Both the position numbers and the translations under genes were made by a program. Of a stretch of DNA of 64,000 bases, positions 1 to 64,000 are shown in pieces; within the stretch, counting starts at the first letter, position 1, and every line of letters starts with the position of its first letter. The notes under the pieces are model-generated. The model was not told where the DNA came from and did not search any database. It saw only the letters and a program-made list of their open reading frames with translations. Source of the stretch: an uncultured Kordiimonas sp. (GTDB lineage Bacteria > Pseudomonadota > Alphaproteobacteria > Sphingomonadales > Kordiimonadaceae); assembly GCA_947503575.1 (NCBI GenBank), contig CANNDZ010000001.1, positions 310,001 through 374,000 on the forward strand, given 5' to 3'.

Positions 1-1
1 T

Positions 2-766
2 GGCTCCGTATTGGTGAAAACATTTGCTTATCCCGCAGACCTTCGGTCTCCTGAAAACGATGTACGACTTTTGGAAACCCGGCTTCTGATCCATCAGCAA
101 GATGGTTGGAACGCCTGGACATATGTATGGGATGATGAGCAAAAAGACGCTGTGTTGAAAGTTGCGGGCAAAGTGGTTCCGTTAGATTTTGTCGATATCG
201 ATGGTCTGCCGCGCTCAATAAACTACATCGTTCCCAATAAAAACCAATGCAAGGGGTGTCATACCTTCGACCGGGCACTGACGCCGATTGGACCCAAGGC
301 GCGCAACCTCAATAAGGTTTTTACATATGACGGTGAGAACAAAAACCAGCTAAGTTTTTGGCAAGATGCCGGTATTCTGAACGAGTTGCCACCACTGGAC
401 CAGATTCAGCCTTTACCTTTGGTTGACGATGATGGGGCGCCCATCAACGACCGTGCCCGTGCCTACCTGGATATTAACTGTGCCCACTGCCATCGACGTG
501 AAGGACCTGGGTCAACGTCAGGTCTGTTCCTAACATACGGTGAAGAAAACCCGGTTGCATGGGGGTACAAAAAGCGCCCAGTTGCCGCGGGGCGGGGATC
601 GGGTGGGCTTACTTACGACATCGCCCCCGGAAATGCGGAACAATCCATACTCTACTATCGTATGCACTCCACCGACCCGGGCATTATGATGCCCGAGGTG
701 GGCCGCACATTGGTGCATAAAGAAGGGCTAGAGCTGATAAGAGACTGGATCAACCAGCTTGACTAA
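2..766 (+). CDS. Diheme c-type cytochrome, SO2930/HNE_0200-like (5' truncated)
   Basis: C-terminal part of a periplasmic c-type cytochrome; the frame is open to the window edge, so the start and signal peptide lie outside. Two CxxCH heme-binding motifs are visible: CKGCH near residue 83 of the visible part and CAHCH near residue 160. The second is followed by a Gly/Ser-rich stretch (GPGSTSG). A late MMPEVGR segment could supply an axial Met. This arrangement matches the family usually named SO2930 or HNE_0200 diheme cytochrome (TIGR03806-like), of unknown electron partner. Family assignment is from memory of the motif pattern. The gene stops 72 bases before the chosen dapB start, on the same strand. 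Confidence 0.7.
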   Translation, partial: GSVLVKTFAYPADLRSPENDVRLLETRLLIHQQDGWNAWTYVWDDEQKDAVLKVAGKVVPLDFVDIDGLPRSINYIVPNKNQCKGCHTFDRALTPIGPKARNLNKVFTYDGENKNQLSFWQDAGILNELPPLDQIQPLPLVDDDGAPINDRARAYLDINCAHCHRREGPGSTSGLFLTYGEENPVAWGYKKRPVAAGRGSGGLTYDIAPGNAEQSILYYRMHSTDPGIMMPEVGRTLVHKEGLELIRDWINQLD

Positions 767-838
767 GTCACCTTCCCTGTGCAGGTGCAGCATGCTAGTT
801 CTGGTCAAAAGCCAAAGAAAAGAACGCAAGGTACACTG

Positions 839-1621
839 ATGCAGAAAGTTGGAATATTGGGATGTATGGGCCGCATGGGCCAAGCCCTTGCAGTTGCAAC
901 GGCCAAGGTTGATGCCTTGTCTCTTGTTGTTGGCTCCGAAAGTCGCGGACACCCCATGGTTGGTGAAACGATGCCAGAAAGTGGTATACCAATTACGGAC
1001 CAACCGGAGGTCGTTTTTGACCTTGCAGATTTGGTAATTGATTTTACACCTCCCGGTCAGACACAGCAGCATGCAAACCTTGCCAGAACACGCGGCGTTA
1101 AGCTTTTGGTGGGTACGACCGGCTTGACAGACCTTGATCATGTTGCCCTTGATCAGGCGGCGGCGGACATACCGGTTATGCAAGCGGGCAACTATTCCCT
1201 TGGAGTTAATCTATTATTGTCTCTGGTTCGGTCGGCGGCCGCCCGACTAGAAAACGGTTGGGATATAGATATTCTGGAAATGCACCACAAGCATAAGGTT
1301 GATGCACCTTCTGGCACCGCTTTAATGTTGGGCGAGGCCGCAGCAGAAGGGCGTGGTCAGCCCCTGGAAGCCCTACGAACGCCAGCGCGTGAAGGCATAA
1401 CAGGTGTCCGCGAAGAAGGCTCGATTGGGTTTGCCGCGCTACGGGGCGGAAGTGTTATCGGGGAACATTCTGTCATTTTTGCCAGCGAAAGCGAGCGGAT
1501 AACCTTATCTCACAAAGCCGAGAATAGAGACCTTTTTGCGCAGGGCGCAGTGACAGCAGCGTCGTGGTTGGCAGACAAAAATGCCGGACGCTACAGCATG
1601 CGTGACATGTTGGGGCTTTAG
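839..1621 (+). CDS. dapB: 4-hydroxy-tetrahydrodipicolinate reductase
   Basis: Reduces 4-hydroxy-tetrahydrodipicolinate with NAD(P)H in the lysine/diaminopimelate pathway (cytoplasm). The 260-residue protein opens with a Rossmann nucleotide-binding loop GCMGRMG (residues 8-14). In the C-terminal half it carries the family signature HHKHKVDAPSGTA (about 148-160) with the catalytic His and Lys. The length fits the family (about 250-270). An open frame continues 60 bases upstream, but this ATG begins directly with the conserved strand MQKVGILG and has AAGG a few bases upstream, so I take it as the start. Confidence 0.95.
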   Translation: MQKVGILGCMGRMGQALAVATAKVDALSLVVGSESRGHPMVGETMPESGIPITDQPEVVFDLADLVIDFTPPGQTQQHANLARTRGVKLLVGTTGLTDLDHVALDQAAADIPVMQAGNYSLGVNLLLSLVRSAAARLENGWDIDILEMHHKHKVDAPSGTALMLGEAAAEGRGQPLEALRTPAREGITGVREEGSIGFAALRGGSVIGEHSVIFASESERITLSHKAENRDLFAQGAVTAASWLADKNAGRYSMRDMLGL

Positions 1622-1651
1622 CGTGCTTTGCTGCCTCAAAGGAGAAATGCG

Positions 1652-2065
1652 ATGAATGAAGCCATGTTGGCTCTGTGGGCCGGGCTTCCGGTATTTCTGG
1701 TTCATTCAGCGACAAGCCTTCTGATCCTGTTTGTTGGTGTTGCCATTTATATAAAACTGACGAAACACGATGAGCTTGTGTTGATACGCGCAGGTAACTC
1801 AGCGGCCTCTCTATCTCTTGGCGGTGCGATAGTAGGCCTTGCTCTGCCGCTGGCATTTTCGCTCGCTGCTTCTGTGTCGCTATGGGATTTATTTATTTGG
1901 GGCGTGGTTGCTCTTTTGCTTCAGTTGATTGCTTTCAGGATGACAGACCTGTTCCTCAAAGACATTTCAACCCGCATTGAGACCGGGGATATGGCTGCTG
2001 CAATTTTCCTGGTGTCGGTTAAGCTTGGGACTGCATTTATCAACGCTGCGGCAATTTCGGGTTAG
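1652..2065 (+). CDS. DUF350 family membrane protein
   Basis: 137-residue integral membrane protein with four hydrophobic segments arranged as two pairs. A short polar loop (YIKLTKHDE) follows the first segment, and a Gly-rich GGAIVGLALPLAF segment starts the second, as in DUF350 proteins. The biochemical role of the family is unknown. The start follows an AAAGGAGA ribosome-binding site at about 1638-1645. Its stop lies only 10 bases before the next ORF, which suggests the two are co-transcribed with dapB upstream or form a small membrane/protease operon. Confidence 0.75.
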   Translation: MNEAMLALWAGLPVFLVHSATSLLILFVGVAIYIKLTKHDELVLIRAGNSAASLSLGGAIVGLALPLAFSLAASVSLWDLFIWGVVALLLQLIAFRMTDLFLKDISTRIETGDMAAAIFLVSVKLGTAFINAAAISG

Positions 2066-2075
2066 GGGCAACGCA

Positions 2076-2906
2076 ATGCGGCGAGGCCTTGAGTTTACTG
2101 CTTACACAATCATGATCCTGTTTTTTATTTTTCGCTACGCAGGCGAGGGAGAAAAGCCGCCCCGGCGTCCTGTCGCACCGCCGAGAGCGCCAGAAAAAAG
2201 CGTATTGCTGCCGGACGGTGTAACACTGCCTCGTGATGTCAGCTCCACGGTTGTGGTTGAGATTGGTACCAAAAAACAAGCCAGCGTTGGCACTGCGTTT
2301 GCTGTTGACGAAGACGGAACCTATGTCAGCGCCCGCCATGTTGTTGAAGGCTGCGATACTATTTCCCTGTTGCGATCCAGGCAGATGATTCCAGTACGCT
2401 TACTTGTCAAGGCGTCCAACAGGGACTTCGCTGTTTTGAAAGTGGATGGTGTTCGTGTTCAACCATTTCACCTTGCTCTTGATGTTCCCCGCCGCGGAGA
2501 CGATGGTTTTATGATGGGCTATCCGCAAGGGGCTCCCGCTGACGTGCGCGCAACAGTAATTGGCGCTACGGTTATGAGTTCGCGTGGCCGATACTCCATA
2601 CGAGAGCGAGTGGTCGCATGGGTCGAACGCGAACGACGGCCGGGGTTTTCCGGTTCACTGGGAGGCATATCTGGCGGGCCTGTGCTCAGTCCGGCGGGGG
2701 CTGTTGTCGGCACTGTTGTTGCTGGCGCTCCGCGCAGGGGGCGGGTATATACAACAAACCCGGCTGTTTTTGAGGAGGCAGGATTAGCGCAACAAAACCG
2801 CACTGTTTATTCGTTAGAACCACTGAATATTGAAAGTTTTGATCAGGCCGCAAGTCAGTACCGGGCGTCCTTACGAATTGCACAGGTCTACTGTTCTGTA
2901 AGCTGA
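2076..2906 (+). CDS. Membrane-anchored trypsin-like serine protease (S1/HtrA-like)
   Basis: 276 residues. An N-terminal hydrophobic helix (residues 8-18) is followed by a Pro/Arg-rich linker and a chymotrypsin-fold domain. The catalytic triad can be read in order: His in SARHVVEG (about 87), Asp in NRDFAVLKV (about 118) and Ser in GGISGGPV (about 198). There is no C-terminal PDZ domain, unlike DegP. The likely site of action is the periplasm, tethered to the inner membrane. The open frame starts 99 bases further upstream inside the DUF350 gene, but the ATG at 2076 precedes the hydrophobic anchor. Substrate unknown. Confidence 0.8.
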   Translation: MRRGLEFTAYTIMILFFIFRYAGEGEKPPRRPVAPPRAPEKSVLLPDGVTLPRDVSSTVVVEIGTKKQASVGTAFAVDEDGTYVSARHVVEGCDTISLLRSRQMIPVRLLVKASNRDFAVLKVDGVRVQPFHLALDVPRRGDDGFMMGYPQGAPADVRATVIGATVMSSRGRYSIRERVVAWVERERRPGFSGSLGGISGGPVLSPAGAVVGTVVAGAPRRGRVYTTNPAVFEEAGLAQQNRTVYSLEPLNIESFDQAASQYRASLRIAQVYCSVS

Positions 2907-3018
2907 ATTTCATCTATGTCTTTGGTTTATATTATAAAAAACAAAGGTAAGGCTGCTTGTTAGAAAGCACTTGGTCTGCTAGCCCTGTTTAGGGTTCAAA
3001 AAAAGGGGCTGCTTTCTT

Positions 3019-3492
3019 ATGAAATACATGATGATAACGGCGTTGTGCGCCGCAGGAGTGATCGGGGGGGTTACAAGCCCTGTTATTGCCGGAGAGACCG
3101 CAGAAGACACAGTGGTTGAGCTGTTTGATGCCATGCGCGCCGGTGATGGCGATGCGCTCAGGGCCATTATCCTTCCGGAAGCGCGCCTTGACCGCCTTCA
3201 GCCGGATGGGTCTCTTCGGCAAGGAAGTTTTGAAAGCTGGATCAATTGGGTGGACCAACAAGAGCAAGGAGACGCCGACGAACAGATTTTCGGCGTTGAA
3301 ACATTCTCCAGAACAGCAGAACTTGCCACGGTATGGGCACCGTTTACCATCCGCTATAAAGGTGACCTAGTCGGGTGTGGTGTCAACCAGTTCACTCTGG
3401 GAAAAACGCCAGACGGCTGGCGCATTTTGTACGGAATAGACAAACAGGCACAAAGCGACTGTGCTACGTTTCCGGATCAGTTCAAAGACTGA
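3019..3492 (+). CDS. Secreted NTF2/SnoaL-like protein
   Basis: 157 residues with a typical Sec signal peptide (MKYMMITALCAAGVIGG..., likely cleavage after VIAG near residue 25). The mature part has the pattern of a small NTF2-like fold: a helical start (VVELFDAMRAGDGDALRAI) and a C-terminal beta sheet ending in a GWRILYGID strand. Two Cys in the C-terminal half could form a disulfide. Members of this fold are often enzymes or ligand binders, but no catalytic residue can be assigned here. The stop is adjacent to the convergent DUF2244 gene with no spacer. Confidence 0.6.
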   Translation: MKYMMITALCAAGVIGGVTSPVIAGETAEDTVVELFDAMRAGDGDALRAIILPEARLDRLQPDGSLRQGSFESWINWVDQQEQGDADEQIFGVETFSRTAELATVWAPFTIRYKGDLVGCGVNQFTLGKTPDGWRILYGIDKQAQSDCATFPDQFKD

Positions 3493-4020
3493 TCAACGAC
3501 CGCGCCAGCGCCCAAGGGCATCTTTGATGGCGGTTGCCACCTCGCGTCGTTCATGGGGCACGAGGAACCGGCCAACCTCAATTTCTTTGGTGCGGTGCTG
3601 GATGACCAGTACATTTTTATCTGCCCCAGCAGATTTTATCGTGACATTCACCCAGTAGGGTTCGAACCGGTCCGTCTTAAGCCTTCCTGCAGTGTCGGAT
3701 GCGCTGATTATCAGGTCGCTATCGGACAGTTGAATGGTCTCAAAAATGCGCCCGCGCCGGTAACTCAGAAAAAAGGCGAACCAGAGCGCCAGAATATCCG
3801 CCCCCAAAAAAAGCACGACGGGCCAGGCACCAACGATGAGAAATCGAATGCTTGCTAGCGTACATATGGTGATAAGAACCAGTAGCAGACGGGAGAAATG
3901 CTCTGGTTTCAGGGACCTTTGAGGATAAAGCGTCAAGTCTAGCCAGTAGCTCGAACAATCAGCGTTAACACCATCAAATGTTGAGCTTTCGGCGCCAGTT
4001 CCGCCTTTGACGATGGTCAT
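3493..4020 (-). CDS. DUF2244 domain membrane protein
   Basis: 175 residues. A short N-terminal region ends with YPQRSLKPEHF, then come two transmembrane helices (about 45-85). A soluble C-terminal beta domain follows, with the RFEPYWVNV segment typical of DUF2244. These proteins are widespread in Alphaproteobacteria and their function is unknown. The start at 4020 (MTIVKG) is chosen because it begins one base after the stop of the upstream hydroxylase gene, implying translational coupling; a longer frame to 4065 would overlap that gene. Co-transcribed with the UbiH-type gene. Confidence 0.75.
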   Translation of the reverse strand: MTIVKGGTGAESSTFDGVNADCSSYWLDLTLYPQRSLKPEHFSRLLLVLITICTLASIRFLIVGAWPVVLFLGADILALWFAFFLSYRRGRIFETIQLSDSDLIISASDTAGRLKTDRFEPYWVNVTIKSAGADKNVLVIQHRTKEIEVGRFLVPHERREVATAIKDALGRWRGR

Positions 4021-4021
4021 G

Positions 4022-5260
4022 CTACCGCACCCGTTCGCCTTGCAACAATTTTGGCAGTTCACCAATGGTGCCGCGCGCGTGGGACATGAAAAAGTTTTTC
4101 AGGGGCGGTATTTGCTCGACAACGGCCAAGCCCACATCGCGCGCCACCCGTATTGGTGAGACATCATTAGAAAACAGCCGGTTCAAAATATCTGTCACAC
4201 CAATCAGGGCGGCATTGTCGGCATGCCTCCATCCGCTATATTTTGTAAGCGTCTGGTCAGACCCAATGTCCAATCCAACCATCGCCGCATCACTGAGGGT
4301 CTCGATAAGGGCGGCAACATCGCGCAAACCTAAATTCAACCCTTGGCCGGCGATGGGGTGAATGCCGTGTGCAGCATCACCAACGATAACCAGCCGCGTA
4401 TCGGTATATGTGTCGGCATACTGCAGGGTCAGCGGATAAGCCCACCTGCCACCCACCGGTATAACGTCACCCAAAAAGTCACCAACCCGCCGTTTTACCT
4501 CTGCGGCAAATGCGCGTTCCGGCAAACACATAATCGTATCCACAAGGTGGCTTTTTTCTGTCCAGACCAGTGATGATCGGTTGCCAGTTAACGGCAGTAT
4601 TGCAAATGGCCCTGATGGCAGAAACCTCTCATGCGCGATGCCCTGGTGTGCGATTTCATGCTCAATTGAACAGACAATACCGTGTTGTTGGTATTCAAAT
4701 GTTGAGACCGGAATATTGGCCGTTTTACGCACAAGACTGCCGCGACCATCTGCGCCCATTAACAAACGCGCTGCGATCTGCGTGCCACTGGCTAGGTGAA
4801 CGGTGGCGCTATCCAGGGTGCAGTCAATCTCATCGATGCTTTCTTCCAGAAAGAGTTGGATATTGTCCAGCTCTGTGATCCGGTCAAACAGCGCGATCCG
4901 TGTATGGCGGTTTTCCACCATGTTCCCGAGCGGCCCATCGCCCAGTGCTTTGTGATCAAAATGCAGATGCAACAACGACGGCCCGTCCGAGACCCGGATT
5001 TCATTGATGGGTTGCGCATAGGGTTTCATGTGACGCCATATCCCCAGCGCTTCCAGCATACGGCATGTTGCAAACGCAAGGGCGCTGGACCGGCCATCAT
5101 ATCCAACTGCGGTCAAATCGCCCTTTGGGGCTCTGTCGATAACAGCAACCTCAAACCCGTGGGATGCAAGGCCAACGGCAGCCGTCAAGCCAACCATACC
5201 ACCACCCACGATGACAACATCGCAGTGTATATTTTTTGACGCTGGTTTTACGGTGTTCAT
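4022..5260 (-). CDS. UbiH/UbiF/VisC/COQ6-type FAD-dependent hydroxylase
   Basis: 412-residue flavoprotein monooxygenase, probably hydroxylating the aromatic ring of a ubiquinone precursor. It has all three family motifs: the FAD dinucleotide loop VIVGGGMVGL (residues 16-25), the central DG motif (GADGRGS, near 170), and the GD motif with the UbiH signature (VGDAAHGIHPIAGQGLN, about 290). Length and order fit the COQ6 family. Which ring position it attacks cannot be told from the sequence, so no symbol is given. First gene of a two-gene unit with DUF2244; the gap to the divergent ftsK is 205 bases. Confidence 0.88.
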   Translation of the reverse strand: MNTVKPASKNIHCDVVIVGGGMVGLTAAVGLASHGFEVAVIDRAPKGDLTAVGYDGRSSALAFATCRMLEALGIWRHMKPYAQPINEIRVSDGPSLLHLHFDHKALGDGPLGNMVENRHTRIALFDRITELDNIQLFLEESIDEIDCTLDSATVHLASGTQIAARLLMGADGRGSLVRKTANIPVSTFEYQQHGIVCSIEHEIAHQGIAHERFLPSGPFAILPLTGNRSSLVWTEKSHLVDTIMCLPERAFAAEVKRRVGDFLGDVIPVGGRWAYPLTLQYADTYTDTRLVIVGDAAHGIHPIAGQGLNLGLRDVAALIETLSDAAMVGLDIGSDQTLTKYSGWRHADNAALIGVTDILNRLFSNDVSPIRVARDVGLAVVEQIPPLKNFFMSHARGTIGELPKLLQGERVR

Positions 5261-5465
5261 AAGTTCTGTCTAGGACGGGCGAAAGGCGCTGTCCAGCGCC
5301 AAGCTGTCGCAGTTTAAGAAGTGTAGGTTTTTTCGTCACAGAAATGCCGCTCTTGTCCTAAAGGCTCATTGCGCATTAAAGTGACGTCGAACATAAACAT
5401 AATACCGACTGCGCATGGAATAGTATGCATACAGACCATGTGTAGCGGCAATAAGGGCATGATTT

Positions 5466-7886
5466 GTGGCGACCGCAAAGCGACGAAAATCCCCGACATC
5501 AAAACCGGCGACCAGTGCGAAGGCCCCTGTTTTGCCGCCGGCATTAACCGTTTTTTTGAAAAACAGCAGTTGGCGGCTTTTGGGGTTTTTGCTGTTTGCT
5601 CTGGCGGCGGCGGTTTTTGCGTCACTCTGGAGCTACAACCCCGCTGATCCGGCCCTGAATATGCAAACCAGGTCAGAAACGACAAACTGGCTTGGTGACT
5701 ACGGCGCTATTGTTGCGGACATCTTGATGCAAACATTAGCGCTTGCTGCATATTTGCTCCTGCTGCCCCTCGTAACCTGGGGCCTGAAGGTTGCCCGGTT
5801 GAAATGGTTACCCCTGTTTTGGCTTAATCTGGCTGCCTTGCCTGTTGGTGTGATCTTGCTCGCTGTCGCGATCAGCGTTCAGGCTCCAGACCCCGAATTT
5901 GCCGTGCAAAGTGGCTATGGGGGTGTTTTAGGGCAGCGTTTATATACCATCGTCGTTGGCCTGACCGCTGGGGTTTTTGTGGTACCCGGTTGGGCTTACA
6001 TGGTGTTTTTCATTGTGCTTGGCTTGCCGGTGTATTTGTTCTCGTTCGCGCTTACAGTATCTGAATGGAGGTCTTTCCTTTCGGCAGTATGGCAGGCTGT
6101 CACCTGGGCCGGTCGTAGTCTGATATCTGTCCTGAGCATTGTGTGGAACGGTTTTGTTGTTATTGTTTCGGCAATTTTCCGCCGCGGCGACGGGGAAGAA
6201 GAACTCGATGAACGCATCGAACCAACGGCAAAACCAACTAAACGACCCTCAGCAAAATCAGCACCCAAAATCACACCTGCGTCAAAACGAGTTCGTACGC
6301 CCGCAAAGCCCAAGCGCGGCCAGCGGGAGGTTAAGGAGGCACAAACAGCCCTCGACCTTGGCGATGGTTCTGGTTACCTGCTGCCGCCGCTTGAGCTGTT
6401 GGCACCCCCGCCACCGGTGGAGAAACTTGGCCGTATCAGTGCTGAAGCGCTGGAGCAAAACGCCCGCATGCTGGAAGGTGTGCTGGACGACTTTGGTGTG
6501 CAGGGTGAAGTAAACGATGTGCGCCCTGGCCCGGTTGTTACCTTGTATGAACTGGAACCTGCGCGCGGCGTTAAGTCTGCCCGGGTTATCGGCCTTGCGG
6601 ATGATATTGCCCGGTCGATGAGCGCAATCTCTGCGCGGGTTGCTGTTGTCCCGGGTCGCAATGCAATTGGTATCGAGCTGCCAAACAGTGATCGCCAGAC
6701 CGTTTTTTTGCGTGAGCTTTTGGCTTCCTCCGACTTTGAGAAAAGCAAAGCAAGGCTCGCGGTTATTTTGGGTAAGGATATTGGCGGCGAGCCGGTTGTT
6801 GCGGACCTGGCTTCTATGCCACACCTGCTGGTTGCCGGCACCACAGGCTCTGGTAAATCGGTTGGTGTCAATACGATGATCATGTCGCTTTTGTATCGGC
6901 ACAGCCCGGAGACACTTAGGTTCATTATGGTGGACCCGAAGATGCTGGAATTGTCAGTTTATGACGATATTCCGCACCTTTTAACCCCTGTCGTGACCGA
7001 GCCTAAAAAAGCTGTCGTAGCCTTGAAGTGGGCGGTGCGGGAGATGGAAGAGCGTTACCGCAACATGTCCAAGCTGGGGGTTCGCAACCTTGCGGCATTC
7101 AATAAACGCGTGATGGAAGCCAACGCCAAAGGTGAGCGGCTTGTGCGCCAGGTCCAAACCGGATTTGATAAAGAGACCGACCAACCGGTGATTGAAGAAC
7201 AGGAATTTGATTTCACACCGCTGCCGTTCATCGTAATCGTGATTGACGAAATGGCCGATCTGATGCTGGTGGCCGGGAAAGATGTGGAAGCAACTGTTCA
7301 GCGTCTGGCCCAAATGGCCCGCGCGGCAGGTATTCACCTGATTATGGCGACACAGCGCCCTTCTGTTGACGTGATTACCGGCACGATCAAAGCCAATTTC
7401 CCAACGCGCATCAGTTTTCAGGTGACATCAAAAATAGACAGCCGCACCATTTTGGGTGAGCAGGGCGCAGAACAGCTTTTGGGCATGGGTGACATGCTGT
7501 TTATGGCTGGTGGTGGCCGTATAACCCGGGTGCACGGCGCGTTTGTAGATGACAGTGAAGTCGAAGATGTGGTCACGCACCTGAAACAGCAAGGTGCGCC
7601 GGATTACCTGTCGGACGTTACGGAGGAACCTGAAGAGGGGTTCGATAGTCCGTTCATCCCAGGTCCATCTGGAGATGATAAAGAAAAGAGCCTGTATGAT
7701 AAGGCTGTTGATATTGTGCTGCGTGATCGCCGTGCCTCTACAAGCTACATTCAGAGGCGGTTAAAGATAGGGTATAATAAAGCAGCTACCCTTATCGAAG
7801 ACATGGAAGGCCAAGGCGTGATTAGCGCGCCCAACCACAAAGGCCAGCGCGAAGTGCTGGTGCCAGAACGCGAAGACGAGTTCTGA
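5466..7886 (+). CDS. ftsK: DNA translocase FtsK
   Basis: 806 residues. Pumps DNA through the division septum and activates XerCD recombination at dif. The N-terminus has the four transmembrane helices of the septal anchor (about 35-215), then a charged Lys/Pro-rich linker (about 240-280). The motor follows, with Walker A GTTGSGKS (about 457-464) and Walker B VIVIDEMADLM (about 590). The C-terminal gamma winged-helix that reads KOPS sites is intact (about 735-800, with SYIQRRLKIGYNKAA). The linker is short compared with E. coli. The start is GTG at 5466; no in-frame ATG precedes the first helix. A LolA-like gene follows, as in many Alphaproteobacteria. Confidence 0.96.
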   Translation: MATAKRRKSPTSKPATSAKAPVLPPALTVFLKNSSWRLLGFLLFALAAAVFASLWSYNPADPALNMQTRSETTNWLGDYGAIVADILMQTLALAAYLLLLPLVTWGLKVARLKWLPLFWLNLAALPVGVILLAVAISVQAPDPEFAVQSGYGGVLGQRLYTIVVGLTAGVFVVPGWAYMVFFIVLGLPVYLFSFALTVSEWRSFLSAVWQAVTWAGRSLISVLSIVWNGFVVIVSAIFRRGDGEEELDERIEPTAKPTKRPSAKSAPKITPASKRVRTPAKPKRGQREVKEAQTALDLGDGSGYLLPPLELLAPPPPVEKLGRISAEALEQNARMLEGVLDDFGVQGEVNDVRPGPVVTLYELEPARGVKSARVIGLADDIARSMSAISARVAVVPGRNAIGIELPNSDRQTVFLRELLASSDFEKSKARLAVILGKDIGGEPVVADLASMPHLLVAGTTGSGKSVGVNTMIMSLLYRHSPETLRFIMVDPKMLELSVYDDIPHLLTPVVTEPKKAVVALKWAVREMEERYRNMSKLGVRNLAAFNKRVMEANAKGERLVRQVQTGFDKETDQPVIEEQEFDFTPLPFIVIVIDEMADLMLVAGKDVEATVQRLAQMARAAGIHLIMATQRPSVDVITGTIKANFPTRISFQVTSKIDSRTILGEQGAEQLLGMGDMLFMAGGGRITRVHGAFVDDSEVEDVVTHLKQQGAPDYLSDVTEEPEEGFDSPFIPGPSGDDKEKSLYDKAVDIVLRDRRASTSYIQRRLKIGYNKAATLIEDMEGQGVISAPNHKGQREVLVPEREDEF

Positions 7887-7916
7887 GCAAATAATAAAGA
7901 CAGTGATGAGAATTTG

Positions 7917-8633
7917 ATGCTTTTAGTCAGTAAAATTATCCGCCTTGTGGCGTCAGCAGGTTTTTTGTCTGCTGGTGCCCTGGCCCAAGATGCAGACCAA
8001 GACGCAGCCCAAGACCAATCCGCGCTGTTACCGCCCCTTGAGGAACAGGTGATCAGCGAGGATACTTCCTTGAAGGCCTTTCGGTTGGTGCAAATCTATA
8101 TGGATACCGTGCAAAGCCTGGAGGCGCGCTTCACCCAATATGCGCCTGACGGCGGTGTGGTTAGTGGAAAGTTGTCGCTCGCCCGCCCGGGGCGTGTTCG
8201 TTTTGATTATGCGGATGATGTGCCGTTTCTGGTGGTGGCAGATGGTAAAACCCTGAATTTCATTGACTATGAAATTGGCCAGGTAACACGCTGGCCAGTG
8301 AAAGATACGCCATTGCGCGCCTTGCTTGGTGGGTCGACAGACTTGGCCAGCATTGGTGCTAATATCGAGCTTGCACCTTTCGGCAATTCGGAGCTGGTTG
8401 CACTGCATGCGGTGGATGTTGATCGACCGGAATTGGGGCAAATTACGGTCTATTTCCAGCAACAGCCGTACGCGGCTGAAAAATTAAAACTTATCCGCTG
8501 GGATGTAACAGACGCTCAGGGGCAGATCACCTCCGTTGAGCTTGCGGATACCTCTATAAACATGGAGCTTGCGGAAAACCTGTGGGATTTTGAGGACCCG
8601 CGCGGTCTTGCAAAACGTCGGCGCGCCCGCTGA
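7917..8633 (+). CDS. LolA-like outer-membrane lipoprotein carrier protein
   Basis: 238 residues. A Sec signal peptide (cleavage after GALA near residue 23) is followed by a Gln/Asp-rich spacer. The domain then shows the LolA pattern: SLEARFTQYAPDG, GKLSLARPGRVRFDYADD, a Tyr-rich sheet, and PLRALLGG. LolA proteins shuttle lipoproteins across the periplasm to the outer membrane. The position between ftsK and xth is a conserved arrangement in Alphaproteobacteria and supports the call. A TTG immediately upstream could also serve as the start; I prefer the ATG. Could be a LolA paralogue rather than the sole carrier. Confidence 0.8.
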   Translation: MLLVSKIIRLVASAGFLSAGALAQDADQDAAQDQSALLPPLEEQVISEDTSLKAFRLVQIYMDTVQSLEARFTQYAPDGGVVSGKLSLARPGRVRFDYADDVPFLVVADGKTLNFIDYEIGQVTRWPVKDTPLRALLGGSTDLASIGANIELAPFGNSELVALHAVDVDRPELGQITVYFQQQPYAAEKLKLIRWDVTDAQGQITSVELADTSINMELAENLWDFEDPRGLAKRRRAR

Positions 8634-8728
8634 CAGCAGGTTCCGAAACTAGCGAATTCCCGGCTGGTTATTCTTGCCAAATTGCACTAGATATCGGTCC
8701 TGCATATTTGTGACCGACAGGCCCATCC

Positions 8729-9313
8729 ATGACAGATGACAATGATTTTGAAGACCTGCTTGAAGACTTTCCGAGTTTGAAGTCGGTCGCCCCTTTTGTT
8801 GCTCTTGCTAGCGATGTGCGCTGGTTTCGGTCGCTAGGGGAAGACCCTGACAGGGAAACCGTTCGCATTGCCCGCGAATATGCTGGCACGCTTGGCTTTC
8901 CTGAAGCAGAACCTGCTTTTATTCCTGATTGGGAAGACGCCGCCTCAGCCGCAGAAAACACTGAATTCAATAGCCCAGCATGGGAAGCGGAAGAACAATT
9001 GCGAGCGGCGCTTACGGATGAGGTGCTTTTGGCCATTGACCCGCAAACGCTGGAAATGGTGATGACATATATTGCCCAAGCGGTCACCGAGGCGATTGAT
9101 GACGCCGCCAAGGAAGCCGCTGAATTCCTGCGGATTGATGACGAGAGCTTTGTGCTTGCAACGTCTGGCGCAGCAGCCCAGGCTGTTTATCAGGCGGCGC
9201 TTGTGGGTATGGCAGGCGAAGAAGAAGACCATCCATTAAGCTTGCGTTTCCAACTTTTCGAGCGTGGGCGCTGGCCTATCGGCATTATCGGCAACAGCTT
9301 TTTAATTTTTTGA
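8729..9313 (+). CDS. Acidic protein of unknown function
   Basis: 194 residues, strongly acidic (many Asp/Glu, e.g. DDNDFEDLLEDF at the start and EEEDHP near 170), with no signal peptide or transmembrane helix. The middle (about 85-165) is predicted helical and Ala-rich. The C-terminus ends in a hydrophobic RWPIGIIGNSFLIF stretch. I do not recognise a family. It starts with ATG in its own interval 95 bases after the LolA-like gene and ends just before xth on the same strand, so it may be part of that transcription unit. The coding call rests on length, position and alphaproteobacterial codon use. Confidence 0.6.
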   Translation: MTDDNDFEDLLEDFPSLKSVAPFVALASDVRWFRSLGEDPDRETVRIAREYAGTLGFPEAEPAFIPDWEDAASAAENTEFNSPAWEAEEQLRAALTDEVLLAIDPQTLEMVMTYIAQAVTEAIDDAAKEAAEFLRIDDESFVLATSGAAAQAVYQAALVGMAGEEEDHPLSLRFQLFERGRWPIGIIGNSFLIF

Positions 9314-9337
9314 GAACAACAGGATTGCGTGGGAAAT

Positions 9338-10117
9338 ATGCGGATTATTACCTGGAACATTAATTCAGTGCGCGCACGCACCGGCATTGTTGAGCAGTTG
9401 GTTAAAACCTATGATCCGGACATTTTGTGCCTGCAGGAAACCAAAGTGCAGGACCATATGTTCCCAACCGGCTTTTTTGAGGATATTGGTCTGCCACACC
9501 TCGCCATTCATGGCCAAAAAAGCCATCACGGCGTCGCTACAGCTTCCAAAATGCCGTTTGAAGACAGCTTTAAAATCGACTGGTGCCAAAAGGGCGATGC
9601 GCGCCACATTGCTGTGAAGATCAATGGTGTGACCCTGCACAATTTTTATGTGCCCGCCGGCGGCGATGAACCCAACCCCGAAACCAACGACAAGTTCGCA
9701 CACAAACTTCAGTTTGTGGAAGAAATGACTAAATGGTCCAAGAGCCTGAAGGAGCCGTCTATCGTTGTTGGCGACTTGAATATTGCGCCGCATCCCGATG
9801 ATGTCTGGGATCACAAAAAGCTTTTGAAGGTGGTCTCTCATACGCCCATCGAAACGGATGGCATGATGCGGCTTATTGATGCCCATGGCTGGGTGGATGT
9901 TATGCGCGAGTTTACACCCGTTCCTGAAAAGCTATACAGCTGGTGGTCATACCGGGCACGGGACTGGTCCGCCGCTGACAAGGGTCGCCGCCTTGATCAC
10001 GTGTGGGTCAGTCCAAGCCTGAGGGACAAGCCAACCTACATGGAAGTAGCGCGCGACGCCAGAGGCTGGGAAAAGCCGTCTGACCACGCGCCAGTTATTG
10101 TCGATTTTGATTTCTAG
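9338..10117 (+). CDS. xth: Exodeoxyribonuclease III
   Basis: 259-residue AP endonuclease / 3'-5' exonuclease of base-excision repair. The endonuclease/exonuclease/phosphatase fold motifs are in order: WNINSVRA at the start, CLQETKVQD (metal-binding Glu, about 33), GDLNIAPHPDDVWD (about 147), RRLDHVWVS (about 218) and the final catalytic SDHAP (about 249). The start begins directly with the conserved MRIITWNIN; a GTG nine bases upstream is the alternative. It converges with the response regulator gene three bases downstream. Confidence 0.95.
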   Translation: MRIITWNINSVRARTGIVEQLVKTYDPDILCLQETKVQDHMFPTGFFEDIGLPHLAIHGQKSHHGVATASKMPFEDSFKIDWCQKGDARHIAVKINGVTLHNFYVPAGGDEPNPETNDKFAHKLQFVEEMTKWSKSLKEPSIVVGDLNIAPHPDDVWDHKKLLKVVSHTPIETDGMMRLIDAHGWVDVMREFTPVPEKLYSWWSYRARDWSAADKGRRLDHVWVSPSLRDKPTYMEVARDARGWEKPSDHAPVIVDFDF

Positions 10118-10120
10118 GGT

Positions 10121-10816
10121 TTAACCACCAAGGCCTTGCAGGCTGTAGCCACCTGGCTCTGTCACCAGAATCCGGCTGGCGCCTGTTTCGACCTCAATCT
10201 TCTGGCGCAGCCGGTACACATGCGTCTCCAGCGTGTGCGTAGTGACACCTGAGTTATACCCCCAAACCTCGGCGAGCAATTCTTCCCGGCCAACAGCCTT
10301 GCCGCCAGCGCGGTACAAGTACTTCAAGATGTTGGTTTCTTTTTCCGTCAGGCGGATTTTCTGGCCGTTTTCGCGCACTTCCAGAATTTTCGCTGATGGC
10401 TGGAATGTATAGGGGCCAATGTCGAACGTGGCGTCTTCGCTTTGCTCATACTGACGAAAGTGGGCGCGCACACGCGCTAGCAGCACATTAAAGCTAAATG
10501 GTTTGTGCACGTAATCGTTGGCACCAGCATCAAGGCCAAGAACCGTGTCGGCTTCGGTTACGTTCCCGGTCAGCATGAGGATTGGCACCGTAATGCCGTT
10601 TTTGCGGATGCGCTTGCAAAGCTCCCGGCCATCCATGTCCGGCAAGCCAACGTCCAGAATAATCATGTCCACCTGATTGTCGGCTAAAAACTCAAGTGCA
10701 TCAGCCGCGGTGCCGCGTTCTTCTGTTGTAAACTCTTCATATAGCGCCAATTGGTCCGCCAGGCCTTCCCGCAGGTCGATATCATCATCTACCAGCAACA
10801 GCTTTCTTCCCGACAT
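10121..10816 (-). CDS. OmpR/PhoB-family response regulator
   Basis: 231 residues. An N-terminal receiver domain has the acidic pocket LVDDD (9-13), phospho-acceptor Asp55 (ILDVGLPD), the switch Thr in MLTGN (about 83) and Lys105 in HKPFS. The C-terminal winged helix (about 130-228) has the typical THTLETHVYRLRQKIE recognition helix. All key residues are present, so it should be phosphorylatable. No histidine kinase lies next to it, so its partner and targets are unknown. It is transcribed away from ribA, with a 194-base intergenic region between them. Confidence 0.9.
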   Translation of the reverse strand: MSGRKLLLVDDDIDLREGLADQLALYEEFTTEERGTAADALEFLADNQVDMIILDVGLPDMDGRELCKRIRKNGITVPILMLTGNVTEADTVLGLDAGANDYVHKPFSFNVLLARVRAHFRQYEQSEDATFDIGPYTFQPSAKILEVRENGQKIRLTEKETNILKYLYRAGGKAVGREELLAEVWGYNSGVTTHTLETHVYRLRQKIEVETGASRILVTEPGGYSLQGLGG

Positions 10817-11010
10817 CGTCTAATCCCCTTGAACCGTTATCAATTGTTTACTTAGAACACGCAAAAAGCACCGTGTGTTTCCGTTTTCGGCACTGCGGCC
10901 TATATAGTGATCGTTGACAGTATATCTTATCACGGTCACTCACAATTGTTTGATCATTGCGCGAGCCTGTGACACAAGGCAAGCACTGGCTAAGGAAAAA
11001 GTTCGCCACT

Positions 11011-12108
11011 ATGACAAGCACGGAAAAACAGGAACAAAGCCAAATCATAGTCTCGCGCGCAGCCGATGAGCTGAGACGTGGTCGTCCTGTTGTAATTCAG
11101 GACGATAATGCCGACTTGCTGGTCCTGGCTGCGGACAACGCCAACGCCCAAACACTTGCTGTTTTTGATGCAATTGCCCCCGATAGTTTTGTCATGCTGA
11201 CCAATAATCGCGCCATGGCACTGAAGGTTGCCGGGGAAGACTGGCCCACCGTGCGCCTTGTTCGACCAACCTGGATGAAGGCAAATGATATTGCAGCGCT
11301 CGCTGATCCAACCTTGGATTTGTCGACCCCGCTCAAGGGGCCATTCAGGCGCATAAATCATGTGCCGACAAATCTGGATATTGCGTCGATTAAGCTCGCT
11401 AAGCTTGCGCACCTTTTACCGGCCGTTGTTGCCGCAGAAATCAATATGGCCGATATCGCAAGCCAGGACCTTATAGGTGTTCCCGCCATTGATGTTTTGA
11501 ATGCCGATATGGATCAGGCCGTTCTACTGCGCGAGGTGGCGTCAGCCCATGTTCCGCTTGCGGGTGCTGAAAACACCCGCCTGGTTGCCTTCAGGCCCCT
11601 TTCGGGCGGCGTGGAACATATTGCCATTATTATCGGTGACCCTGATCGCAGCACACCTGTACTTTTACGGGTACATAGCGAGTGTTTCACCGGTGACTTG
11701 TTGGGCTCGCTAAAGTGCGATTGCGGCGAGCAGTTGCGCGGCGCGATCGACACCATAAACCGTGAAAACGGCGGCATTGTATTATATATGGCGCAGGAAG
11801 GCCGCGGTATTGGCCTGATTTCCAAGTTAAAAGCATATGCTTTGCAGGATCAGGGATACGATACCGTTGATGCTAACACACGCCTTGGGTTTGAAGTGGA
11901 TGAACGTATTTTTGCCCCTGCGGCACAAATGTTAAAGGGTTTGGGTATAGGCTCTGTTCGCCTGATGACGAACAACCCTAACAAAGTTGAAGGCCTTGAG
12001 ACTTTTGGTATTGAGGTGGCAGAACGGGTTGCCCACAGTTTCCCTACCAACCCCCACAATGAACAGTATTTGGCGACCAAAAAATCCCGCACCGGGCACA
12101 TACTTTAG
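11011..12108 (+). CDS. ribA: GTP cyclohydrolase II with degenerate RibB-like N-terminal domain
   Basis: 365 residues. The C-terminal 200 residues are GTP cyclohydrolase II, the first step of riboflavin synthesis. The zinc-binding Cys set is CFTGDLLGSLKCDC (about 225-238), followed by the catalytic QEGRGIGL loop (about 262) and TNNPNK (about 320). The N-terminal part resembles the 3,4-dihydroxy-2-butanone-4-phosphate synthase half of RibBA. However, the acidic Arg/Glu motif needed for that activity is replaced by VVIQDDNADLLV, so it is probably non-catalytic. The start at 11011 follows an AAGGAAAAA site; an in-frame upstream extension of 18 codons is possible but has no better ribosome site. 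Confidence 0.88.
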   Translation: MTSTEKQEQSQIIVSRAADELRRGRPVVIQDDNADLLVLAADNANAQTLAVFDAIAPDSFVMLTNNRAMALKVAGEDWPTVRLVRPTWMKANDIAALADPTLDLSTPLKGPFRRINHVPTNLDIASIKLAKLAHLLPAVVAAEINMADIASQDLIGVPAIDVLNADMDQAVLLREVASAHVPLAGAENTRLVAFRPLSGGVEHIAIIIGDPDRSTPVLLRVHSECFTGDLLGSLKCDCGEQLRGAIDTINRENGGIVLYMAQEGRGIGLISKLKAYALQDQGYDTVDANTRLGFEVDERIFAPAAQMLKGLGIGSVRLMTNNPNKVEGLETFGIEVAERVAHSFPTNPHNEQYLATKKSRTGHIL

Positions 12109-12110
12109 CC

Positions 12111-12632
12111 ATGCAAACCTGGCGTGTCCTTCCAGACCTTGATGATGCGCGGCGCGGCCGCCTGGTCGGCCCTTTGACAGATGTCTGCTGTGCCCTTGGT
12201 CGGTCAGGGGTTACCCCAGAAGGAGAAAAACGCGAGGGGGACGGCAAAACACCCGCAGGTCGTTATCCTTTGCGCCGTGTTTTCTACAGACCAGACAGAG
12301 TGCCTGAACCTGTCACTCAATTGTCTGCAACAGCCTTGACGCCGCAAATGGGGTGGTGCGACGATCCTGATAGCGCACAGTATAACCAGTTTGTTCAGTT
12401 GCCGTTTAATGGTGGCCACGAAAAACTTTGGCGGAATGATTGTCTGTATGACCTTGTGTTGGTGATTGGCCACAACGATGACCCACCCCGCCCCGGCGGT
12501 GGTAGTGCCATTTTCGTTCATGTTGCAAAAGAAGGCTTCAAGCCGACCGAAGGGTGCGTTGCGCTTAAAGCACCATCTTTGGTTTCATTGCTTCGCTTGG
12601 CAAAACCAACAGATCAGATTCAGATTGGTTAG
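12111..12632 (+). CDS. YkuD-type L,D-transpeptidase family protein
   Basis: 173 residues with the YkuD catalytic signature: His in IFVHVAKEGF (about 136), then TEGCVAL with the nucleophilic Cys (about 149). Also visible is the family's GDGKTPAGRYPL segment near residue 45. There is no signal peptide. This compact form (DUF-like YkuD, close to YafK-like or ErfK-type proteins) may act on peptidoglycan if exported by another route, or on another substrate. It starts two bases after the ribA stop, so it is very likely co-transcribed with ribA. Confidence 0.8.
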   Translation: MQTWRVLPDLDDARRGRLVGPLTDVCCALGRSGVTPEGEKREGDGKTPAGRYPLRRVFYRPDRVPEPVTQLSATALTPQMGWCDDPDSAQYNQFVQLPFNGGHEKLWRNDCLYDLVLVIGHNDDPPRPGGGSAIFVHVAKEGFKPTEGCVALKAPSLVSLLRLAKPTDQIQIG

Positions 12633-12662
12633 CTCTCACAGGGTGGTCACACCACATCAAAC

Positions 12663-13331
12663 CTAGCCACTGTAATCCCGCTCACCAAATATTGCCGTGC
12701 CCACGCGAATATCCGTCGCACCCATGGCCGCAGCAAGCGCATAATCGCCGCTCATACCCATCGAAAGTTTTGACAACCCTTCCTGATTGGCTAGTTTCTT
12801 TAGTAAGGCAAAATGAAGCGACGGGTCGTCACCTGATGGCGGGATGCACATCAAACCCACAACATTCAGACCCAAAGACAAGCTATCCGCGTGCAGCTCT
12901 GACAGACCTTTCACCAAAACACCGCCCTTTTGAGGCTCCGCCCCGGTGTTTACCTGAAGGTAAACGGGAAGAGTTTTGTTTTGCTGTTTCATTTCTTTGG
13001 CCAGCGCCCGCGCCAACTTTACGCGGTCTACCGATTGAATCTCATCAAACAGTTCAACAGCCTTTGCGGCCTTATTGGTTTGAAGGCTGCCAATCAATGA
13101 GAGCTGAACATCGGGATACTCTTTTTTGAGGCTAACCCAGCGCTCTTCAGCTTCCTGCACTCTGTTTTCACCAAACTGTCTGTGTCCGTGTTCCAGTGCT
13201 GCCAGAACCCTTTCTTTTGGCTGTACTTTTGAAACAGCAATCAAACGAGGGTTTGCCACCGGGACGCCCACATGCTTGCACATACGGGCAATCTCCTGGT
13301 CTATGGCTTTGATGTTATCAGCGATGGACAT
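12663..13331 (-). CDS. YggS-family pyridoxal-phosphate homeostasis protein
   Basis: 222 residues. TIM-barrel, PLP-binding protein of the YggS/PROSC family that helps balance vitamin B6 and amino-acid pools. The PLP lysine is in IAVSKVQP (about residue 35). Other family markers are FGENRVQEA (about 53), HLIGSLQTNKA-like SLIGSLQTNKA (about 81), and the phosphate-binding SMGMSGDYALA with IRVGTAIFG at the end. Full length and intact. Divergent from the ThiE-like gene, which starts 60 bases away. Confidence 0.92.
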   Translation of the reverse strand: MSIADNIKAIDQEIARMCKHVGVPVANPRLIAVSKVQPKERVLAALEHGHRQFGENRVQEAEERWVSLKKEYPDVQLSLIGSLQTNKAAKAVELFDEIQSVDRVKLARALAKEMKQQNKTLPVYLQVNTGAEPQKGGVLVKGLSELHADSLSLGLNVVGLMCIPPSGDDPSLHFALLKKLANQEGLSKLSMGMSGDYALAAAMGATDIRVGTAIFGERDYSG

Positions 13332-13390
13332 GCGGCACTCTCCTGCAGTGAACCGTTTGGGCTCTGCTTCCTATGTGCTAGGAAGCAGCT

Positions 13391-13993
13391 ATGGTCAAGT
13401 TTTCGACAGTAAAAGTTGGGACTGCTGCAGCGCGAAGGCTGCGCGTGCGAGCAGGTGTTGATAAGCTGGTCTTTATAACGGATGCCAACCGCATGGCTGA
13501 CCCCTTGAACGCCATCAGGCGGCTCCCTGCCGGGTCCCTCGTTATCCTCAGGGATTATGACCATCTAAACCGCCCGCAGCTTGCTAAAGAGGTTTCCGGT
13601 ATATGTCGTCAGGTTGGGTGCTGGTTTGTGGTGGCGGGTGATGTGTCGCTTGCTCGGAAAACAGGTGCGGACGGCCTTCACTTGCCAGAATACATGCTGC
13701 GCCAGCCCCCTCTCTGTTGGCACGGGTTTCGTTTTCTGACGGCGGCATGCCACAATCGACAATCCCTAGAGCGCGCGCGCCGTCTTGGTGTTGATTTGGC
13801 GTTGGTGTCACCGGTTTTTCCGACACAAAGCCACCCCGGGAAAACGGGCCTTGGTATACACCGCTTTGCGCGGTTGATTGAACATGCCGGGTTGCCTGTC
13901 GCAGCGCTGGGTGGGGTTTCGCGTGAAACAGCGGGGTACCTGCAAGGCATTAAGATTGCAGCAGTAGCAGGCATTTCAGGGATTTTAGATTAG
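13391..13993 (+). CDS. ThiE/TenI-like thiamine phosphate synthase family protein
   Basis: 200-residue TIM-barrel protein of the ThiE/TenI group. It keeps GADGLHLPE (about 95), the CHNRQSLERARRLGVDLALVSPVF segment, a TQSHPGKTGLG phosphate loop and VAALGGV near the end. ThiE condenses the thiazole and pyrimidine units of thiamine. The N-terminal pyrimidine-binding Arg/Gln pattern is only partly visible (VILRDYD in place of a classic QLRxK), so it may be a TenI-type paralogue rather than the synthase. The start has AGGAAG upstream. Its stop overlaps the convergent porin-like gene by three bases. Confidence 0.75.
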   Translation: MVKFSTVKVGTAAARRLRVRAGVDKLVFITDANRMADPLNAIRRLPAGSLVILRDYDHLNRPQLAKEVSGICRQVGCWFVVAGDVSLARKTGADGLHLPEYMLRQPPLCWHGFRFLTAACHNRQSLERARRLGVDLALVSPVFPTQSHPGKTGLGIHRFARLIEHAGLPVAALGGVSRETAGYLQGIKIAAVAGISGILD

Positions 13994-14868
13994 AAACGCA
14001 GTCGCCCGCCCAGGAAGAACATCTGGGATGTATCAATTTCCTGCGCTGTTTTAAATTTCTGGCCGTAATCATAATATCGTACGCCGCCGGTCAAGCCGAT
14101 CCGCTCGCTAAACCGATAGCTGGCACCCAGTTCATAAGAAATAACGTTTCGAGCGTCATTTTCGATACCGTAAAGGTCTGATCCTTCGGTGTATTCACTC
14201 ATGGCAATCCGTGCAGACCAGCTGGTTGCCTGATATGAGAAGCCCGCTTCATACCCTTCAAGGTCTCTGGCAAAGGTGCCGCTGTGCCGCATTAACGACG
14301 CGTCTACCCCAAAGCCGGAGTATCCAAGCGACACGCCTGCCCTGTATTGTGTTTCCGCTTGCCCTGCGTCTGCAAAACCAGATGTGGCCGACAAGCCCTG
14401 TAATGACAGACGGTATTGGCTTTCCAGCGCAATTTCAAAACCACGATTGCCTGAGTCGCCGGTCTTGTCGCCGCCAAAGCTCATGCCAACTCTGCTGCTG
14501 GCATCAAATAAGTCCTGGGTGTAGGCACCCCGAACCGCACCGGTTGGTGCTAAAAGCGATGAGAAATCAGGACGGCTTGCCAGCTCACCATCCGGTTTGG
14601 CTAGCTGAGGCCGCGAATCACTTAAAGATAAAAACCCTGTATCATCTGAGCCAGTTTCCCCGCTTAAGCTTAGGTCTAGGCCTTTAAGGCGGCTGTTTTT
14701 ATCGTCTTTTGCGCCAAGTCGCTGCTGCGCAATTTGTTCAGAAATAAACAGATCAAGGCTTTGCAGAAAACCGCTGGATTCAAAACGTGTTTTATCATCT
14801 GCAGCCGAAGCAGCAGATGCGCTTGCAAGAGCAAGCACAGATAATCCGTATTTGATCAGCGTCTTCAC
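13990..14868 (-). CDS. Putative outer-membrane beta-barrel protein
   Basis: 292 residues. A signal peptide with a clear cleavage site (ASA before ADDKTRF, about residue 22) is followed by a polar Ser/Asp-rich region (about 30-110). The C-terminal half has alternating amphipathic beta strands (e.g. YRAGVSLGYSGFGVDAS, WSARIAMSEYT, GLTGGVRYYDYG) and ends in ...GGRLRF, the terminal Phe used by the BAM machinery. This is the pattern of a small porin-like barrel. The family is not recognised and the cargo is unknown. Transcribed divergently from the DUF3576 lipoprotein. Confidence 0.65.
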   Translation of the reverse strand: MKTLIKYGLSVLALASASAASAADDKTRFESSGFLQSLDLFISEQIAQQRLGAKDDKNSRLKGLDLSLSGETGSDDTGFLSLSDSRPQLAKPDGELASRPDFSSLLAPTGAVRGAYTQDLFDASSRVGMSFGGDKTGDSGNRGFEIALESQYRLSLQGLSATSGFADAGQAETQYRAGVSLGYSGFGVDASLMRHSGTFARDLEGYEAGFSYQATSWSARIAMSEYTEGSDLYGIENDARNVISYELGASYRFSERIGLTGGVRYYDYGQKFKTAQEIDTSQMFFLGGRLRF

Positions 14869-15117
14869 GTTCAGATTGCCATCCCATTCTGCAACTATGG
14901 CTGCACTAATCCTACTCTAAAGGTATGGACACTTTATTAAAGATCGCAAGCCCTTCTGGCTTTTTTGCGATGAAATGTGTCTCTCTCGCCACTATTTGAA
15001 CCTTTTTCGGGCTGGTCAGCGCCACTTGCGCTCGCTATAAGGCGCAATTGACATACAACTGGCATCAAGTTTGTCAGTGTTTGAAAGATAGATTTTGTTT
15101 CAAGAGCGGAACTCAGC

Positions 15118-15546
15118 ATGATTCGATTTGCCCGAACGGCAGTAGCTTTCACACTTGCCTTAACGCTTGGTGCCTGCGGTATTTTTGGTGGTGATGAAGA
15201 CCAGGAGTTTGGCCCAATCACCACATCAATTGGGGTGAACGGTTATCTGTGGTCAGCAACACTTGATACTTTGCATTTCATGCCAATTGACAATGCCTAC
15301 CCCAGTTCAGCAGCCATTATCACGGATTGGTTTTCAACTGCCGATGCCCCGGATGAGCGTGTTAAGGTGGCTGTATACTTCCGGTCAGAAACACTGAGAT
15401 CAGATGGTGTGAAAGTGAATGTAGTGCGCCAGCAAAAGCAGGATGATAATTGGCTGACAGTACCCGTGCAGGCAGCCACAGCGCTGCAAATTGAAGAAGC
15501 GATCCTGTCGCGCGCCAGAGTGCTAAAAATCGAAGCAGAGGGCTAG
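15118..15546 (+). CDS. DUF3576 family lipoprotein
   Basis: 142 residues with a lipoprotein signal peptide and lipobox LGAC (Cys about residue 20). The body contains the DUF3576 core, including GVNGYLWSATLDTL and WFSTADAPDERVKVAVYF, and ends with EEAILSRARVLKIEA. The family is almost confined to Alphaproteobacteria and sits just upstream of leuS, as here; its role is unknown but envelope-related by location. The leuS gene follows after 97 bases containing a GC-rich hairpin. Confidence 0.85.
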   Translation: MIRFARTAVAFTLALTLGACGIFGGDEDQEFGPITTSIGVNGYLWSATLDTLHFMPIDNAYPSSAAIITDWFSTADAPDERVKVAVYFRSETLRSDGVKVNVVRQQKQDDNWLTVPVQAATALQIEEAILSRARVLKIEAEG

Positions 15547-15586
15547 GGCCCGCCTTCATCCACTCCGTACCCCGGTATATTTGAAG

Positions 15587-15613
15587 TGCGCGCCAGATTA
15601 ATTCGGGCGCGCA
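15587..15613. terminator. GC-rich hairpin between DUF3576 gene and leuS
   Basis: An 8-bp perfect inverted repeat, TGCGCGCC and GGCGCGCA, with an 11-base loop, followed by TTTACATTTT. It could be a weak intrinsic terminator for the lipoprotein gene or an mRNA-processing hairpin in a shared leuS transcript. The following T run is imperfect. Confidence 0.4.
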
Positions 15614-15643
15614 TTTACATTTTAAGCAAGTTGAGAAACCAGA

Positions 15644-18220
15644 ATGTCACGCTACAACGCCAAAGCAACAGAGGCCAAATGGCAAAAGATTTGGTCGGAA
15701 GATAACACCTTCCAGACCAACAACAATTCTGACAAGCCAAAATATTATGTGCTTGAAATGTTTCCCTACCCCTCTGGCCGTGTGCATGTTGGGCATGTGC
15801 GCAATTACACCATGGGTGACGTGGTCGCGCGGTATCGTCGGGCACAGGGATACGAGGTGATGCATCCCATGGGCTGGGACGCTTTTGGTATGCCGGCGGA
15901 AAATGCAGCGATGGAGCGCAAGGTTCACCCGGCGGACTGGACTTACGACAATATTGCCAACATGCGTAAGCAGCTTAAAAATGTTGGCTTGGCTATTGAC
16001 TGGGGCCGGGAGTTTGCAACATGCGACCCGGAATACTATGGCCAGGAACAACAGATATTTATTGATTTTTATAATGCTGGCCTGGTTTACCGCAAGGAGA
16101 GCTGGGTCAACTGGGACCCCGTTGACAATACTGTTTTGGCAAATGAACAGGTGATCGACGGCAAGGGGTGGCGGTCCGGCGCCGAAGTAGAGCGCCGCAA
16201 GTTAAGCCAATGGTTCCTGAAAATTACCGATTTTGGCGATGAGCTTCTTGAGGGCCTGAGCACTCTGGAGCGTTGGCCTGATAAAGTACGCCTGATGCAG
16301 GAAAACTGGATTGGTCGGTCTGAGGGCTTGAAGTTTAATTTCGACGTTGTTAATGCGCCGGATGGCATTGACGCCAAGTTGCCTGTTTATACGACACGGC
16401 CGGATACAATTTTTGGCGCCAGTTTCTGTGCCATTTCGGCTGACCACCCAATTGCTGCAAGCTTGGCCCAGAACAATCCCGATATTGCGGCTTTCATAGA
16501 GGAATGTCGCCAAACCGGCACAACGGAAGAAGCGATCGAAAAGGCTGAGAAAAAGGGCTTTAATACCGGTTTGAAGGTGCAACACCCTTTTGACCCTGAT
16601 TGGGAACTTCCGGTCTATATTGCCAACTTTGTGTTGATGGATTACGGCACCGGCGCGATTTTCGCCTGCCCGGCGGGTGATCAGCGGGACCTTGATTTCG
16701 CCCGCAAATATGACCTTCCGGTGTTGCCGATTGTCCTCCCAAACGGTGAAGATGCTGCGACATTTAAAATTGGTGATGAGGCTTACACAGGCCCTGGCAC
16801 CATGTTTAATTCCCGCTTTCTTGATGGCATGGATGCCAAGTATGCGCTCGCTGCTGTTATTGACCGGGCCGAGAAAGAAGGCTGGGGTGAGCGTACAGTT
16901 AATTTCCGCCTGCGGGACTGGGGTGTGTCGCGTCAGCGATATTGGGGCACGCCTATACCATTTGTGCATTGTGATGACTGTGGCGTAGTGCCCGTCAAGT
17001 CTGAAGACCTGCCTGTTAAACTGCCGGACGATGTCTCTTTCGATACCCCAGGCAATCCGCTTGAGCATCACCCGACCTGGAAAAATACAAGCTGTCCATC
17101 TTGCGGCAAGCCAGCGCGCCGCGAAACGGACACCATGGACACGTTTGTTGATTCTTCATGGTATTTTTTGCGGTTCTGCACACCCGATGCGGATGAGCCA
17201 TTTGATAGTGAAACGGTTGATGAATGGATGCCGGTTAACCAGTATATCGGCGGCGTTGAGCACGCTATTTTGCACCTGTTGTATGCACGGTTTTTCACCC
17301 GTGCCTTGAAGAAAGTTGGCCGCACCAAAATCGAGGAACCTTTCGAGGGACTGTTCACACAAGGCATGGTCAATCATGTCACCTACAAAGATACAGACGG
17401 TGAATGGGTGTTCCCTGAACTTATCCGCAAAAAGGATGACGGTAGCCTGTTCCGCTCTGATTCTGGCCTGTCGGTTAGTGAAGGCCGCATCGAAAAAATG
17501 TCCAAGTCGAAACGCAACGTGGTCGACCCGGATGATATTATCGATCAGTACGGCGCTGATACGGCGCGTTGGTTTGTGCTCTCGGACAGCCCACCTGAGC
17601 GCGACCTTTTGTGGACTGAGGCGGGTATTGAAGGGGCCTGGCGTTTTGTACAGCGCATATACCGGATGGTTGAAGGCCCTGCCATGGCGCTTGCGCCTCC
17701 AGGGGCTGGGGTGCCAACCTCTTTATCTGACGCGGCGACAGCGCTCCGGAAAGTAACGCATAAAACCATCAAGGGCGTGACAGCAGATATTGAAAACCTG
17801 CATTTCAACAAAGCTGTTGCCCGGCTGTATGAATTTGCGAACGCTATCAGCGGCGTTAAAGCCTGCGATGGAATGCCGGAGGTTCTGCGCGAAGCGACGG
17901 AAACACTGGTGTTGCTGGTTGGTCCCGCTATGCCGCATCTTGCCGAGGAGATGTGGACCAAGCTTGGCCACGAAACGCTGGTAGCAAACACCGCCTGGCC
18001 TGAGGCGATTGAATCGCTCACGGTCGACTCGACCGTGAAAATGGCTGTGCAGGTTAATGGCAAAGTGCGAGACACAATTGAGGTTGCCAAAGACATGGAT
18101 AAATCTGCCGTGGAGGAAATTGCGCTTGCGCTGCCCGCTGTTCAGAAGTTCACTGACGGGAATACGGTGCGCAAGGTAATTGTCGTGCCGGGGCGGATCG
18201 TTAATATTGTTGCAAACTGA
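15644..18220 (+). CDS. leuS: Leucyl-tRNA synthetase
   Basis: 858-residue class I aminoacyl-tRNA synthetase charging tRNA-Leu. The HIGH motif appears as HVGH (48-51) in [19 protein letters not shown], and the KMSKS loop is intact (about 618-622, followed by KRNV). A CP1 editing domain is present between them (with [12 protein letters not shown] about 250). Paired Cys (CDDCG ... CPSCG, about 445-490) form the zinc-binding ZN1 region. Length is normal. The stop codon overlaps the start of lptE by one base (TGATG), so translation is coupled. Confidence 0.98.
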
Positions 18221-18795
18221 TGGGCAAGTTAATGGGCATATCAACCAGACTTTTGCGTATCATACCCGTTTTACTGCTGGCGGCCTGCGGGTTTCAGCCG
18301 CTGTATGAAGCTGACGGGTCGTCAGCCGAAATGCAAACCATGCTCTCGGGCGTTGAGGTTGGGCCGATACCTGACAGACTGGGACAAATCATGCGCAACA
18401 GGCTTGTCTCCCGTCTGAATGCCGGTGCCAGACCCGAGTACCGCCTGGATGTCGTGCTGGACCAAAACAGTGAAACATTTGGTGTTCGCCCGGATACCGC
18501 AACGACGCAGGAACAACTGACTATCAATGCTTTTGTGCGGCTCGTCTCTCTGGACGGCGATGATATGCTGTTTGAAGAGGACTTTCGCGCCCGCACATCG
18601 TTTGATCTTGTCCTCTCTGACTTTGCAACGGTATCCCAGCGGGAAGATGCCGCGCAGCGCTTGGCGCTTGATTTGGCTGAACGTATCCACAGGCGTCTGG
18701 CGCTGTATTTTGCCCAGTCAAAAAATTCACAGGCCAAAGCCCCACAACCTAATGCCAAAGAACCCACTGCCGGGGACCTAGAAAACCCCCAATGA
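18220..18795 (+). CDS. lptE: LPS-assembly lipoprotein LptE
   Basis: 191 residues. A lipoprotein signal with lipobox LAAC (Cys about 24) is followed by the LptE hallmark CGFQPLY. The domain continues with a VGPIPDRLGQIMRNRLVSRL helix and a beta-rich body. LptE plugs the LptD barrel that inserts lipopolysaccharide into the outer leaflet. The 3' end is an Ala/Pro/Lys-rich tail. Position between leuS and holA is conserved in Proteobacteria. Overlaps leuS by one base and holA by four (ATGA), making one translationally coupled unit. Confidence 0.92.
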   Translation: MGKLMGISTRLLRIIPVLLLAACGFQPLYEADGSSAEMQTMLSGVEVGPIPDRLGQIMRNRLVSRLNAGARPEYRLDVVLDQNSETFGVRPDTATTQEQLTINAFVRLVSLDGDDMLFEEDFRARTSFDLVLSDFATVSQREDAAQRLALDLAERIHRRLALYFAQSKNSQAKAPQPNAKEPTAGDLENPQ

Positions 18796-19811
18796 AAGTT
18801 AAGCCCCGCGACATTGCCCCCCTGTTGAAGTCCCTGCCTGCAGACACGCGGGCGGTTCTTGTCTTCGGGCGCGATGAGGGCCTGGTGCGCGAGCGCGCGG
18901 AGCTGATCGGCAAGCAAATTGTGGAAGATTTATCCGACCCGTTTCAGGTTGTTCGGCTTGGCCCCGAGGCGGTGAAGGGAAATCCATCAATTTTACTGGA
19001 TGAAGTTGCCGCCATTTCCATGATGGGCGGCAGGCGTCTTGTCCGGCTGGAAGGGGCTGGCGCTGAAAGTGCAGACCCTGTGAAGCTGGTGCTCGATAGC
19101 GAACAAGGCGACGGTCTGCTGGTCGTTACCGCCGGTGACCTGAAGCCCACATCTGCACTGCGCAAATCTGTTGAGGCAGCAAAAAAAGCCTATGCGATCG
19201 CCTGTTATGAAGACAGCGCGCAAGATTTGTTTGGTCTCGTGCAGTCAACATTGTCCGCAGCAGGTCTTGGGGCCAGCCAGGATGCGGTCAATTATCTGGT
19301 TGATAATCTGGGTGGCGACCGCATGGTGTCGCGCGGTGAGCTTGAAAAACTCGTGCTTTATATGGGTGAAGATGGCGGTCAGGTTACCCTTGAGGACGCT
19401 AAAGCCTGCGTCGGGGACACCGCTGCGCTGGGTCTTAATCAGATTGCCGAAGCCGTTACAGCCGGCAACATGAAAGACCTGGAAAAATTTCTGGAACGCG
19501 CATGGGCCTCCAGCGAAAACGCAATTGCCATTTTGCGCACGCTACAGAACCGCTTGATGCGCCTTCATCTGGCGCGCGGCCATGTTGACAAGGGCATGAA
19601 CCCCATGGAGGCCGTCAATAAATTGCGGCCTCCGGTTTTTTTTGCTGAAAAAGACAAGTTTGCCCGCGAACTCTCATCCTGGTCATCTTCAAAGCTTGAG
19701 CAGGCGCTCTCTATTTTGATTGAGGCAGAACTGGATTGTAAGACAACAGGCAACCCGGCTGACGTGATCTGCGCCCGCGCGCTCTTGAGGCTCGCAAAAG
19801 CGGTGCGTTAA
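18792..19811 (+). CDS. holA: DNA polymerase III subunit delta
   Basis: 339 residues. The delta subunit of the clamp loader opens the beta sliding clamp. The sequence fits the family throughout: a Rossmann-like N-terminal domain (FGRDEGLVRERAELI, then MMGGRRLVRLEGA), a middle helical region with LVDNLGGDRMVSRGELEKL, and a C-terminal collar domain with AIAILRTLQNRLMRLHLAR and RPPVFFAEKDKF. The start codon overlaps the lptE stop (ATGA). The 3' end overlaps the convergent DUF4199 gene by four bases. Confidence 0.93.
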   Translation: MKVKPRDIAPLLKSLPADTRAVLVFGRDEGLVRERAELIGKQIVEDLSDPFQVVRLGPEAVKGNPSILLDEVAAISMMGGRRLVRLEGAGAESADPVKLVLDSEQGDGLLVVTAGDLKPTSALRKSVEAAKKAYAIACYEDSAQDLFGLVQSTLSAAGLGASQDAVNYLVDNLGGDRMVSRGELEKLVLYMGEDGGQVTLEDAKACVGDTAALGLNQIAEAVTAGNMKDLEKFLERAWASSENAIAILRTLQNRLMRLHLARGHVDKGMNPMEAVNKLRPPVFFAEKDKFARELSSWSSSKLEQALSILIEAELDCKTTGNPADVICARALLRLAKAVR

Positions 19812-20323
19812 CGCCGAAACTTCAACGCGAACGCCATCAAAACGCTTATCGGGATGCCGATCATGATCACAGTTGATGCCATTACCAAAAACTGAGTGGT
19901 CGGTGCCTTGAACATTTCTTTCTGCTCCAACAGCTCAGCCGACATGCGGTCGAACTCTGGCCCTGATTGCACGGGAAGCTGAGAGACGGAATAAGCGAAA
20001 TAGGTGTCCATAAATTCGGGGTTTAACAGTTCCGAATAAATGACGTTGTATAGTCCAAAACATGCACCTGCGACAACGGCGGCACCGCTGCCAAGCAGAA
20101 TGCGTTGCCACATGCCAACAGGTACATCGCCCGCCAGTCTCTCTTGCTCGTTCATTGCCAAAAACATGATGGCCAAGCTTGCCACTATCGTGGCGTAGCC
20201 AAGTGTCTCGCTAAATTCAAAATGCTCTGGCTCTGGATTTGGGACTATCGCAAATTCGATTAGCATGACGGTGACCATTACGCCGCCGATGATGCTGCCC
20301 CACTTGGCAATCAGTTTGGTCAT
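19808..20323 (-). CDS. DUF4199-like membrane protein
   Basis: 171 residues with four hydrophobic helices (about 8-25, 42-56, 74-92 and 142-162). A charged extracytoplasmic-type loop (about 95-140, containing the polar segment LPVQSGPEFDRMSAELLEQ) lies between helices 3 and 4. This layout and the N-terminal GSIIGGV resemble DUF4199 proteins, whose role is unknown. The start at 20323 has a strong AGGAGAAAAAC site just upstream; a longer frame exists but lacks one. It lies 86 bases downstream of a membrane-bound LuxR-type gene on the same strand, probably one operon. Confidence 0.6.
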   Translation of the reverse strand: MTKLIAKWGSIIGGVMVTVMLIEFAIVPNPEPEHFEFSETLGYATIVASLAIMFLAMNEQERLAGDVPVGMWQRILLGSGAAVVAGACFGLYNVIYSELLNPEFMDTYFAYSVSQLPVQSGPEFDRMSAELLEQKEMFKAPTTQFLVMASTVIMIGIPISVLMAFALKFRR

Positions 20324-20409
20324 TGTTTTTCTCCTGTCGTGTGCTCGGGTTGGCAGCACGGGACCACAACAAGCTCCTTCTGTCTTCACCCATTTGGGTG
20401 AAGCGCCAT

Positions 20410-20832
20410 TTACCCTATTATTTTCAATAATTTAGCTTCTGCCGCAGCTTGCGTGCGGTTGGAAACGCCCAATTTCCCATAGATGTTTTTAAGATGCGTT
20501 TTGACGGTATTGCCGGAAATTCCAAGCTGATCGGCAATTTCACTGTTGGTATAACCATGACACATAAAGACCAGCACATCGAGCTCCCGCTCGCTAAAGT
20601 CTGCGTGGTCAAGAACAGTCAGACTTTGCGTATCAGTGTTTTCATTGTTGCTTGAGCCTGAGGTGGTCATTCTGCGCGCAATAATAATACCCAGGACCAG
20701 AAAGGCCGCTCCGACAACACCCATATATAACTCAAGGTCAGTCATGCGCGTAATGTAAGACCGCTTGGCCGTTTCGGCGGCAATCAGAAACAGCGCCAGC
20801 AACGCTCCATACCGAAGGATGACGGAGATCAT
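20410..20832 (-). CDS. Membrane-tethered LuxR-type transcription regulator
   Basis: 140 residues: two predicted transmembrane helices (about 4-22 and 36-54), a short linker, then a complete LuxR/GerE helix-turn-helix (about 80-135) with FSERELDVLVFMCHGYTNSEIADQLG and the recognition helix GNTVKTHLKNIYGKLGV. There is no receiver or ligand domain, so the input probably comes through the membrane part or a partner, perhaps the DUF4199-like protein encoded next. This kind of one-component, membrane-held LuxR protein is uncommon. Targets unknown; autoregulation of the pair is a reasonable guess. Confidence 0.8.
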   Translation of the reverse strand: MISVILRYGALLALFLIAAETAKRSYITRMTDLELYMGVVGAAFLVLGIIIARRMTTSGSSNNENTDTQSLTVLDHADFSERELDVLVFMCHGYTNSEIADQLGISGNTVKTHLKNIYGKLGVSNRTQAAAEAKLLKIIG

Positions 20833-20954
20833 TTTATGTTCGCAAACCCTGAGCTTTAATTTCCTCAGGCTTGATCTTATCGCCGTTTTGCAGCGACCGC
20901 TAGACCTGTTGGGTATGCGGTGAACTTGTTCGCGTGCAGGCCCGTTTCAAAAAC

Positions 20955-21599
20955 CTAAGCTTGCTCTGGCGTGATCAAATACGCATAGGCGAATTCGGCG
21001 ATTTCATCAACAAACGCATCATCCGACATGTCATTGGTCCAGGTGTTGGTCTGGTGGGGGAAAAGTCCTCTTTCTAGAAAAATATTGTTGAAATAGTAAG
21101 CCAGCATCGAGGCGGCTCTTTCCCGGTTTGTGCGCCGCACCTCATCGGTATAAAGCTCAATAATGCTTTGCATGGCATGCAGCATCGCTGTCTCGAACTG
21201 CGTGCCCCGCTCACCCAGAAGGTCAAGATGGCTTCGCCCGTGCAAATGAATCGCTCGCATCAAATGCGCCTGTTGGTTTAGCTGTCTCCAGGCAGCGTAT
21301 GCCAGTTGCTGAAGCGCTTGCCGGAGTGTGCAACCTTCCAGGTCAAGCTTTGCTTCCGGCGATGCAGCCCACTCGTTGAGGCGCTGTAGATAAAGGTCAA
21401 AAAGCACCGGAATAAAGCCTTGCTTTTTGTCGAATCGCCGGTAGATCGATGCGGGAGATACGCCAGCGACCGTAGCAATTTCGGCAACACTGATTTCTGC
21501 AAAGTCTTTTTCTTTAAGCAGTTTCTCTAATGCATTCAAAAGCTTGTCCCGTGTTTTGCGGGAACGGGTTTGATGCGTTTTTCGTGCCCCTTGACTCAT
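20955..21599 (-). CDS. TetR-family transcription regulator
   Basis: 214 residues. The N-terminal TetR helix-turn-helix is intact (about 12-58: TRDKLLNALEKLLKEKDFAEISVAEIATVAGVSPASIYRRFDKKQG, in pieces). The all-helical ligand domain follows. Transcribed divergently from a CPBP-family membrane protease gene; a perfect 11-bp palindrome lies in the 106 bases between the two starts. Most likely it represses both itself and the CPBP gene. The ligand is unknown. Confidence 0.9.
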   Translation of the reverse strand: MSQGARKTHQTRSRKTRDKLLNALEKLLKEKDFAEISVAEIATVAGVSPASIYRRFDKKQGFIPVLFDLYLQRLNEWAASPEAKLDLEGCTLRQALQQLAYAAWRQLNQQAHLMRAIHLHGRSHLDLLGERGTQFETAMLHAMQSIIELYTDEVRRTNRERAASMLAYYFNNIFLERGLFPHQTNTWTNDMSDDAFVDEIAEFAYAYLITPEQA

Positions 21600-21610
21600 A
21601 CGGATCAGCC

Positions 21611-21643
21611 TATTATGTAAAAGTAAATTACATTTACATAATA
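21611..21643. promoter_or_regulatory. Palindromic operator between tetR-type and CPBP genes
   Basis: A perfect inverted repeat, TATTATGTAAA and TTTACATAATA, separated by 11 bases (AGTAAATTACA). It begins 11 bases upstream of the TetR-family start codon and lies 62 bases before the CPBP gene. The inner bases contain further GTAAA/TTTAC half-sites, so two overlapping sites are possible. Its size and place are what one expects for the TetR protein's own operator, controlling both genes. Confidence 0.75.
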
Positions 21644-21705
21644 TATCCTAAACCACGCAACTGCAATGGTTTATTTGCTTCATGATGAAAAAAGAGAGTT
21701 AAAAA

Positions 21706-22416
21706 ATGGCAGAGGTTTTAGACTATATCCTGGTTGCTTTTATCGCTTTGGTCATCCCTGTTCAGGGGTTTTTTGAAACCCGGTCTTTCCGAGAAAAAGT
21801 TTCTAAAAATGCCGAGGTGCTCTCTCGCATGTATCGGCAAACCATCATACTTTTATGGTCTGTTGCCGTGGCGGTGCTTGTTCTATGGGCTTGGTCTGCC
21901 CGCCCTTTTGATGAATTGGGCCTTTCCGCTTCGCCCGGTTTTGCGCTCTTTGTTACCTTAGGTTTTGTTGTTGCCACGGTTGCAGGGTTGTTTTTGCAAG
22001 CCAGAAATGCGGGCAACAGCAAATCGAATGCTCAAGCAATTATGCAACAACTACAATCAGCTGAGGGCGTGCTCGCCCTTATGCCCACAACGAAAAATCA
22101 GTATCGGCTCTTTCAAAAAGTATCAATAACAGCGGGTATCACTGAGGAAATCATCTACCGCGGCTATCTGATCTGGTTTTTCTCGTTGTTTTTTCCGTTG
22201 ATTGTCGCGGCGACCCTGTCGCTAGCCGTGTTTGCTGCCGCCCACTTTTACCAAAGGTCGGCTAAAGCCGTCGTGCAGGTACTGGGTGTAGGGTTGGTGC
22301 TAACGCTTGTGTATCTTCTGTCAGGCTCACTTCTGCCTGCCATTGTTCTTCATATGGCAATTGACCTTGCCATGAATTCAACAATCTGGCGCGCCCGTAG
22401 TGTGGCCGCCGGATAA
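21706..22416 (+). CDS. CPBP-family intramembrane metalloprotease
   Basis: 236-residue polytopic membrane protein with about seven hydrophobic segments. It has all three motifs of the CPBP (Abi, CAAX protease-like) family: EEIIYRGY (Glu-Glu and Arg, about 145-152), FAAAHF (His, about 180) and LHMAIDLAMN (His/Asp-Asn end, about 217-226). These residues bind the catalytic metal. Bacterial members take part in peptide processing, self-immunity or signalling; the substrate here is unknown. Controlled, by position, by the divergent TetR regulator. A bidirectional terminator follows. Confidence 0.85.
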   Translation: MAEVLDYILVAFIALVIPVQGFFETRSFREKVSKNAEVLSRMYRQTIILLWSVAVAVLVLWAWSARPFDELGLSASPGFALFVTLGFVVATVAGLFLQARNAGNSKSNAQAIMQQLQSAEGVLALMPTTKNQYRLFQKVSITAGITEEIIYRGYLIWFFSLFFPLIVAATLSLAVFAAAHFYQRSAKAVVQVLGVGLVLTLVYLLSGSLLPAIVLHMAIDLAMNSTIWRARSVAAG

Positions 22417-22437
22417 AATTCCCCGAGAGTATTACAT

Positions 22438-22473
22438 AAAAAAACCGGCAGCCTGTCGGGCTCCCGGTTTTTT
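22438..22473. terminator. Bidirectional intrinsic terminator between CPBP gene and secB
   Basis: An A-rich flank plus ACCGG, an inner GCC/GGC pairing, then CCGGTTTTTT. The AAAAAACCGG and CCGGTTTTTT arms are exact complements, so a T run follows the stem in both directions. It sits between the converging ends of the CPBP gene and secB and can serve both. Confidence 0.85.
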
Positions 22474-22508
22474 GACAGGGCGTTAGCCCCCATAGGTTCA
22501 GATCAACC

Positions 22509-23063
22509 CTAGTTCAGGTTGATCGGCGCAGGTTCACCGTCTTCAGCAGTTGGTGACGGAGCGCCGCCCGCGGCTTCCTGGGCTTGCTGCTGTTGGTACA
22601 GGGCCTCAAAGTTGATTGGTTCAAGCAGCAGCGGCGGGAAGCCACCGTCGCGTGTCGCGTCTGCAATAATCCTGCGCGCAAACGGGAACATCATGGTAGG
22701 GGCCTGTATAAGAAGGAATGGCTTGATTGTTTCTTCCTGAACATTGCGGATACCAAAAAGTGTTCCGTATGCTAGCTCAACTACAAAAGCGACCTGGCGT
22801 TCACCAGACTCGGCAACATTCTCTGCTTTTGCGGAGATTTTCAGATCAACCTCATACATTTCGTCGTTCATTTTCCGAACGCCAACATTGACACTCACAT
22901 CAATCGCAGGTTTCGCGCTTGAAGAGTTTTGCATGCTGGCTGGTGCATTCGGGTTTTCGAAAGACAGGTCTTTTACATATTGCGCCAAAACACCTGCCTG
23001 AGGTGCGTCGCTTGCCTCACCGCCAACCGGAGCTTGTGCATTGTTTGTGTCGTTTTCAGCCAT
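22509..23063 (-). CDS. secB: Protein-export chaperone SecB
   Basis: 184 residues. SecB binds unfolded preproteins and delivers them to SecA. Family features are the YVKDLSFENPNAP strand (about 29-41), VDVNVG-like DVSVNVGVRKM, and the C-terminal PFARRIIADATRDGGFPPLLLEPINFEALY segment. The N-terminal extension is Ala/Asn-rich and the tail is acidic, as in other Alphaproteobacteria. Neighbouring fxsA, Tim44-like, mltA and smr genes are the usual alphaproteobacterial context. Confidence 0.96.
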   Translation of the reverse strand: MAENDTNNAQAPVGGEASDAPQAGVLAQYVKDLSFENPNAPASMQNSSSAKPAIDVSVNVGVRKMNDEMYEVDLKISAKAENVAESGERQVAFVVELAYGTLFGIRNVQEETIKPFLLIQAPTMMFPFARRIIADATRDGGFPPLLLEPINFEALYQQQQAQEAAGGAPSPTAEDGEPAPINLN

Positions 23064-23221
23064 GGAATCACTCTTTAATTTATATTGCTGTTTGCTTGAT
23101 GCGGGGCAGCGCCGTCGCTGACAACATCTGTCCCACCAAAAATTGTGCGAGGGCTAGCATGCTTTACGTTGCGTCACAACTGGCAAATAGCCATGGATAC
23201 GCCAAAAAGCAGGATGATCAC

Positions 23222-23782
23222 TCACTTTTCATTGCCTTTTTTGTCCGAACCATCATCCGACACGTCGCGTTTTACCCATGGGTTTGATCCATCCTCTCGC
23301 TCAGGTAACACATCATTCGTTTCGTCGTTAGCTGCGTCTCCGCCCATTTCTGCAAAATCACCATCAATGATGACCGTTGGCTTGCCATTTTCGTTGTATC
23401 GACTGTACCGGAAGTTGCGAGTGCTTTTTGCGGCAGCATTTGCCAGCCCAGCCCGCCCGAGCATCAGCCGAACAGGCGGGATCAGCAGCAAGCCGCCCAG
23501 CGCATCGGTTATAAAGCCCGGGAAAAACAGGCACACACCTGCAAACAAAAGGAAGAACCCGTGAACCAGCGGCTCCACCAGCGGTTCCCCCTTGGCACTG
23601 GCGGTTTGCAGGTCAGCCAAAACTTTCAGCCCTTGCATCCGAATAAGCGAAAGGCCGACCCCTGCGGTTAATAGGCACAATAAGACAGTGGATACTGCCC
23701 CAATATCGCTGCCTACCTCAATCAGTACGGTCAGTTCGATCAATGGAACACCAACGAAAATCAGCAGCAAAATCCAGCCCAT
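23222..23782 (-). CDS. fxsA: FxsA-family membrane protein
   Basis: 186 residues. Opens with the FxsA core: helices GWILLLIFVGVPLIEL and VSTVLLCLLTAGVGLSLIR, the linker QGLKVLADLQ, then LFFPGFITDALGGLLLIPPVR. In E. coli FxsA is a cytoplasmic-membrane protein whose overproduction relieves F-plasmid exclusion of phage T7; its normal job is unknown. The C-terminal third is polar and ends in a charged KGNEK tail. Same strand as secB with 158 bases between, and divergent from the Tim44-like gene. Confidence 0.85.
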   Translation of the reverse strand: MGWILLLIFVGVPLIELTVLIEVGSDIGAVSTVLLCLLTAGVGLSLIRMQGLKVLADLQTASAKGEPLVEPLVHGFFLLFAGVCLFFPGFITDALGGLLLIPPVRLMLGRAGLANAAAKSTRNFRYSRYNENGKPTVIIDGDFAEMGGDAANDETNDVLPEREDGSNPWVKRDVSDDGSDKKGNEK

Positions 23783-24107
23783 TCGGTAATTCTTTCTTGT
23801 CTACAGGTCTGTCATACAGTGAGTGGGGTTAGCCCTAGCAAACCACGAAAGCTCTGTTGTTCTCAGCTATACTACAAACCTTGTTCTTTCTATGGAAACC
23901 TCCTATCTATAAGGGAATAGACGGGCCATTATTCAATGGGGCGACTTTTGGGCCAGCCAGGCCTTGGGTGCCCGTAAAGGATAAATGGTCAAAAACTGTC
24001 GGCGGAGAGAAGACGTATAGTCACCATAAACCGCCCTGAACAGAGCCCGTTGGGGGCATCCGGCAGATGACAGTGTAGCATAAGTGTAGTAAGCGAGCGA
24101 ATTTGGC
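23783..24107. other. Intergenic region, fxsA / Tim44-like divergent
   Basis: 325 bases between two divergent genes. I see no convincing coding frame, RNA gene or repeat. It presumably carries the two promoters. Small open frames in it have no ribosome site or recognisable protein. Confidence 0.5.
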
Positions 24108-24764
24108 ATGTTAGACATTATTTTGGTGGCCATGATTGCCGCATTTATCGCCCTCAGGCTTCGCTCTGAGTTAGGCAAAAAGACTGGTAATGAGCCCCAG
24201 CCCCCTGCGGCGGGTCGTTCACCATACCCAAATGACAATCAAACAACTATCGAAGGTGACGCGGTAGAGGTAACCTCCCGCTCTGGTGACGTCATTGATT
24301 TGGCAAGGGATCCGCAAGTACGGGCTGGTCTTAATGATATTCGTCGGGCAGACAGCCATTTTGACGCTGGTCAGATGGTGGACGGTGCAAAAGGGGCTTA
24401 TCAGATGATTTTGGAAGCTTTCTGGGCTGGCGACAAAGAAGCCTTGAAAGACTTTCTTGATGATACCGTTCTGGCTCAGTTCAGCACAGCGATTGATCAG
24501 CGCGAACAGGATGGTCTGACCCTTGAAAACCGTATTCTGGATGTGACAAAGGCGGAAATTTCGTCTGCGGCGCTGGTCAAGCGACAAGCCGAGGTAACGA
24601 TCGATTTTTCCGCAGAGATTATTGCGGTGACAAAAGACGCTGACGGCAAGGTAGTGGACGGCGATTTGTCGGATGCCGTTGACCTTGAAGACAAGTGGAC
24701 ATTCGCGCGTGACACGCGCTCGCGGGACCCCAACTGGACATTGATAGCAACGCGCGCGGGATAA
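24108..24764 (+). CDS. Tim44/TimA-family membrane-associated protein
   Basis: 218 residues. An N-terminal hydrophobic helix (LDIILVAMIAAFIALRLRSELGKK) is followed by a Pro-rich linker and a C-terminal Tim44-like domain (about 75-218: FDAGQMVDGAKGAYQMILEAFWAGD, then DWTLIATR-like NWTLIATRAG). Bacterial members (TimA) are thought to be membrane-associated. The link to protein translocation comes from mitochondrial Tim44 and the neighbouring secB. Begins an apparent operon with mltA, smr and the HTH gene. Confidence 0.88.
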   Translation: MLDIILVAMIAAFIALRLRSELGKKTGNEPQPPAAGRSPYPNDNQTTIEGDAVEVTSRSGDVIDLARDPQVRAGLNDIRRADSHFDAGQMVDGAKGAYQMILEAFWAGDKEALKDFLDDTVLAQFSTAIDQREQDGLTLENRILDVTKAEISSAALVKRQAEVTIDFSAEIIAVTKDADGKVVDGDLSDAVDLEDKWTFARDTRSRDPNWTLIATRAG

Positions 24765-24771
24765 CCTGCTG

Positions 24772-25977
24772 ATGCGGTTAACAACGGTTATAGCTCTGGC
24801 GCTTTTGTTTCTGCTGGTGCCAGCCTTGTTGGTTGCTTTTGTTTTTGTTCAGCCCCGGCAAATTGGGCTTGATTTTGAGCGGGTCGCTTATACCGACCTG
24901 CCGGGTTGGGCTTCGGCGGACCTTATGTCGGCGCGACCTGCGCTGGTCCGCTCCTGCACCAAAATGGCTACATTACCGGAGAACCGCCATCTGCCCGGTG
25001 CGCGAATCGGTGGCCAGGTTAGGGATTGGCGTGCGGGGTGCGACGCTATAGTAGCCGCAAAAAACGGTGCCGATTTCAGGATCGCTTTGCTTGAGCATTT
25101 TGACCCCCTTGAAGTGTCCTTGGGGAGCGAAACCACAGGCCATTTTACCGGGTATTATGAAGCGCTATTGCGCGGTAGCCTGCAACGAACAGAGCGGTTC
25201 AATATACCGCTTTATGCCCGCCCGCCAGAGCTTGTGATGGTTGACCTTGGCCGGTTTCGCAGCGACCTTGCCGGTCGTCGTGTGGCTGGCATCGTCGAGG
25301 AGGGCCGTTTGGTTCCGTACTCCAACCGAGCGGAAATTGAAGGCGGTGCGTTGGCGGGTCGATCCCTTGAGGTTTTGTGGGTCGATAGCCCGGTTGATGC
25401 CTACTTTCTGCATGTTCAGGGGTCTGGCAGAGTTCTGATGCCGGATGGGACTTACATGGGTGTTGGCTATGCAGCGCAAAATGGGCACCCGAACCAGTTG
25501 ATTGGTAGACACCTGATCAATAGCGGCGCGATCCGGCGGGAGGACATGTCTGGCCAGGCAATCCGGGCCTGGTTGGCGGCAAACCCGGACCAGGTTCAGT
25601 CTGTATTGAACACCGACCCATCTTTTGTTTTTTTTCGCCAGATCGATGTAGGCGATGGCCCCTTTGGGTCAGCTAACGTGCCGCTGACGGCGGGGCATTC
25701 GCTGGCGGTGGACCGTCGGCACTTGCCGCTGCATGCGCCGGTATGGTTAAGCGCCAGTCACCCGGACCCGGATGTGCCGGGCAAGGATGTGCCGTTCAGC
25801 CGGCTTGTTGTTGCGCAGGATACCGGTGGGGCCATAACCGGCGAAATCCGCGGGGATGTATTTTGGGGATTCGGTGACCGGGCTGAAGAAATTGCAGGTC
25901 GGATGGACCACGAGGGGCGCTATTGGCTTTTGCTCCCGAAAAAACTGGCTGCCGCTGCTGCAGGGGATGACGGGTGA
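24772..25977 (+). CDS. mltA: Membrane-bound lytic murein transglycosylase A
   Basis: 401 residues. A signal/anchor helix (residues 5-24) is followed by an MltA domain and a C-terminal 3D domain. Seen: HFTGYYEALLRGS (about 125), WVDSPVDAYFLHVQGSGRV (about 204), and the 3D motif VAQDTGGAITGEIRGDVFWG (about 345-365), with the catalytic Asp in QDTGGA. Cleaves peptidoglycan to anhydromuropeptides. There is no lipobox Cys near the N-terminus, so it is probably held by the uncleaved helix. Starts 7 bases after the Tim44-like gene, and its stop overlaps the next start. Confidence 0.93.
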   Translation: MRLTTVIALALLFLLVPALLVAFVFVQPRQIGLDFERVAYTDLPGWASADLMSARPALVRSCTKMATLPENRHLPGARIGGQVRDWRAGCDAIVAAKNGADFRIALLEHFDPLEVSLGSETTGHFTGYYEALLRGSLQRTERFNIPLYARPPELVMVDLGRFRSDLAGRRVAGIVEEGRLVPYSNRAEIEGGALAGRSLEVLWVDSPVDAYFLHVQGSGRVLMPDGTYMGVGYAAQNGHPNQLIGRHLINSGAIRREDMSGQAIRAWLAANPDQVQSVLNTDPSFVFFRQIDVGDGPFGSANVPLTAGHSLAVDRRHLPLHAPVWLSASHPDPDVPGKDVPFSRLVVAQDTGGAITGEIRGDVFWGFGDRAEEIAGRMDHEGRYWLLLPKKLAAAAAGDDG

Positions 25978-26585
25978 CCTCCCGCAAAAAGCCACCCGGC
26001 CTCAGCGCACAGGATCAGGCCGTTTGGCAGGAGGTAACCAAAAGCGTGAAACCACTTGGTGATCGCCCCGACGTCCCCCCACCCCCCAAGGCAATACGCC
26101 TGGAGCGCCGACTGGATAATGCGCTGCCACAAGAATGGTTTATGGGGTCAGGTCTGGGATCTGGTGCTGACCCGGTGCCGCAACTTGACCGCAAGACACG
26201 GCGTAATATTACCAAGGGGCGGCGCGAGTTTGACCGATCTGTTGATCTGCATGGGATGACCCAGGACCATGCCTTCAATACCCTCAAAAGTTTGATTGAA
26301 GGATGCGTAAGGCGAGGTGACAAAACTATCTTGGTTGTTACAGGCAAAGGAGGCAAACGTTTCAGCCAACTGGACGCACCAACGCCCATAGCGTTTCGGA
26401 CCCGTAACGAATTTCAACAGCATGCAGGGGTCCTGAAACGGATGGTGCCCATGTGGCTTTCAGGGTCTGATTTGAAACCTTTTGTCCATTCGTATGGGCC
26501 TGCCGCACAAGAACATGGCGGGGACGGTGCCCTCTATGTTGTGCTGCGCGGACGACCCCCGGGCGCAAAAAAGGGGACAAAATGA
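25974..26585 (+). CDS. Smr-domain protein
   Basis: 203 residues. The C-terminal Smr domain has the two signature pieces VDLHGMTQDHAF (about 86-97) and VVTGKGGKRF (about 121). Smr domains bind or nick nucleic acids; this stand-alone form is common in Alphaproteobacteria after mltA, and its role is not established. The start is GTG at 25974, overlapping the mltA stop (GTGA). Its own stop overlaps the next start (ATGA), so the unit is translationally coupled. Confidence 0.9.
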   Translation: MTSRKKPPGLSAQDQAVWQEVTKSVKPLGDRPDVPPPPKAIRLERRLDNALPQEWFMGSGLGSGADPVPQLDRKTRRNITKGRREFDRSVDLHGMTQDHAFNTLKSLIEGCVRRGDKTILVVTGKGGKRFSQLDAPTPIAFRTRNEFQQHAGVLKRMVPMWLSGSDLKPFVHSYGPAAQEHGGDGALYVVLRGRPPGAKKGTK

Positions 26586-26950
26586 CCGACTTTGGCACCA
26601 AAATAAGACAATTACGGGCAAAAAAAGGTGTGAAACAAGCAGAAATGGCGGAACACCTCGGTGTAACGCCTGCCTATCTGTCGGCGTTGGAGCACGGTAA
26701 AAAAGGCGCGCCGACTTGGTCGATGACGCAAAAAATTGTTCAGTATTTCGGGTTGATTTGGGATGACGCTGAAAATTTGCAGTCTTTGGCACAGCTATCG
26801 CGGCGTCGGGTGGCCGTAGACACCAGCGGCCTTGATGCAAAAGCAACATTAGCAGCAAACCTCATGGCGCGGCGGATCGGCCATTTGACGGAGGACGAGC
26901 TGGATCGCTTGTTGAAAGTGTTAGAGTCTGACGTGGAAACAAAGCCTTAA
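26582..26950 (+). CDS. XRE-family helix-turn-helix regulator
   Basis: 122 residues. N-terminal Cro/C1-type HTH (about 6-64: LRAKKGVKQAEMAEHLGVTPAYLSALEHGKK). The C-terminal segment (about 85-118) is helical and contains RIGHLTEDELDRLLKVLE. Overlaps the Smr gene by four bases. The conserved place at the end of the secB-side cluster suggests a housekeeping rather than phage regulator. Targets unknown. Confidence 0.88.
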   Translation: MTDFGTKIRQLRAKKGVKQAEMAEHLGVTPAYLSALEHGKKGAPTWSMTQKIVQYFGLIWDDAENLQSLAQLSRRRVAVDTSGLDAKATLAANLMARRIGHLTEDELDRLLKVLESDVETKP

Positions 26951-26951
26951 T

Positions 26952-27956
26952 CTATTTTAGGACACTTTGAACAAGCGCATTGCTGGACCAGTTTTTCTGC
27001 CCGCCAGCTTCTGCGGCTTTTACAAGCTCGACGATTTTGGCGTTGATGGGCGCATCCAGCCCCTGGGCTTGTGCAATCCGAACAACTTCGCCGTTGAGGA
27101 AGTCAATTTCTGTTGCTCGCCCCGCTTCAAAGTCGTCTGCCATTGATGACCGAGCATGTTTGTCTATTTTTTGCAACTTCAGCCCAATTGTGTTGAATAT
27201 AAAGTTGGGCGAGCCAACAAAATGGGGTAACCATTTTGGTGGAAAGGCAGACACTTTGGCCGGATTAATGTTTGCCGCTGCCAGCACTATCAGGGCTTCG
27301 CGGATGCAAGCCGATAAAACACGCCGGTACCCCCGGTCAGACAGTTCCTCATATAGGGTGTGTCCCGAAAGGGCGTTCAGGGCGTTGTTCAGGTTCAACA
27401 ACAGCTTGCCCCAGGCGACCGAGGTCATATCATCACGCAGTTCAAGTGCGGCGGGCCCACCATCGGCTGCTTCCACAATGGGCTGCAGGGCGCTGTGTCG
27501 ATCGGCCATTAAAACGCCCAGCGTTCCTTTGTGCCAGCGCCCGCCCTCCATCGCGACCACATTGAAGGGCACCATGCCTGCCAACACGGTTTGGTCCGGC
27601 AAAAGCGCCCGCAGGGTTTCTACGTTGCTGATGCCATTTTGCAGGCTGACGACAATTGCGCCCTTTTTGGCATGGGTGCGAATTTCAGCGGCTGCATTTT
27701 CTGTCCCGGTGCTTTTAACAGCAAGGCCGATAATCTCTGTGTTCTCCAGCGCGGCAGGGTCGGTAGAAAACGCTATGCCGTGTGGGTCAATATGCGCGGA
27801 AAACCCTGCGTAATCGGTCAGGGTCATACCGTTTTCCCCAATGGTATCTCCTACATAATCCCGGCCAATCAACGTTACATCAAGACCTGCCGCCGCCCAA
27901 ACACCACCAACAAAACAGCCAATGGACCCTGCGCCATGGATTGCAATTTTCACCAT
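26952..27956 (-). CDS. Ketopantoate reductase (PanE/ApbA) family protein
   Basis: 334 residues. Rossmann loop IHGAGSIGCFVGG (6-18) for NADPH, then VSLQNGISNVETL (about 104), the catalytic-Lys region VAWGKLLLNLNNALNALSG (about 185-203) and a C-terminal helical domain with RATEIDFLNGEVVRIAQ. PanE makes pantoate for coenzyme A synthesis, but the family contains paralogues acting on other 2-oxo acids, so the substrate is open. Its 3' end faces the HTH gene, with one base between the two stops. Confidence 0.8.
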   Translation of the reverse strand: MVKIAIHGAGSIGCFVGGVWAAAGLDVTLIGRDYVGDTIGENGMTLTDYAGFSAHIDPHGIAFSTDPAALENTEIIGLAVKSTGTENAAAEIRTHAKKGAIVVSLQNGISNVETLRALLPDQTVLAGMVPFNVVAMEGGRWHKGTLGVLMADRHSALQPIVEAADGGPAALELRDDMTSVAWGKLLLNLNNALNALSGHTLYEELSDRGYRRVLSACIREALIVLAAANINPAKVSAFPPKWLPHFVGSPNFIFNTIGLKLQKIDKHARSSMADDFEAGRATEIDFLNGEVVRIAQAQGLDAPINAKIVELVKAAEAGGQKNWSSNALVQSVLK

Positions 27957-27960
27957 CGGT

Positions 27961-28065
27961 TCACCCCCCTTTTTTATGCTCCGGCGTCAAAGACCAGTGA
28001 CCTTGATCTATGCCGAATTCCGCGATGCGCAACTGTTGGAAAACGGTGTTCTTGATTTGTTCCAT
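27961..28065 (-). CDS. Possible 34-residue leader-type ORF before the PanE-like gene
   Basis: An ATG-started frame encoding 34 residues (beginning MEQIKNTVFQQLRIAEF) that stops four bases before the PanE-like start codon on the same strand. Codon choice looks like coding sequence, and its position could couple translation to the downstream gene. There is no clear ribosome-binding site and I recognise no family. It may be a chance frame or a decayed remnant. Confidence 0.3.
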   Translation of the reverse strand: MEQIKNTVFQQLRIAEFGIDQGHWSLTPEHKKGG

Positions 28066-28312
28066 TTTTGTGATAAGGTCGCCAGAATAGAGTCTAAATA
28101 ACACCAATGGAGTGAAAAGAGCGGGCTAAACGGGGGCGAAGGCAATTCGGGTTTGTGTATGCTGCCGGATATAACCGCTCGGGTATAATCCATCGGGCAC
28201 AATCCTCGGCCCAAAGGCTCCCAAGGAAGGCCTCTCAGGCAAAGCCTTTTGGGCAAAGGGCTACAGAGGTGAGGCTCACCACAATAAAACAAACGGGACA
28301 ACATAAAAACCC
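28066..28312. other. Intergenic region upstream of comM/yifB
   Basis: The stretch between the PanE-like side and the ComM-like gene. It contains a long imperfect hairpin (GCCCAAAGGCT near 28209 pairing with AGCCTTTTGGGC near 28243) and GC-rich repeats, but no coding frame I trust. It likely holds promoters for the divergent genes. Confidence 0.4.
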
Positions 28313-29851
28313 ATGGTCGCAAGCATAGAAACTGTCGCCTTTGAAGGCATTGAGGCCCGGCGCGTAGAAGTGCAGGTACTCATCGCAAGTGGTTTGCCCA
28401 GTTTTACGGTCGTAGGCTTGCCAGACAAAGCAGTTACCGAAGCGCGGGAGCGGGTGCGCGCGGCTCTGTCAGCGCTTGGCCTTGCCCTGCCACCCAAACG
28501 AATCACCGTTAACCTGTCGCCCGCTGACCGCCCCAAAGAAGGTAGCCACTATGATTTGCCTATTGCAGTTGCTGTTCTGGTTGCAATGGGGGTATTGCCC
28601 GCCGATGGCTTGACAGACTCGGTTGTTATGGGGGAGTTGGGGCTGGATGGCAGCATCCGCGCGGTTCCTGGTGTGTTGCCCGCCGCAATTTATGCCCATG
28701 CCAGTGATTGCGCCTTTGTATGCCCTGCCGCTACAGGGGCTGAAGCCGCCTGGGCCGGGGACCTGTCAGTGCTCGCGCCGGCCAATTTGCTGGCGCTGGT
28801 TAATCATCTGAAGGGTACACAGGTTCTTTCCGCCCCGGAACCGCATCTGGTTACTGATACGTCGCCCATGCCAGATCTGGGGGATGTTAAGGGCCAGGAA
28901 AGCGCCAAGCGTGCGCTTGAAATTGCCGCTGCTGGCGGCCATGCCCTGATGATGATGGGCCCGCCAGGCTCCGGTAAATCCATGTTAGCGGCGCGTATGC
29001 CCTCCATTTTGCCACCACTTTCACCGCAGGAAGCCCTCGAGGTCAGCATGATCGCCTCTGTCGCCGGGCAATTGCCTGACGGTGCCATCAGCCGTCGTCG
29101 CCCTTACCGTAACCCTCATCATTCTGCCAGCCAGCCAGCGCTTATTGGTGGCGGCACCCGCGCAAACCCAGGTGAAGTTTCGCTCGCACACAATGGCGTG
29201 TTGTTTTTGGATGAATTGCCCGAATTTTCGCGGTCGTGCCTTGAAGCCCTCCGCCAACCATTGGAAACCGGCGAAGCAGTGATCGCCAGAGCGCAGGCCC
29301 ATGTGTCCTATCCAGCTCGATTTCAGCTTGTGGCTGCCATGAACCCCTGCAAGTGTGGGTACCTGGCCGACGAGGCACGAGCCTGCAACCGCGCACCGCT
29401 GTGCGGGGCAGACTATCAGGCAAAAATTTCAGGCCCCTTGTATGACCGCATTGATATGTTTGTTGATGTGCCGGCCCTTGCAGCCCACGAATTGTCTGGC
29501 CCTGCCAGCGGTGAACCCTCTGCCATCGTTGCCGACAGGGTGGCTGCTGCGCGCGAGATACAGCATGCCCGGCTTATGTCGCTTGATGCCGGTGCCGGTG
29601 TGCGCGTCAATGCGCATGCCAACGGCAAGTTGCTGGAAAAATTGGTACCATTATCCGCGGATGCCAAGGCGCTAATGACCAAAGCTGTGGACAGCTTTCA
29701 TCTTTCTGCCCGGGCGTATCACCGTGTGTTGAAAGTGGCACGCACCATTGCGGACCTTGCAGGCAGCAACGACGTACACAGCAGTCATATTGCCGAAGCG
29801 CTCAGTTACCGGCGGCTGGACGTCCGCCAAAACCTTAGGCGAGCCGGGTAG
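28313..29851 (+). CDS. YifB/ComM-type magnesium-chelatase-like AAA+ ATPase
   Basis: 512 residues. An N-terminal Lon-like domain (about 1-170, with LPSFTVVGLPDKAVTEARERVRAAL in pieces), then the AAA+ core with Walker A GPPGSGKS (about 217-224), Walker B VLFLDELPEF (about 297), and the Mg-chelatase-like insertion with paired Cys (NPCKCGYL...ACNRAPLC, about 344-365). The C-terminal domain ends RLDVRQNL. Related ComM is a helicase that extends branch migration in natural transformation. It is not the bacteriochlorophyll Mg-chelatase BchI, despite the shared name. Confidence 0.92.
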   Translation: MVASIETVAFEGIEARRVEVQVLIASGLPSFTVVGLPDKAVTEARERVRAALSALGLALPPKRITVNLSPADRPKEGSHYDLPIAVAVLVAMGVLPADGLTDSVVMGELGLDGSIRAVPGVLPAAIYAHASDCAFVCPAATGAEAAWAGDLSVLAPANLLALVNHLKGTQVLSAPEPHLVTDTSPMPDLGDVKGQESAKRALEIAAAGGHALMMMGPPGSGKSMLAARMPSILPPLSPQEALEVSMIASVAGQLPDGAISRRRPYRNPHHSASQPALIGGGTRANPGEVSLAHNGVLFLDELPEFSRSCLEALRQPLETGEAVIARAQAHVSYPARFQLVAAMNPCKCGYLADEARACNRAPLCGADYQAKISGPLYDRIDMFVDVPALAAHELSGPASGEPSAIVADRVAAAREIQHARLMSLDAGAGVRVNAHANGKLLEKLVPLSADAKALMTKAVDSFHLSARAYHRVLKVARTIADLAGSNDVHSSHIAEALSYRRLDVRQNLRRAG

Positions 29852-30028
29852 CATAAAACCCGAACTAATGTGAAACAGGGCGGTGGCTTTTAGCTTTGCG
29901 TTTCTCTGCCCTGGGAAACAGAGCTCTATTAATTGACAGCGCGTTGACAGGTCGAAAAGACTTTGACTACCTTTTGAAGACTGTAAGCTTCTGAAGTAGT
30001 TAACCCCTGGGTGATTGGGAAATATGCC

Positions 30029-30361
30029 ATGGATGCTATGCGCCTAATGGTTTGGTTGCCATATGTCACTTCAGGTCTGTTCATACTGCTTGCTCTACCG
30101 CTAGCTATGCGCCTTGTTGGACCCGATCGATTTTATGGTGTTCGCACAGAAAAAACGCTCCAAAATCTGGAGGTTTGGTATGCCGCTAATACGGCGGGTG
30201 GCTCTGCGATGGTAGTGTGCGCTGTTCTGTCTATCATAATCGTTTTTCTCCTTCATACGTTTTGGGGTACCAACACCGACCTGAAGGTTATCATTCCCGT
30301 TTTTGTCCCGGTAGCGATGGTCTTTGTCAGTGTCGCAATCGGGCTCCGGCATGCTTCATGA
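30029..30361 (+). CDS. SdpI/YhfL-family membrane protein
   Basis: 110 residues with three hydrophobic helices. The loop after helix 1 carries the family mark RFYGVRTEKTLQNLEVWYAANTAGG, the domain of SdpI-like proteins. In Bacillus, SdpI gives immunity to the SdpC toxin and helps signal its presence; elsewhere the role is unknown. A GTG at 30011 in frame is an alternative start. I favour the ATG, which has GGGAAAT nearby. Stands alone between comM-like and bciA. Confidence 0.75.
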   Translation: MDAMRLMVWLPYVTSGLFILLALPLAMRLVGPDRFYGVRTEKTLQNLEVWYAANTAGGSAMVVCAVLSIIIVFLLHTFWGTNTDLKVIIPVFVPVAMVFVSVAIGLRHAS

Positions 30362-30448
30362 CAGCAAATTGGGAAAAGCCTGCATGCGCTCCGGTTAATT
30401 TTGAGGTCACCAAAGTTTGAAAGGCGTCCAATCAGATTCTTGGGTATC

Positions 30449-31501
30449 TTAAAACACCTTATGGTCGCCGCGGTCGACAGTGGCGGTTCCCGCAACCATA
30501 TCTGCATAAAAATCAAAAAGCGTGTCCGTGCCGGTGGAGGGGGTTGCATCCGCGTCATACTCATCGGTTTTTGGGTTCCAAACCAGCATGGATTCGGTGG
30601 CATAATAGCGGCCAATGCGCGCTAGCTCGGCTTTTGCCCGCAGCGGCGGGATAAGGACACCAAGTGTTGAGAGCGTGGCGATAATCACATCAAAAAACGC
30701 TACTGGTACCTGTTTGAAACGGGGGGGTTTGTTCATCAATTTAAACAAATGCTGACCTTGTTCAAGCGGTGTGATCGCAGGCCCTGGCCCGCCAACGGGC
30801 AGAATTTTATTGTGCCTGGTTTCGTCATTCAGGCAGTCGACCATAAAGGTTGCCAGGTCCCTGTCACTGATCGGTTTGCAGGCCGTCAGCGTCCCATCGC
30901 CAAACAACAAAAAGCTTTTGCCTGTCCTGAGACGGTCAATCTGACCAGACAGTGATTTAAAAAACGCCGTTGGCCGAACGATGGAATAGGTCAAGCTTGA
31001 CGCAGCAAGTGCTTGCTCGAACGCCAGCTTGGCATGCTGGAACGCCAGCAGCGGTTTTTGCACACAAATGGCGGACAGCAGAACAAATTGCAGGACTCCA
31101 GCGTTTTTCGCCGCATTCAGAACAGTCACATGGGCGGCGTGGTCTATTTGCCAGGCGTCTGCCGCGGCACCGGTGCGCGACGCCATGCAAGACACAACAG
31201 CGTCAAAAGTCTCGTTGCAAAAGCCATTGTCGGCCACGGATGCGGTGTCTGTGACATCCCCAATTCGCACCGTGACACCATTGAAAGCACCGTCATTTTT
31301 GACCTTTTTTTCTGACCCTCTGCGCACAAAACACACCACATCATGACCGTCTGCAACCAATGCCTGCACGGTTGCCCGCCCAATAGAACCGGTTGCTCCC
31401 AGCATGAAAACCCGGTGCTTTTTGCGGTCTGTGGCGGGCTGTTGCCGTGCCGTGGCGGAAACTGGCTGGTCTGAAATGGGTTGCTCCTGCCTGATATGCA
31501 T
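30449..31501 (-). CDS. bciA: Divinyl (proto)chlorophyllide 8-vinyl reductase, BciA type
   Basis: 350 residues. Reduces the C8 vinyl group of divinyl (proto)chlorophyllide to ethyl with NADPH during bacteriochlorophyll synthesis. It is an NAD(P)-binding atypical short-chain dehydrogenase: GATGSIG loop (35-41), then stretches I recognise from BciA and plant DVR, such as SCMASRTGAA, FVLLSAICVQKPLLAFQ, YSIVRPTAFFKSLSGQ, and GGPGPAITPLEQG. About 30 polar N-terminal residues precede the fold; an internal start is possible. The gene is isolated from other pigment genes in this window, with no TGT-N12-ACA site seen upstream. It supports the phototrophic character shown by the puc operon. Confidence 0.92.
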   Translation of the reverse strand: MHIRQEQPISDQPVSATARQQPATDRKKHRVFMLGATGSIGRATVQALVADGHDVVCFVRRGSEKKVKNDGAFNGVTVRIGDVTDTASVADNGFCNETFDAVVSCMASRTGAAADAWQIDHAAHVTVLNAAKNAGVLQFVLLSAICVQKPLLAFQHAKLAFEQALAASSLTYSIVRPTAFFKSLSGQIDRLRTGKSFLLFGDGTLTACKPISDRDLATFMVDCLNDETRHNKILPVGGPGPAITPLEQGQHLFKLMNKPPRFKQVPVAFFDVIIATLSTLGVLIPPLRAKAELARIGRYYATESMLVWNPKTDEYDADATPSTGTDTLFDFYADMVAGTATVDRGDHKVF

Positions 31502-31703
31502 GTGGCTCTAAAAGCCATCACGCCCCATGGGGCGAATGTGAAAAGCCTGCCAGAACTATAGCGCTGATCGAGCCCGCCGCAAGATAGGGCTTGGGCGGGG
31601 TTGGTTTGTCGGGGTCTAATTTGCTGGGGTTTTGTTTACGGGAAACGCGCGCTATGGTGCGCCGCACCGGGCAGTATTTCAGTCAGATACCAGGGAGCGA
31701 CAC

Positions 31704-32462
31704 ATGGATATGGTACCTGAGGGCCTGACCGACCTTTTGTTTTGGGTGCTGGTAGCAACCAGCTTTTTCGGGTCTTTTATATCCACAGCTGCCGGTATTG
31801 GCGGTGGAGTTACCATGCTGGCTGTGATGGCTCAGGTTATGCCGCCTTTGGCGCTTATACCGGTACACGGACTGGTGCAACTCGGGTCAAATATCAGCCG
31901 CATGACGGTCATGCGCCAGCATATTGACTGGCACTTTCTGGGCTGGTTTTTCCTGGGCGGTTTGCTGGGTGCGGCGGTTGGGGTGCAGGTGGTTACTGCT
32001 TTGCCAACAAGCGTACTGCAAACCATTTTGGGGTTGTTCATTTTGTATTCCATATGGGGGCCGATGCCAGACCGCACCAAGGCTTCGCGGTCTGGTTTGG
32101 TTGTGGGGGGCGGCCTGACGACCCTCGCCAGTATGTTCATTGGGGCGAGTGGCCCGCTCGCGATGGTTCTGGTGAAGGGGTATGATTATGATCGCTTTTC
32201 AAAGGTCGGCACCTTTTCGGGTGTTATGGTTATTCAGCACGGTTTGAAGGGTGTTGTGTTTGGCATCGCGGGGTTTGCCTTTGCCCCCTACATTCCGTTG
32301 GTGGCTCTGATGGTGGGTGCTGGTTTTCTGGGCACCCTTGTCGGCAAAAGGGTTTTGCTGAAACAAAATGAAGACCGCTTTGGCATCATTCTCGATGTGG
32401 TTCTGACCTTGCTTGCCCTCAGGCTATTGTGGCAGGCGGCTGATGGACATTTTGCTTTTTAG
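31704..32462 (+). CDS. TSUP-family (TauE/SafE) permease
   Basis: 252-residue membrane protein with about eight hydrophobic segments. The TauE/SafE pattern is clear: an early FFGSFISTAAGIGGGVTMLAVMAQVMPPLALIPVHG stretch (in pieces), and in the second half a repeat-like STFIGASGPLA (here SMFIGASGPLAMVL) with GLKGVVFGIAGFAFAPY. These proteins export sulfite, sulfoacetate or other anions; the substrate is not predictable. The start at 31704 has GGGAG upstream and precedes the first helix; an in-frame extension to 31632 is less likely. Confidence 0.85.
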   Translation: MDMVPEGLTDLLFWVLVATSFFGSFISTAAGIGGGVTMLAVMAQVMPPLALIPVHGLVQLGSNISRMTVMRQHIDWHFLGWFFLGGLLGAAVGVQVVTALPTSVLQTILGLFILYSIWGPMPDRTKASRSGLVVGGGLTTLASMFIGASGPLAMVLVKGYDYDRFSKVGTFSGVMVIQHGLKGVVFGIAGFAFAPYIPLVALMVGAGFLGTLVGKRVLLKQNEDRFGIILDVVLTLLALRLLWQAADGHFAF

Positions 32463-32471
32463 GGCTACAGA

Positions 32472-33539
32472 CTACTCAACCAGAACCGTGATGGATTGGT
32501 CACCAATGGTTGCACCGCCCCGGATCAGCTTTACTCTTGCGGACCAACGACCTTTCGTAAAACCAGCCTCTGGTTTGCGTAGCCCTGCGAACGCAAGGAT
32601 ACGCTGGCGGTTGTTTTTTTGTGTGATCGTGTGATTAAGCGCCATGCCCCCGTCCGGCGACACAAGCTGGATACGCCATTCATCACCTTCAAGGGCATGA
32701 AACCCGCGTGTTTGAACAATCATTTGTGGGCTATCAGACGCCATCGCTTCTGCCTGGGGGTTCCACATTGTTTCACGAGTTCGACGGGCCGTGTCGATAA
32801 CCGGCGGTAAAAGGGCGGAGGGCTGATAATCAGGCACCTCAGCCCAAAACGTGTCTGGGCTGCCGTCACGCGTGGCGGCGCAGCTGTCATCTTCAAAAAG
32901 GCCGCTATCAAAAGGGTCAATATGGTCTATTGGCTTGCCGCCCACGTTGCGGTGCAGCATGAAATGCAGGTGCGGAAATTCTGTTATGCCCGAAAGGCCA
33001 ACTTGAGCGATGGGCTGGCCAGCGACAACAATGTCCCCTTCTTTTACCAGCAGGCTATCTTTTTTCAGGTGGCAATAACGGGTGCGCCAACCCCCACCAT
33101 GGCCGACAATAATAACATTGCCGCACCCCTGCTTCAAGATTTTTGCACGTCGTTCTTTGGTAACAACGATATCCGGCATACCGTTCCTGAGGGCCAGCAC
33201 CCGACCATTTGCCGCTGCGTGCACGGCAACGCCAGTTTTCATTGCGCCAAAGTCCGACAGGGCAATATCAGTGCCCTTGTGGTTGTCTTGTGTACGCATG
33301 CCGCAGCGATAATCCCCTTGGCCTGTTCCACTTTTTCGGTCCATGTAGCGGGCGATCCAGCAGGTTTTATCCAGTTCACAGTCGATGGGCCATATAAGGT
33401 CGGGAGGGGCTGTTTGTTGTGCCCTTGCTGTTGGCATGGCTGCCATGTTCAGAAAGACGGCAAGACAGAAACAGATTATGCGAGGCGCCAGAAAGGCTTT
33501 TTTCAGTAAACGTTGTTTCTGATCTGCAGTAAGCGCCAA
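32472..33539 (-). CDS. M23 (LytM) family peptidase, secreted
   Basis: 355 residues. N-terminal signal peptide (cleavage near ARAQ, about 42), then a LytM-type metallopeptidase domain (about 70-225) with zinc ligands in NHKGTDIAL (His and Asp, about 87-91) and FPHLHFML (about 204). The C-terminal 130 residues form an added beta domain of unknown use. The start codon is TTG, supported by a strong GGAGGAAC site six bases upstream; the first in-frame ATG would remove the signal peptide. It cuts peptidoglycan peptides or regulates amidases. Lies downstream of hisE on the same strand, 30 bases after it. Confidence 0.88.
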   Translation of the reverse strand: MALTADQKQRLLKKAFLAPRIICFCLAVFLNMAAMPTARAQQTAPPDLIWPIDCELDKTCWIARYMDRKSGTGQGDYRCGMRTQDNHKGTDIALSDFGAMKTGVAVHAAANGRVLALRNGMPDIVVTKERRAKILKQGCGNVIIVGHGGGWRTRYCHLKKDSLLVKEGDIVVAGQPIAQVGLSGITEFPHLHFMLHRNVGGKPIDHIDPFDSGLFEDDSCAATRDGSPDTFWAEVPDYQPSALLPPVIDTARRTRETMWNPQAEAMASDSPQMIVQTRGFHALEGDEWRIQLVSPDGGMALNHTITQKNNRQRILAFAGLRKPEAGFTKGRWSARVKLIRGGATIGDQSITVLVE

Positions 33540-33569
33540 AATGTTCCTCCATCAGGGTGTTGGCAAAAG

Positions 33570-33905
33570 TTACTCCCGCGATGCCTTTTCCACGTGGCCG
33601 GACAGGCCTTCGCGGCGGGCCAGTTCCTGCGCAACATCCTGCAGTGACAGCCCTTCTGACTCTAATAGCACCATAAGATGAAACATCAGATCGGCAGATT
33701 CTTTAATCAGCTCGTCTTCATCGCCGCTCGCAACAGCCATAGCTGTCTCTACCGCTTCTTCGCCCACTTTTTGGGCAATTTTGCGGCTGCCTTTGGCGTA
33801 TAGGCTGGCAACATAGCTTGAACCGGGCTCTGCCTGTTTGCGCGCGCGCAGGGTGGCTTCAAGCCGGGCCAGAATATCTGCTGTGTTGTTCCAGGTATTG
33901 GTCAT
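33570..33905 (-). CDS. hisE: Phosphoribosyl-ATP pyrophosphatase
   Basis: 111 residues. Second step of histidine synthesis, hydrolysing phosphoribosyl-ATP to phosphoribosyl-AMP. All-helical MazG-like fold with the metal-binding pattern [12 protein letters not shown] (about 50) and [14 protein letters not shown] (about 70). Full length. Its start overlaps the hisF stop by four bases (ATGA), closing the operon hisB-H-A-F-E. Confidence 0.95.
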
Positions 33906-34669
33906 TGCGCTGTCTCCCGCACGGCAACTCCGGCTGCCTTCATGTGCGCTTTTGCTTCGGCGATTGTATAGTCACCAAAGTGAAAAATCGAGGCCGCAAG
34001 CACAGCGGTTGCGTGGCCGTCCCGCACGCCTTCGACCAGATGGTCCAGCGTTCCGACACCGCCGGAGGCAATAACCGGCACGGAAATACTGTCGGCGATG
34101 CGGCTGGTGAGCTCAATATCAAAGCCCTCGCGCGTGCCATCCCTGTCCATGCTGGTTAGCAGGATTTCGCCCGCGCCCAGGGCGGTTGCCTGCTGGGCAT
34201 ATGCGATGGCATCAATGCCTGTAGGGGTGCGCCCGCCGTGGGTAAACACTTCCCACCGGCCCGGTGATACTTTTTTGGCGTCCACGGCAACAACAATACA
34301 CTGCGAGCCAAACTTTTCCGCCAGCTCGCTGATGACGGGCGGGTTAGTGACCGCTGCTGTCATCAGGGAAACCTTGTCTGCGCCAGCGAGTAATAGTTTG
34401 CGCACATCGTTCGCCCCGCGCACACCGCCGCCAACCGTTAGCGGCATAAAGCATTGTTCGGCGGTGCGCTGCACCACATCCAGCAAAATATCGCGCTTGT
34501 CAGAACTGGCAGTAATGTCCAGAAAGGTCAGCTCGTCTGCGCCCGCTTTGTCATATACGCGGGCTTGTTCAACCGGGTCCCCTGCGTCCACAAGGTCAAC
34601 AAAGTTGACGCCTTTGACGACACGGCCATCTTTTACGTCAAGGCAGGGTATAATGCGAGACTTGAGCAT
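33902..34669 (-). CDS. hisF: Imidazole glycerol phosphate synthase, cyclase subunit
   Basis: 255-residue TIM barrel that, with HisH, closes the imidazole ring and releases AICAR. Markers: [19 protein letters not shown] with the catalytic Asp (about 10-12), the second Asp in [15 protein letters not shown] (about 130), and phosphate loops IASGGVG and ASIFHFGD. The start codon overlaps the hisA stop (TGATG). Confidence 0.97.
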
Positions 34670-35397
34670 CAAGCTTCCCCCGCTGCGAGCCGGAGCGCCG
34701 CCTTCAGGTCCATGCCGCCGTCATAAATGGCGCGGCCCGTAATCACACCTTCAAGGTTGCCGACGGCAACACAGCGTTTGATGTCCGACAAGTCTTTCAC
34801 GCCGCCGGATGCAATGACAGGAATGGCCACTGCTGCCGCGAGGTCGCTTGACGCCTCGGCATTGACACCTGTTAGCGTACCGTCGCGGTCGATATCTGTG
34901 TGGATGATGGCCGCAACGCCTGCATCTTCAAATTTTTTTGCCAGTTCAATCACGCCCAGCTCGCTGGCTTCGGCCCAGCCTTCAACCGCAACCTTGCCGC
35001 CTTTGGCATCAATACCAACAGCAATTTTTCCGGGGAAGCGCGCACAGGCCTCTTTGACAAGGACAGGGTTTTTAACCGCCAGTGTGCCCAAAATCAGGCG
35101 GCTGAGGCCTTTGTCCAGCCAGCGCTCCATGGTGGCTATATCACGAATGCCCCCACCCAGTTGTACGGGTACGGAAACGGCGTCCAAAATTGCATCCACT
35201 GCTGAGCCGTTGACGGGCTCGCCTGCAAAGGCACCGTTCAGGTCAACAATATGCAGCCAGCGACAGCCTGCATCTTCAAACGCTTTTGCCTGGGCTGCCG
35301 GGTTATCATTAAAAACTGTTGCGGCCTCCATGTCGCCTTTGAGCAGGCGCACGCAGTTGCCATCCTTCAGGTCAATCGCCGGATACAGGGTAATCAT
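34669..35397 (-). CDS. hisA: ProFAR isomerase (phosphoribosylformimino-5-aminoimidazole carboxamide ribotide isomerase)
   Basis: 242-residue TIM barrel performing an Amadori rearrangement in histidine synthesis. Starts with [18 protein letters not shown] (catalytic Asp about 8). The second catalytic Asp is in [12 protein letters not shown] (about 130), and [11 protein letters not shown] is near the end. The chosen ATG overlaps the hisH stop (ATGA); a GTG three codons earlier is possible. Confidence 0.97.
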
Positions 35398-36050
35398 GGC
35401 CGCCACTCCAGAAATGCGGTGATAAGCTTGAGGCCGACAGCCTGGCTTTTTTCAGGGTGAAACTGGGTACCGATCATGGTGTCGCGCCCAACAATGGCGG
35501 TCACAGGCCCGCCGTAGTCTGTGGTGCCCATGAGGGCATCTTCATCTGCCAGTTCCATTTGGTAACTGTGGACAAAATAGGCGTGGTCGTCTGCTTGCAA
35601 AACGCTGGCTACCGGGTGGCGACGGCCCTGGTCTGCTAACGCCAGCGTATTCCAGCCCATGTGGGGGATTTTCATGGCCCGGTCGGCGGGTGCAAGCGCG
35701 CGTACATTGCCGTCGAGCCAGCCCAAACCGTCATGGATGCCGTGCTCATACCCTTTGGCCGCCATCAATTGCATACCCACGCAAATCCCGAAGAAGGGTT
35801 TTGCCTGATGGGTTACTGCGTCATTAAGGGCGTCTTCCATGCCATCCAGGGCACGCAAACCTTTTGCACAATCGCCAAAAGCCCCAACGCCCGGCAGCAC
35901 AACACGGTCTGCTATTCGGACAGCATCAGCCTCGCTGGTGACCACAACCTGCAATGACAGGCCCGCGTCCGCTGCTGCGCGCGCAAAAGCCTTCTCTGCC
36001 GACCGCAGATTGCCGGAGCCATAATCAATAATGGCAACGGTTTCGCTCAT
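35394..36050 (-). CDS. hisH: Imidazole glycerol phosphate synthase, glutaminase subunit
   Basis: 218 residues. Class I glutamine amidotransferase supplying ammonia to HisF. Nucleophile Cys in [11 protein letters not shown] (about 88), and catalytic His and Glu in [10 protein letters not shown] (about 196-200). N-terminal [11 protein letters not shown] is typical. Part of the tightly packed his operon; 30 bases after hisB. Confidence 0.97.
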
Positions 36051-36080
36051 GCTCTTCTCCGACTTTTCAGGCTAATCAGG

Positions 36081-36680
36081 CTACAAGCTACCGCCAAGGG
36101 TGCCTTTGGTGGAAGGAACGGCATCTGCCTTGCGCGGGTCAATTTCTGTTGCTCCCCGCAGTGCACGGGCTGTCGCTTTAAAGCAGCTTTCAATAATATG
36201 ATGGCTATTGACGCCATATAGGTTTTCCACATGCAGCGTCATGCCCGTAGCAAAAGCAAAGGCGCGGAAAAACTCTTCGAACAATTCTGTGTCCATTTCA
36301 CCGATTTTTTCGCGGGGAAACTTCACATTCCATACCAAAAAGGGCCGTCCGGAAATATCCATTGCAGCCCGCGATAGCGTTTCGTCCATCGGAATGTAGG
36401 CGCTTGCATAGCGCGTGATGCCCGTCAGGTCACCCAGCGCCTTTTTGATCGCCAGCCCAATAACGATGCCGCAGTCCTCGGTGGTGTGGTGGCCATCAAT
36501 ATGCAAGTCGCCCTTGCAGCGCACCTTCAGGTCCATCAGGGAATGGCGCGAAAGCTGCTCCAGCATATGGTCCAGAAAGCCGATGCCTGTTTCCACATCA
36601 TATTGGCCTGTTCCGTCGATATTCAGCTCGACAGAAATCTCTGTTTCCTTGGTCTTGCGTTCCACGGTGGCTGTGCGCAT
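36081..36680 (-). CDS. hisB: Imidazoleglycerol-phosphate dehydratase
   Basis: 199 residues. Manganese enzyme of histidine synthesis. The HxxxE/HHxxED metal sites are visible: [13 protein letters not shown] (about 43), [11 protein letters not shown] (about 70), [12 protein letters not shown] (about 165). Monofunctional form without the phosphatase domain found in E. coli. The start at 36680 ([10 protein letters not shown]) fits the family; eight extra upstream codons are possible. First gene of the his operon and divergent from hslV. Confidence 0.96.
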
Positions 36681-36820
36681 TGCGATACTCCAAATTGACC
36701 CCAAATCGGCCCCAATTCCACTCTGCCCCTGCTAATACGCAAGTTTTTGCATGTCTGCGAGCATTTTCTTGGCTCATTGTAATGAAATAGCCCCGGTTCA
36801 GAACGAAAGTGTCCCTGTCG

Positions 36821-36850
36821 CTTGCAACCGGGCGGTGCAAGCCATATATG
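36821..36850 (+). promoter_or_regulatory. Sigma-32 (RpoH)-like promoter of hslVU
   Basis: CTTG at 36821-36824 and CCATATATG at 36842-36850, separated by 17 bases, resemble heat-shock promoter elements (-35 CTTG, -10 CCnnATnT-type). The site ends 43 bases before the hslV start codon, and hslVU is a heat-shock operon in other Proteobacteria. Read by eye only. Confidence 0.5.
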
Positions 36851-36893
36851 CTGCACTCAGACATGATAAAAAGAATTCAAAGGCACCCATTCC

Positions 36894-37424
36894 ATGACAA
36901 CCATTTGTAGTGTGCGTAAGGCAGGCTCGGTCGTGATCGCTGGCGATGGCCAGGTTTCAGCAGGTGATACTGTGATGAAAGCCAATGCGCGCAAAGTGCG
37001 GCAGCTTGCAGGCGGAAAGGTCATCGCCGGTTTCGCTGGTGCAACCGCAGACGCTTTTACTCTGTTTGAACGGCTTGAAGCCAAACTGGAGCGGCACCCC
37101 GGGCAGCTTGCCCGTGCCTGTGTGGAGCTTGCTAAAGACTGGCGCACCGACAAATACCTCAAGCAATTGCAAGCCATGTTGATTGTTGTCGATAAGGACA
37201 CAAGCCTGGTGGTGACCGGTAACGGTGATGTAATCGAACCAGAGCACGGCGTTGTGGCTATTGGCTCAGGCGGGAATTTCGCGCTGGCGGCGGCCCGGGC
37301 GCTGTATGACCTTGACCTTAGTGCCGAAGACATTGCCCGCAAAGCCATGGCAATTGCAGCAGATATCTGTGTGTACACCAATGGCACTGTTGTCCTGGAA
37401 ACTATGGACGACGCAGATGCCTGA
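36894..37424 (+). CDS. hslV: ATP-dependent protease subunit HslV (ClpQ)
   Basis: 176 residues. Proteasome-like peptidase of the HslUV machine. The N-terminal Thr nucleophile follows the initiator Met (MTTICSVRK), and the [13 protein letters not shown] and [17 protein letters not shown] segments are intact, as is the [14 protein letters not shown] near residue 125. Catalytic Lys is in [10 protein letters not shown]. Preceded by a heat-shock-like promoter and followed by hslU after 39 bases. Confidence 0.97.
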
Positions 37425-37463
37425 AATTTTCTTTAACGCCTGAGACCTTGTTAGGAGTATTTT

Positions 37464-38768
37464 ATGACGAGCTTTTCCCCGCGCGAGATTGTCTCGGAGC
37501 TTGACCGCTACATAATTGGCCAGTCTGACGCCAAACGGGCCGTTGCGGTTGCGCTGCGCAATCGCTGGCGGCGTCAGCAGCTTGACGGCGACATGCGCGA
37601 AGAAGTGCTGCCCAAAAACATCCTTATGATTGGTCCAACGGGTGTTGGTAAAACCGAAATATCGCGCCGTCTTGCCAAGCTGGCGCAGGCACCATTCATC
37701 AAAATTGAAGCCACCAAATTTACGGAGGTTGGCTACGTTGGCCGCGATGTCGAACAGATTGTGCGCGACCTTGTTGAAACTGCGATCCTAATGGTCAAGG
37801 AACGCAAACGCGGTGAAGTAGCCGCCAAAGCGGAATTGCAGGCTGAAGAGCGTGTTCTTGATGCGCTGGTGGGCAGTTCCGGCGATGCTGCACGCCAGAA
37901 ATTCCGCAAAATGTTGCGCGAAGGCGAGCTTGCGGAAAAAGAGATTGAACTGGATGTAGCGGATACCAGTAGCCCGTTCCCTCAGTTTGACATTCCCGGC
38001 ATGCCCGGGGGCAGCGTCGGCATGGTTAACCTGGGCGATATGTTCGGCAAAGCCATGGGCGGGCGCAGTGTCAGGAAAAAACTGACCGTTGCGGAAGCCT
38101 ACGAAGTGTTGATGGCTGAGGAAGCTGACAAGCTGGTGGACGAGGACGTATCGACCCGTGAAGCGATTACTCTGGTTGAGCAAAGCGGTATTGTGTTCCT
38201 GGATGAAGTGGACAAAATTTGTGCGCGTCAAGATGTGCGCGGTGGGGACGTAAGCCGGGAAGGTGTCCAACGCGACCTGCTGCCGCTGATCGAAGGCACA
38301 ACAGTGTCCACCAAATACGGCGCTGTCAAAACAGATCATATCCTGTTTATCGCATCAGGCGCGTTTCATTTGGCCAAGCCGTCTGATCTGTTGCCGGAAC
38401 TGCAAGGTCGGCTGCCGATCCGGGTGGAGCTGCGGGATCTGACGGAAGAAGACTTCCGCCGCATTTTGACCGAGCCTGACTATAGCCTGATACGCCAATA
38501 TGTGGCGCTCCTAGGTACAGAAGACGTGACACTTGAGTTTACCGATGATGGCATTGACGAATTGGCTCGTGTGTCAGCACACTTTAACGAAACCGTTGAA
38601 AACATTGGTGCCCGCCGGTTGCACACTGTTCTGGAAAAGGTTCTGGAAGAAGTTTCCTTCACAGCAAGCGATCAGGGTGGCACAGAAATTAGAGTGGATG
38701 CAGAATTTGTGCGCACCCACATTGGTGAACTCGCTAAAGACAGCGACCTGTCGAAGTTCATTCTATAG
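37464..38768 (+). CDS. hslU: ATP-dependent protease ATPase subunit HslU (ClpY)
   Basis: 434-residue AAA+ unfoldase feeding HslV. Walker [10 protein letters not shown] (about 54-62), pore loop GYVGRDVE (about 91), an intermediate I-domain (about 110-230, charged and helical with a Gly-rich middle), Walker [10 protein letters not shown] (about 248), sensor [25 protein letters not shown], and the C-terminus ending DLSKFIL, which docks into HslV. A strong AGGAG site precedes the ATG. Confidence 0.98.
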
Positions 38769-38776
38769 GAAATTCA

Positions 38777-39208
38777 ATGGCCCGTATGCCATACGCATTT
38801 TTTTATGGTGGTTATATGAATCCTGACGCCCTGACGGCTGTCGGTGCGTCACCCAAGGATTGCGAAACCGGCTATGTTGAAGGCTTTCAGCTGACAGTTG
38901 GGCCGATTGCAAACTTGGCTGAAAAAGAGGGCGCACGGGCTTATGGCTTGATTGCGCGCCTTCACCATGACGATCTTAACAAGCTTTACGGCGGCGATCC
39001 TGCTGCATTGCAAGGCTCTGTATATCTGCCGGAGGCGGTTCTGGTGCAAACAGCGGATGGGCGCGCCTTTCCGGCCATGACCTACATATGCCCCGCTTTA
39101 TCTGGTGCCGCAGCGGACCCGGCCTATATTACCAAGCTTATTGCCGCGGCAGAGAAGCTGAGCCTGCCTTACTCTTACATTGACCAAATCCGAGCGTTTG
39201 CTGACTGA
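38777..39208 (+). CDS. Gamma-glutamylcyclotransferase-like protein
   Basis: 143 residues. The N-terminal FFYGGYMNPDAL matches the Y-G-S-x-N/M phosphate-like loop of the GGCT/AIG2 fold; a later Glu-containing region (LPEAVLVQTADGR) and TYICP strand fit. GGCT enzymes release 5-oxoproline from gamma-glutamyl amines. The catalytic Glu cannot be assigned with certainty. Starts nine bases after hslU, so it may be read through from that operon. Confidence 0.65.
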   Translation: MARMPYAFFYGGYMNPDALTAVGASPKDCETGYVEGFQLTVGPIANLAEKEGARAYGLIARLHHDDLNKLYGGDPAALQGSVYLPEAVLVQTADGRAFPAMTYICPALSGAAADPAYITKLIAAAEKLSLPYSYIDQIRAFAD

Positions 39209-39312
39209 AGCGACAAACCCGTTTGTGTGCACGGTCTTATTGACCCATCGCAATGACCATCTGACAATGCTCTTCTAAGCAGCGAGAAGCCGCACACGAA
39301 GGGACCCTTGCT

Positions 39313-40026
39313 ATGCAGCATAAGAACATCATTGGCCGAATAGCCTATACCTCCAAAAAACCGGAAATGATGGACCAGCCGCGCGGCCATGAAACATTTC
39401 ACATCACCAAACACGGTGACGGTAAAACCACGGTTCGGGCACACTGCGAGATTGAAGAACCAGCGCCAACAGTGATGCGCGACATCATCTATAGCTGCGA
39501 TGAAGATTATGACCCGATGGACTGTCATGTGCGTCTGACGGTTGGTGACAAGTTTATGGGAACAGGATGGTTTCTGTTCAAGGACGGCGCGATAGAATGT
39601 GAAAGTTTTGGCCCGGATACCGGACGCCTTAGCCAAGTGCGTAACACAAGCGGCCCCTTTGACTTTTTTGGCACCCATCCGATTGTAGCGGACGCTTTTA
39701 ATTGCCGCGTGCTTGATATTTCCGGCGGGCCAACCAAGCGCAACATGCGATGTTTTGTGCCGTCACCTGACCACAGAGGAGCGACGCCCCCGATGGTGGC
39801 GGAAGTAAACATTGATCTTGCTTATCTGGGTGACGAAGAAGTAACTGTTGCCGCCGGTACATTCCAGTGTCGACACTTCCAGTTCAGTGACTCAGGCGGT
39901 GGCATGGGAGATCATCCCGTGTATGAAGTTTGGCTCACTGCTGACGACGACTATCTTTTTGTTTGCGGCGGCGTGGGTGGCTATATGCAAACCTGGTACG
40001 AACTGGTCGAGCTTGTGCGCGACTGA
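39313..40026 (+). CDS. Conserved protein of unknown function
   Basis: 237 residues, no signal peptide or transmembrane helix, rich in His, Cys and Asp. The beta-rich C-terminal half (YLGDEEVTVAAGTFQCRHFQFS ... PVYEVWLTADDDYLFV, in pieces) recalls DUF3108-type beta barrels. The N-terminal half (CDEDYDPMDCHVRL and FGTHPIVADAF) is not recognised. The function is unknown. It stands alone between the GGCT-like and HIT genes. Confidence 0.6.
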   Translation: MQHKNIIGRIAYTSKKPEMMDQPRGHETFHITKHGDGKTTVRAHCEIEEPAPTVMRDIIYSCDEDYDPMDCHVRLTVGDKFMGTGWFLFKDGAIECESFGPDTGRLSQVRNTSGPFDFFGTHPIVADAFNCRVLDISGGPTKRNMRCFVPSPDHRGATPPMVAEVNIDLAYLGDEEVTVAAGTFQCRHFQFSDSGGGMGDHPVYEVWLTADDDYLFVCGGVGGYMQTWYELVELVRD

Positions 40027-40090
40027 TTGCTTGCGCTGCCTATCACCTGTTGGCACTATCGCGGCAATTGAATAAAGCCCGAGGTGTGCC

Positions 40091-40462
40091 ATGGCGTACG
40101 ATCCAAACAATATTTTTGCTAAAATTCTGCGCGGTGAAATCCCGTGTAACAAGGTGTATGAAGACGAGCATGCCCTCGCTTTTCATGACATCAACCCACA
40201 AGCCCCTGTGCATGTGCTGGTAATCCCAAAAGGTGACTATGTTTCCATGGCTGACTTTACTGCCCATGCACCAGATGCGCTGATCACGGGTTTCATGCGG
40301 GCTGTTGGGAAGGTTGCGGATCAGCTTGATCTTGTGGAGCCTGGGTACAGGACACTGGCGAACGCGGGCGTGAACGCGCATCAGGAAGTGCCACATTTGC
40401 ATATTCATATTTTTGGCGGAAAGCCGCTTGGCCCAATGCTGAACCCAAATTTCTCAGGCTAG
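40091..40462 (+). CDS. HIT-family protein (HinT-like)
   Basis: 123 residues. Histidine-triad nucleotide-binding hydrolase, probably an AMP-lysine or phosphoramidate hydrolase. The triad HxHxH appears as VPHLHIHIFGG (about 101-106); the N-terminal IFAKILRGEIPCNKVYED and the middle APVHVLVIPK are HinT-like. Complete and of typical length. Followed 12 bases later by an acyl-CoA synthetase gene. Confidence 0.93.
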   Translation: MAYDPNNIFAKILRGEIPCNKVYEDEHALAFHDINPQAPVHVLVIPKGDYVSMADFTAHAPDALITGFMRAVGKVADQLDLVEPGYRTLANAGVNAHQEVPHLHIHIFGGKPLGPMLNPNFSG

Positions 40463-40474
40463 CCCAATAGCATA

Positions 40475-41989
40475 ATGCACCATCAAACACAGGAACCACC
40501 TATCGTCTTGCGAGCGCGGCAACACCGTGACCGGCTGGCGTTTTTTGGCAATGGTGGCGACCACAGCTATGCGGATCTGTTGCGGCGATCCGAGGTGGTT
40601 GCACTTGGTTTGCTTAAGGGTTCGGATGACCTCGCTGAAGAGCGCATCGCCTTTCTGGTGCCAACGGGTATTGATTATGCGGCGGTGCAATGGGGCATTT
40701 GGCGCGCCGGCGGCATAGCGGTTCCCATCAATAGCGGGGCGGCGGTGCCCGAAATTGAGCATGTTCTCGTAACGGCTGGCGCGCGCCGCCTTGTCGTGAC
40801 CCCTGATCTGATCAGCACTATTGGCGACTTGTCGGCGCGTCTTGGCCTTTCCGTGGTTGCGCCGGATACTTTGGCAGGGAGCGGGCCGTTGCCTGATATT
40901 GGCTGCTCTCGCAGGGCCATGATCCTGTTCACCAGTGGGACCACCAGCAAACCCAAAGGCGTTGTTTTTACCCATGCGATGATTGAGGCACAGGCCAGCA
41001 CGCTTGTGAAGGCGTGGCGCTGGCAGGCCGAAGATCGTATTCCGCTGTTTCTGCCCATGCATCATTTGCACGGCATCATGAACGTTCAGACGTGCGCTTT
41101 GTGGGCGGGGGCCGCGATTGAGCCCTTTACCAAATTTGATGCAGACGCCGTGTGCTTAAGGGTGGCGGAGCGTGCCTACAGTGTTTTTATGGCGGTGCCG
41201 ACAATCTACAACCGGCTGATCAGCTGGCTTGAGCAGACCACTGGCACGCCCGCAGCACAAGAGACGCTTGCAGGGTTTGGTGCGATGCGCCTGATGGTAT
41301 CAGGCTCCGCTGCCCTTCCGGCGTCTGTGCATGCGGACTGGGCGCACCGCACAGGGCAAATGCTGCTGGAACGTTACGGCATGACAGAAATTGGCATGGC
41401 GTTATCGAACCCCTATGAAGGCGAACGGCGCGCAGGAAGTGTTGGTGTGCCCTTGCCCGGTGTAGACCTGTGTCTTGTTTCAGAGTCAGGCGAGCAGATA
41501 GACGGCGAAGGCGCTGTTGGTGAAATCTGGGTGAAGGGCGATACCGTTTTCAGTGAATATTGGAACAACTCAGCGGCAACATCGGAGAGTTTTGAGGGCG
41601 GTTGGTTCAAAACGGGTGACATTGCGACCTTTGAGCGCGGCTATTACCGCATTATGGGGCGGTCGTCGGTCGATATTATTAAATCTGGTGGCTACAAGCT
41701 CTCGGCACTGGAGATAGAAGCAGCCTTGTTGGATCATCCGGTCATTGCGGAATGTGCTGTTGTTGGCCTGCCCGACGATGAATGGGGGGAGCGGGTGGCG
41801 GCTGCCATCGTTCTTGAGGGCGGCAGAACAATCAGCCTGCAAGACCTGCAAGATTGGGCATCTGAAAGAGTTTCGGCTTACAAACTGCCGCGTGCCCTTC
41901 TATGTGTTGGTAGCCTGCCACGCAACGCGATGGGCAAGGTAACCAAGCCCGACGTAAAGGCTTTGTTTTTGGACAAAAATCAGACTTAA
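40475..41989 (+). CDS. Malonyl-CoA-synthetase-like (MatB/ACSF3) AMP-forming ligase
   Basis: 504-residue ANL-family acyl-CoA synthetase. P-loop LFTSGTTSKPKGV (about 150-162), PMHHLHGIMN (about 194), YGMTEIGMAL (about 307), GDIATF (about 380), the hinge YRIMGRSSVDIIKSGGYKLSALEIE (in pieces, about 390-412) and the C-terminal GKVTK Lys. The RSSVDIIKSGGYK hinge is the version typical of malonyl/methylmalonyl-CoA synthetases, so a small dicarboxylate is the likely substrate. This could recycle malonate for fatty acid or polyketide synthesis. Same strand as HIT, 12 bases after it. Confidence 0.82.
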   Translation: MHHQTQEPPIVLRARQHRDRLAFFGNGGDHSYADLLRRSEVVALGLLKGSDDLAEERIAFLVPTGIDYAAVQWGIWRAGGIAVPINSGAAVPEIEHVLVTAGARRLVVTPDLISTIGDLSARLGLSVVAPDTLAGSGPLPDIGCSRRAMILFTSGTTSKPKGVVFTHAMIEAQASTLVKAWRWQAEDRIPLFLPMHHLHGIMNVQTCALWAGAAIEPFTKFDADAVCLRVAERAYSVFMAVPTIYNRLISWLEQTTGTPAAQETLAGFGAMRLMVSGSAALPASVHADWAHRTGQMLLERYGMTEIGMALSNPYEGERRAGSVGVPLPGVDLCLVSESGEQIDGEGAVGEIWVKGDTVFSEYWNNSAATSESFEGGWFKTGDIATFERGYYRIMGRSSVDIIKSGGYKLSALEIEAALLDHPVIAECAVVGLPDDEWGERVAAAIVLEGGRTISLQDLQDWASERVSAYKLPRALLCVGSLPRNAMGKVTKPDVKALFLDKNQT

Positions 41990-41995
41990 AGGTGG

Positions 41996-42226
41996 TTAGG
42001 TGTCCAGTTCGCGGGCTTCGTCCGCCAACATAATGGGAATGCCATCGCGAATCGGGAATGCGAGGCCAGCCGCCTGGCTTATAAGTTCCTGAGACTGAGC
42101 ATCATACGACAGCGTTGTGCGGGTAACCGGGCACACCAGTGTTTCCAGAAGCTGACGTGCTGTGCGCATATCGTTTAAGTCTGAAGGAACCGTGTTGGAT
42201 GTGTCTGGCTTTTTTGTATCGGTCAT
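41996..42226 (-). CDS. Trm112-like zinc-ribbon-type small protein
   Basis: 76 residues. Contains the Trm112/YcaR core: [17 protein letters not shown] then [27 protein letters not shown]. Only one Cys remains of the zinc-binding set, as in many bacterial members. Family proteins act as partners of methyltransferases. Ten bases after the Lon-N-like gene on the same strand, so part of a minus-strand three-gene unit with the thioredoxin-TPR protein. Confidence 0.85.
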
Positions 42227-42236
42227 GGGTCATGTC

Positions 42237-42905
42237 TCAGTGCAGGTTTGATGGTTTTTCGTTGCTGTCTGTGCCGTCTTCGATCAAAGCCATCCTCAAG
42301 AGTGCTTCCAGCATGGTGCCCCTGTCGGTGACGCTGCCTGCCTCCAGAAGCGCCTGTTTTTCGGGCGCAGCCAGTGGAATAATCATGGAAAGAGTGTTCA
42401 CCAAAACATCATCTGGGGCTTCTGATATCGCATCATAATCGGCGTCCAAACCGCGTTGTTCCAGATAGCTGGAAAGTGTTGCGAGCAACCGGCGCCGGTC
42501 TACGTCCGCAGGCGTTAGGGCCCCTTGTGTATCGCCAAAACGCGACCAGTCCGCGTGGACTTTGCGATAGGGCATTGTTGTGGATAGCTCGTCTGTAATT
42601 TCAAAGCGGGCAATGCCCCGCAGGCGTATTGCGAACCGGTTGGTGCCGGTTTCTGCCAAATCGTCAATTTTGCCGACACCGCCGACGGTGTATAGCTCAG
42701 GCGCGGGGTCTTCCGGGTCCCGGACCTTGGGTTGCACCATACCGATCAGCCCATCGGATGTTACCGCATCGCGAACCATTTGCAGGTATCTTGGCTCAAA
42801 AATGTTTAGCGGTAAATTGCTGCCCGGCAACAGAATAACGCCTGTCAGCGGAAATACCGGGATAACCGGGGGAAGCGTAAGGCGTGTTGTTGCGCTTTCG
42901 GCCAT
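42237..42905 (-). CDS. Lon-protease N-terminal (LON substrate-binding) domain protein
   Basis: 222 residues. A stand-alone LON_substr_bdg domain: VIPVFPLTGVILLPGSNLPLNIFEPRYLQMV at the start (in pieces), GLIGMVQP (about 52), GTNRFAIRLRGIARFEI (about 87), and a C-terminal helical part with DADYDAISEAPDDVLVNTLSM. No ATPase or protease domain. The family is common in Alphaproteobacteria, of unknown use, possibly substrate or chaperone binding. It follows the thioredoxin-TPR gene by nine bases. Confidence 0.88.
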   Translation of the reverse strand: MAESATTRLTLPPVIPVFPLTGVILLPGSNLPLNIFEPRYLQMVRDAVTSDGLIGMVQPKVRDPEDPAPELYTVGGVGKIDDLAETGTNRFAIRLRGIARFEITDELSTTMPYRKVHADWSRFGDTQGALTPADVDRRRLLATLSSYLEQRGLDADYDAISEAPDDVLVNTLSMIIPLAAPEKQALLEAGSVTDRGTMLEALLRMALIEDGTDSNEKPSNLH

Positions 42906-42914
42906 ACAAACCTG

Positions 42915-43859
42915 CTAACTGAACAGCACCGACGACAAGCGCCGCCGGTACTTTTGGGTGAAAGGGTCTGCTTGACCGGCTGCCTCGAACAATTTCAGGA
43001 GTTGCTCGCGGGCGGCATTCTGGTTCCATTCGCGGTCCCGCATAATGATGGCCAGCAACGCGTCTGCCGCTGCGGCCATGTCTCCCGATGCCTGATGTGC
43101 CAGCGCCAGGTCGTAGCGCGCCTGGTGGTTCATCGGGTCGGCTTCTACCGCTGCTAAAAGAGGCGCTATTTCGCCTGCGTTTGCGGCCTGGTCGGCTAGC
43201 TCAAGCGCTGTATCAATTCGGGCAATACGCTCATTGAGGGCTGCGTCATTGCGGTCTTCCGGTTCCAGCATTTTCATGACTTCACGTGCCTGATCTGTTT
43301 CATCAAGCTTTAATGCTGCGTCTGCCATACCCACAAGCGCGCCGGCATGCCCGGGCGCATGCCCCAAGATTTGTTGGTAAATTTGCGCGGCTTGCATGGC
43401 ATCACCGGTGGCCAGCAGTTCATCGGCTTGCTCCATCGCCGCGGCTACGGGGTCGTTATTAGCTGCTGTGCCCGCCATGCCGATCAACTTGTCGATGAAG
43501 GCCTTAATCTCAGATGGCGGAACGGCACCCTGAAAGGCGTCCACAGGCTGCCCCTGCCAAAAGGCCATCACAGTTGGCAGGCTTTGAATCCGCAGTTGGG
43601 CGCAAAGTTGCTGGTTCTGGTCAGCATTAACTTTGGCCAGTGCCACTGCGCCGCCTGCAGCCTGAACAGCCGCTTCAAGCGCAGGCATAAGCTGTTTGCA
43701 CGGGCCACACCAGTCTGCCCAGAAATCGACTAAAACCGGGCGTGCCATGGATGTTTCAACGACGTCCTTGCCAAAGGTTTGCATCGTTGTTTCGGTGATA
43801 AGAGCGCTTGCGCCGTTTCCCGCTGGCGACCCGCCGTCGCCAGATATCATCTGATCCAT
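42915..43859 (-). CDS. Thioredoxin-TPR protein (CnoX/YbbN-like)
   Basis: 314 residues. A thioredoxin domain (about 25-135) with an intact redox pair in WADWCGPCKQL, then tetratricopeptide-type helical repeats (about 145-310). E. coli CnoX has lost one or both active-site Cys and works as a holdase; here WCGPC is complete, so this protein could also reduce disulfides. First gene of the unit with the Lon-N-like and Trm112-like genes. Confidence 0.9.
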   Translation of the reverse strand: MDQMISGDGGSPAGNGASALITETTMQTFGKDVVETSMARPVLVDFWADWCGPCKQLMPALEAAVQAAGGAVALAKVNADQNQQLCAQLRIQSLPTVMAFWQGQPVDAFQGAVPPSEIKAFIDKLIGMAGTAANNDPVAAAMEQADELLATGDAMQAAQIYQQILGHAPGHAGALVGMADAALKLDETDQAREVMKMLEPEDRNDAALNERIARIDTALELADQAANAGEIAPLLAAVEADPMNHQARYDLALAHQASGDMAAAADALLAIIMRDREWNQNAAREQLLKLFEAAGQADPFTQKYRRRLSSVLFS

Positions 43860-43970
43860 AAATCTACTCGTGACGTGTGAACAAAAACAAAGTGCTGACC
43901 CTCATCATATCGGCTGTCATGATGCGGCGCCAGCATGCAATGCAGATTCTTTTCCAGCAACCTGACAGCA

Positions 43971-44495
43971 CTATAGGTCGAGCACCCGCGGCTCAATTTC
44001 GCATGCGTGGATGAACCGTAACAAATCGTTGGGCGATAGCGAGACGGTTGCGCTGTTATGTAGCGGATGAAAATAAACGAGGTCATACCTCATTAGCGTT
44101 CTGTCGAGGACAACCTGAATGTCTGGCTGATCCTCTGCCGGGTTTTGCAGTGCATGCAGTAGGGCAAACGGCGTGACCGATCCGGGCGTCACGCCCAGAT
44201 ACTGCGAAAGGCGCTCTGGGCTGGCGAAAGAAAGCCGCCCCATGCCAGCGGTTGTGGCAAGGGTTTTCAGGTCAATCGGTGTGGTTTCCTGCGCAACCAC
44301 AAGAGCATGGTTTTTCTTTTTGTCGCGCACAAACAGGTTCTTGCTGTGGCCGTGCCCTGTTCCCCGTGGCATGCCGCTGCGCGCGGCTTTGGCTTCTTCA
44401 ACGGTGAAAACCGGGCTGTGCCGGTACAGGGTATAAGGGATGTCCAAAGCGTCCAGAAATGCCAGAAGTGCCTTTTCATCCAGGGGTGATTCCAT
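43971..44495 (-). CDS. Prolyl-tRNA editing-type deacylase (YbaK/ProXp-ala family)
   Basis: 174 residues. Trans-editing protein that hydrolyses mischarged aminoacyl-tRNA, most likely Ala-tRNA-Pro. It has the PrdX/ProXp-ala hallmarks: YRHSPVFTVEEA (about 19-30), GHSKNLFVRDKKKN with the catalytic Lys (about 49-62), the LGVTPGSVTPFAL loop (about 100) and PLHNSATVSLSPNDLLRF near the end. The enzyme prevents Pro codon mistranslation. Divergent from the tRNA-Gly gene, which lies 175 bases away. Confidence 0.88.
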   Translation of the reverse strand: MESPLDEKALLAFLDALDIPYTLYRHSPVFTVEEAKAARSGMPRGTGHGHSKNLFVRDKKKNHALVVAQETTPIDLKTLATTAGMGRLSFASPERLSQYLGVTPGSVTPFALLHALQNPAEDQPDIQVVLDRTLMRYDLVYFHPLHNSATVSLSPNDLLRFIHACEIEPRVLDL

Positions 44496-44670
44496 GGTTC
44501 TGCCCTTTCGTCCCCATATTGCTTCAGCATCAATCTGGTGGATAAATCCATAGTTTCCAAGCCTTGCAGGCTTTTTTCACAAAAGTGAAAATAACTGTTG
44601 CATTGAAAAAGCGGCTGACTATTATCCCGCCACGCAAGCGGCAACGCTTGATACCCTCTTACGCGATTGA

Positions 44671-44745
44671 GCGGGCGTAGCTCAGGGGTAGAGCATAACC
44701 TTGCCAAGGTTAGGGTCGTGAGTTCGAATCTCATCGCCCGCTCCA
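44671..44745 (+). tRNA. tRNA-Gly (anticodon GCC)
   Basis: 75 bases with a full cloverleaf: acceptor arms GCGGGCG and CGCCCGC, D-loop AGCTCAGGGGTAGAGC, anticodon loop reading TTGCCAA between CCTTG-type stem arms, T-loop GTTCGAATC, and an encoded 3' TCCA. The anticodon GCC reads GGC/GGT. Its 3' end is duplicated as a 12-base match at 48078-48089. Confidence 0.98.
44727..44738 (+). repeat. Left copy of 12-base direct repeat (tRNA-Gly 3' end)
   Basis: AATCTCATCGCC in the T-arm/acceptor of tRNA-Gly. An identical copy in the same orientation lies at 48078-48089, on the far side of the accessory operon. It could be an attachment-site remnant. Confidence 0.5.
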
Positions 44746-44747
44746 TT

Positions 44748-44780
44748 AAAAAAGCCGGTTCCTTTGGGGCCGGCTTTTTT
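44748..44780. terminator. Bidirectional terminator after tRNA-Gly
   Basis: AAAAAAGCCGG and CCGGCTTTTTT are exact complementary arms around an 11-base loop. It ends tRNA-Gly transcription on the plus strand and, read the other way, the three-gene minus-strand operon whose last stop lies at 44807. Confidence 0.9.
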
Positions 44781-44806
44781 GGAAATTGCGGTCGCCTGAA
44801 GGGCGT

Positions 44807-45577
44807 TTAGAGAACATCCAGGTGCTGGGACCAACTACTGGCATGAATCTCCTCAATGCGGGCTTTGGTCAGCAACTCATGTTCCGGAGCGTGGATTACG
44901 AAGAATACTCGATGAGAACCTCTTTTAAATAGCACCGGCGTTACTGCAGTGTGTGTTTCAATTCGTGCTTCAATCTCTGCCTGCCTGATTCGTATCTGGT
45001 CCAATGACGGCATAGTGCGATTGAGGTGGTGATATACTACCAGGGTTTTGCTTGTGCTCAAAAAGCGATCCAACTCGGACCAGTAGACATATTTAGGGCC
45101 TTTGTCAGCGTGCGCTTTCACGGACTTGATTTCCAATCCGTTGTCAGGGTCCAAAAATATGATGTCGAGGTTTCGCACGGCTTCGATTGCTTGGCCAACC
45201 CACTTAGCACGCATAGACAGCCGCGCCTCTCGCTCAGCTTTTCCTATGATAGGCATGCCACTGAAAGTGAGCGGTTGATCGAAGAACTCGGTTGTTGAAG
45301 GGAGCAATGAAGAACGCTGAATATGACCAACCTGCCTGTCATGGTTGCCTAGATAGTGCCGCAGTGTGCCATACAGCTCTTGGTCACAGATGGCATATTC
45401 CTGCTTTTGCAGATAGGACACATGCTTACCATCATCATTGTGGCCTTCATCTGGCACCAGATACCAAACCACGCCCAGCGAAAGTTGAGGCCCTCCACTC
45501 GCGGTTATACCAGTAAGTTTCCTTAGAAGACCATATTTGCCAAAGTCGCCTACGTCGCCAAAATAACGGTTCTGCAT
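44807..45577 (-). CDS. Unrecognised protein of the tRNA-Gly accessory operon
   Basis: 256 residues, no signal peptide or membrane helix. Striking motifs are NRYFGDVGDFGKYGLLRK (3-20) at the very start, VVWYLVPDEGHNDDGKH (about 36-52), IIFLDPDNGLE (139-149), KYVYWSEL (162-169) and VVYHHLNR (180-187). The Asp/His-rich motifs are placed as in a nuclease or nucleotide-processing enzyme. The LDPDNG segment recalls the TcmP group of defence-associated proteins, though I cannot assign a fold. I remember similar proteins from other bacteria as hypothetical. Third gene of the operon: it starts one base after the Dcd-like stop, with a GAGGAAT ribosome site. Confidence 0.65.
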   Translation of the reverse strand: MQNRYFGDVGDFGKYGLLRKLTGITASGGPQLSLGVVWYLVPDEGHNDDGKHVSYLQKQEYAICDQELYGTLRHYLGNHDRQVGHIQRSSLLPSTTEFFDQPLTFSGMPIIGKAEREARLSMRAKWVGQAIEAVRNLDIIFLDPDNGLEIKSVKAHADKGPKYVYWSELDRFLSTSKTLVVYHHLNRTMPSLDQIRIRQAEIEARIETHTAVTPVLFKRGSHRVFFVIHAPEHELLTKARIEEIHASSWSQHLDVL

Positions 45578-45578
45578 T

Positions 45579-46670
45579 TTATTCCTCGGATGCGCCCGCT
45601 TCTGATTTAGAGTTTGCGCTAATTGAGTTCCGCAACTTGCTTACGTCTGATGCGAGCGCGTCCAGTTTTCGTTGAAGGCTCAAGAACTGCTCGGTGCTAA
45701 CACTGCCTTGATAAGACTTTTCAAGCTGAGTCTCCAATTCCTCTAATCGGCCTTCAAGTGCTGTTAGCTGGTTCTCTAAAGGCAAGGCTGCATCCAAATG
45801 GGCCGAGTATTGATCTTTGAAATCAATAATTGTGTCGTTTGCATCGCGACTGAGTTGCCAAGAGGCATAAAACAATGGGCCGAGACCAATAACAATTGTA
45901 AGAACCCCGATTATGCCGCCAACTCTCGTTCGCTCTCGAGCAACGGCGGCATCTGATTTTGCCTCACCAGCAATCGCTTTGACCTCCTGAACGGCGGCTG
46001 GAGTAGCGTTTCTGATAGGATTTCCCTCGTTTGCCTTCTGAAAGTAGTAGAAGGACTTGAGGCGTTTCTTACTCTCGGGGAATGGCTGATAAGTGCCGGT
46101 CCGTCTTACCAAGTCCCTTTCCCCATCCCAATTGGGCGTGGGGCTGATCTTTGTGAATTCGACCCAAATAAAGTTCTCTCCGCCTTTAAATGCGTAAGGA
46201 TTTGCCGTCAGGTTATGCAAGGGAATGTAAAGATGACCCTCGAAGCCAGGATCGACTAGTGGGCCGGTGCCTAACAGCAGCCCCTTGTGGACGTTTGAAA
46301 TTCTCAGATTAAACCGGATTGCCATGTAAGGCGGCAATCGGAAATATTGAAGGGTTTTGAAAAACACTAGGGAGTTTGGAGGCAATTTAACCTCCTTGTC
46401 TGGATCGAGCGAAACCGTATGTTTTCGCCCTTTTTCGTTCCAATAAAAGGCCTTGTCGCCTATCTCAACCTCGAAGGAAGAACTTTTCAGGTTTGCCGGA
46501 TCGTATGGATACAACATCCCCGTGGTTTCGATATAGTCGTGGATGTCTGCTGAGTTCAGGAGCGCTGGTGGGATGCTCGGAAATGGATCTCGTTCCTTTG
46601 TCTTCTCGAACCTCTTTGCTGCTTCTTCAGGGCTGGTCAGCGAGGTGGTGTTTTGCGCTGAGTCGCTCAT
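45579..46670 (-). CDS. dCTP-deaminase/dUTPase-fold protein with membrane helix and coiled coil
   Basis: 363 residues. Residues about 55-185 follow the Dcd pattern: NLKSSSFEVEIGD (60-72), LPPNSLVFFKTLQYFRLPP (96-114), IRFNLRISNVHKGLLLGTG (118-136) and VDPGFEGHLYIPLHNLT (139-155). The Glu that acts as general base in dCTP deaminase (LEFxN) is replaced here (IPLHN), so deamination is doubtful; nucleotide binding or hydrolysis remains possible. One transmembrane helix follows (about 251-271), then a coiled coil (about 297-350). The ATG start is chosen over an adjacent TTG. Middle gene of the operon, eight bases after the PurA-like stop. Confidence 0.75.
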   Translation of the reverse strand: MSDSAQNTTSLTSPEEAAKRFEKTKERDPFPSIPPALLNSADIHDYIETTGMLYPYDPANLKSSSFEVEIGDKAFYWNEKGRKHTVSLDPDKEVKLPPNSLVFFKTLQYFRLPPYMAIRFNLRISNVHKGLLLGTGPLVDPGFEGHLYIPLHNLTANPYAFKGGENFIWVEFTKISPTPNWDGERDLVRRTGTYQPFPESKKRLKSFYYFQKANEGNPIRNATPAAVQEVKAIAGEAKSDAAVARERTRVGGIIGVLTIVIGLGPLFYASWQLSRDANDTIIDFKDQYSAHLDAALPLENQLTALEGRLEELETQLEKSYQGSVSTEQFLSLQRKLDALASDVSKLRNSISANSKSEAGASEE

Positions 46671-46678
46671 CAAAGACT

Positions 46679-47722
46679 TCAGGCGTACTTTGCAGAAGGG
46701 TTATTTTGTACATGGGGAACTATGGTTGACGGCCCGAAACCAACAAAGCTGATCGGGTGATCAATCTGGCGCTCGATATCTGCAACGAAGGCCTCTGTCA
46801 CAGGCGAGTGTGCGTGCGAGCTTCGAGTTCCAGCATCAACATAATCTACGTGGTTCAAGACAATACTACTAGGTGAATTGGCCTCAATCGATGATTTGAC
46901 CACTTCTGCATCAAATCTTGCAACGCGGCGCACATTGTTGGTGACTGTGGTATATTCGACCAGTTCCTCATTGTACCCGCTTTCTGCGGTAACCGTTTCC
47001 CAATCGGTTTCATTTGGAAGAGGACCGGAATTGCCAGCCACGCGGATCGGGAACGCCCTAATCACCATGACTATCTCATCTACATCGAACGGACTCAAGC
47101 CCGTCTCCGAGAGAAAACCAGCGGCTGTCGTGTCGCGCGTTGTAACGTTAGGATAATCACACGAATGCAGCGGCGAAAGACCAAACCCTTGAGTGCCCTC
47201 AATGACAACCCTTTCGCCACCATTCAGGCGCTGGCGCAAAAAAGAACGAGCATTACAAATATATGGTGCCAGCCGTTGATCTTCGCTTGCGAACTTCGCT
47301 GAACCGTCTCGACGAAGTCGCGAGATGACCGCCGCACCAGTGCCGCTATTAGTCGAGCCTATCGCTTCACGGAGGTTGGCATTAATTTCCGCTTCTTTGT
47401 TGTCAGGTGTAATCAGAAGGGCATTCTCGTCAATCATCAACCGATCAGGAGTCAACCCCGTAGCTTGGATTTCTGCATATAGGATGTCCGGGTCAATGTA
47501 GGAACCCGCTGCAATAACCGAGTTGGCTGAAGGCAAAATAGACGGTGTTGGAAGAACCTGAAACTTTATCGGTGACCCATGAGGCCCGATAACTGTGTGG
47601 CCTGAATTGCAGCCACCGACGCGGACTGCCACGCACGATTTATGCTGGCGCGCAATTTCGTATGCAACTTTCCCTTTGCCTTCAGATCCGAACTGGCCTC
47701 CAACCACTATAGATACCGGCAT
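46679..47722 (-). CDS. Compact adenylosuccinate-synthetase homologue, PurZ-like
   Basis: 347 residues, much shorter than housekeeping PurA (about 430). Family motifs: GQFGSEGKGK (9-18), GGCNSGHT with the catalytic-type His42, GSTNSGTGAA (122-131), IEGTQGF (174-180), YPNVTTRDTTA (190-200), VTNNVRRVARFD (260-271) and a guanine-type NHVD (290-293). The general-base Asp of PurA (Asp13 in GDEGKGK) is Ser13 here, a change known from phage PurZ, which makes a 2-aminoadenine precursor from dGMP. Starts behind a strong AGGGAGGT site and leads the operon. The substrate (IMP, dGMP or other) is not known. Confidence 0.85.
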   Translation of the reverse strand: MPVSIVVGGQFGSEGKGKVAYEIARQHKSCVAVRVGGCNSGHTVIGPHGSPIKFQVLPTPSILPSANSVIAAGSYIDPDILYAEIQATGLTPDRLMIDENALLITPDNKEAEINANLREAIGSTNSGTGAAVISRLRRDGSAKFASEDQRLAPYICNARSFLRQRLNGGERVVIEGTQGFGLSPLHSCDYPNVTTRDTTAAGFLSETGLSPFDVDEIVMVIRAFPIRVAGNSGPLPNETDWETVTAESGYNEELVEYTTVTNNVRRVARFDAEVVKSSIEANSPSSIVLNHVDYVDAGTRSSHAHSPVTEAFVADIERQIDHPISFVGFGPSTIVPHVQNNPSAKYA

Positions 47723-47764
47723 GACGACCTCCCTGGCACAATATCTAGTATGAATCTTAACATT

Positions 47765-47804
47765 TTGACGATTCTAACGTCAATAGCAAAACGACGATTC
47801 TTAC
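47765..47804 (-). promoter_or_regulatory. Repeat-rich promoter of the PurZ-like operon
   Basis: Two direct copies of GACGATTCT(A/T)AC on the plus strand start 26 bases apart (47767 and 47793). The first overlaps a perfect inverted repeat, TTGACG-N7-CGTCAA (47765-47783). Read on the minus strand, TTGACG followed after 18 bases by TAAGAT could be a -35/-10 pair, just upstream of the PurZ-like start. Repeats of this type at a promoter suggest binding of a dimeric repressor or activator; none is encoded beside it. Confidence 0.5.
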
Positions 47805-48077
47805 ATTGGATTCAATGGCTTAATTTGATTCCGAAAAAGGAATCTGAAACAATGGGTTAGCATGAATTCTTAAGGAGTTATTTGCCCCCAATGCCAGCAC
47901 CAATTGCTGCCTGTGTGTGTATGTCTACGTTATCAACCTGATGACAATACCATATGTTCACTATTTGTTCCATCAGTTTTCACAGAAGTTTGGCCGGTTT
48001 TTTTAATGCGCTGATGTTTGTGTGATTTGATCTTTTCGTTCACGGAGTAGAGCCGAGTGGACGCGGAGCGGCCCGAC

Positions 48078-48089
48078 AATCTCATCGCC
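48078..48089 (+). repeat. Right copy of 12-base direct repeat
   Basis: AATCTCATCGCC, identical and in the same orientation to the tRNA-Gly 3' end at 44727-44738; the match continues with one mismatch to GC. Together they bracket about 3.3 kb holding the three-gene operon. Confidence 0.5.
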
Positions 48090-48158
48090 TGCGCTCTTGA
48101 CCAAAAACAGTCGCTTCTTGGCATTTTTTGCTCAAAAGCCAAAGGAGAGCAAAGGTGT

Positions 48159-48536
48159 TTATGTTTTGATCGGCCGCCATGCAGTGGCCGAGTCATAGAC
48201 AAACCTCTCGATCAAAATCCTGTCCCCCTGCCATGTCTGAAGGGTGACCTCATCCAGTCGGCGCGTAATGCCTTCACGGTCAGTCATGTCAAAACGCCAC
48301 ACGATCACAACACTGTCGCCGTCGACCAGTACCTTTGAGGGCGGGTGTGTGTAGATGGATTGCACACGCGCCAATGCCGCCCGTTCATGTTTAATAAGTG
48401 CATCGCGCCCTTTTCGCGGCTCAGCATCATTTTCCTGCATGCTGGCTTCTACGTGGTAAAAATCCCGGATGGCATCTGCATGATCCCCGTTGACGACGGC
48501 ATCCACAAACGCGGCCACTCTTTTCCTGTCTGGCAT
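48159..48536 (-). CDS. NTF2/SnoaL-like protein
   Basis: 125 residues with the SnoaL-like layout: helical start (RVAAFVDAVVNGDHADAIRDFYHVEASMQEN), GRDALIKHERAAL, then the beta sheet VLVDGDSVVIVWRFDMTD and a final ERFVYD. Cytoplasmic. Such proteins are ketosteroid-isomerase-fold enzymes or binders, substrate unknown. It follows the amidohydrolase gene by 21 bases on the same strand, so both probably belong to one catabolic or detoxifying operon under the divergent MarR regulator. Confidence 0.78.
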   Translation of the reverse strand: MPDRKRVAAFVDAVVNGDHADAIRDFYHVEASMQENDAEPRKGRDALIKHERAALARVQSIYTHPPSKVLVDGDSVVIVWRFDMTDREGITRRLDEVTLQTWQGDRILIERFVYDSATAWRPIKT

Positions 48537-48557
48537 GTTTCTATCTTTCCTGCATGA

Positions 48558-49370
48558 TTAAAGGCCAAACACCTTGCGGGCGGTGCCTTGCAAAAACGCG
48601 TCTTTCTGTGCCTCTGTCAGATCGAGCGTATCTAGCCCTTTCAGGCATTGGGTCGGCGACAACATGGGCCAGTTTGTGCCAAACATAACGCGCTCGCGCC
48701 CGGGGCCTTTCATGAAGGCGACAAAATCTGCTGGCAGGCGGTGCAAGGCATAGGCAGAAGTGTCGGCATAAAAGTTCGGAAACTTGATCGCGAGCGACGT
48801 TAACTCGTGAACCCAGGGAAACCCGACATGGCCGCCCACAACCTTCAGGTCTGGAAAGTCCAGCAACACATCTTCCAGATAGGGGATCAACCGCCCGGTT
48901 TCAGACCGCATCAGGGGCCCTGTGTGCCCTATTTGCGTGCAAAAAGGGACGCCAGCATCCACACAAGCTGTGTAAACCGGGTAATAACGCCGGTCGTTTG
49001 GCGGTAAATCCCACAGCCATGGTACCACGCGCACCCCGACAAACCGCTTTCCGTCCACCCATGTACGGATATCCCGTACAGCGCCCATGGGGTCGCTCAG
49101 GTTAACGCTCGCCAGCCCGCGAAAACGATCAGGTGCTGTGTCAATATGAGCGGATACTTCCTCATTGCTGATCAGCATGCCATTTGGGCCACCCCACGCT
49201 GACAAAAGCGCAAGGGCAACGCCGGCGTCGTCCATGGCGGCTAGGGTTGTTTCTGGTGTTGGCACTTCCAGCCCGTCGTCCCGCCCGGTCCAGCGCAGCA
49301 ATGTTTTCATCCAGGGCTGTGTTGCCATGCGTTCAGTAGTGATTTGTGCCCATACATCAATAATTGCCAT
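48558..49370 (-). CDS. Amidohydrolase-2 family metal-dependent hydrolase
   Basis: 270 residues, TIM-barrel amidohydrolase related to decarboxylases such as ACMSD and gamma-resorcylate decarboxylase. Visible are an N-terminal MAIIDVWAQI (Asp in place of the usual HxH), GLASVNLSDPMGAVRDI, FCTQIGHTG (metal His), KVVGGHVGFPWVHEL (metal His) and MFGTNWPML near the end (Asp replaced by Asn). The substitutions at two metal-ligand positions mean the metal site is unusual. Transcribed divergently from a MarR gene. Confidence 0.82.
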   Translation of the reverse strand: MAIIDVWAQITTERMATQPWMKTLLRWTGRDDGLEVPTPETTLAAMDDAGVALALLSAWGGPNGMLISNEEVSAHIDTAPDRFRGLASVNLSDPMGAVRDIRTWVDGKRFVGVRVVPWLWDLPPNDRRYYPVYTACVDAGVPFCTQIGHTGPLMRSETGRLIPYLEDVLLDFPDLKVVGGHVGFPWVHELTSLAIKFPNFYADTSAYALHRLPADFVAFMKGPGRERVMFGTNWPMLSPTQCLKGLDTLDLTEAQKDAFLQGTARKVFGL

Positions 49371-49388
49371 GGGGTGCTTCCTTATTTA

Positions 49389-49404
49389 ACTTCACTAATG
49401 AAGT
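49389..49404. promoter_or_regulatory. Inverted repeat, likely MarR operator
   Basis: ACTTCA-CTAA-TGAAGT, a perfect 6-bp inverted repeat extended by A/T-rich matches on both sides. It lies 18 bases upstream of the amidohydrolase start and about 40 before the divergent MarR gene, fitting an operator for that regulator. Confidence 0.65.
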
Positions 49405-49444
49405 AAATTAGCCTATTGTTCATAAAAGGCAAATGAAGGAGAGA

Positions 49445-49906
49445 ATGGTGACATCGGCAGGAGATGTGCGGCTCTATATGACGCTCCAAAAAGCAGCTCA
49501 CACGGTCAAGAAGGCAGCGGACCAGGCCTTGCTGGAGGCGGCTGACCTTACTACGGCGCAGGCGGCGGTTCTTGCTGTTGTGCACGCTCGAAAACATGTG
49601 ACCCAGCGGCAAATTGCCGATGCGCTGGGGTTAAACGAATCTGCTGTCACCGCCATGGTGCGCCGGTTACTTGCAAGGGGCTTGTTGGTGCGAGAGCGGA
49701 GCCAAACAGATGGCAGGGCCTGGACTCTGGCGTTATCGAATACCGGTGAAAACGCAGTTGCCGCAATACGCGCACCGTTTCAGGGCATTAATGAAAAGAT
49801 CGACGCATCCCTGGGGTATGATGACGTAAGGCGGCTGGCCTCTATGCTGACTTGCCTTGCAGACAGTTTTTCTGCAGCCACCGTCCGGCCACAAACCGAT
49901 GGTTGA
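49445..49906 (+). CDS. MarR-family transcription regulator
   Basis: 153 residues, winged helix-turn-helix in the middle (about 32-95: TTAQAAVLAVVHARKHVTQRQIADALGLNESAVTAMVRRLLARGLLVRERSQTDGRAWTLALS, in pieces) flanked by dimerisation helices. The start at 49445 has AAGGAGAG directly upstream; an ATG four codons earlier has no such site. Probably represses itself and the divergent amidohydrolase/NTF2 genes through the palindrome between them; the inducer is probably a related aromatic compound. Confidence 0.9.
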   Translation: MVTSAGDVRLYMTLQKAAHTVKKAADQALLEAADLTTAQAAVLAVVHARKHVTQRQIADALGLNESAVTAMVRRLLARGLLVRERSQTDGRAWTLALSNTGENAVAAIRAPFQGINEKIDASLGYDDVRRLASMLTCLADSFSAATVRPQTDG

Positions 49907-50073
49907 GCGTTTCTTCAGGTCATTACATGGTGCTGCTTATTCAACGGCCATCTGCACAAGTGCGATCCGTTAACACACTGCTTGTTTGATGGGCCCTTAA
50001 ACTACCCAGCTTTACAGCGTTCGCCCGCCCTCCTAAGATGCCCTCTCTTTCCTCAAAGGTGGTGGGTCCAAAC

Positions 50074-52278
50074 ATGCGGTATTTTGCAGTATTTCTGATT
50101 TTTCTGGTAGCGGCGTGCGGCGCTGAACCGCGCGAGATGACTGAGCTGGAGCGCTGGCAAACAACAGCCGACCGCGTCACCATTACCCGCGATAAGTGGG
50201 GCATTCCCCACGTTTATGGCCCCACGGATGCCGACGCAGTTTTTGGCATGATGGTCGCGCAGGCAGAAGATGACTTCAACCGCATAGAAGTCAACTTCCT
50301 GACAGCCCTTGGTCGCGCTGCAGAAGCGGACGGCGAAGAAAAATTGTATCAGGACCTGCGCATGCGGCTTTTCATTGATCCAGCGGTCCTCAAGGCTGAG
50401 TATGAAACAAGCCCCGATTGGCTCAAGCAGTTGATGAATGCCTGGGCAGATGGTTTGAACTATTATTTGCATACGCACCCCAACGTGCAGCCAAAGGTGC
50501 TGACCCGGTTTGAGCCCTGGATGGCCCTTGCGTTCAGTGAAGGCAGCATTGGTGGCGATATTGAGCGTGTTAACTTGCGGGACCTTGAGGCTTTTTATGG
50601 CGGGGCCCCGACCGACATGCTTGCAGCAGTCCCTGAGTATTTTCCTGCTGAGCCAACAGGCTCAAACGGGTTTGCCATCGCGCCGTCAAACAGTACCACA
50701 GGCAATGCCTTGCTACTTATTAACCCGCATACCAGTTTTTATTTCCGGGCTGAAATGCATGTGCGGTCTGATGAGGGGTTAAACGCCTATGGTGCTGTCA
50801 CCTGGGGGCAGTTTTTCATCTATCAGGGCTTTAATGAAAACACCGGCTGGATGCACACATCATCCGGCGCGGACACCATTGACTGGTACAATGAAACGAT
50901 TACCCGGCAACCGGACGGCGTGTACTACCGCTACGGCGGCGAAGAACGCAAATTGGCGGAAAGCGACATCACACTTGCCTACAAAACCAATGCGGGCATG
51001 ACGGAGCGGACAGTAAAGGTTTATTATAGCCATCATGGCCCGATTATCGCGGGAGAGGGCAATATATGGCAATCAATCCAGTTAATGAACCGGCCAAAAG
51101 ACGCTTTGATGCAAAGCTATCTGCGGACCAAATCCACAGACTATGCCAGTTTTCTAGAAACCATGCGGCTGCATACCAATTCGTCAAACAACACAGTCTT
51201 TGCCGATAGTAGTGGCAACATAGCGTATTTTCATGCCAACCATATCCCTGTGCGGGACACGTCGTTTGATTGGTCAAAGCCGGTAGATGGCAGCAACCCA
51301 GCAACAGAATGGGGGCGTTTGCACACGGTTGAGGAAACCATTGGTGTCTTGAACCCAGAAACCGGCTGGTTGCAGAACACCAACAACACCCCTTTCAGCG
51401 TGATCGGCGCGGCCAGCCCCAGGGCGGAAGACTTCCCACCCTATATGGCGACCTTCCCGGAAAACTATCGCGGTATCAATGCCGTGCGTGTGCTGAAAGA
51501 CAAGAAGGATTTCACCCTCGAAAGCCTCGTCGATGCCGCCTATGACCCGCACCTGGGTGCTTTTGATGTGTTGTTGCCCGAGCTTTTTAAAGCGCATAAC
51601 CGGTTTCTTGCGGTAAAAAGCGACGACATGGATCTACGAGAAATTTCCGTCGACGAACCACTTGCGTTGTTGCGGGACTGGGACCGTAAAAGTTCTGTTG
51701 ATAGCACGGCGACAACGCTTGCTATCTTTTGGGGTAATGAACTAAGGCGCCGTGCGTTTTCGGATTCTGCGGGCGTCGCAGATTTTCGGGCGCGGGGCAT
51801 AACGGCGGATGCTTATATGGCTGAGATTGCCGCGCGCGACGGTGTTGGCGCCCTGATGGCCGCCGTTGCTAAATTGACCGAAGACTTTGGCGGATGGCAG
51901 GTGCCATGGGGTGACGTGAACCGCTTCCAGCGTATCAGTCCGCAAATTGTGCACCCGCACGATGACAACGCGCCTTCAACTCCGGTGGGGTTTGCGTCTG
52001 CGCGGTGGGGATCACTTGCCGCTTATGGTCAGCGCACCTTCAACAATACCAAAAAAATCTATGGCACGCGGGGCAACAGCTTTGTGGCGGTTGTTGAGTT
52101 TGGCGAGCGCTTGCGAGCGCTTGCTGTAACTGCGGGCGGACAAAGTGGAAATCCTGCATCACCGCACTTTGATGACCAGATTGAGCTGTATGCCCGCGGG
52201 GAACTGCGCCCTGTGTATTTCTACCCGGATGATATTGAGGCGGTCGCAGAAGAAAGCTATCACCCTGGTGCGCGATAG
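50074..52278 (+). CDS. Penicillin-acylase-family lipoprotein
   Basis: 734 residues. A lipobox VAAC (Cys about 15) puts the protein on the periplasmic side of a membrane. The N-terminal alpha part contains VTITRDKWGIPHVYG. The self-processing site and nucleophile Ser are in EPTGSNGFAI (about 197), with NPHTSFYF and FIYQGFNENTGWMHTSS after it, and QSGNPASPHFDDQ near the C-terminus. Ntn-hydrolases of this group cleave amides such as acyl-homoserine lactones or beta-lactams; the substrate here is unknown. An in-frame extension to 50038 would precede the signal peptide. Confidence 0.9.
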   Translation: MRYFAVFLIFLVAACGAEPREMTELERWQTTADRVTITRDKWGIPHVYGPTDADAVFGMMVAQAEDDFNRIEVNFLTALGRAAEADGEEKLYQDLRMRLFIDPAVLKAEYETSPDWLKQLMNAWADGLNYYLHTHPNVQPKVLTRFEPWMALAFSEGSIGGDIERVNLRDLEAFYGGAPTDMLAAVPEYFPAEPTGSNGFAIAPSNSTTGNALLLINPHTSFYFRAEMHVRSDEGLNAYGAVTWGQFFIYQGFNENTGWMHTSSGADTIDWYNETITRQPDGVYYRYGGEERKLAESDITLAYKTNAGMTERTVKVYYSHHGPIIAGEGNIWQSIQLMNRPKDALMQSYLRTKSTDYASFLETMRLHTNSSNNTVFADSSGNIAYFHANHIPVRDTSFDWSKPVDGSNPATEWGRLHTVEETIGVLNPETGWLQNTNNTPFSVIGAASPRAEDFPPYMATFPENYRGINAVRVLKDKKDFTLESLVDAAYDPHLGAFDVLLPELFKAHNRFLAVKSDDMDLREISVDEPLALLRDWDRKSSVDSTATTLAIFWGNELRRRAFSDSAGVADFRARGITADAYMAEIAARDGVGALMAAVAKLTEDFGGWQVPWGDVNRFQRISPQIVHPHDDNAPSTPVGFASARWGSLAAYGQRTFNNTKKIYGTRGNSFVAVVEFGERLRALAVTAGGQSGNPASPHFDDQIELYARGELRPVYFYPDDIEAVAEESYHPGAR

Positions 52279-52356
52279 GGTTTGGGGCTATTCTGGGCCG
52301 TAAGAGGCAAGTTGCTGTAATTCGGTTTCTGAAAGGTCGAAGGCATCGGTCAGTGT

Positions 52357-53133
52357 TCAGGGTTCCGCTGGAAAGAAATGCTGCAATACGTCGTCTAGCA
52401 AAGGCTTCCAGTTGCGCCACGTATGGCCTGCATTCACTTCCTTGTACAACAGGTCATACCCTTTGTTTTCCAATATTTGTTTGAAGTCGCGCGAGACGGA
52501 CAAATTGTCATTCACGCGGCCGGTGCTGAAAAAGATTTTGATGGGTCTGGTCTCTTCGGATGCATACAGGTCGCGCAGCATTGGCACAGGGTGAATGGCA
52601 GGGGATTGCATTGCAATACCGCCAAACGTGGACGGAGCCATCAAGCCAAAACAGGCGGCATTGAGCCCGCCAAACGAAAGCCCCATGATTACCCTGTCCT
52701 GTTGCGACAGGCTGACGGGATACTCGACTGAAATTTTAGGCACCAATTCCCCGACAAAAAACTTTAAGTAGTCTCGATTGCAGAAAAACTGACTGTTGCG
52801 ACGATTGGTATATAGGTTGTCGGGGTCGCGTGCGTCGATAAAAACGGCGATAACCGGCTTGATGCGGCCTGCTTTTATTTCCTTATTCAGAATACGTTTC
52901 ATACCTCCAGACCGAATGTAACCCTGGCCATCCGTCAGATATATCGTTGGTAGGCCCTGCATCGACTCGACACCATGTGGTGTATAAACCCGGTACTGTA
53001 GATCATACCCAAGGTAAGCACTGGAAATGCGCTTGTTGCCGGAAAGGTCCCCGTTCTGTCCCCATACTGCTGTGGAAAACACAGCCAGAAACATGCCCGC
53101 AAACAGCAGTCTGATTGTCTGTTGTGACCTCAT
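52357..53133 (-). CDS. Secreted esterase of the alpha/beta-hydrolase (enterochelin-esterase-like) group
   Basis: 258 residues with a signal peptide (cleavage near WGQ, about 25). Nucleophile elbow GLSFGGLNA (about 150), and the catalytic His is in NAGHTWRNW (about 239). The FIDARDPDNLYTNRRNSQF and LVPKISVEYPV stretches match the esterase D/Fes-type family. Likely a periplasmic hydrolase of unknown ester. Converges with the penicillin-acylase gene; 312 bases separate its start from pucB. Confidence 0.83.
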   Translation of the reverse strand: MRSQQTIRLLFAGMFLAVFSTAVWGQNGDLSGNKRISSAYLGYDLQYRVYTPHGVESMQGLPTIYLTDGQGYIRSGGMKRILNKEIKAGRIKPVIAVFIDARDPDNLYTNRRNSQFFCNRDYLKFFVGELVPKISVEYPVSLSQQDRVIMGLSFGGLNAACFGLMAPSTFGGIAMQSPAIHPVPMLRDLYASEETRPIKIFFSTGRVNDNLSVSRDFKQILENKGYDLLYKEVNAGHTWRNWKPLLDDVLQHFFPAEP

Positions 53134-53284
53134 AATTTTCCCCGCAAACGCTTAATAGACCAGTGTTTCATATATTTTCCTGTGACGGACAATTGATTTG
53201 CGATGGGCCGGATGGCCAGCGCGATCAACAGCATGATCTCTCATCGTCCCAATATGGGGCGGGTAGCAAGAGGAATACGAAAAG
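53134..53284. other. Intergenic region before the puc promoter
   Basis: Upstream part of the 312-base gap between the esterase and pucB. Nothing coding is visible; it likely contains the esterase promoter. The two PpsR/CrtJ sites follow directly. Confidence 0.4.
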
Positions 53285-53302
53285 TGTAAACTAAACTAGA
53301 CA
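53285..53302. promoter_or_regulatory. PpsR/CrtJ-type site 1, puc promoter
   Basis: TGT-N12-ACA (TGT at 53285, ACA at 53300-53302), the consensus palindrome for the oxygen/light repressor PpsR (CrtJ). It lies 8 bases from an identical-format second site; cooperating pairs with this spacing are known at bch and crt promoters of Rhodobacter. Confidence 0.8.
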
Positions 53303-53310
53303 GTTGAAAT

Positions 53311-53328
53311 TGTCTATTGTTTGTGACA
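53311..53328. promoter_or_regulatory. PpsR/CrtJ-type site 2, puc promoter
   Basis: Second TGT-N12-ACA (TGT at 53311, ACA at 53326-53328). The pair is 26 bp apart centre to centre and lies 117 bases before pucB. A TTGAAA between the sites (53304-53309) may be the -35 element, so bound PpsR would block RNA polymerase. Confidence 0.8.
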
Positions 53329-53445
53329 TTGTTGATTTATCAGCCATTTCCTCGAGTTCGCTTGGGGGCCTGTCTGATCGGGCGAGCGGGATGTCGTCAA
53401 CTCGCCTTCAAGTAAGTCAGACGGCTTGGATTCGGAGGAATGAAT

Positions 53446-53601
53446 ATGTCTAATGATCCAGATAAAGTATGGCCAACAGGCCTGACTTTAAGTGAAGCAG
53501 AGGAAGTTCATAGCTACCTTATCGACGGGACGCGTGTGTTCGGCTTTGTTGCCATTCTCGCGCATATTCTTGTGGCGGTAACAACGCCATGGCTCGGTTG
53601 A
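53446..53601 (+). CDS. pucB: LH2 light-harvesting complex beta subunit
   Basis: 51-residue membrane peptide of the peripheral antenna. The sequence follows LH2-beta closely: DKVWPTGLT at the start, then SEAEEVHSYLIDGTRVFG with His22 (site near the B800 pigment), and a membrane helix ending AHILVAVTTPWLG with the B850 bacteriochlorophyll ligand His40. The ending TPWLG is LH2-like; LH1 beta usually ends differently (RPWF type). A strong GGAGG site lies seven bases before the ATG. Preceded by a two-site PpsR/CrtJ promoter; pucA follows after 10 bases. Confidence 0.96.
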   Translation: MSNDPDKVWPTGLTLSEAEEVHSYLIDGTRVFGFVAILAHILVAVTTPWLG

Positions 53602-53611
53602 GGAGAGTGTT

Positions 53612-53938
53612 ATGAACAACGCAAAAATGTGGCTTGTCGTTAAGCCAACAGTTGGAATTCCACTGTTTCTGTCAGCTGTCGCAGTAGGCTCGTTCGCTGT
53701 GCACTATTCGGTGCTTAGCAATACGAGCTGGGTAGCTGACTTTCTCTCAGGACAACCAATTGGTTCCGGTGCAATGTCCTCTGTAATGCCTGAAGAGGCA
53801 CAAACCATGAAAATGGCAAGTGTTTCGGGCGGACAAGAGGTGTTGGTCCAGATGCCAGACGGCACAACAGCACGTGCAGTGTTGAAGTCTTCTGACACAC
53901 CGGTACAGGTCGCGCTTAACGCGCCGCCGACCGATTGA
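53612..53938 (+). CDS. pucA: LH2 light-harvesting complex alpha subunit with long C-terminal extension
   Basis: 108 residues; the first 47 are LH2-alpha: KMWLVVKPTVGIPLFLSA, with the B850 ligand His31 and Trp40. At positions 44-45, where B800-850 types usually have Tyr-Tyr or Tyr-Trp, this protein has Phe44-Leu45, as in the blue-shifted B800-820 form of Rhodoblastus acidophilus. About 55 extra residues follow (periplasmic by topology), Met/Ser/Thr-rich with a GGQEVLVQMPDGTTARAVLKS segment. Similar long tails exist in a few species such as Rhodovulum. Starts with a GAGGAGAG site. Confidence 0.95.
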   Translation: MNNAKMWLVVKPTVGIPLFLSAVAVGSFAVHYSVLSNTSWVADFLSGQPIGSGAMSSVMPEEAQTMKMASVSGGQEVLVQMPDGTTARAVLKSSDTPVQVALNAPPTD

Positions 53939-53953
53939 CACGAGAGACCGAAA

Positions 53954-54002
53954 GTGACGTGATGCCCTAAGCCCCTTTGGGGGTTAAGGGCTTCACGTTC
54001 AC
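53954..54002. promoter_or_regulatory. Large hairpin between pucA and pucC
   Basis: GTGACGTGATGCCCTAAGCCCC pairs, with a few bulges, with a GGGGGTTAAGGGC...CACGTTCAC partner across a 3-4 base loop. No T run follows. Such intercistronic hairpins in puf and puc operons stabilise the upstream mRNA and lower expression of distal genes, which fits much more pucBA than pucC product. Confidence 0.65.
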
Positions 54003-54055
54003 TACGCGTCTGGTGCTTTTTGGGTGCTGTCGCGTTGCGGTAAGGTCGTAAAAAG

Positions 54056-55465
54056 ATGCTGAATTATAAACGGTTTGCTGTAGGCAAGTTGGCGTCTCTT
54101 GGTACACGCTACCTGCCCTTTGCTGATGTTGCGTCCGAGGACGTGCCGTTATCGAGGTTGCTGCGCCTCTCGCTGTTTCAGGTGACGGTTGGCATGGCGA
54201 TGGTCCTGCTGGTTGGCACCCTTAACCGTGTTATGATTGTGGAACTGGACGTTTCGGCGACCTTAGTGGCCCTTATGTTGGCCCTTCCATTACTATTTGC
54301 GCCGTTTCGTGCCCTTATTGGCTTCAAATCAGATAATTTTAAATCTGCTCTTGGTTTGCGCCGCCTGCCTTACATTTTCAAAGGGACAATGCTGCAATTT
54401 GGCGGATTTGCCATTATGCCCTTCGCGCTTTTGGTTCTTTCCGGCTATGCGGAAGCTGTTGATGCGCCGCGGTGGCTTGGTGTTGGTTCTGCCGCGCTGG
54501 CGTTTCTGCTGGTTGGGGCGGGTGTGCACATTGTTCAAACCGTTGGCTTGGCGCTGGCGACAGACCTGGTCCCTGAAGAAGATCAGCCAAAGGTTGTTGG
54601 CCTGATGTACGTTATGCTGCTTGTCGGCATGATCGTCAGCGCCTTTATTTTCAGTACATTGCTTGAAAATTACACGCCCGGCAAATTGATACAATTGATC
54701 CAGGGCGCTGCTGTTATTACCATCCTCCTTAACGGGATTGCGATGTGGAAGCAGGAGGCCCGCAACCGCGAGAGGGCTGCGGCTCCCGCCTCTGATATGA
54801 CCTTTTCAACCGCCTGGTCCCAGCTAACTGCCCGGAAAGGCATGGTGCGCCTTCTTGTCATCATCGCGCTGGGCACTGCCGGTTTCGGCATGGCTGACGT
54901 TTTGTTGGAACCGTTTGGTGGCCAGGTTTTGAACATGACGGTTGCAGAGACAACGCGTTTGACGGTGGTTTTGGCGGTTGGCAGCCTGTTTGGCTTTGGT
55001 TTGGCTTCTTTCTGGCTTGGTGTTGGGTCAAGACCCATCGATGTGGCTTGCTACGGCGCCGCTATCGGCGTGCCAGCGTTTGGGCTGGTGATTATTTCTG
55101 CCATTAACCTGATGCCCTCACTTTTGGTTATCGCAACCCTTGCAGCAGGCTTCGGTGCGGGTCTTTTTGGCCACGGTACCTTAACGGCGACCATGAGGTC
55201 GGCCCCTCGCGAGCAGATTGGTTTGTCCCTTGGGGCTTGGGGTGCGGTGCAAACCACGGCGGCAGGTATTGCCATTACGATAGGCGGAGTTATCCGCGAT
55301 GTCATGCTTGTGGCACCCGGTGCGGGTGCTTCGGCCGCGCGTCCGTATTTGCCAGTTTTCGCCCTTGAAGCGGCTTTATTGCTTCTTGCTGTGATTGTTG
55401 CCTGGCCACTTAGACGCCGCAGTATAGCTGCAGATCGAGCCATTGCCGTCTCAGACGGCGCGTAA
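54056..55465 (+). CDS. pucC: LH2 assembly protein PucC (BCD/MFS family)
   Basis: 469 residues with about twelve transmembrane helices. PucC family marks are clear: RLLRLSLFQVTVGMAMVLLVGTLNRVMIVELDV (in pieces, about 30-62), LPLLFAPFRALIGFKSDN, RRLPYIFKGTMLQFGG, and the mid-protein DVLLEPFGGQVLNMTV. The protein aids assembly of light-harvesting complexes, probably by delivering bacteriochlorophyll. Downstream of pucBA behind a hairpin, as in classic puc operons. Confidence 0.96.
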   Translation: MLNYKRFAVGKLASLGTRYLPFADVASEDVPLSRLLRLSLFQVTVGMAMVLLVGTLNRVMIVELDVSATLVALMLALPLLFAPFRALIGFKSDNFKSALGLRRLPYIFKGTMLQFGGFAIMPFALLVLSGYAEAVDAPRWLGVGSAALAFLLVGAGVHIVQTVGLALATDLVPEEDQPKVVGLMYVMLLVGMIVSAFIFSTLLENYTPGKLIQLIQGAAVITILLNGIAMWKQEARNRERAAAPASDMTFSTAWSQLTARKGMVRLLVIIALGTAGFGMADVLLEPFGGQVLNMTVAETTRLTVVLAVGSLFGFGLASFWLGVGSRPIDVACYGAAIGVPAFGLVIISAINLMPSLLVIATLAAGFGAGLFGHGTLTATMRSAPREQIGLSLGAWGAVQTTAAGIAITIGGVIRDVMLVAPGAGASAARPYLPVFALEAALLLLAVIVAWPLRRRSIAADRAIAVSDGA

Positions 55466-55546
55466 GCGGACAGGACGGGAAATGATCTGTCCCTGCCTGT
55501 GTACCGAATAAAGAGTAAGCACATTAATCATATATCGAGGTGAAAC

Positions 55547-56113
55547 ATGAAGACGATCATTACAAGACTATATCCAGACGCGGCGGCGGCGCAGGCTGCT
55601 CATGCCGCCCTCCTCGAAAACGCGATCCGCCCGGAAAGCATGGATTTGGTCCATAGCGATGGTGACGTGAGCGCGAACATTCGCAATGCCGGGGTTACGG
55701 AAACGGCGGGTAAAATCTACGCTGCGCATATGACAGATGGCAAAGCGTTGCTGGTTGTCCGCGCACCATTTGGTGTGGCTGCCACAGCGACGCGCACCCT
55801 GGAGGATTTCCCATCTCTTGATGTTGGTTTGGCCAGTGAAGACAAATATATTAGGGCTGAGGCCGAAGTTGGCTCAATTTTGAAGTCTCACCCTCTGCTG
55901 ATGTCAAACAAGTATGGCACAAGAGGCTCAACTCCGGTGTTTGGCACAAATCAGGTTATCAGAGGCGTAACCAAAAACTCTGCTATCAAAGGTGGTTCGT
56001 ATATGACGGGAGCGATCAAGCTCCTCATATCAGGTAAGCGTAAGACATCAGCGATTTCTGGCGGCATGTTATTTTCAGAAATGATAAAAATGCCAACAGT
56101 TATCCGCAGGTAA
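55547..56113 (+). CDS. Unknown protein encoded after pucC
   Basis: 188 residues, no signal peptide. The N-terminal 90 residues look like a small alpha/beta domain similar to general-stress 17M-type proteins (MKTIITRLYPDAAAAQAAHAALLENAIRPESMDLV, then LLVVRAPFGVAATATRTLEDF). The C-terminal part has SNKYGTRGSTPVFGTNQVIRG and two Gly/Lys segments. Same strand as pucC, 81 bases on, with a GAGG site close to the ATG; it may belong to the puc operon, with a role in antenna assembly or regulation. Not recognised further. Confidence 0.6.
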   Translation: MKTIITRLYPDAAAAQAAHAALLENAIRPESMDLVHSDGDVSANIRNAGVTETAGKIYAAHMTDGKALLVVRAPFGVAATATRTLEDFPSLDVGLASEDKYIRAEAEVGSILKSHPLLMSNKYGTRGSTPVFGTNQVIRGVTKNSAIKGGSYMTGAIKLLISGKRKTSAISGGMLFSEMIKMPTVIRR

Positions 56114-56259
56114 CAAGAGCTTTCCGCAGAATGCTTTAATGGCCATTTCAGCCAACACATAGTTTCGGCGACAACCCGCGGTAGGGCGTCGCCGAAACGT
56201 GCACCATAGTATCTTCGCTCGAAGACAATACCTTCGTATCAAAACACCTGTTGGCTCTA

Positions 56260-57234
56260 TCAAGCTATATGAATCACTGGCCCTGAGGGTGATGCAGCTG
56301 TAGTGGCGGCATCATGGCCCCGTGGCACCGTCATGCTGCCCCATATGATAGAAAATGGCAGTGGCGGTGCGCCCAACAGAGATAAATAGGTGTCCGGCAT
56401 ATGCTGGTGCAGGTTTTCAATGACGTAGGCGATAAGCGTGCAGGGAATGGTTGGTTTTTCCAGCACACCCTCCAGCGGTATGGCTGCGCCGACAGCGGCA
56501 TAATCATAACCACCTAACTTGAGCCGCGCCTCGGTCGCTAGCAGAAGAGCTGAAACCACACTGCCCCCTTCAGGTGCAGGTTGGTAAAAGTCGTGGGTTG
56601 CCCAAACCCTGTCCCAACCGTAACTGACGCTATCGAGCGTGTTATAGACACGGCGAACCTTGCCCTCCAGCGCGGTGCCAACCCCAAAAAGGTCTGCAAA
56701 CTTTTTGTTGCCAGGCGTTAATCCAGCGTAGCTGGTGGCGTTCACCTTCAAGCCGGAGACATTAGTTATATGCAGCGCCAAAACGGGCGTTAACGTCCCG
56801 CCAAGCGAATGGCCTGTGACGGTAATGTTGGCGTTTGCCGGCAAGTCCGCAAGGCAGTCTATCAGGTTTTTTCCACCATCGTCTGTCAGGGCAATAAGGT
56901 TTGTAAACCCTGTGTTTGTGCCAGCACTGATTTTGGCACCTTGTGCTCCCGGCCAGTTGACCATTTCACCGAATGGACTGTCCTGACTGCCATCGTTCCA
57001 ATAGGCTTCCGAAAACGGGTTAGGGTACGTGCCGCGAATAGCAACCACATAGTGCCCCAACCCATCTGTTGCCATAAACATAAAGTTGTCCGGCACGCCT
57101 TGTAGGTCAGGCATCCATGCCAGCTGCCAACCCTGAGTGGGTTGGGCGGCAGCCAGATACTCGCTGATTTTTGATGGATCACCATAGGCGATACCCGCTA
57201 GTGTCATCAGGATATCATCGTGAACTTCGCTCAT
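56260..57234 (-). CDS. Class 3 lipase-like hydrolase
   Basis: 324 residues. Lipase (class 3) alpha/beta hydrolase: YVVAIRGTYPNPFSEAYW (about 63-80), nucleophile elbow VTGHSLGGTLTPVLALH (about 139-155), Asp region NTLDSVSYGWDRVW (about 190), and a C-terminal His candidate. No signal peptide. Third gene of a minus-strand operon: its start overlaps the GH18-like stop (ATGA). Function with its two neighbours is unknown. Confidence 0.82.
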   Translation of the reverse strand: MSEVHDDILMTLAGIAYGDPSKISEYLAAAQPTQGWQLAWMPDLQGVPDNFMFMATDGLGHYVVAIRGTYPNPFSEAYWNDGSQDSPFGEMVNWPGAQGAKISAGTNTGFTNLIALTDDGGKNLIDCLADLPANANITVTGHSLGGTLTPVLALHITNVSGLKVNATSYAGLTPGNKKFADLFGVGTALEGKVRRVYNTLDSVSYGWDRVWATHDFYQPAPEGGSVVSALLLATEARLKLGGYDYAAVGAAIPLEGVLEKPTIPCTLIAYVIENLHQHMPDTYLSLLGAPPLPFSIIWGSMTVPRGHDAATTAASPSGPVIHIA

Positions 57235-58031
57235 GGCAGGTTCTCGTGAATTGCCCGTGTCCAGCTACCATCCGGTTCGCCGGTAACACTCTCAATATCG
57301 CCACTGAGATTCCACAGCATCATGCCTTGTTTTTTGCCATTTTTTGGCTCCCACGCTGCAAGTTTTTTAGTGTCCTCCAGCGATGTTCCCTGAGTAATGG
57401 GGCCAACTTTATCTGACTTAACGCCAATGGCTATTTTTTCGGGGGGAATGACCGTTGCATACTGCTCAAAAAGGTCAGTCATAGACTGGAAATCCAGAAA
57501 ATATGCCATGGTGCAGATATAGTCGAGGTCATCTGCCAGCGCTTTAATCACGTCTTTGTCCCGATTAAACAGGTATGTATCAAGTGTGATCAGTTTATCG
57601 GGCATCGCAGCCCGCATCGCTTTGACTGTGTCGATAAAGGGTTGGCCGGGAAAGCTGTCCAGGTCTTCATTGTCGACATCAAAGCCATCAAGGCCCCATT
57701 CATCTGCGAAGTTGGCGAGCCAACTGCCAAATTGCGCAGGGTTGGTTATCCCATTGTTCCAGCCTATGGCTGGATTTGGTGTGCCGATAATCGACACAGT
57801 AATTTTTGTATCCGGGCTGTTTTGGCGGATCTCCGCGATGCCAGCCCGAATGTCATTTTCACTGTTAGCTTTTTGCAGGAACCCATTGCACGTTGTGTTA
57901 TCAGGGAACAAATTTGCAAACGCCAGCGAGACGGTGTCAATATAGGAAGGCGCAGCCCCCAAAGGGGGCCCCGCTCCATCACCAGAGGGCACATAGCCCA
58001 GCCAAAATGCGGTGAATTTTTCGCTAGCCAT
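57231..58031 (-). CDS. Glycoside-hydrolase family 18-like protein
   Basis: 266 residues. TIM-barrel GH18 (chitinase/endo-beta-N-acetylglucosaminidase) signature DGFDVDNED (about 115-123) with the catalytic Glu in place, and MAYFLDFQ and GMMLWNLSGD at the expected distances. No signal peptide and no substrate-binding module. Could cut chitin-like or glycoprotein sugars. Overlaps the upstream gene by one base (TAATG) and the lipase gene by four. Confidence 0.82.
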   Translation of the reverse strand: MASEKFTAFWLGYVPSGDGAGPPLGAAPSYIDTVSLAFANLFPDNTTCNGFLQKANSENDIRAGIAEIRQNSPDTKITVSIIGTPNPAIGWNNGITNPAQFGSWLANFADEWGLDGFDVDNEDLDSFPGQPFIDTVKAMRAAMPDKLITLDTYLFNRDKDVIKALADDLDYICTMAYFLDFQSMTDLFEQYATVIPPEKIAIGVKSDKVGPITQGTSLEDTKKLAAWEPKNGKKQGMMLWNLSGDIESVTGEPDGSWTRAIHENLP

Positions 58032-58573
58032 TATATGACTGTTCCGCCACCTGCGGTGGGTACCGGATAGACCACGGCGTCCAGAACGTCACTGGTAAGC
58101 GGATTATTGTTATCATAATACACAAGCCGCTGCGTTGGGGTCGCAATCAAGGCACCGCTTTGGTTGGCATTAACCTCAACTGTTCCGCGCCAGCCTGTGC
58201 CAGCTTGCGGGATAGCTTCCGTGCTTGTTGGTGGTGCGATGACTTGCACCCCGTAGATCGCTGTTTGTCCCCGGTTTATGGTTTGGTTGAGAAAACCATT
58301 TCCGGTAGAAGCGAAGAATTGCGTATAGATGTTTACGGTACCGGATGGGTCAATGATCTGTGCCATCAACGCGCTTTGTCCGGCACCTTGTTTAAAGCCT
58401 GTCGTTTCCTGAAAGATCAGATTGAACTGCACTGAGCTGGTTGACGCGTTTGGCGACAGAGAAATTTGCACAAAATACCCTTGTACAAGAAAGGGATTAA
58501 CTGCTCCTGGCGGCAAGATGCCTTGTGGCACAAGATTTTCAGCAAGAACTTCGAAACTGGATAAAACGGACAT
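58031..58573 (-). CDS. Unknown beta-rich, Asn/Gln-rich protein
   Basis: 180 residues, rich in Asn, Gln, Ser and Thr, with alternating hydrophobic strands (e.g. FLVQGYFVQISLSPN, SVQFNLIFQETTGF, AIYGVQVIAPP) suggesting a beta sandwich. No signal peptide and no recognised family. First gene of the operon with the GH18-like and lipase-like genes. The start at 58573 has GGGAG upstream and is preferred to a longer frame. It might bind carbohydrate or form an assembly with its partners; this is a guess. Confidence 0.55.
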   Translation of the reverse strand: MSVLSSFEVLAENLVPQGILPPGAVNPFLVQGYFVQISLSPNASTSSVQFNLIFQETTGFKQGAGQSALMAQIIDPSGTVNIYTQFFASTGNGFLNQTINRGQTAIYGVQVIAPPTSTEAIPQAGTGWRGTVEVNANQSGALIATPTQRLVYYDNNNPLTSDVLDAVVYPVPTAGGGTVI

Positions 58574-58881
58574 GGTGAAACTCCCCTCAGAAATTAAAAT
58601 TGTATTATCGACAATTAGAAGGGTAGTGCATGTTGGTCGCATTCCGAAGGTAAAAATCTTCTTATGGTTGTAAATACCCTTAAGTATCTCGTTTTAATAG
58701 AATCTTTCTTGTAAAATACACGCAAATATAAACACAATACTCGCATAAGAGGTTATTTTTGGCGACGACTCGCACCCATGAACCAAATTGGATGGGTCTT
58801 TTAAAGGAAGTTTTTTTCTTGGTCGTGCTTTCAAAACGGTCAGGCTTGACGGACCGAGATGCTCGTTACGCCTTCTTCGTG
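58574..58881. other. Region upstream of the GH18/lipase operon
   Basis: 308 bases between the unknown-gene start and the end of the acyl-CoA synthetase gene. Rather A/T-rich. Presumably contains the operon promoter; a 67-codon plus-strand frame (58759-58962) overlaps the synthetase 3' end and is not supported. Confidence 0.4.
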
Positions 58882-60414
58882 TTACACGCGGTTGCTTTGG
58901 TTTTCCCAGTAAGGGTCCCGCAGGCGTTTTTTGAAAATCTTGCCACTATCCTCGCGCGGTAATGCGCTGTGGATATCAAGTTTTCTTGGTAATTTGAATT
59001 TTGCCAGCCGTGGCAGCAAAAAAGTTTTCACGTCCTCAAGGGTCAGGCTGTGCCCTTCTGTACACTGCACGGCAGCCACAATTTTTTCACCAAACTCCGG
59101 GTCAGGTGCGCCAAACACTGCGCAGTCCAGAACTTGCGGCATTTTGATCAATTCGGCCTCTATCTCAGCCGGGAAAATATTTGCCCCACCAGAGATGATC
59201 ATGTCTTTCTTGCGGTCGCTGATGAATAGGTAACCGTCGTCATCAAGATAGCCTACATCGCCAACTGTTGCGTGACCTGCAACGCGCTGGTCGACCAGTG
59301 CACCCTCTGTATTTGTATAAGCGAAATCCCCAAATAAGGGTAGGTGGACATAAATGGTGCCTACCTCACCAGGGGGTAGTTCTGCCCCGTTATCGTCCAG
59401 TATTTTGATGGACCCGCCAGCCAGAATTTTGCCTACCGACCCGGGTTTTGCAAGGGCTTCCTGTGAACTGATCAGGGTCATGAACCCTAGTTCACTGGCA
59501 CCGTAACTTTCATAGAAAATGGGGCCAAGCCAGTCGATCATAGCTTTCTTTATGTCGTTGGGCCAGGGGGAGCCTGTAGACACGGCAAACTTTAGCGACG
59601 ACAGGTCAAATTGGCTTCGCACATCGTGCGGCAGTTTTAGCAAGCGCACCATCATGGTTGGAACAATATAGACATGGGTCGCTTTATGGTGCTGCACCAT
59701 TTCGAGGAAACCGACGGGGTCGAACTTCGGCAGAATAATTAGGTCCATATATTCGCTCGCCAGCGCAAAGATCGCCAGCGCATGTGGTGCACTGTGATAC
59801 AGGGGGGCCGCAACCATGAGTTTGTCACCCGGTTTTGCGCCCAGCATATCGCGGGCAAGCCCTGCGTACACCTCATACGAATCTGGTGCGTCGGGGTTCG
59901 TATTGCGCTGGATGCCCTTTGGGCGTCCCGTGCTGCCCGATGTGTAGGCAAACATTCCACGAAACCTGAGTGATTCTCCGCCGTATGCTGATGCAGCTTT
60001 CTTGAGCGCATTCATGTCCGCCACATCATCGGGTAAAGCGGCTGCGCTGGTGTTGCCGTAAGCGGCCATCACGGCACTTGGTGTTTCAAAGCACAAAGTG
60101 GGCAGGTTTGTTAGGTCTTTGCGATCCAGAGCAGCATACAAATCGGCATGTGCAACAAGCGCGATTGCGCCTGCGTCTTCTATGATATGCGAGATTTCGC
60201 TTGTGGTGGCGTGCCAGTTTAACATGGCGTAGCGTGCCCCAAGAAGGCGGCAAGCTTCGACAATTTCCATGCAGACAACATCATTGCGCATCAGGACGGC
60301 GATAACTGTATCCTCGCCGACGCCGTAATCTTTCAGCACTGTAGCAGTTTTTCGCGTGGCCTGTTTGAAAGCAGGCCTCAGTGTGCAAGCATCATTCAAG
60401 AAAATTGATGTCAT
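58882..60414 (-). CDS. AMP-forming acyl-CoA synthetase
   Basis: 510-residue ANL enzyme. P-loop AYTSGSTGRPKGI (about 160), YESYGASELGF (about 295), GDVGYLDDDGYLFISDRKKDMIISGGANIFPAEIE (in pieces, about 385-420), and the C-terminal catalytic Lys in REDSGKIFKKRLRD. The motifs are those of fatty-acyl or aromatic CoA ligases (FadD/CaiC-like); substrate unknown. The ATG at 60414 has GGGGAGG upstream. Stands alone. Confidence 0.85.
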   Translation of the reverse strand: MTSIFLNDACTLRPAFKQATRKTATVLKDYGVGEDTVIAVLMRNDVVCMEIVEACRLLGARYAMLNWHATTSEISHIIEDAGAIALVAHADLYAALDRKDLTNLPTLCFETPSAVMAAYGNTSAAALPDDVADMNALKKAASAYGGESLRFRGMFAYTSGSTGRPKGIQRNTNPDAPDSYEVYAGLARDMLGAKPGDKLMVAAPLYHSAPHALAIFALASEYMDLIILPKFDPVGFLEMVQHHKATHVYIVPTMMVRLLKLPHDVRSQFDLSSLKFAVSTGSPWPNDIKKAMIDWLGPIFYESYGASELGFMTLISSQEALAKPGSVGKILAGGSIKILDDNGAELPPGEVGTIYVHLPLFGDFAYTNTEGALVDQRVAGHATVGDVGYLDDDGYLFISDRKKDMIISGGANIFPAEIEAELIKMPQVLDCAVFGAPDPEFGEKIVAAVQCTEGHSLTLEDVKTFLLPRLAKFKLPRKLDIHSALPREDSGKIFKKRLRDPYWENQSNRV

Positions 60415-60578
60415 GTTGCCTCCCCATCCCATAAATTTACCGCACAACGCTAACTCACGGTGATGCCGGGATCAATGGGGTAGCCATGGCTTAGCCGTGC
60501 CCATTAGTTTGTTTTGCTCCACAACAATCAATTGCTTCATTTGCTCGATAAGCGCATACTTCGTGTGAGGAATGACAT

Positions 60579-61193
60579 ATGGACATCATCGAGTTTAATC
60601 GATGGTTTTTGGCGCTATTTTTTGCTTTTGTGGCGGTTTTTTATGCCGTTCGCATCACCTTTTTGACCAAAAAAACGCGCGAAATCATCACCCCGATCGG
60701 GAAACCTGGCACTGTGCATTATAGCATTGAGGTGTTGTTCCGGGTTTTCCGAGCGTTGATTTTGCTGGTTTGCTGGGTCCGGCTTTGGTGGCCGCCCGCA
60801 GATGATTACATCGGCACTTTCCCGCAACTTTTTGTGCCATCGGTCCTTGTTGCCGGTGACCTTGTGATGGTGACTGCCGTTGCGGGTATTCTATCCATAA
60901 ACCTTTATCTGAAAGATGTATGGCGTTCCGGCATCCCCGAACGTGGTCCTTTTGAACTGATCACCAGCGGCCCTTATCGTTTTTCACGTAATCCAATGAT
61001 GCTGTTTGTTATGGTTGCTCAATTTGGGTTCTTCCTGGCGCTCCCAAGTTATTTCTCGCTCCTTTGTTTTGTGCTGGGCGTTGTAACGATTGTTATACAG
61101 GAAAGACTCGAAGGTCAGGCCTTGTCCGACAAGTTTGGCGATCGTTATGCTATCTATTGTCAGCGGACCCCGCGCTGGTTACTGATGCGTTAG
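60579..61193 (+). CDS. Isoprenylcysteine carboxyl methyltransferase-like membrane protein
   Basis: 204 residues with five hydrophobic segments. The C-terminal part has the ICMT/PEMT-type signature: RGPFELITSGPYRFSRNPMM (about 130) followed by a membrane pair and ERLEGQALSDKFGDRYAIYCQRTPRWL. These enzymes use S-adenosylmethionine to methylate membrane lipids or prenylated thiols; the bacterial substrate is unknown. Divergent from the acyl-CoA synthetase gene. Confidence 0.8.
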   Translation: MDIIEFNRWFLALFFAFVAVFYAVRITFLTKKTREIITPIGKPGTVHYSIEVLFRVFRALILLVCWVRLWWPPADDYIGTFPQLFVPSVLVAGDLVMVTAVAGILSINLYLKDVWRSGIPERGPFELITSGPYRFSRNPMMLFVMVAQFGFFLALPSYFSLLCFVLGVVTIVIQERLEGQALSDKFGDRYAIYCQRTPRWLLMR

Positions 61194-61401
61194 TCCCCAA
61201 TAAGCACTTATCCTCGACAGCTGTCAGGCCTGCTGGGTATTCTGCGATTACGAAGGATTGTAAAACTAGTAATCTACACAATGTATAATACGTGTATTTT
61301 TATACTTGTCTCTCACGTTGCGGCAGGTGCTAGATCAGTAAAATAGTGACAGTAAGTTTGCCTGTGCGACAAAGCGCAATAGGCTTCGGGATTGCTAAGA
61401 C

Positions 61402-62487
61402 ATGGAAGACAAAAGCAAGTTACTTGATGAACTGAAAATTGATCGTAGCGACGACAACGAGCCTAGAGGCATTTCTGTACCTGTTGTTCTGATTGGCTTG
61501 GTCATTGCCTTATTACTGGGCGGAGGCGCAAGCTACTTTCTTCTGCAGGGCCAGGGTGCTGGTCAAGGAAGTGGTGAGGCCGGTTCATCGTCGGCCGCAA
61601 AAGTTGCGCGCACGCAGACATCTCCGGTTCAGGAAAGTCAGCCGTCCGTTTCCGGCACGGTAGCTGAGGGCATGACCCAAACGGATACAGGCACCGTTAC
61701 CCCTGCGTCAGAGCGATTGTTAAATGCGTCTGGCTATATCACCGCACGCCGAATTGCCACGGTGTCTGCCGAAATCATGGGGCTTTTGACAGACGTTCGC
61801 GTCGAGGAAGGTATGACGGTCACGCGCGGACAGGTACTGGCAACGCTCGATGCTGCTGTGGCCAGCGTCAATCTGCAGTTTGCTGAAGCACAGGTGGCTG
61901 TGCAGGAGGCGCGCATGGAGAGCGCAGCCGCTGAGTTGGCAGAAGCGCGCCGTGTGCTGACCCGGGTAACAGAGCTGAAAAAAGAGGACTTCTCCAGCAC
62001 AGCAGACGTAACGCGCGCTCAAGCGAGTGTTGCATCATTAGAAGCCCAACTTAAGCGGTCTGCTGCAGACATTGAGGTCGCCAAATTTGAAGCGGCACGG
62101 CAGCGAGAGAGGCTGAATGACCATACAATTCGCGCCCCCTTCGATGGCGTTGTAACGGTTAAAAATGCCCAGCCCGGTGAAATTGTATCGCCGAGTTCTG
62201 CGGGTGGTGGTTTCACCCGAACAGGCATTTGCACCATAGTGGACATGGACTCGCTTGAAATCGAGGTTGATGTCAATGAAGCGTTCATTGGCCGGGTCTC
62301 GGATGGTCAGCGTGTTGCAGCCAACTTGGACGCCTATCCAGAATGGACAATTCCAGCATCTGTTATCGCCATTATTCCAACAGCGGACCGTGCCAAGGCA
62401 ACGGTGCGCGTACGCATACGCATTGAGGAAAAAGACCCCAGAATTTTGCCCGATATGGGGGTAAAAGTAGCGTTTCTGAGGACCTGA
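61402..62487 (+). CDS. Periplasmic adaptor (HlyD/MacA-type) of an efflux system
   Basis: 361 residues. N-terminal cytoplasmic segment, one membrane helix (about 26-48), a Gly/Ser-rich linker, a lipoyl half-domain (RRIATVSAEIMGLLTDVRVEEGMTVTRGQVLATLD, in pieces, about 115-148), a coiled-coil hairpin (about 150-235), the second lipoyl half (IRAPFDGVVTVKNAQPGEIV) and a beta-barrel domain. Bridges an ABC exporter to an outer-membrane channel. Forms an operon with the ATPase and permease that follow. Confidence 0.9.
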   Translation: MEDKSKLLDELKIDRSDDNEPRGISVPVVLIGLVIALLLGGGASYFLLQGQGAGQGSGEAGSSSAAKVARTQTSPVQESQPSVSGTVAEGMTQTDTGTVTPASERLLNASGYITARRIATVSAEIMGLLTDVRVEEGMTVTRGQVLATLDAAVASVNLQFAEAQVAVQEARMESAAAELAEARRVLTRVTELKKEDFSSTADVTRAQASVASLEAQLKRSAADIEVAKFEAARQRERLNDHTIRAPFDGVVTVKNAQPGEIVSPSSAGGGFTRTGICTIVDMDSLEIEVDVNEAFIGRVSDGQRVAANLDAYPEWTIPASVIAIIPTADRAKATVRVRIRIEEKDPRILPDMGVKVAFLRT

Positions 62488-62535
62488 TTTTGCTCGACTA
62501 CACCTATATGCCATCATACCCTCGGGGAGACCAAG

Positions 62536-63225
62536 ATGACCGCTCTGTTTGACCTAAAGAAAGTTGCCAAAAGCTTTGTCAAAGGCAAAGAAAAGATCAG
62601 CATTTTTGATGACTTGAACATGACCATCGAAGAAGGCGATTTTGTTGCAATTATGGGCCCCTCTGGATCAGGGAAAACCACCCTTTTAAACATGTTGGGT
62701 GGCGTTGATCAGCCAACAAGCGGAGAGGTCTGGTTTGCTGGTGAACGTATCGACAGCCTGTCAGAAGGTAACCTTGCCAAATGGCGCGCCAACAATGTAG
62801 GTTTCATCTTTCAGTTCTACAACCTCATGCCGATGTTGAATGCAGCTCGCAATGTTGAGTTGCCGTTGCTGTTGACCAAACTCAGCGGCAAGCAACGCAA
62901 GAAGAATGTAGAAACCGCCCTGACCCTGGTTGAGCTTGCTGACCGGGCCAAACATATGCCCAGCGAGATGTCGGGTGGTCAGCAACAACGCGTCGCCATT
63001 GCCCGCGCAATCGTATCCGACCCCAAACTGTTGCTGTGTGATGAGCCCACCGGCGACCTTGATCGCGCCACTGCGGATGAAATCCTGAAAACGCTGCAGC
63101 TTCTCAATGAAAAGTTCAACAAAACTATAGTTATGGTTACCCATGATCCGGCTGCAGCAAAATATGCGAAGCGCACCCTGCATCTGGATAAAGGCGAGTT
63201 TGTCGAGGAAGGTATGGCGGCATGA
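62536..63225 (+). CDS. ABC transporter ATP-binding protein (MacB/LolD-type)
   Basis: 229 residues. Walker A GPSGSGKTTLL (about 41-51), Q-loop FQFYNLMPMLNAARNVELPL (about 92), signature SGGQQQRVAIARA (about 142), Walker B LLLCDEPTGDLD (about 165) and H-loop VTHDP (about 198). This subgroup drives mechanotransmission-type exporters. The stop overlaps the next start by four bases (ATGA). Confidence 0.95.
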   Translation: MTALFDLKKVAKSFVKGKEKISIFDDLNMTIEEGDFVAIMGPSGSGKTTLLNMLGGVDQPTSGEVWFAGERIDSLSEGNLAKWRANNVGFIFQFYNLMPMLNAARNVELPLLLTKLSGKQRKKNVETALTLVELADRAKHMPSEMSGGQQQRVAIARAIVSDPKLLLCDEPTGDLDRATADEILKTLQLLNEKFNKTIVMVTHDPAAAKYAKRTLHLDKGEFVEEGMAA

Positions 63226-64000
63226 AAGACCTTTATCTCATCTACAAGAACCTCACGCGCAAGCCGCTACGGCTCTTTCTGACCAGCTTTGCCATATTCA
63301 TTGCGTTTCTTTTGTTTGGCGCTGTTACAACACTGAAAAGTGCTTTGGATTCCGGGGTGGAGCTGTCTGCAGATGACAGGTTGGTGGTGCTCAACAGCAT
63401 CAACTTTACCAACCCACTGCCGGTTGCCTACGTTAACCGGGTCAAGGCCGTTGAAGGTGTTTCCAAAGTTACCCATGCCAACTGGTTTGGTGGCTATTTT
63501 CAGGAACCAACCAACCAGGTTGTAACGTTTGCGGTGGACCCAGAAACATACCTTGACGTCTACAGCGAATTAGTTATCGACCCGGCACAACAAGACGCAT
63601 GGTTCCGCAATCGTCAGGGCATCCTGATTGGTGAAAGGCTGGCGAAAATAAATGGCTGGAAAGTCGGGGACCGTATTCCGTTGTCGTCCAATATTTTCTC
63701 GCAGGATAATGGCAGCAGCACCTGGGACTTTGTCGTGGAAGGCGTTTTCACCGGCAATGATGAGCAGGTCGACACAGGCTACGCCATATTCCACTATAAA
63801 TACTTCATGGAAACTCAGACAATGGGCGGTGATTGGATTGGTTGGATTATTCTGACAACAACAGACCCGGCCCTTAACGAATCTGTTGCGCGCGCCATTG
63901 ATGACCAGTTTGCCAACTCGTCAACGGAAACCGATACCAGCACTGAAAAGGCTTTTAATAAGGCCTTTATCGAACAAATTGGTAATGTTGGCCTGATTAT
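63222..64000 (+). CDS. ABC transporter permease, MacB/FtsX-type (3' truncated)
   Basis: 259 codons visible; runs off the window. N-terminal membrane helix (about 17-40: LFLTSFAIFIAFLLFGAV) followed by a large periplasmic MacB-type core domain (about 45-250, with GILIGERLAKINGWKVGDRIPLSSN and a VVEGVFTG strand). The missing 3' part should hold three more helices. Completes a MacAB-like exporter with the two genes before it; cargo unknown. Confidence 0.9.
   Translation, partial: MKDLYLIYKNLTRKPLRLFLTSFAIFIAFLLFGAVTTLKSALDSGVELSADDRLVVLNSINFTNPLPVAYVNRVKAVEGVSKVTHANWFGGYFQEPTNQVVTFAVDPETYLDVYSELVIDPAQQDAWFRNRQGILIGERLAKINGWKVGDRIPLSSNIFSQDNGSSTWDFVVEGVFTGNDEQVDTGYAIFHYKYFMETQTMGGDWIGWIILTTTDPALNESVARAIDDQFANSSTETDTSTEKAFNKAFIEQIGNVGLI

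What the first reader, a model, noticed from the sequence alone, without database searches (positions are those of the whole stretch)
44746..48077. Three-gene operon (PurZ-like, Dcd-like membrane protein, unknown) as a candidate new defence or nucleotide system
Seen: three tightly spaced minus-strand genes (gaps of 8 and 1 bases) beside a tRNA-Gly, and a GC sample of about 48% against about 62% in nearby housekeeping DNA. The products are a short adenylosuccinate-synthetase homologue lacking the catalytic Asp, a membrane-anchored dCTP-deaminase/dUTPase-fold protein lacking the deaminase Glu, and an unrecognised Asp/His-rich protein. Known: phage PurZ and nucleotide-depleting defences (dCTP deaminase, dGTPase) both work on purine or pyrimidine nucleotides. 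Inference: the three proteins sense or modify nucleotides during infection, or make an unusual purine nucleotide. I do not know of a described system with this composition.
Basis: partly seen in the sequence, partly recalled or inferred. Interest (0 to 1): 0.85.

Follow-up and report, generated by a model that had tools for sequence, protein, structure and literature searches.

The report
Mobile PurZ-type nucleotide system in bacteria
A small mobile gene cluster pairs a phage-style enzyme that rebuilds a DNA building block with a membrane protein that may sense such a building block; related clusters occur in many bacteria and one archaeon, and it looks like an undescribed, possibly antiviral, system.

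Summary
The three genes are real: A (PurZ/adenylosuccinate-synthetase-like), B (dCTP-deaminase-like domain plus membrane segment), C (unknown). They form a 3.3-kb insertion behind a tRNA-Gly; a related genome has the site without them. GC is 49% against 53% in the window, not 62% nearby. The A-B pair is conserved: a genome scan for A gave 73 usable loci, 49 with B, 44 of these directly downstream, in about ten phyla. 46 of the 49 also have a protein joining a nuclease, a DUF429-like region and usually a kinase domain; the window genome lacks it. C is accessory (13 of 49). A carries most of the phage PurZ signature (Ser for Asp13, Thr258, loop insertion). B is related to dUTPase-fold genes that follow purZ in phages but lacks their RSS and GFGS motifs and the deaminase Glu. 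Most likely reading: A turns dGMP into a 2-aminoadenine-type deoxynucleotide and B senses it at the membrane, probably in anti-phage defence. Families, linkage and mobility rest on computed results; chemistry, sensing and defence are inferred. I found no matching system in PADLOC or in my paper searches.

The parts
46679..47722 (-). Gene A, PurZ/PurA-like synthetase (347 aa): Ser13 in place of the catalytic Asp, His42 kept, Thr258, insertion after Val228
45579..46673 (-). Gene B, dCTP-deaminase-like domain (about 39-174), one hydrophobic (likely transmembrane) segment at about 251-269, weak coiled-coil-type matches after it; Pro in the place of the deaminase Glu (IPLHN)
44807..45577 (-). Gene C, unknown accessory protein with DPDNG invariant in 14 of 14 aligned sequences (256 aa)
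44671..44745 (+). tRNA-Gly(gcc), insertion site
   Evidence: same tRNA next to ybaK in 6 of 6 fetched relatives
44727..44741 (+). Left att-like repeat inside the 3' end of the tRNA gene
48078..48092 (+). Right att-like repeat (14 of 15 nt identical)
47723..48077 (.). Upstream intergenic part of the insert; probable control region of A-B-C (inferred)

Best explanation
A mobile cellular conflict system, most likely anti-phage. Shown by sequence: A belongs with the Ser-type PurZ group, not with ordinary PurA; B is a dCTP-deaminase/dUTPase-fold domain without the usual catalytic motifs, joined to a hydrophobic segment; A and B travel together, mostly with a nuclease/DUF429-like/kinase protein (U). 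Inferred: A converts dGMP plus aspartate into N6-succino-2-amino-dAMP (dSMP), which host PurB and kinases, or the system's own kinase, turn into dZ- or dS-type di- or triphosphates. B binds that unusual deoxynucleotide with its conserved pocket and, once loaded, assembles in and damages the membrane, stopping the infected cell. The nuclease part of U may supply dGMP from degraded DNA. The window copy is a minimal A-B-C version that would rely on host kinases; C's role is unknown.
For: A-B linkage: 49 of 73 loci, 44 of 49 directly downstream on one strand, about ten phyla by record titles; A and B distances correlate (r=0.70, 50 loci, 0 of 2000 permutations). PurZ signature in A: Ser13 in 50 of 50 rows and Thr258 in 48 of 50, against Asp and Gly in 8 of 8 PurA-type rows. 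Trees: Ser-type rows together, apart from PurA. B core conserved (RFNL-type motif 50 of 51, GTGP 45 of 51) while RSS is absent in 48 of 48 testable and GFG[ST] in 51 of 51, against 52 of 53 and 44 of 53 present in dUTPase-fold ORFs beside viral purZ. Hydrophobic segment in 46 of 51 B. Exonuclease acidic residues and kinase GKTT invariant in 18 of 18 aligned U (roles recalled). Insertion with an empty site in a relative. Plasmids typed conjugative carry A-B. A B-anchored sample found an independent U-A-B set with Ser in A (G467). Precedent: Kongming uses dITP as immune signal (one passage of PMC12948488).
Against: No assay, no known trigger, no proof that B binds a nucleotide or that any locus blocks phage. 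The window genome lacks U, so its copy may be reduced or work differently. The window is not an obvious defence island; the commonest Pfam family among neighbours of related loci is the housekeeping RlmJ (6 of 147 proteins). Ser13 is partly built into the scan pattern VGGQFGSE. Asp293 (50 of 50) stands where, by my alignment, S-2L PurZ has Gln308, as in PurA. Of two strong B-anchored hits besides the window, one (G377) is a truncated B with no A on its short contig.
Confidence: 0.45

Rival explanations
1. Z-nucleotide poisoning rather than signalling: A makes dZTP (and uses up dGMP, perhaps dATP as phosphate donor), the odd base enters phage DNA or starves its synthesis, and B buffers or localises the pool.
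For: Phage Z-cluster genes expressed in E. coli were toxic and put Z into DNA (PMC8342488 section 11); all 98 PurZ0 phage genomes of that study have dutZ, a dUTPase-fold gene (PMC12884076 passages), and B is related to such genes.
Against: B lacks motifs that those genes keep and carries a hydrophobic segment that a pool enzyme would not need; I saw no polymerase, DatZ or MazZ among the recurrent genes of the A-B loci.
Confidence: 0.2
2. Deoxynucleotide salvage or DNA catabolism: nuclease, kinases, dNK and A form a metabolic route from DNA fragments to purine nucleotides; B is a membrane-bound regulator.
For: U joins nuclease and kinase domains; a dNK-type gene lies in 8 of 49 B loci; rlmJ is a neighbour in six loci.
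Against: Rare and patchy (strong B hit in 2 of 385 and 2 of 398 genomes, own included in both); on plasmids typed conjugative; an insertion at a tRNA; the window genome has an ordinary PurA besides.
Confidence: 0.15
3. B is still an enzyme (DutZ-like dNTP pyrophosphohydrolase) held at the membrane, and depletes dNTPs in infection, as defensive dCTP deaminases do.
For: The [DE]PG motif is kept in 48 of 51 B; DCD and dUTPase-fold homology.
Against: Deaminase Glu replaced by Pro; RSS and GFG[ST] motifs absent.
Confidence: 0.12
4. Chance neighbourhood of unrelated genes.
For: C is missing from most loci (13 of 49) and also stands apart from A and B on three plasmids.
Against: A-B order kept across phyla, overlapping or nearly touching ORFs, correlated distances.
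Confidence: 0.03

Closest known systems
Phage Z-clusters: purZ-mazZ-datZ (S-2L) and purZ0-dutZ-dmtZ (Ghobes, Wayne)
   Same: A shares most of the PurZ signature and groups with viral PurZ; a dUTPase-fold ORF lies downstream of purZ in 53 of 80 viral loci, as B lies downstream of A
   Different: B has a hydrophobic segment and lacks RSS/GFGS; the loci add U or C; they are cellular genomes and plasmids; DatZ and MazZ are not among the recurrent genes I saw
Kongming (dITP signal)
   Same: Idea of a non-canonical deoxynucleotide made from a dNMP with the help of kinases and sensed by a dedicated protein
   Different: The passage read names KomA, KomB and the NAD-depleting KomC; I made no sequence comparison; the resemblance is functional and inferred
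Nucleotide-depleting defences (dCTP deaminase, dGTPase; recalled)
   Same: DCD fold
   Different: B lacks the deaminase Glu, has a hydrophobic segment and is paired with a PurZ-like synthetase; no PADLOC match to its DCD part was listed at the limit of E 10
Second arrangement found here: kinase-PurZ fusion + DUF7002
   Same: Ser-type synthetase with a kinase homologous to that of U
   Different: Kinase fused to A in 16 of 17 loci, DUF7002 instead of B; I found no name for it

Membership tests
PurZ (2-amino-adenylosuccinate synthetase) | Ser in place of catalytic Asp13 with GxxGxEGKG kept | tested here: met
   Window GQFGSEGKGK; 50 of 50 A rows Ser, 8 of 8 PurA-type rows Asp. Partly built into the scan pattern; kinase-anchored samples, without it, gave SEGKG in 3 of 4 genomes with fusions
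PurZ (2-amino-adenylosuccinate synthetase) | PurZ-unique ligand contacts T273 and Q308 and the insertion after V241 (S-2L numbering, PMC8342488 section 8) | tested here: inconclusive
   Thr258 (=T273) in 48 of 50 and an insertion after V228; the Q308 site is Asp293 in 50 of 50, as in 8 of 8 PurA-type rows. Residue matching is mine
PurZ (2-amino-adenylosuccinate synthetase) | NCBIfam NF038379 score over cut-off | tested here: not met
   230.9 bits against cut-off 300
PurZ (2-amino-adenylosuccinate synthetase) | Makes dSMP from dGMP | not testable with these tools
   needs an enzyme assay
Ordinary PurA | Catalytic Asp13; the genome's own purine gene | tested here: not met
   Ser13; the genome has a separate PurA-type gene on contig C2
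dCTP deaminase / DCD-DUT | Catalytic Glu in the I-x-L-E-F motif (recalled) | tested here: not met
   P in its place; 50 of 51 B with [IVC]P[LIV][HFY]N, 0 of 51 with the Glu pattern
dUTPase / DutZ | RSS motif and C-terminal GFGS-type motif (roles recalled) | tested here: not met
   0 of 48 and 0 of 51 B; 52 of 53 and 44 of 53 viral dUTPase-fold ORFs
Phage Z-cluster | purZ with datZ/mazZ or dutZ/dmtZ in a phage with Z-DNA | tested here: not met
   cellular insert with other partners; HD-type phosphohydrolase ORFs stand near A-B in L016, L017 and L039
Kongming | KomA, KomB and KomC proteins | tested here: inconclusive
   No such match for A, B or C in PADLOC 2023, which may predate the system; no direct comparison made
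Known anti-phage system in PADLOC 2023 | A, B or C matches a system model | tested here: not met
   best E 0.0029, LmuB, in B's C-terminal part; A 0.071; C none

The most novel reading that the evidence does not exclude
Cells use 2-aminoadenine-type deoxynucleotides (dSMP or dZTP) as an immune second messenger: a PurZ-type synthetase writes the signal, a dNMP-kinase partner charges it, and a membrane-bound, motif-degenerate dCTP-deaminase/dUTPase fold reads it. Z-DNA phages may have taken their purZ-dutZ pair from this cellular system, or the reverse.
Probability: 0.33. Interest if true: 0.95.

Novelty: categorically new. Interest (0 to 1): 0.82.

Why it matters
PurZ is known as the phage enzyme that lets viruses replace adenine by 2-aminoadenine. 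A conserved family of cellular operons built on such an enzyme, on plasmids and in a tRNA insertion site, in about ten phyla, would extend this chemistry from phage genomes to bacterial conflict systems, would point to a new nucleotide signal or poison, and would bear on where phage purZ and dutZ come from. The parts (A, the kinase, the DCD domain) can be tested one by one. The label 'categorically new' refers to the gene system, which failed the membership tests above; its function is not shown.

Tried and rejected
Rejected: ordinary metabolic PurA (separate PurA-type gene in the genome, Ser13). Not favoured: a dead synthetase, because Ser is what phage PurZ enzymes have. Not favoured: an active dCTP deaminase (Glu lost). 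Rejected: a three-gene core, since C is in 13 of 49 B loci, not always on the same strand or adjacent. Rejected as a close relative: the deazapurine-like cluster of a rhizobial plasmid (L021), whose PurA-like protein has Asp and falls outside the Ser-type rows.

Led nowhere: what C is (the one PDB match of its profile, E 0.0083, is a designed helix bundle); structure prediction (switched off). B-anchored sampling was thin: of 385 genomes of the class, own, one truncated B without A (G377, contig of 3.5 kb) and one weak DCD hit (G080, 66 bits); of 398 of the phylum, own, one U-A-B set followed by a kinase-like ORF (G467) and one weak DCD-type hit with other neighbours (G531, 70 bits). U-anchored sampling of the same groups gave a full-length U only in G467, an exonuclease-part match in G397, and four genomes whose kinase matches lie in kinase-PurZ fusions. 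The careful tree was not finished; a quick IQ-TREE tree and a FastTree tree were used. A-B rows are not one clade and viral rows lie among them; FastTree puts six A-B rows outside the rest (support 0.972), the quick IQ-TREE tree leaves four unresolved groups, so the direction of transfer is open.

Rows dropped: L098 (24-residue match, no A ORF); L017 (near-copy of L016) from trees and correlations; L040 (B fragment on the other strand) from correlations; L084 and rows under 150 bits or under 290 aa from the trees. L096 among the 73 is an ordinary Asp-type PurA. Of 97 viral relatives the best 80 were kept by the tool. Pfam and PADLOC scans of the neighbours list only the top 25 of 105 and of 145 families; the Pfam scan had no control. 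mad3 matches three proteins in both neighbour and control sets.

Papers: PMC12884076 passages; PMC8342488 passages, outline and sections 7, 8, 11; PMC12948488 one passage. Searches: 0 papers each; first 20 of 7,942, 750 and 906 seen as listings, none about this combination; 10, listing; 7, listing. The library holds only openly licensed PMC papers, so a subscription paper could have been missed.
Full report
Observation. The three ORFs, their strand and spacing, and the tRNA-Gly are as described. The GC statement is half right: the interval 44746-48077 has 49.0% GC, the window 52.9%, the 5-kb flanks 55.4% and 53.6%; 2 of 304 windows of that length are as low. No 1-kb window reaches 60%.

It is an insertion. 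The interval lies between a 15-nt stretch of the tRNA 3' end (44727-44741) and an imperfect copy (48078-48092). A match as long with at most one mismatch was reached in 2 of 200 mononucleotide shuffles, so the repeat alone is suggestive. The relatives add more: in 6 of 6 fetched relatives lon, trx and ybaK are found in the same order (tblastn) next to a tRNA-Gly, and in G006 (L247) the tRNA is followed after 184 bp by SnoaL, amidohydrolase and marR, the genes that in the window lie beyond A-B-C. That empty site itself holds a second copy of the tRNA tail, so the place seems to have been used before. Two others whose ORFs I listed (L248, L249) have other genes there. Among 59 genomes searched with B (own included), only the window's genome has a full match; the other 53 matches, the genome's own second one included, are 24-35 bits, probably ordinary DCD genes.

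The genes stay together. Scanning the GTDB species genomes with an alignment of A from the window and from a Sinorhizobium medicae plasmid gave 74 loci; 73 hold an A-type ORF, one of them (L096) an ordinary Asp-type PurA. 49 of 73 have B, and in 44 of 49 B lies directly downstream on the same strand (overlapping ORF calls or gaps up to 51 nt); of the other five, two have B on the other strand and three have gaps of 302-910 nt. Record titles of the B loci name Pseudomonadota, Cyanobacteria, Bacillota, Fibrobacteria, Verrucomicrobia, Planctomycetes, Acidobacteria, Dehalococcoidia, Nitrospira and a halobacterial archaeon (grouping into phyla mine, many are metagenome bins). Pairwise distances of A and B correlate over 50 loci (r=0.70), of A and U over 44 (r=0.79), of B and U (r=0.58), each with 0 of 2000 permutations as high; shared descent alone can also do this.

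The usual system is larger than the window copy. 50 of 73 loci have a protein U (about 520-930 aa), nearly always directly upstream of A (downstream in L041). By profiles grown from one U protein, 50 have its middle region and 46 an exonuclease region; a PolX/PHP-type N-terminus replaces it in two (L031, L033); most have a C-terminal P-loop kinase-like region, in some as a separate ORF. Pfam on four U proteins: RNase_H_2 strong in three, PHP and HHH in one (L033), AAA_18 over its cut-off in two and below it in one (L033); L052 has no kinase part; DUF429 only below its cut-off in two (E 0.0057 and 0.01), so 'DUF429-like' is tentative. B and U co-occur in 46 of 49. In 18 aligned U proteins (of 50 loci) acidic residues of the exonuclease motifs and the kinase GKTT are invariant (roles recalled). 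Other genes vary: a deoxynucleoside kinase-type ORF in 8 B loci (Pfam-checked in L033), C in 13. U is absent from the window genome by a single-protein search and by a profile that found 3 of 3 positive controls. So the window copy is an A-B-C form, as in L046 and L059; L016, L017 and L039 have A-B without U or C.

What A is. A short, archaeal-type synthetase (252 bits to PRK04293, 231 to PurZ, both below cut-off). Compared over 50 A rows, 18 other cellular rows (17 of the second arrangement or close to it, plus L027), 80 viral rows and 8 PurA-type rows, A shares with viral rows Ser13, Ser123, Ile226, the insertion after Val228 and Thr258; PurA-type rows have Asp, mostly Thr, Thr, mostly a gap, and Gly. 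In S-2L PurZ the corresponding Ser23 and T273 are named as PurZ-unique residues that interact with the substrates, and the insertion pulls V241 towards the 2' position (PMC8342488 sections 7-8; residue matching mine). One PurZ-unique contact is not shared: Q308 is Asp293 here. The scan patterns include VGGQFGSE, so Ser is partly built in; sampling by the U profile instead gave kinase-PurZ fusions in 4 genomes, 3 with SEGKG, and sampling by B gave G467 with SEGKG. In both trees the Ser-type rows group apart from the PurA rows (FastTree 0.994 with L021 included, 0.859 without it; SH-aLRT 99 in the quick IQ-TREE tree), with A-B and viral rows intermixed.

What B is. Its N-terminal domain is DCD-like (profile against PDB dCTP deaminases E 1.4e-15). 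The deaminase Glu is replaced: [IVC]P[LIV][HFY]N in 50 of 51. The stretch RFNLxIxHVHRGLLLGTGPLVDPGF is strongly conserved (GTGP 45 of 51), which suggests a bound ligand, while RSS (0 of 48 with a recognisable core) and GFG[ST] (0 of 51) are absent. 46 of 51 have a hydrophobic 19-residue stretch after the domain, by a Kyte-Doolittle window, not a trained predictor. In viral PurZ loci, 53 of 80 have a dUTPase-fold ORF downstream; a profile of four of these finds 33 ORFs in the cellular set at E<=0.01, and the 12 best, the only ones printed, are all B proteins. Published DutZ of PurZ0 phages is a Dut homologue. So purZ-dutZ in phages and A-B in cells look like parallel pairs, of which the phage member keeps motifs that the cellular one lacks.

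What C is. A family with Y5, D8, D11, K14, DPDNG and other residues invariant over 14 sequences, with A-B in 12 Alphaproteobacteria and one Dehalococcoidia record, and away from A and B on three plasmids. No family and no meaningful PDB match. The conserved charged residues suggest an enzyme; I cannot say which.

A second arrangement. 17 loci without B have DUF7002 beside or near A (an 18th, L044, has B too); in 16 of the 17 a kinase homologous to that of U is fused to A, and in nine an IrrE-like ORF lies upstream (IrrE checked by Pfam in L081 and L082, DUF7002 in L019 and L082). DUF7002 of L082 has a weak DarT match (E 0.0075, below cut-off). The same synthetase-kinase pair with a different partner resembles signalling defences in which effectors are exchanged; this is an analogy.

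Defence context. 147 neighbour proteins (of 352 candidates) from 47 A-B loci matched 145 PADLOC models at E<=1e-15; 141 of 258 ORFs from 20 arbitrarily chosen regions of the window's genome and relatives matched 23. Models are redundant (14 shown are RmrA, each on four proteins), the two sets differ in taxonomy, and only 25 of the 145 were shown, so this is weak support. Pfam on the neighbours lists RlmJ (6), IrrE (4), ABC transporter, resolvase and HD (3 each), HipA, Fic, N6-methylase, HsdS and others (2 each), and housekeeping families (no control). S. medicae copies sit near rep genes on plasmids typed conjugative.

Reading. A most likely makes dSMP from dGMP; kinases charge it; B senses a dS/dZ nucleotide and acts on the membrane. 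Supported by computation: families, motifs, linkage, mobility. Inferred: chemistry, ligand, trigger, effect. Kongming is the closest functional precedent, the phage purZ-dutZ pair the closest relatives. Toxicity of phage Z-cluster genes in E. coli fits an enzyme that needs control, and equally the rival that Z nucleotides are the weapon, not the signal.

Noticed in passing
L018 8016-10106 (R. beringeri plasmid) and L234 7270-9685 (G531): Other DCD-like proteins with hydrophobic C-terminal segments (by eye) stand beside other partners: after an AAA ATPase and a UvrD helicase (Gabija-like by recall) with a MazG-like protein (by eye), and between two uncharacterised ORFs. DCD-membrane proteins may be a wider class.
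   Followed up: partly
17 loci among L074-L097, and G150, G223, G525, G705: Ser-type synthetase, mostly fused to a kinase, with DUF7002 in the 17 loci (DUF7002 not checked in the four G genomes): a second PurZ-type cellular arrangement, in these samples more frequent than U-A-B.
   Followed up: partly
L021 5375-12938 (R. leguminosarum plasmid): Cluster annotated with folE, adenylosuccinate synthetase, PurB, QueE, IMP dehydrogenase, nitrile hydratase, QueC: looks like a 7-deazaadenine nucleoside pathway.
   Followed up: no
L099 6001-7041 and L101 6001-7035 (viral contigs): Lone A-like genes, 55-56% identical to the window's A, without B; in L099 reversed against the neighbouring ORFs. Possibly captured parts or decoys.
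   Followed up: partly
L041, L043, L057, L058, L063, L069, and L233 by eye: The system lies near rlmJ in several Alphaproteobacteria: a shared insertion place or a functional tie.
   Followed up: no
L016 11302-11904, L019 12253-12807, L020 9795-10343: HD-type phosphohydrolase genes near Ser-type synthetase genes on rhizobial plasmids; L016 and L019 match PHROG 318, and L019 weakly a phage dATP triphosphohydrolase family.
   Followed up: partly
window 44671-44745; L247, L248, L249: The tRNA-Gly behind ybaK seems to be an insertion hotspot in this genus: no A-B-C in G006, other genes in G003 and G018.
   Followed up: partly
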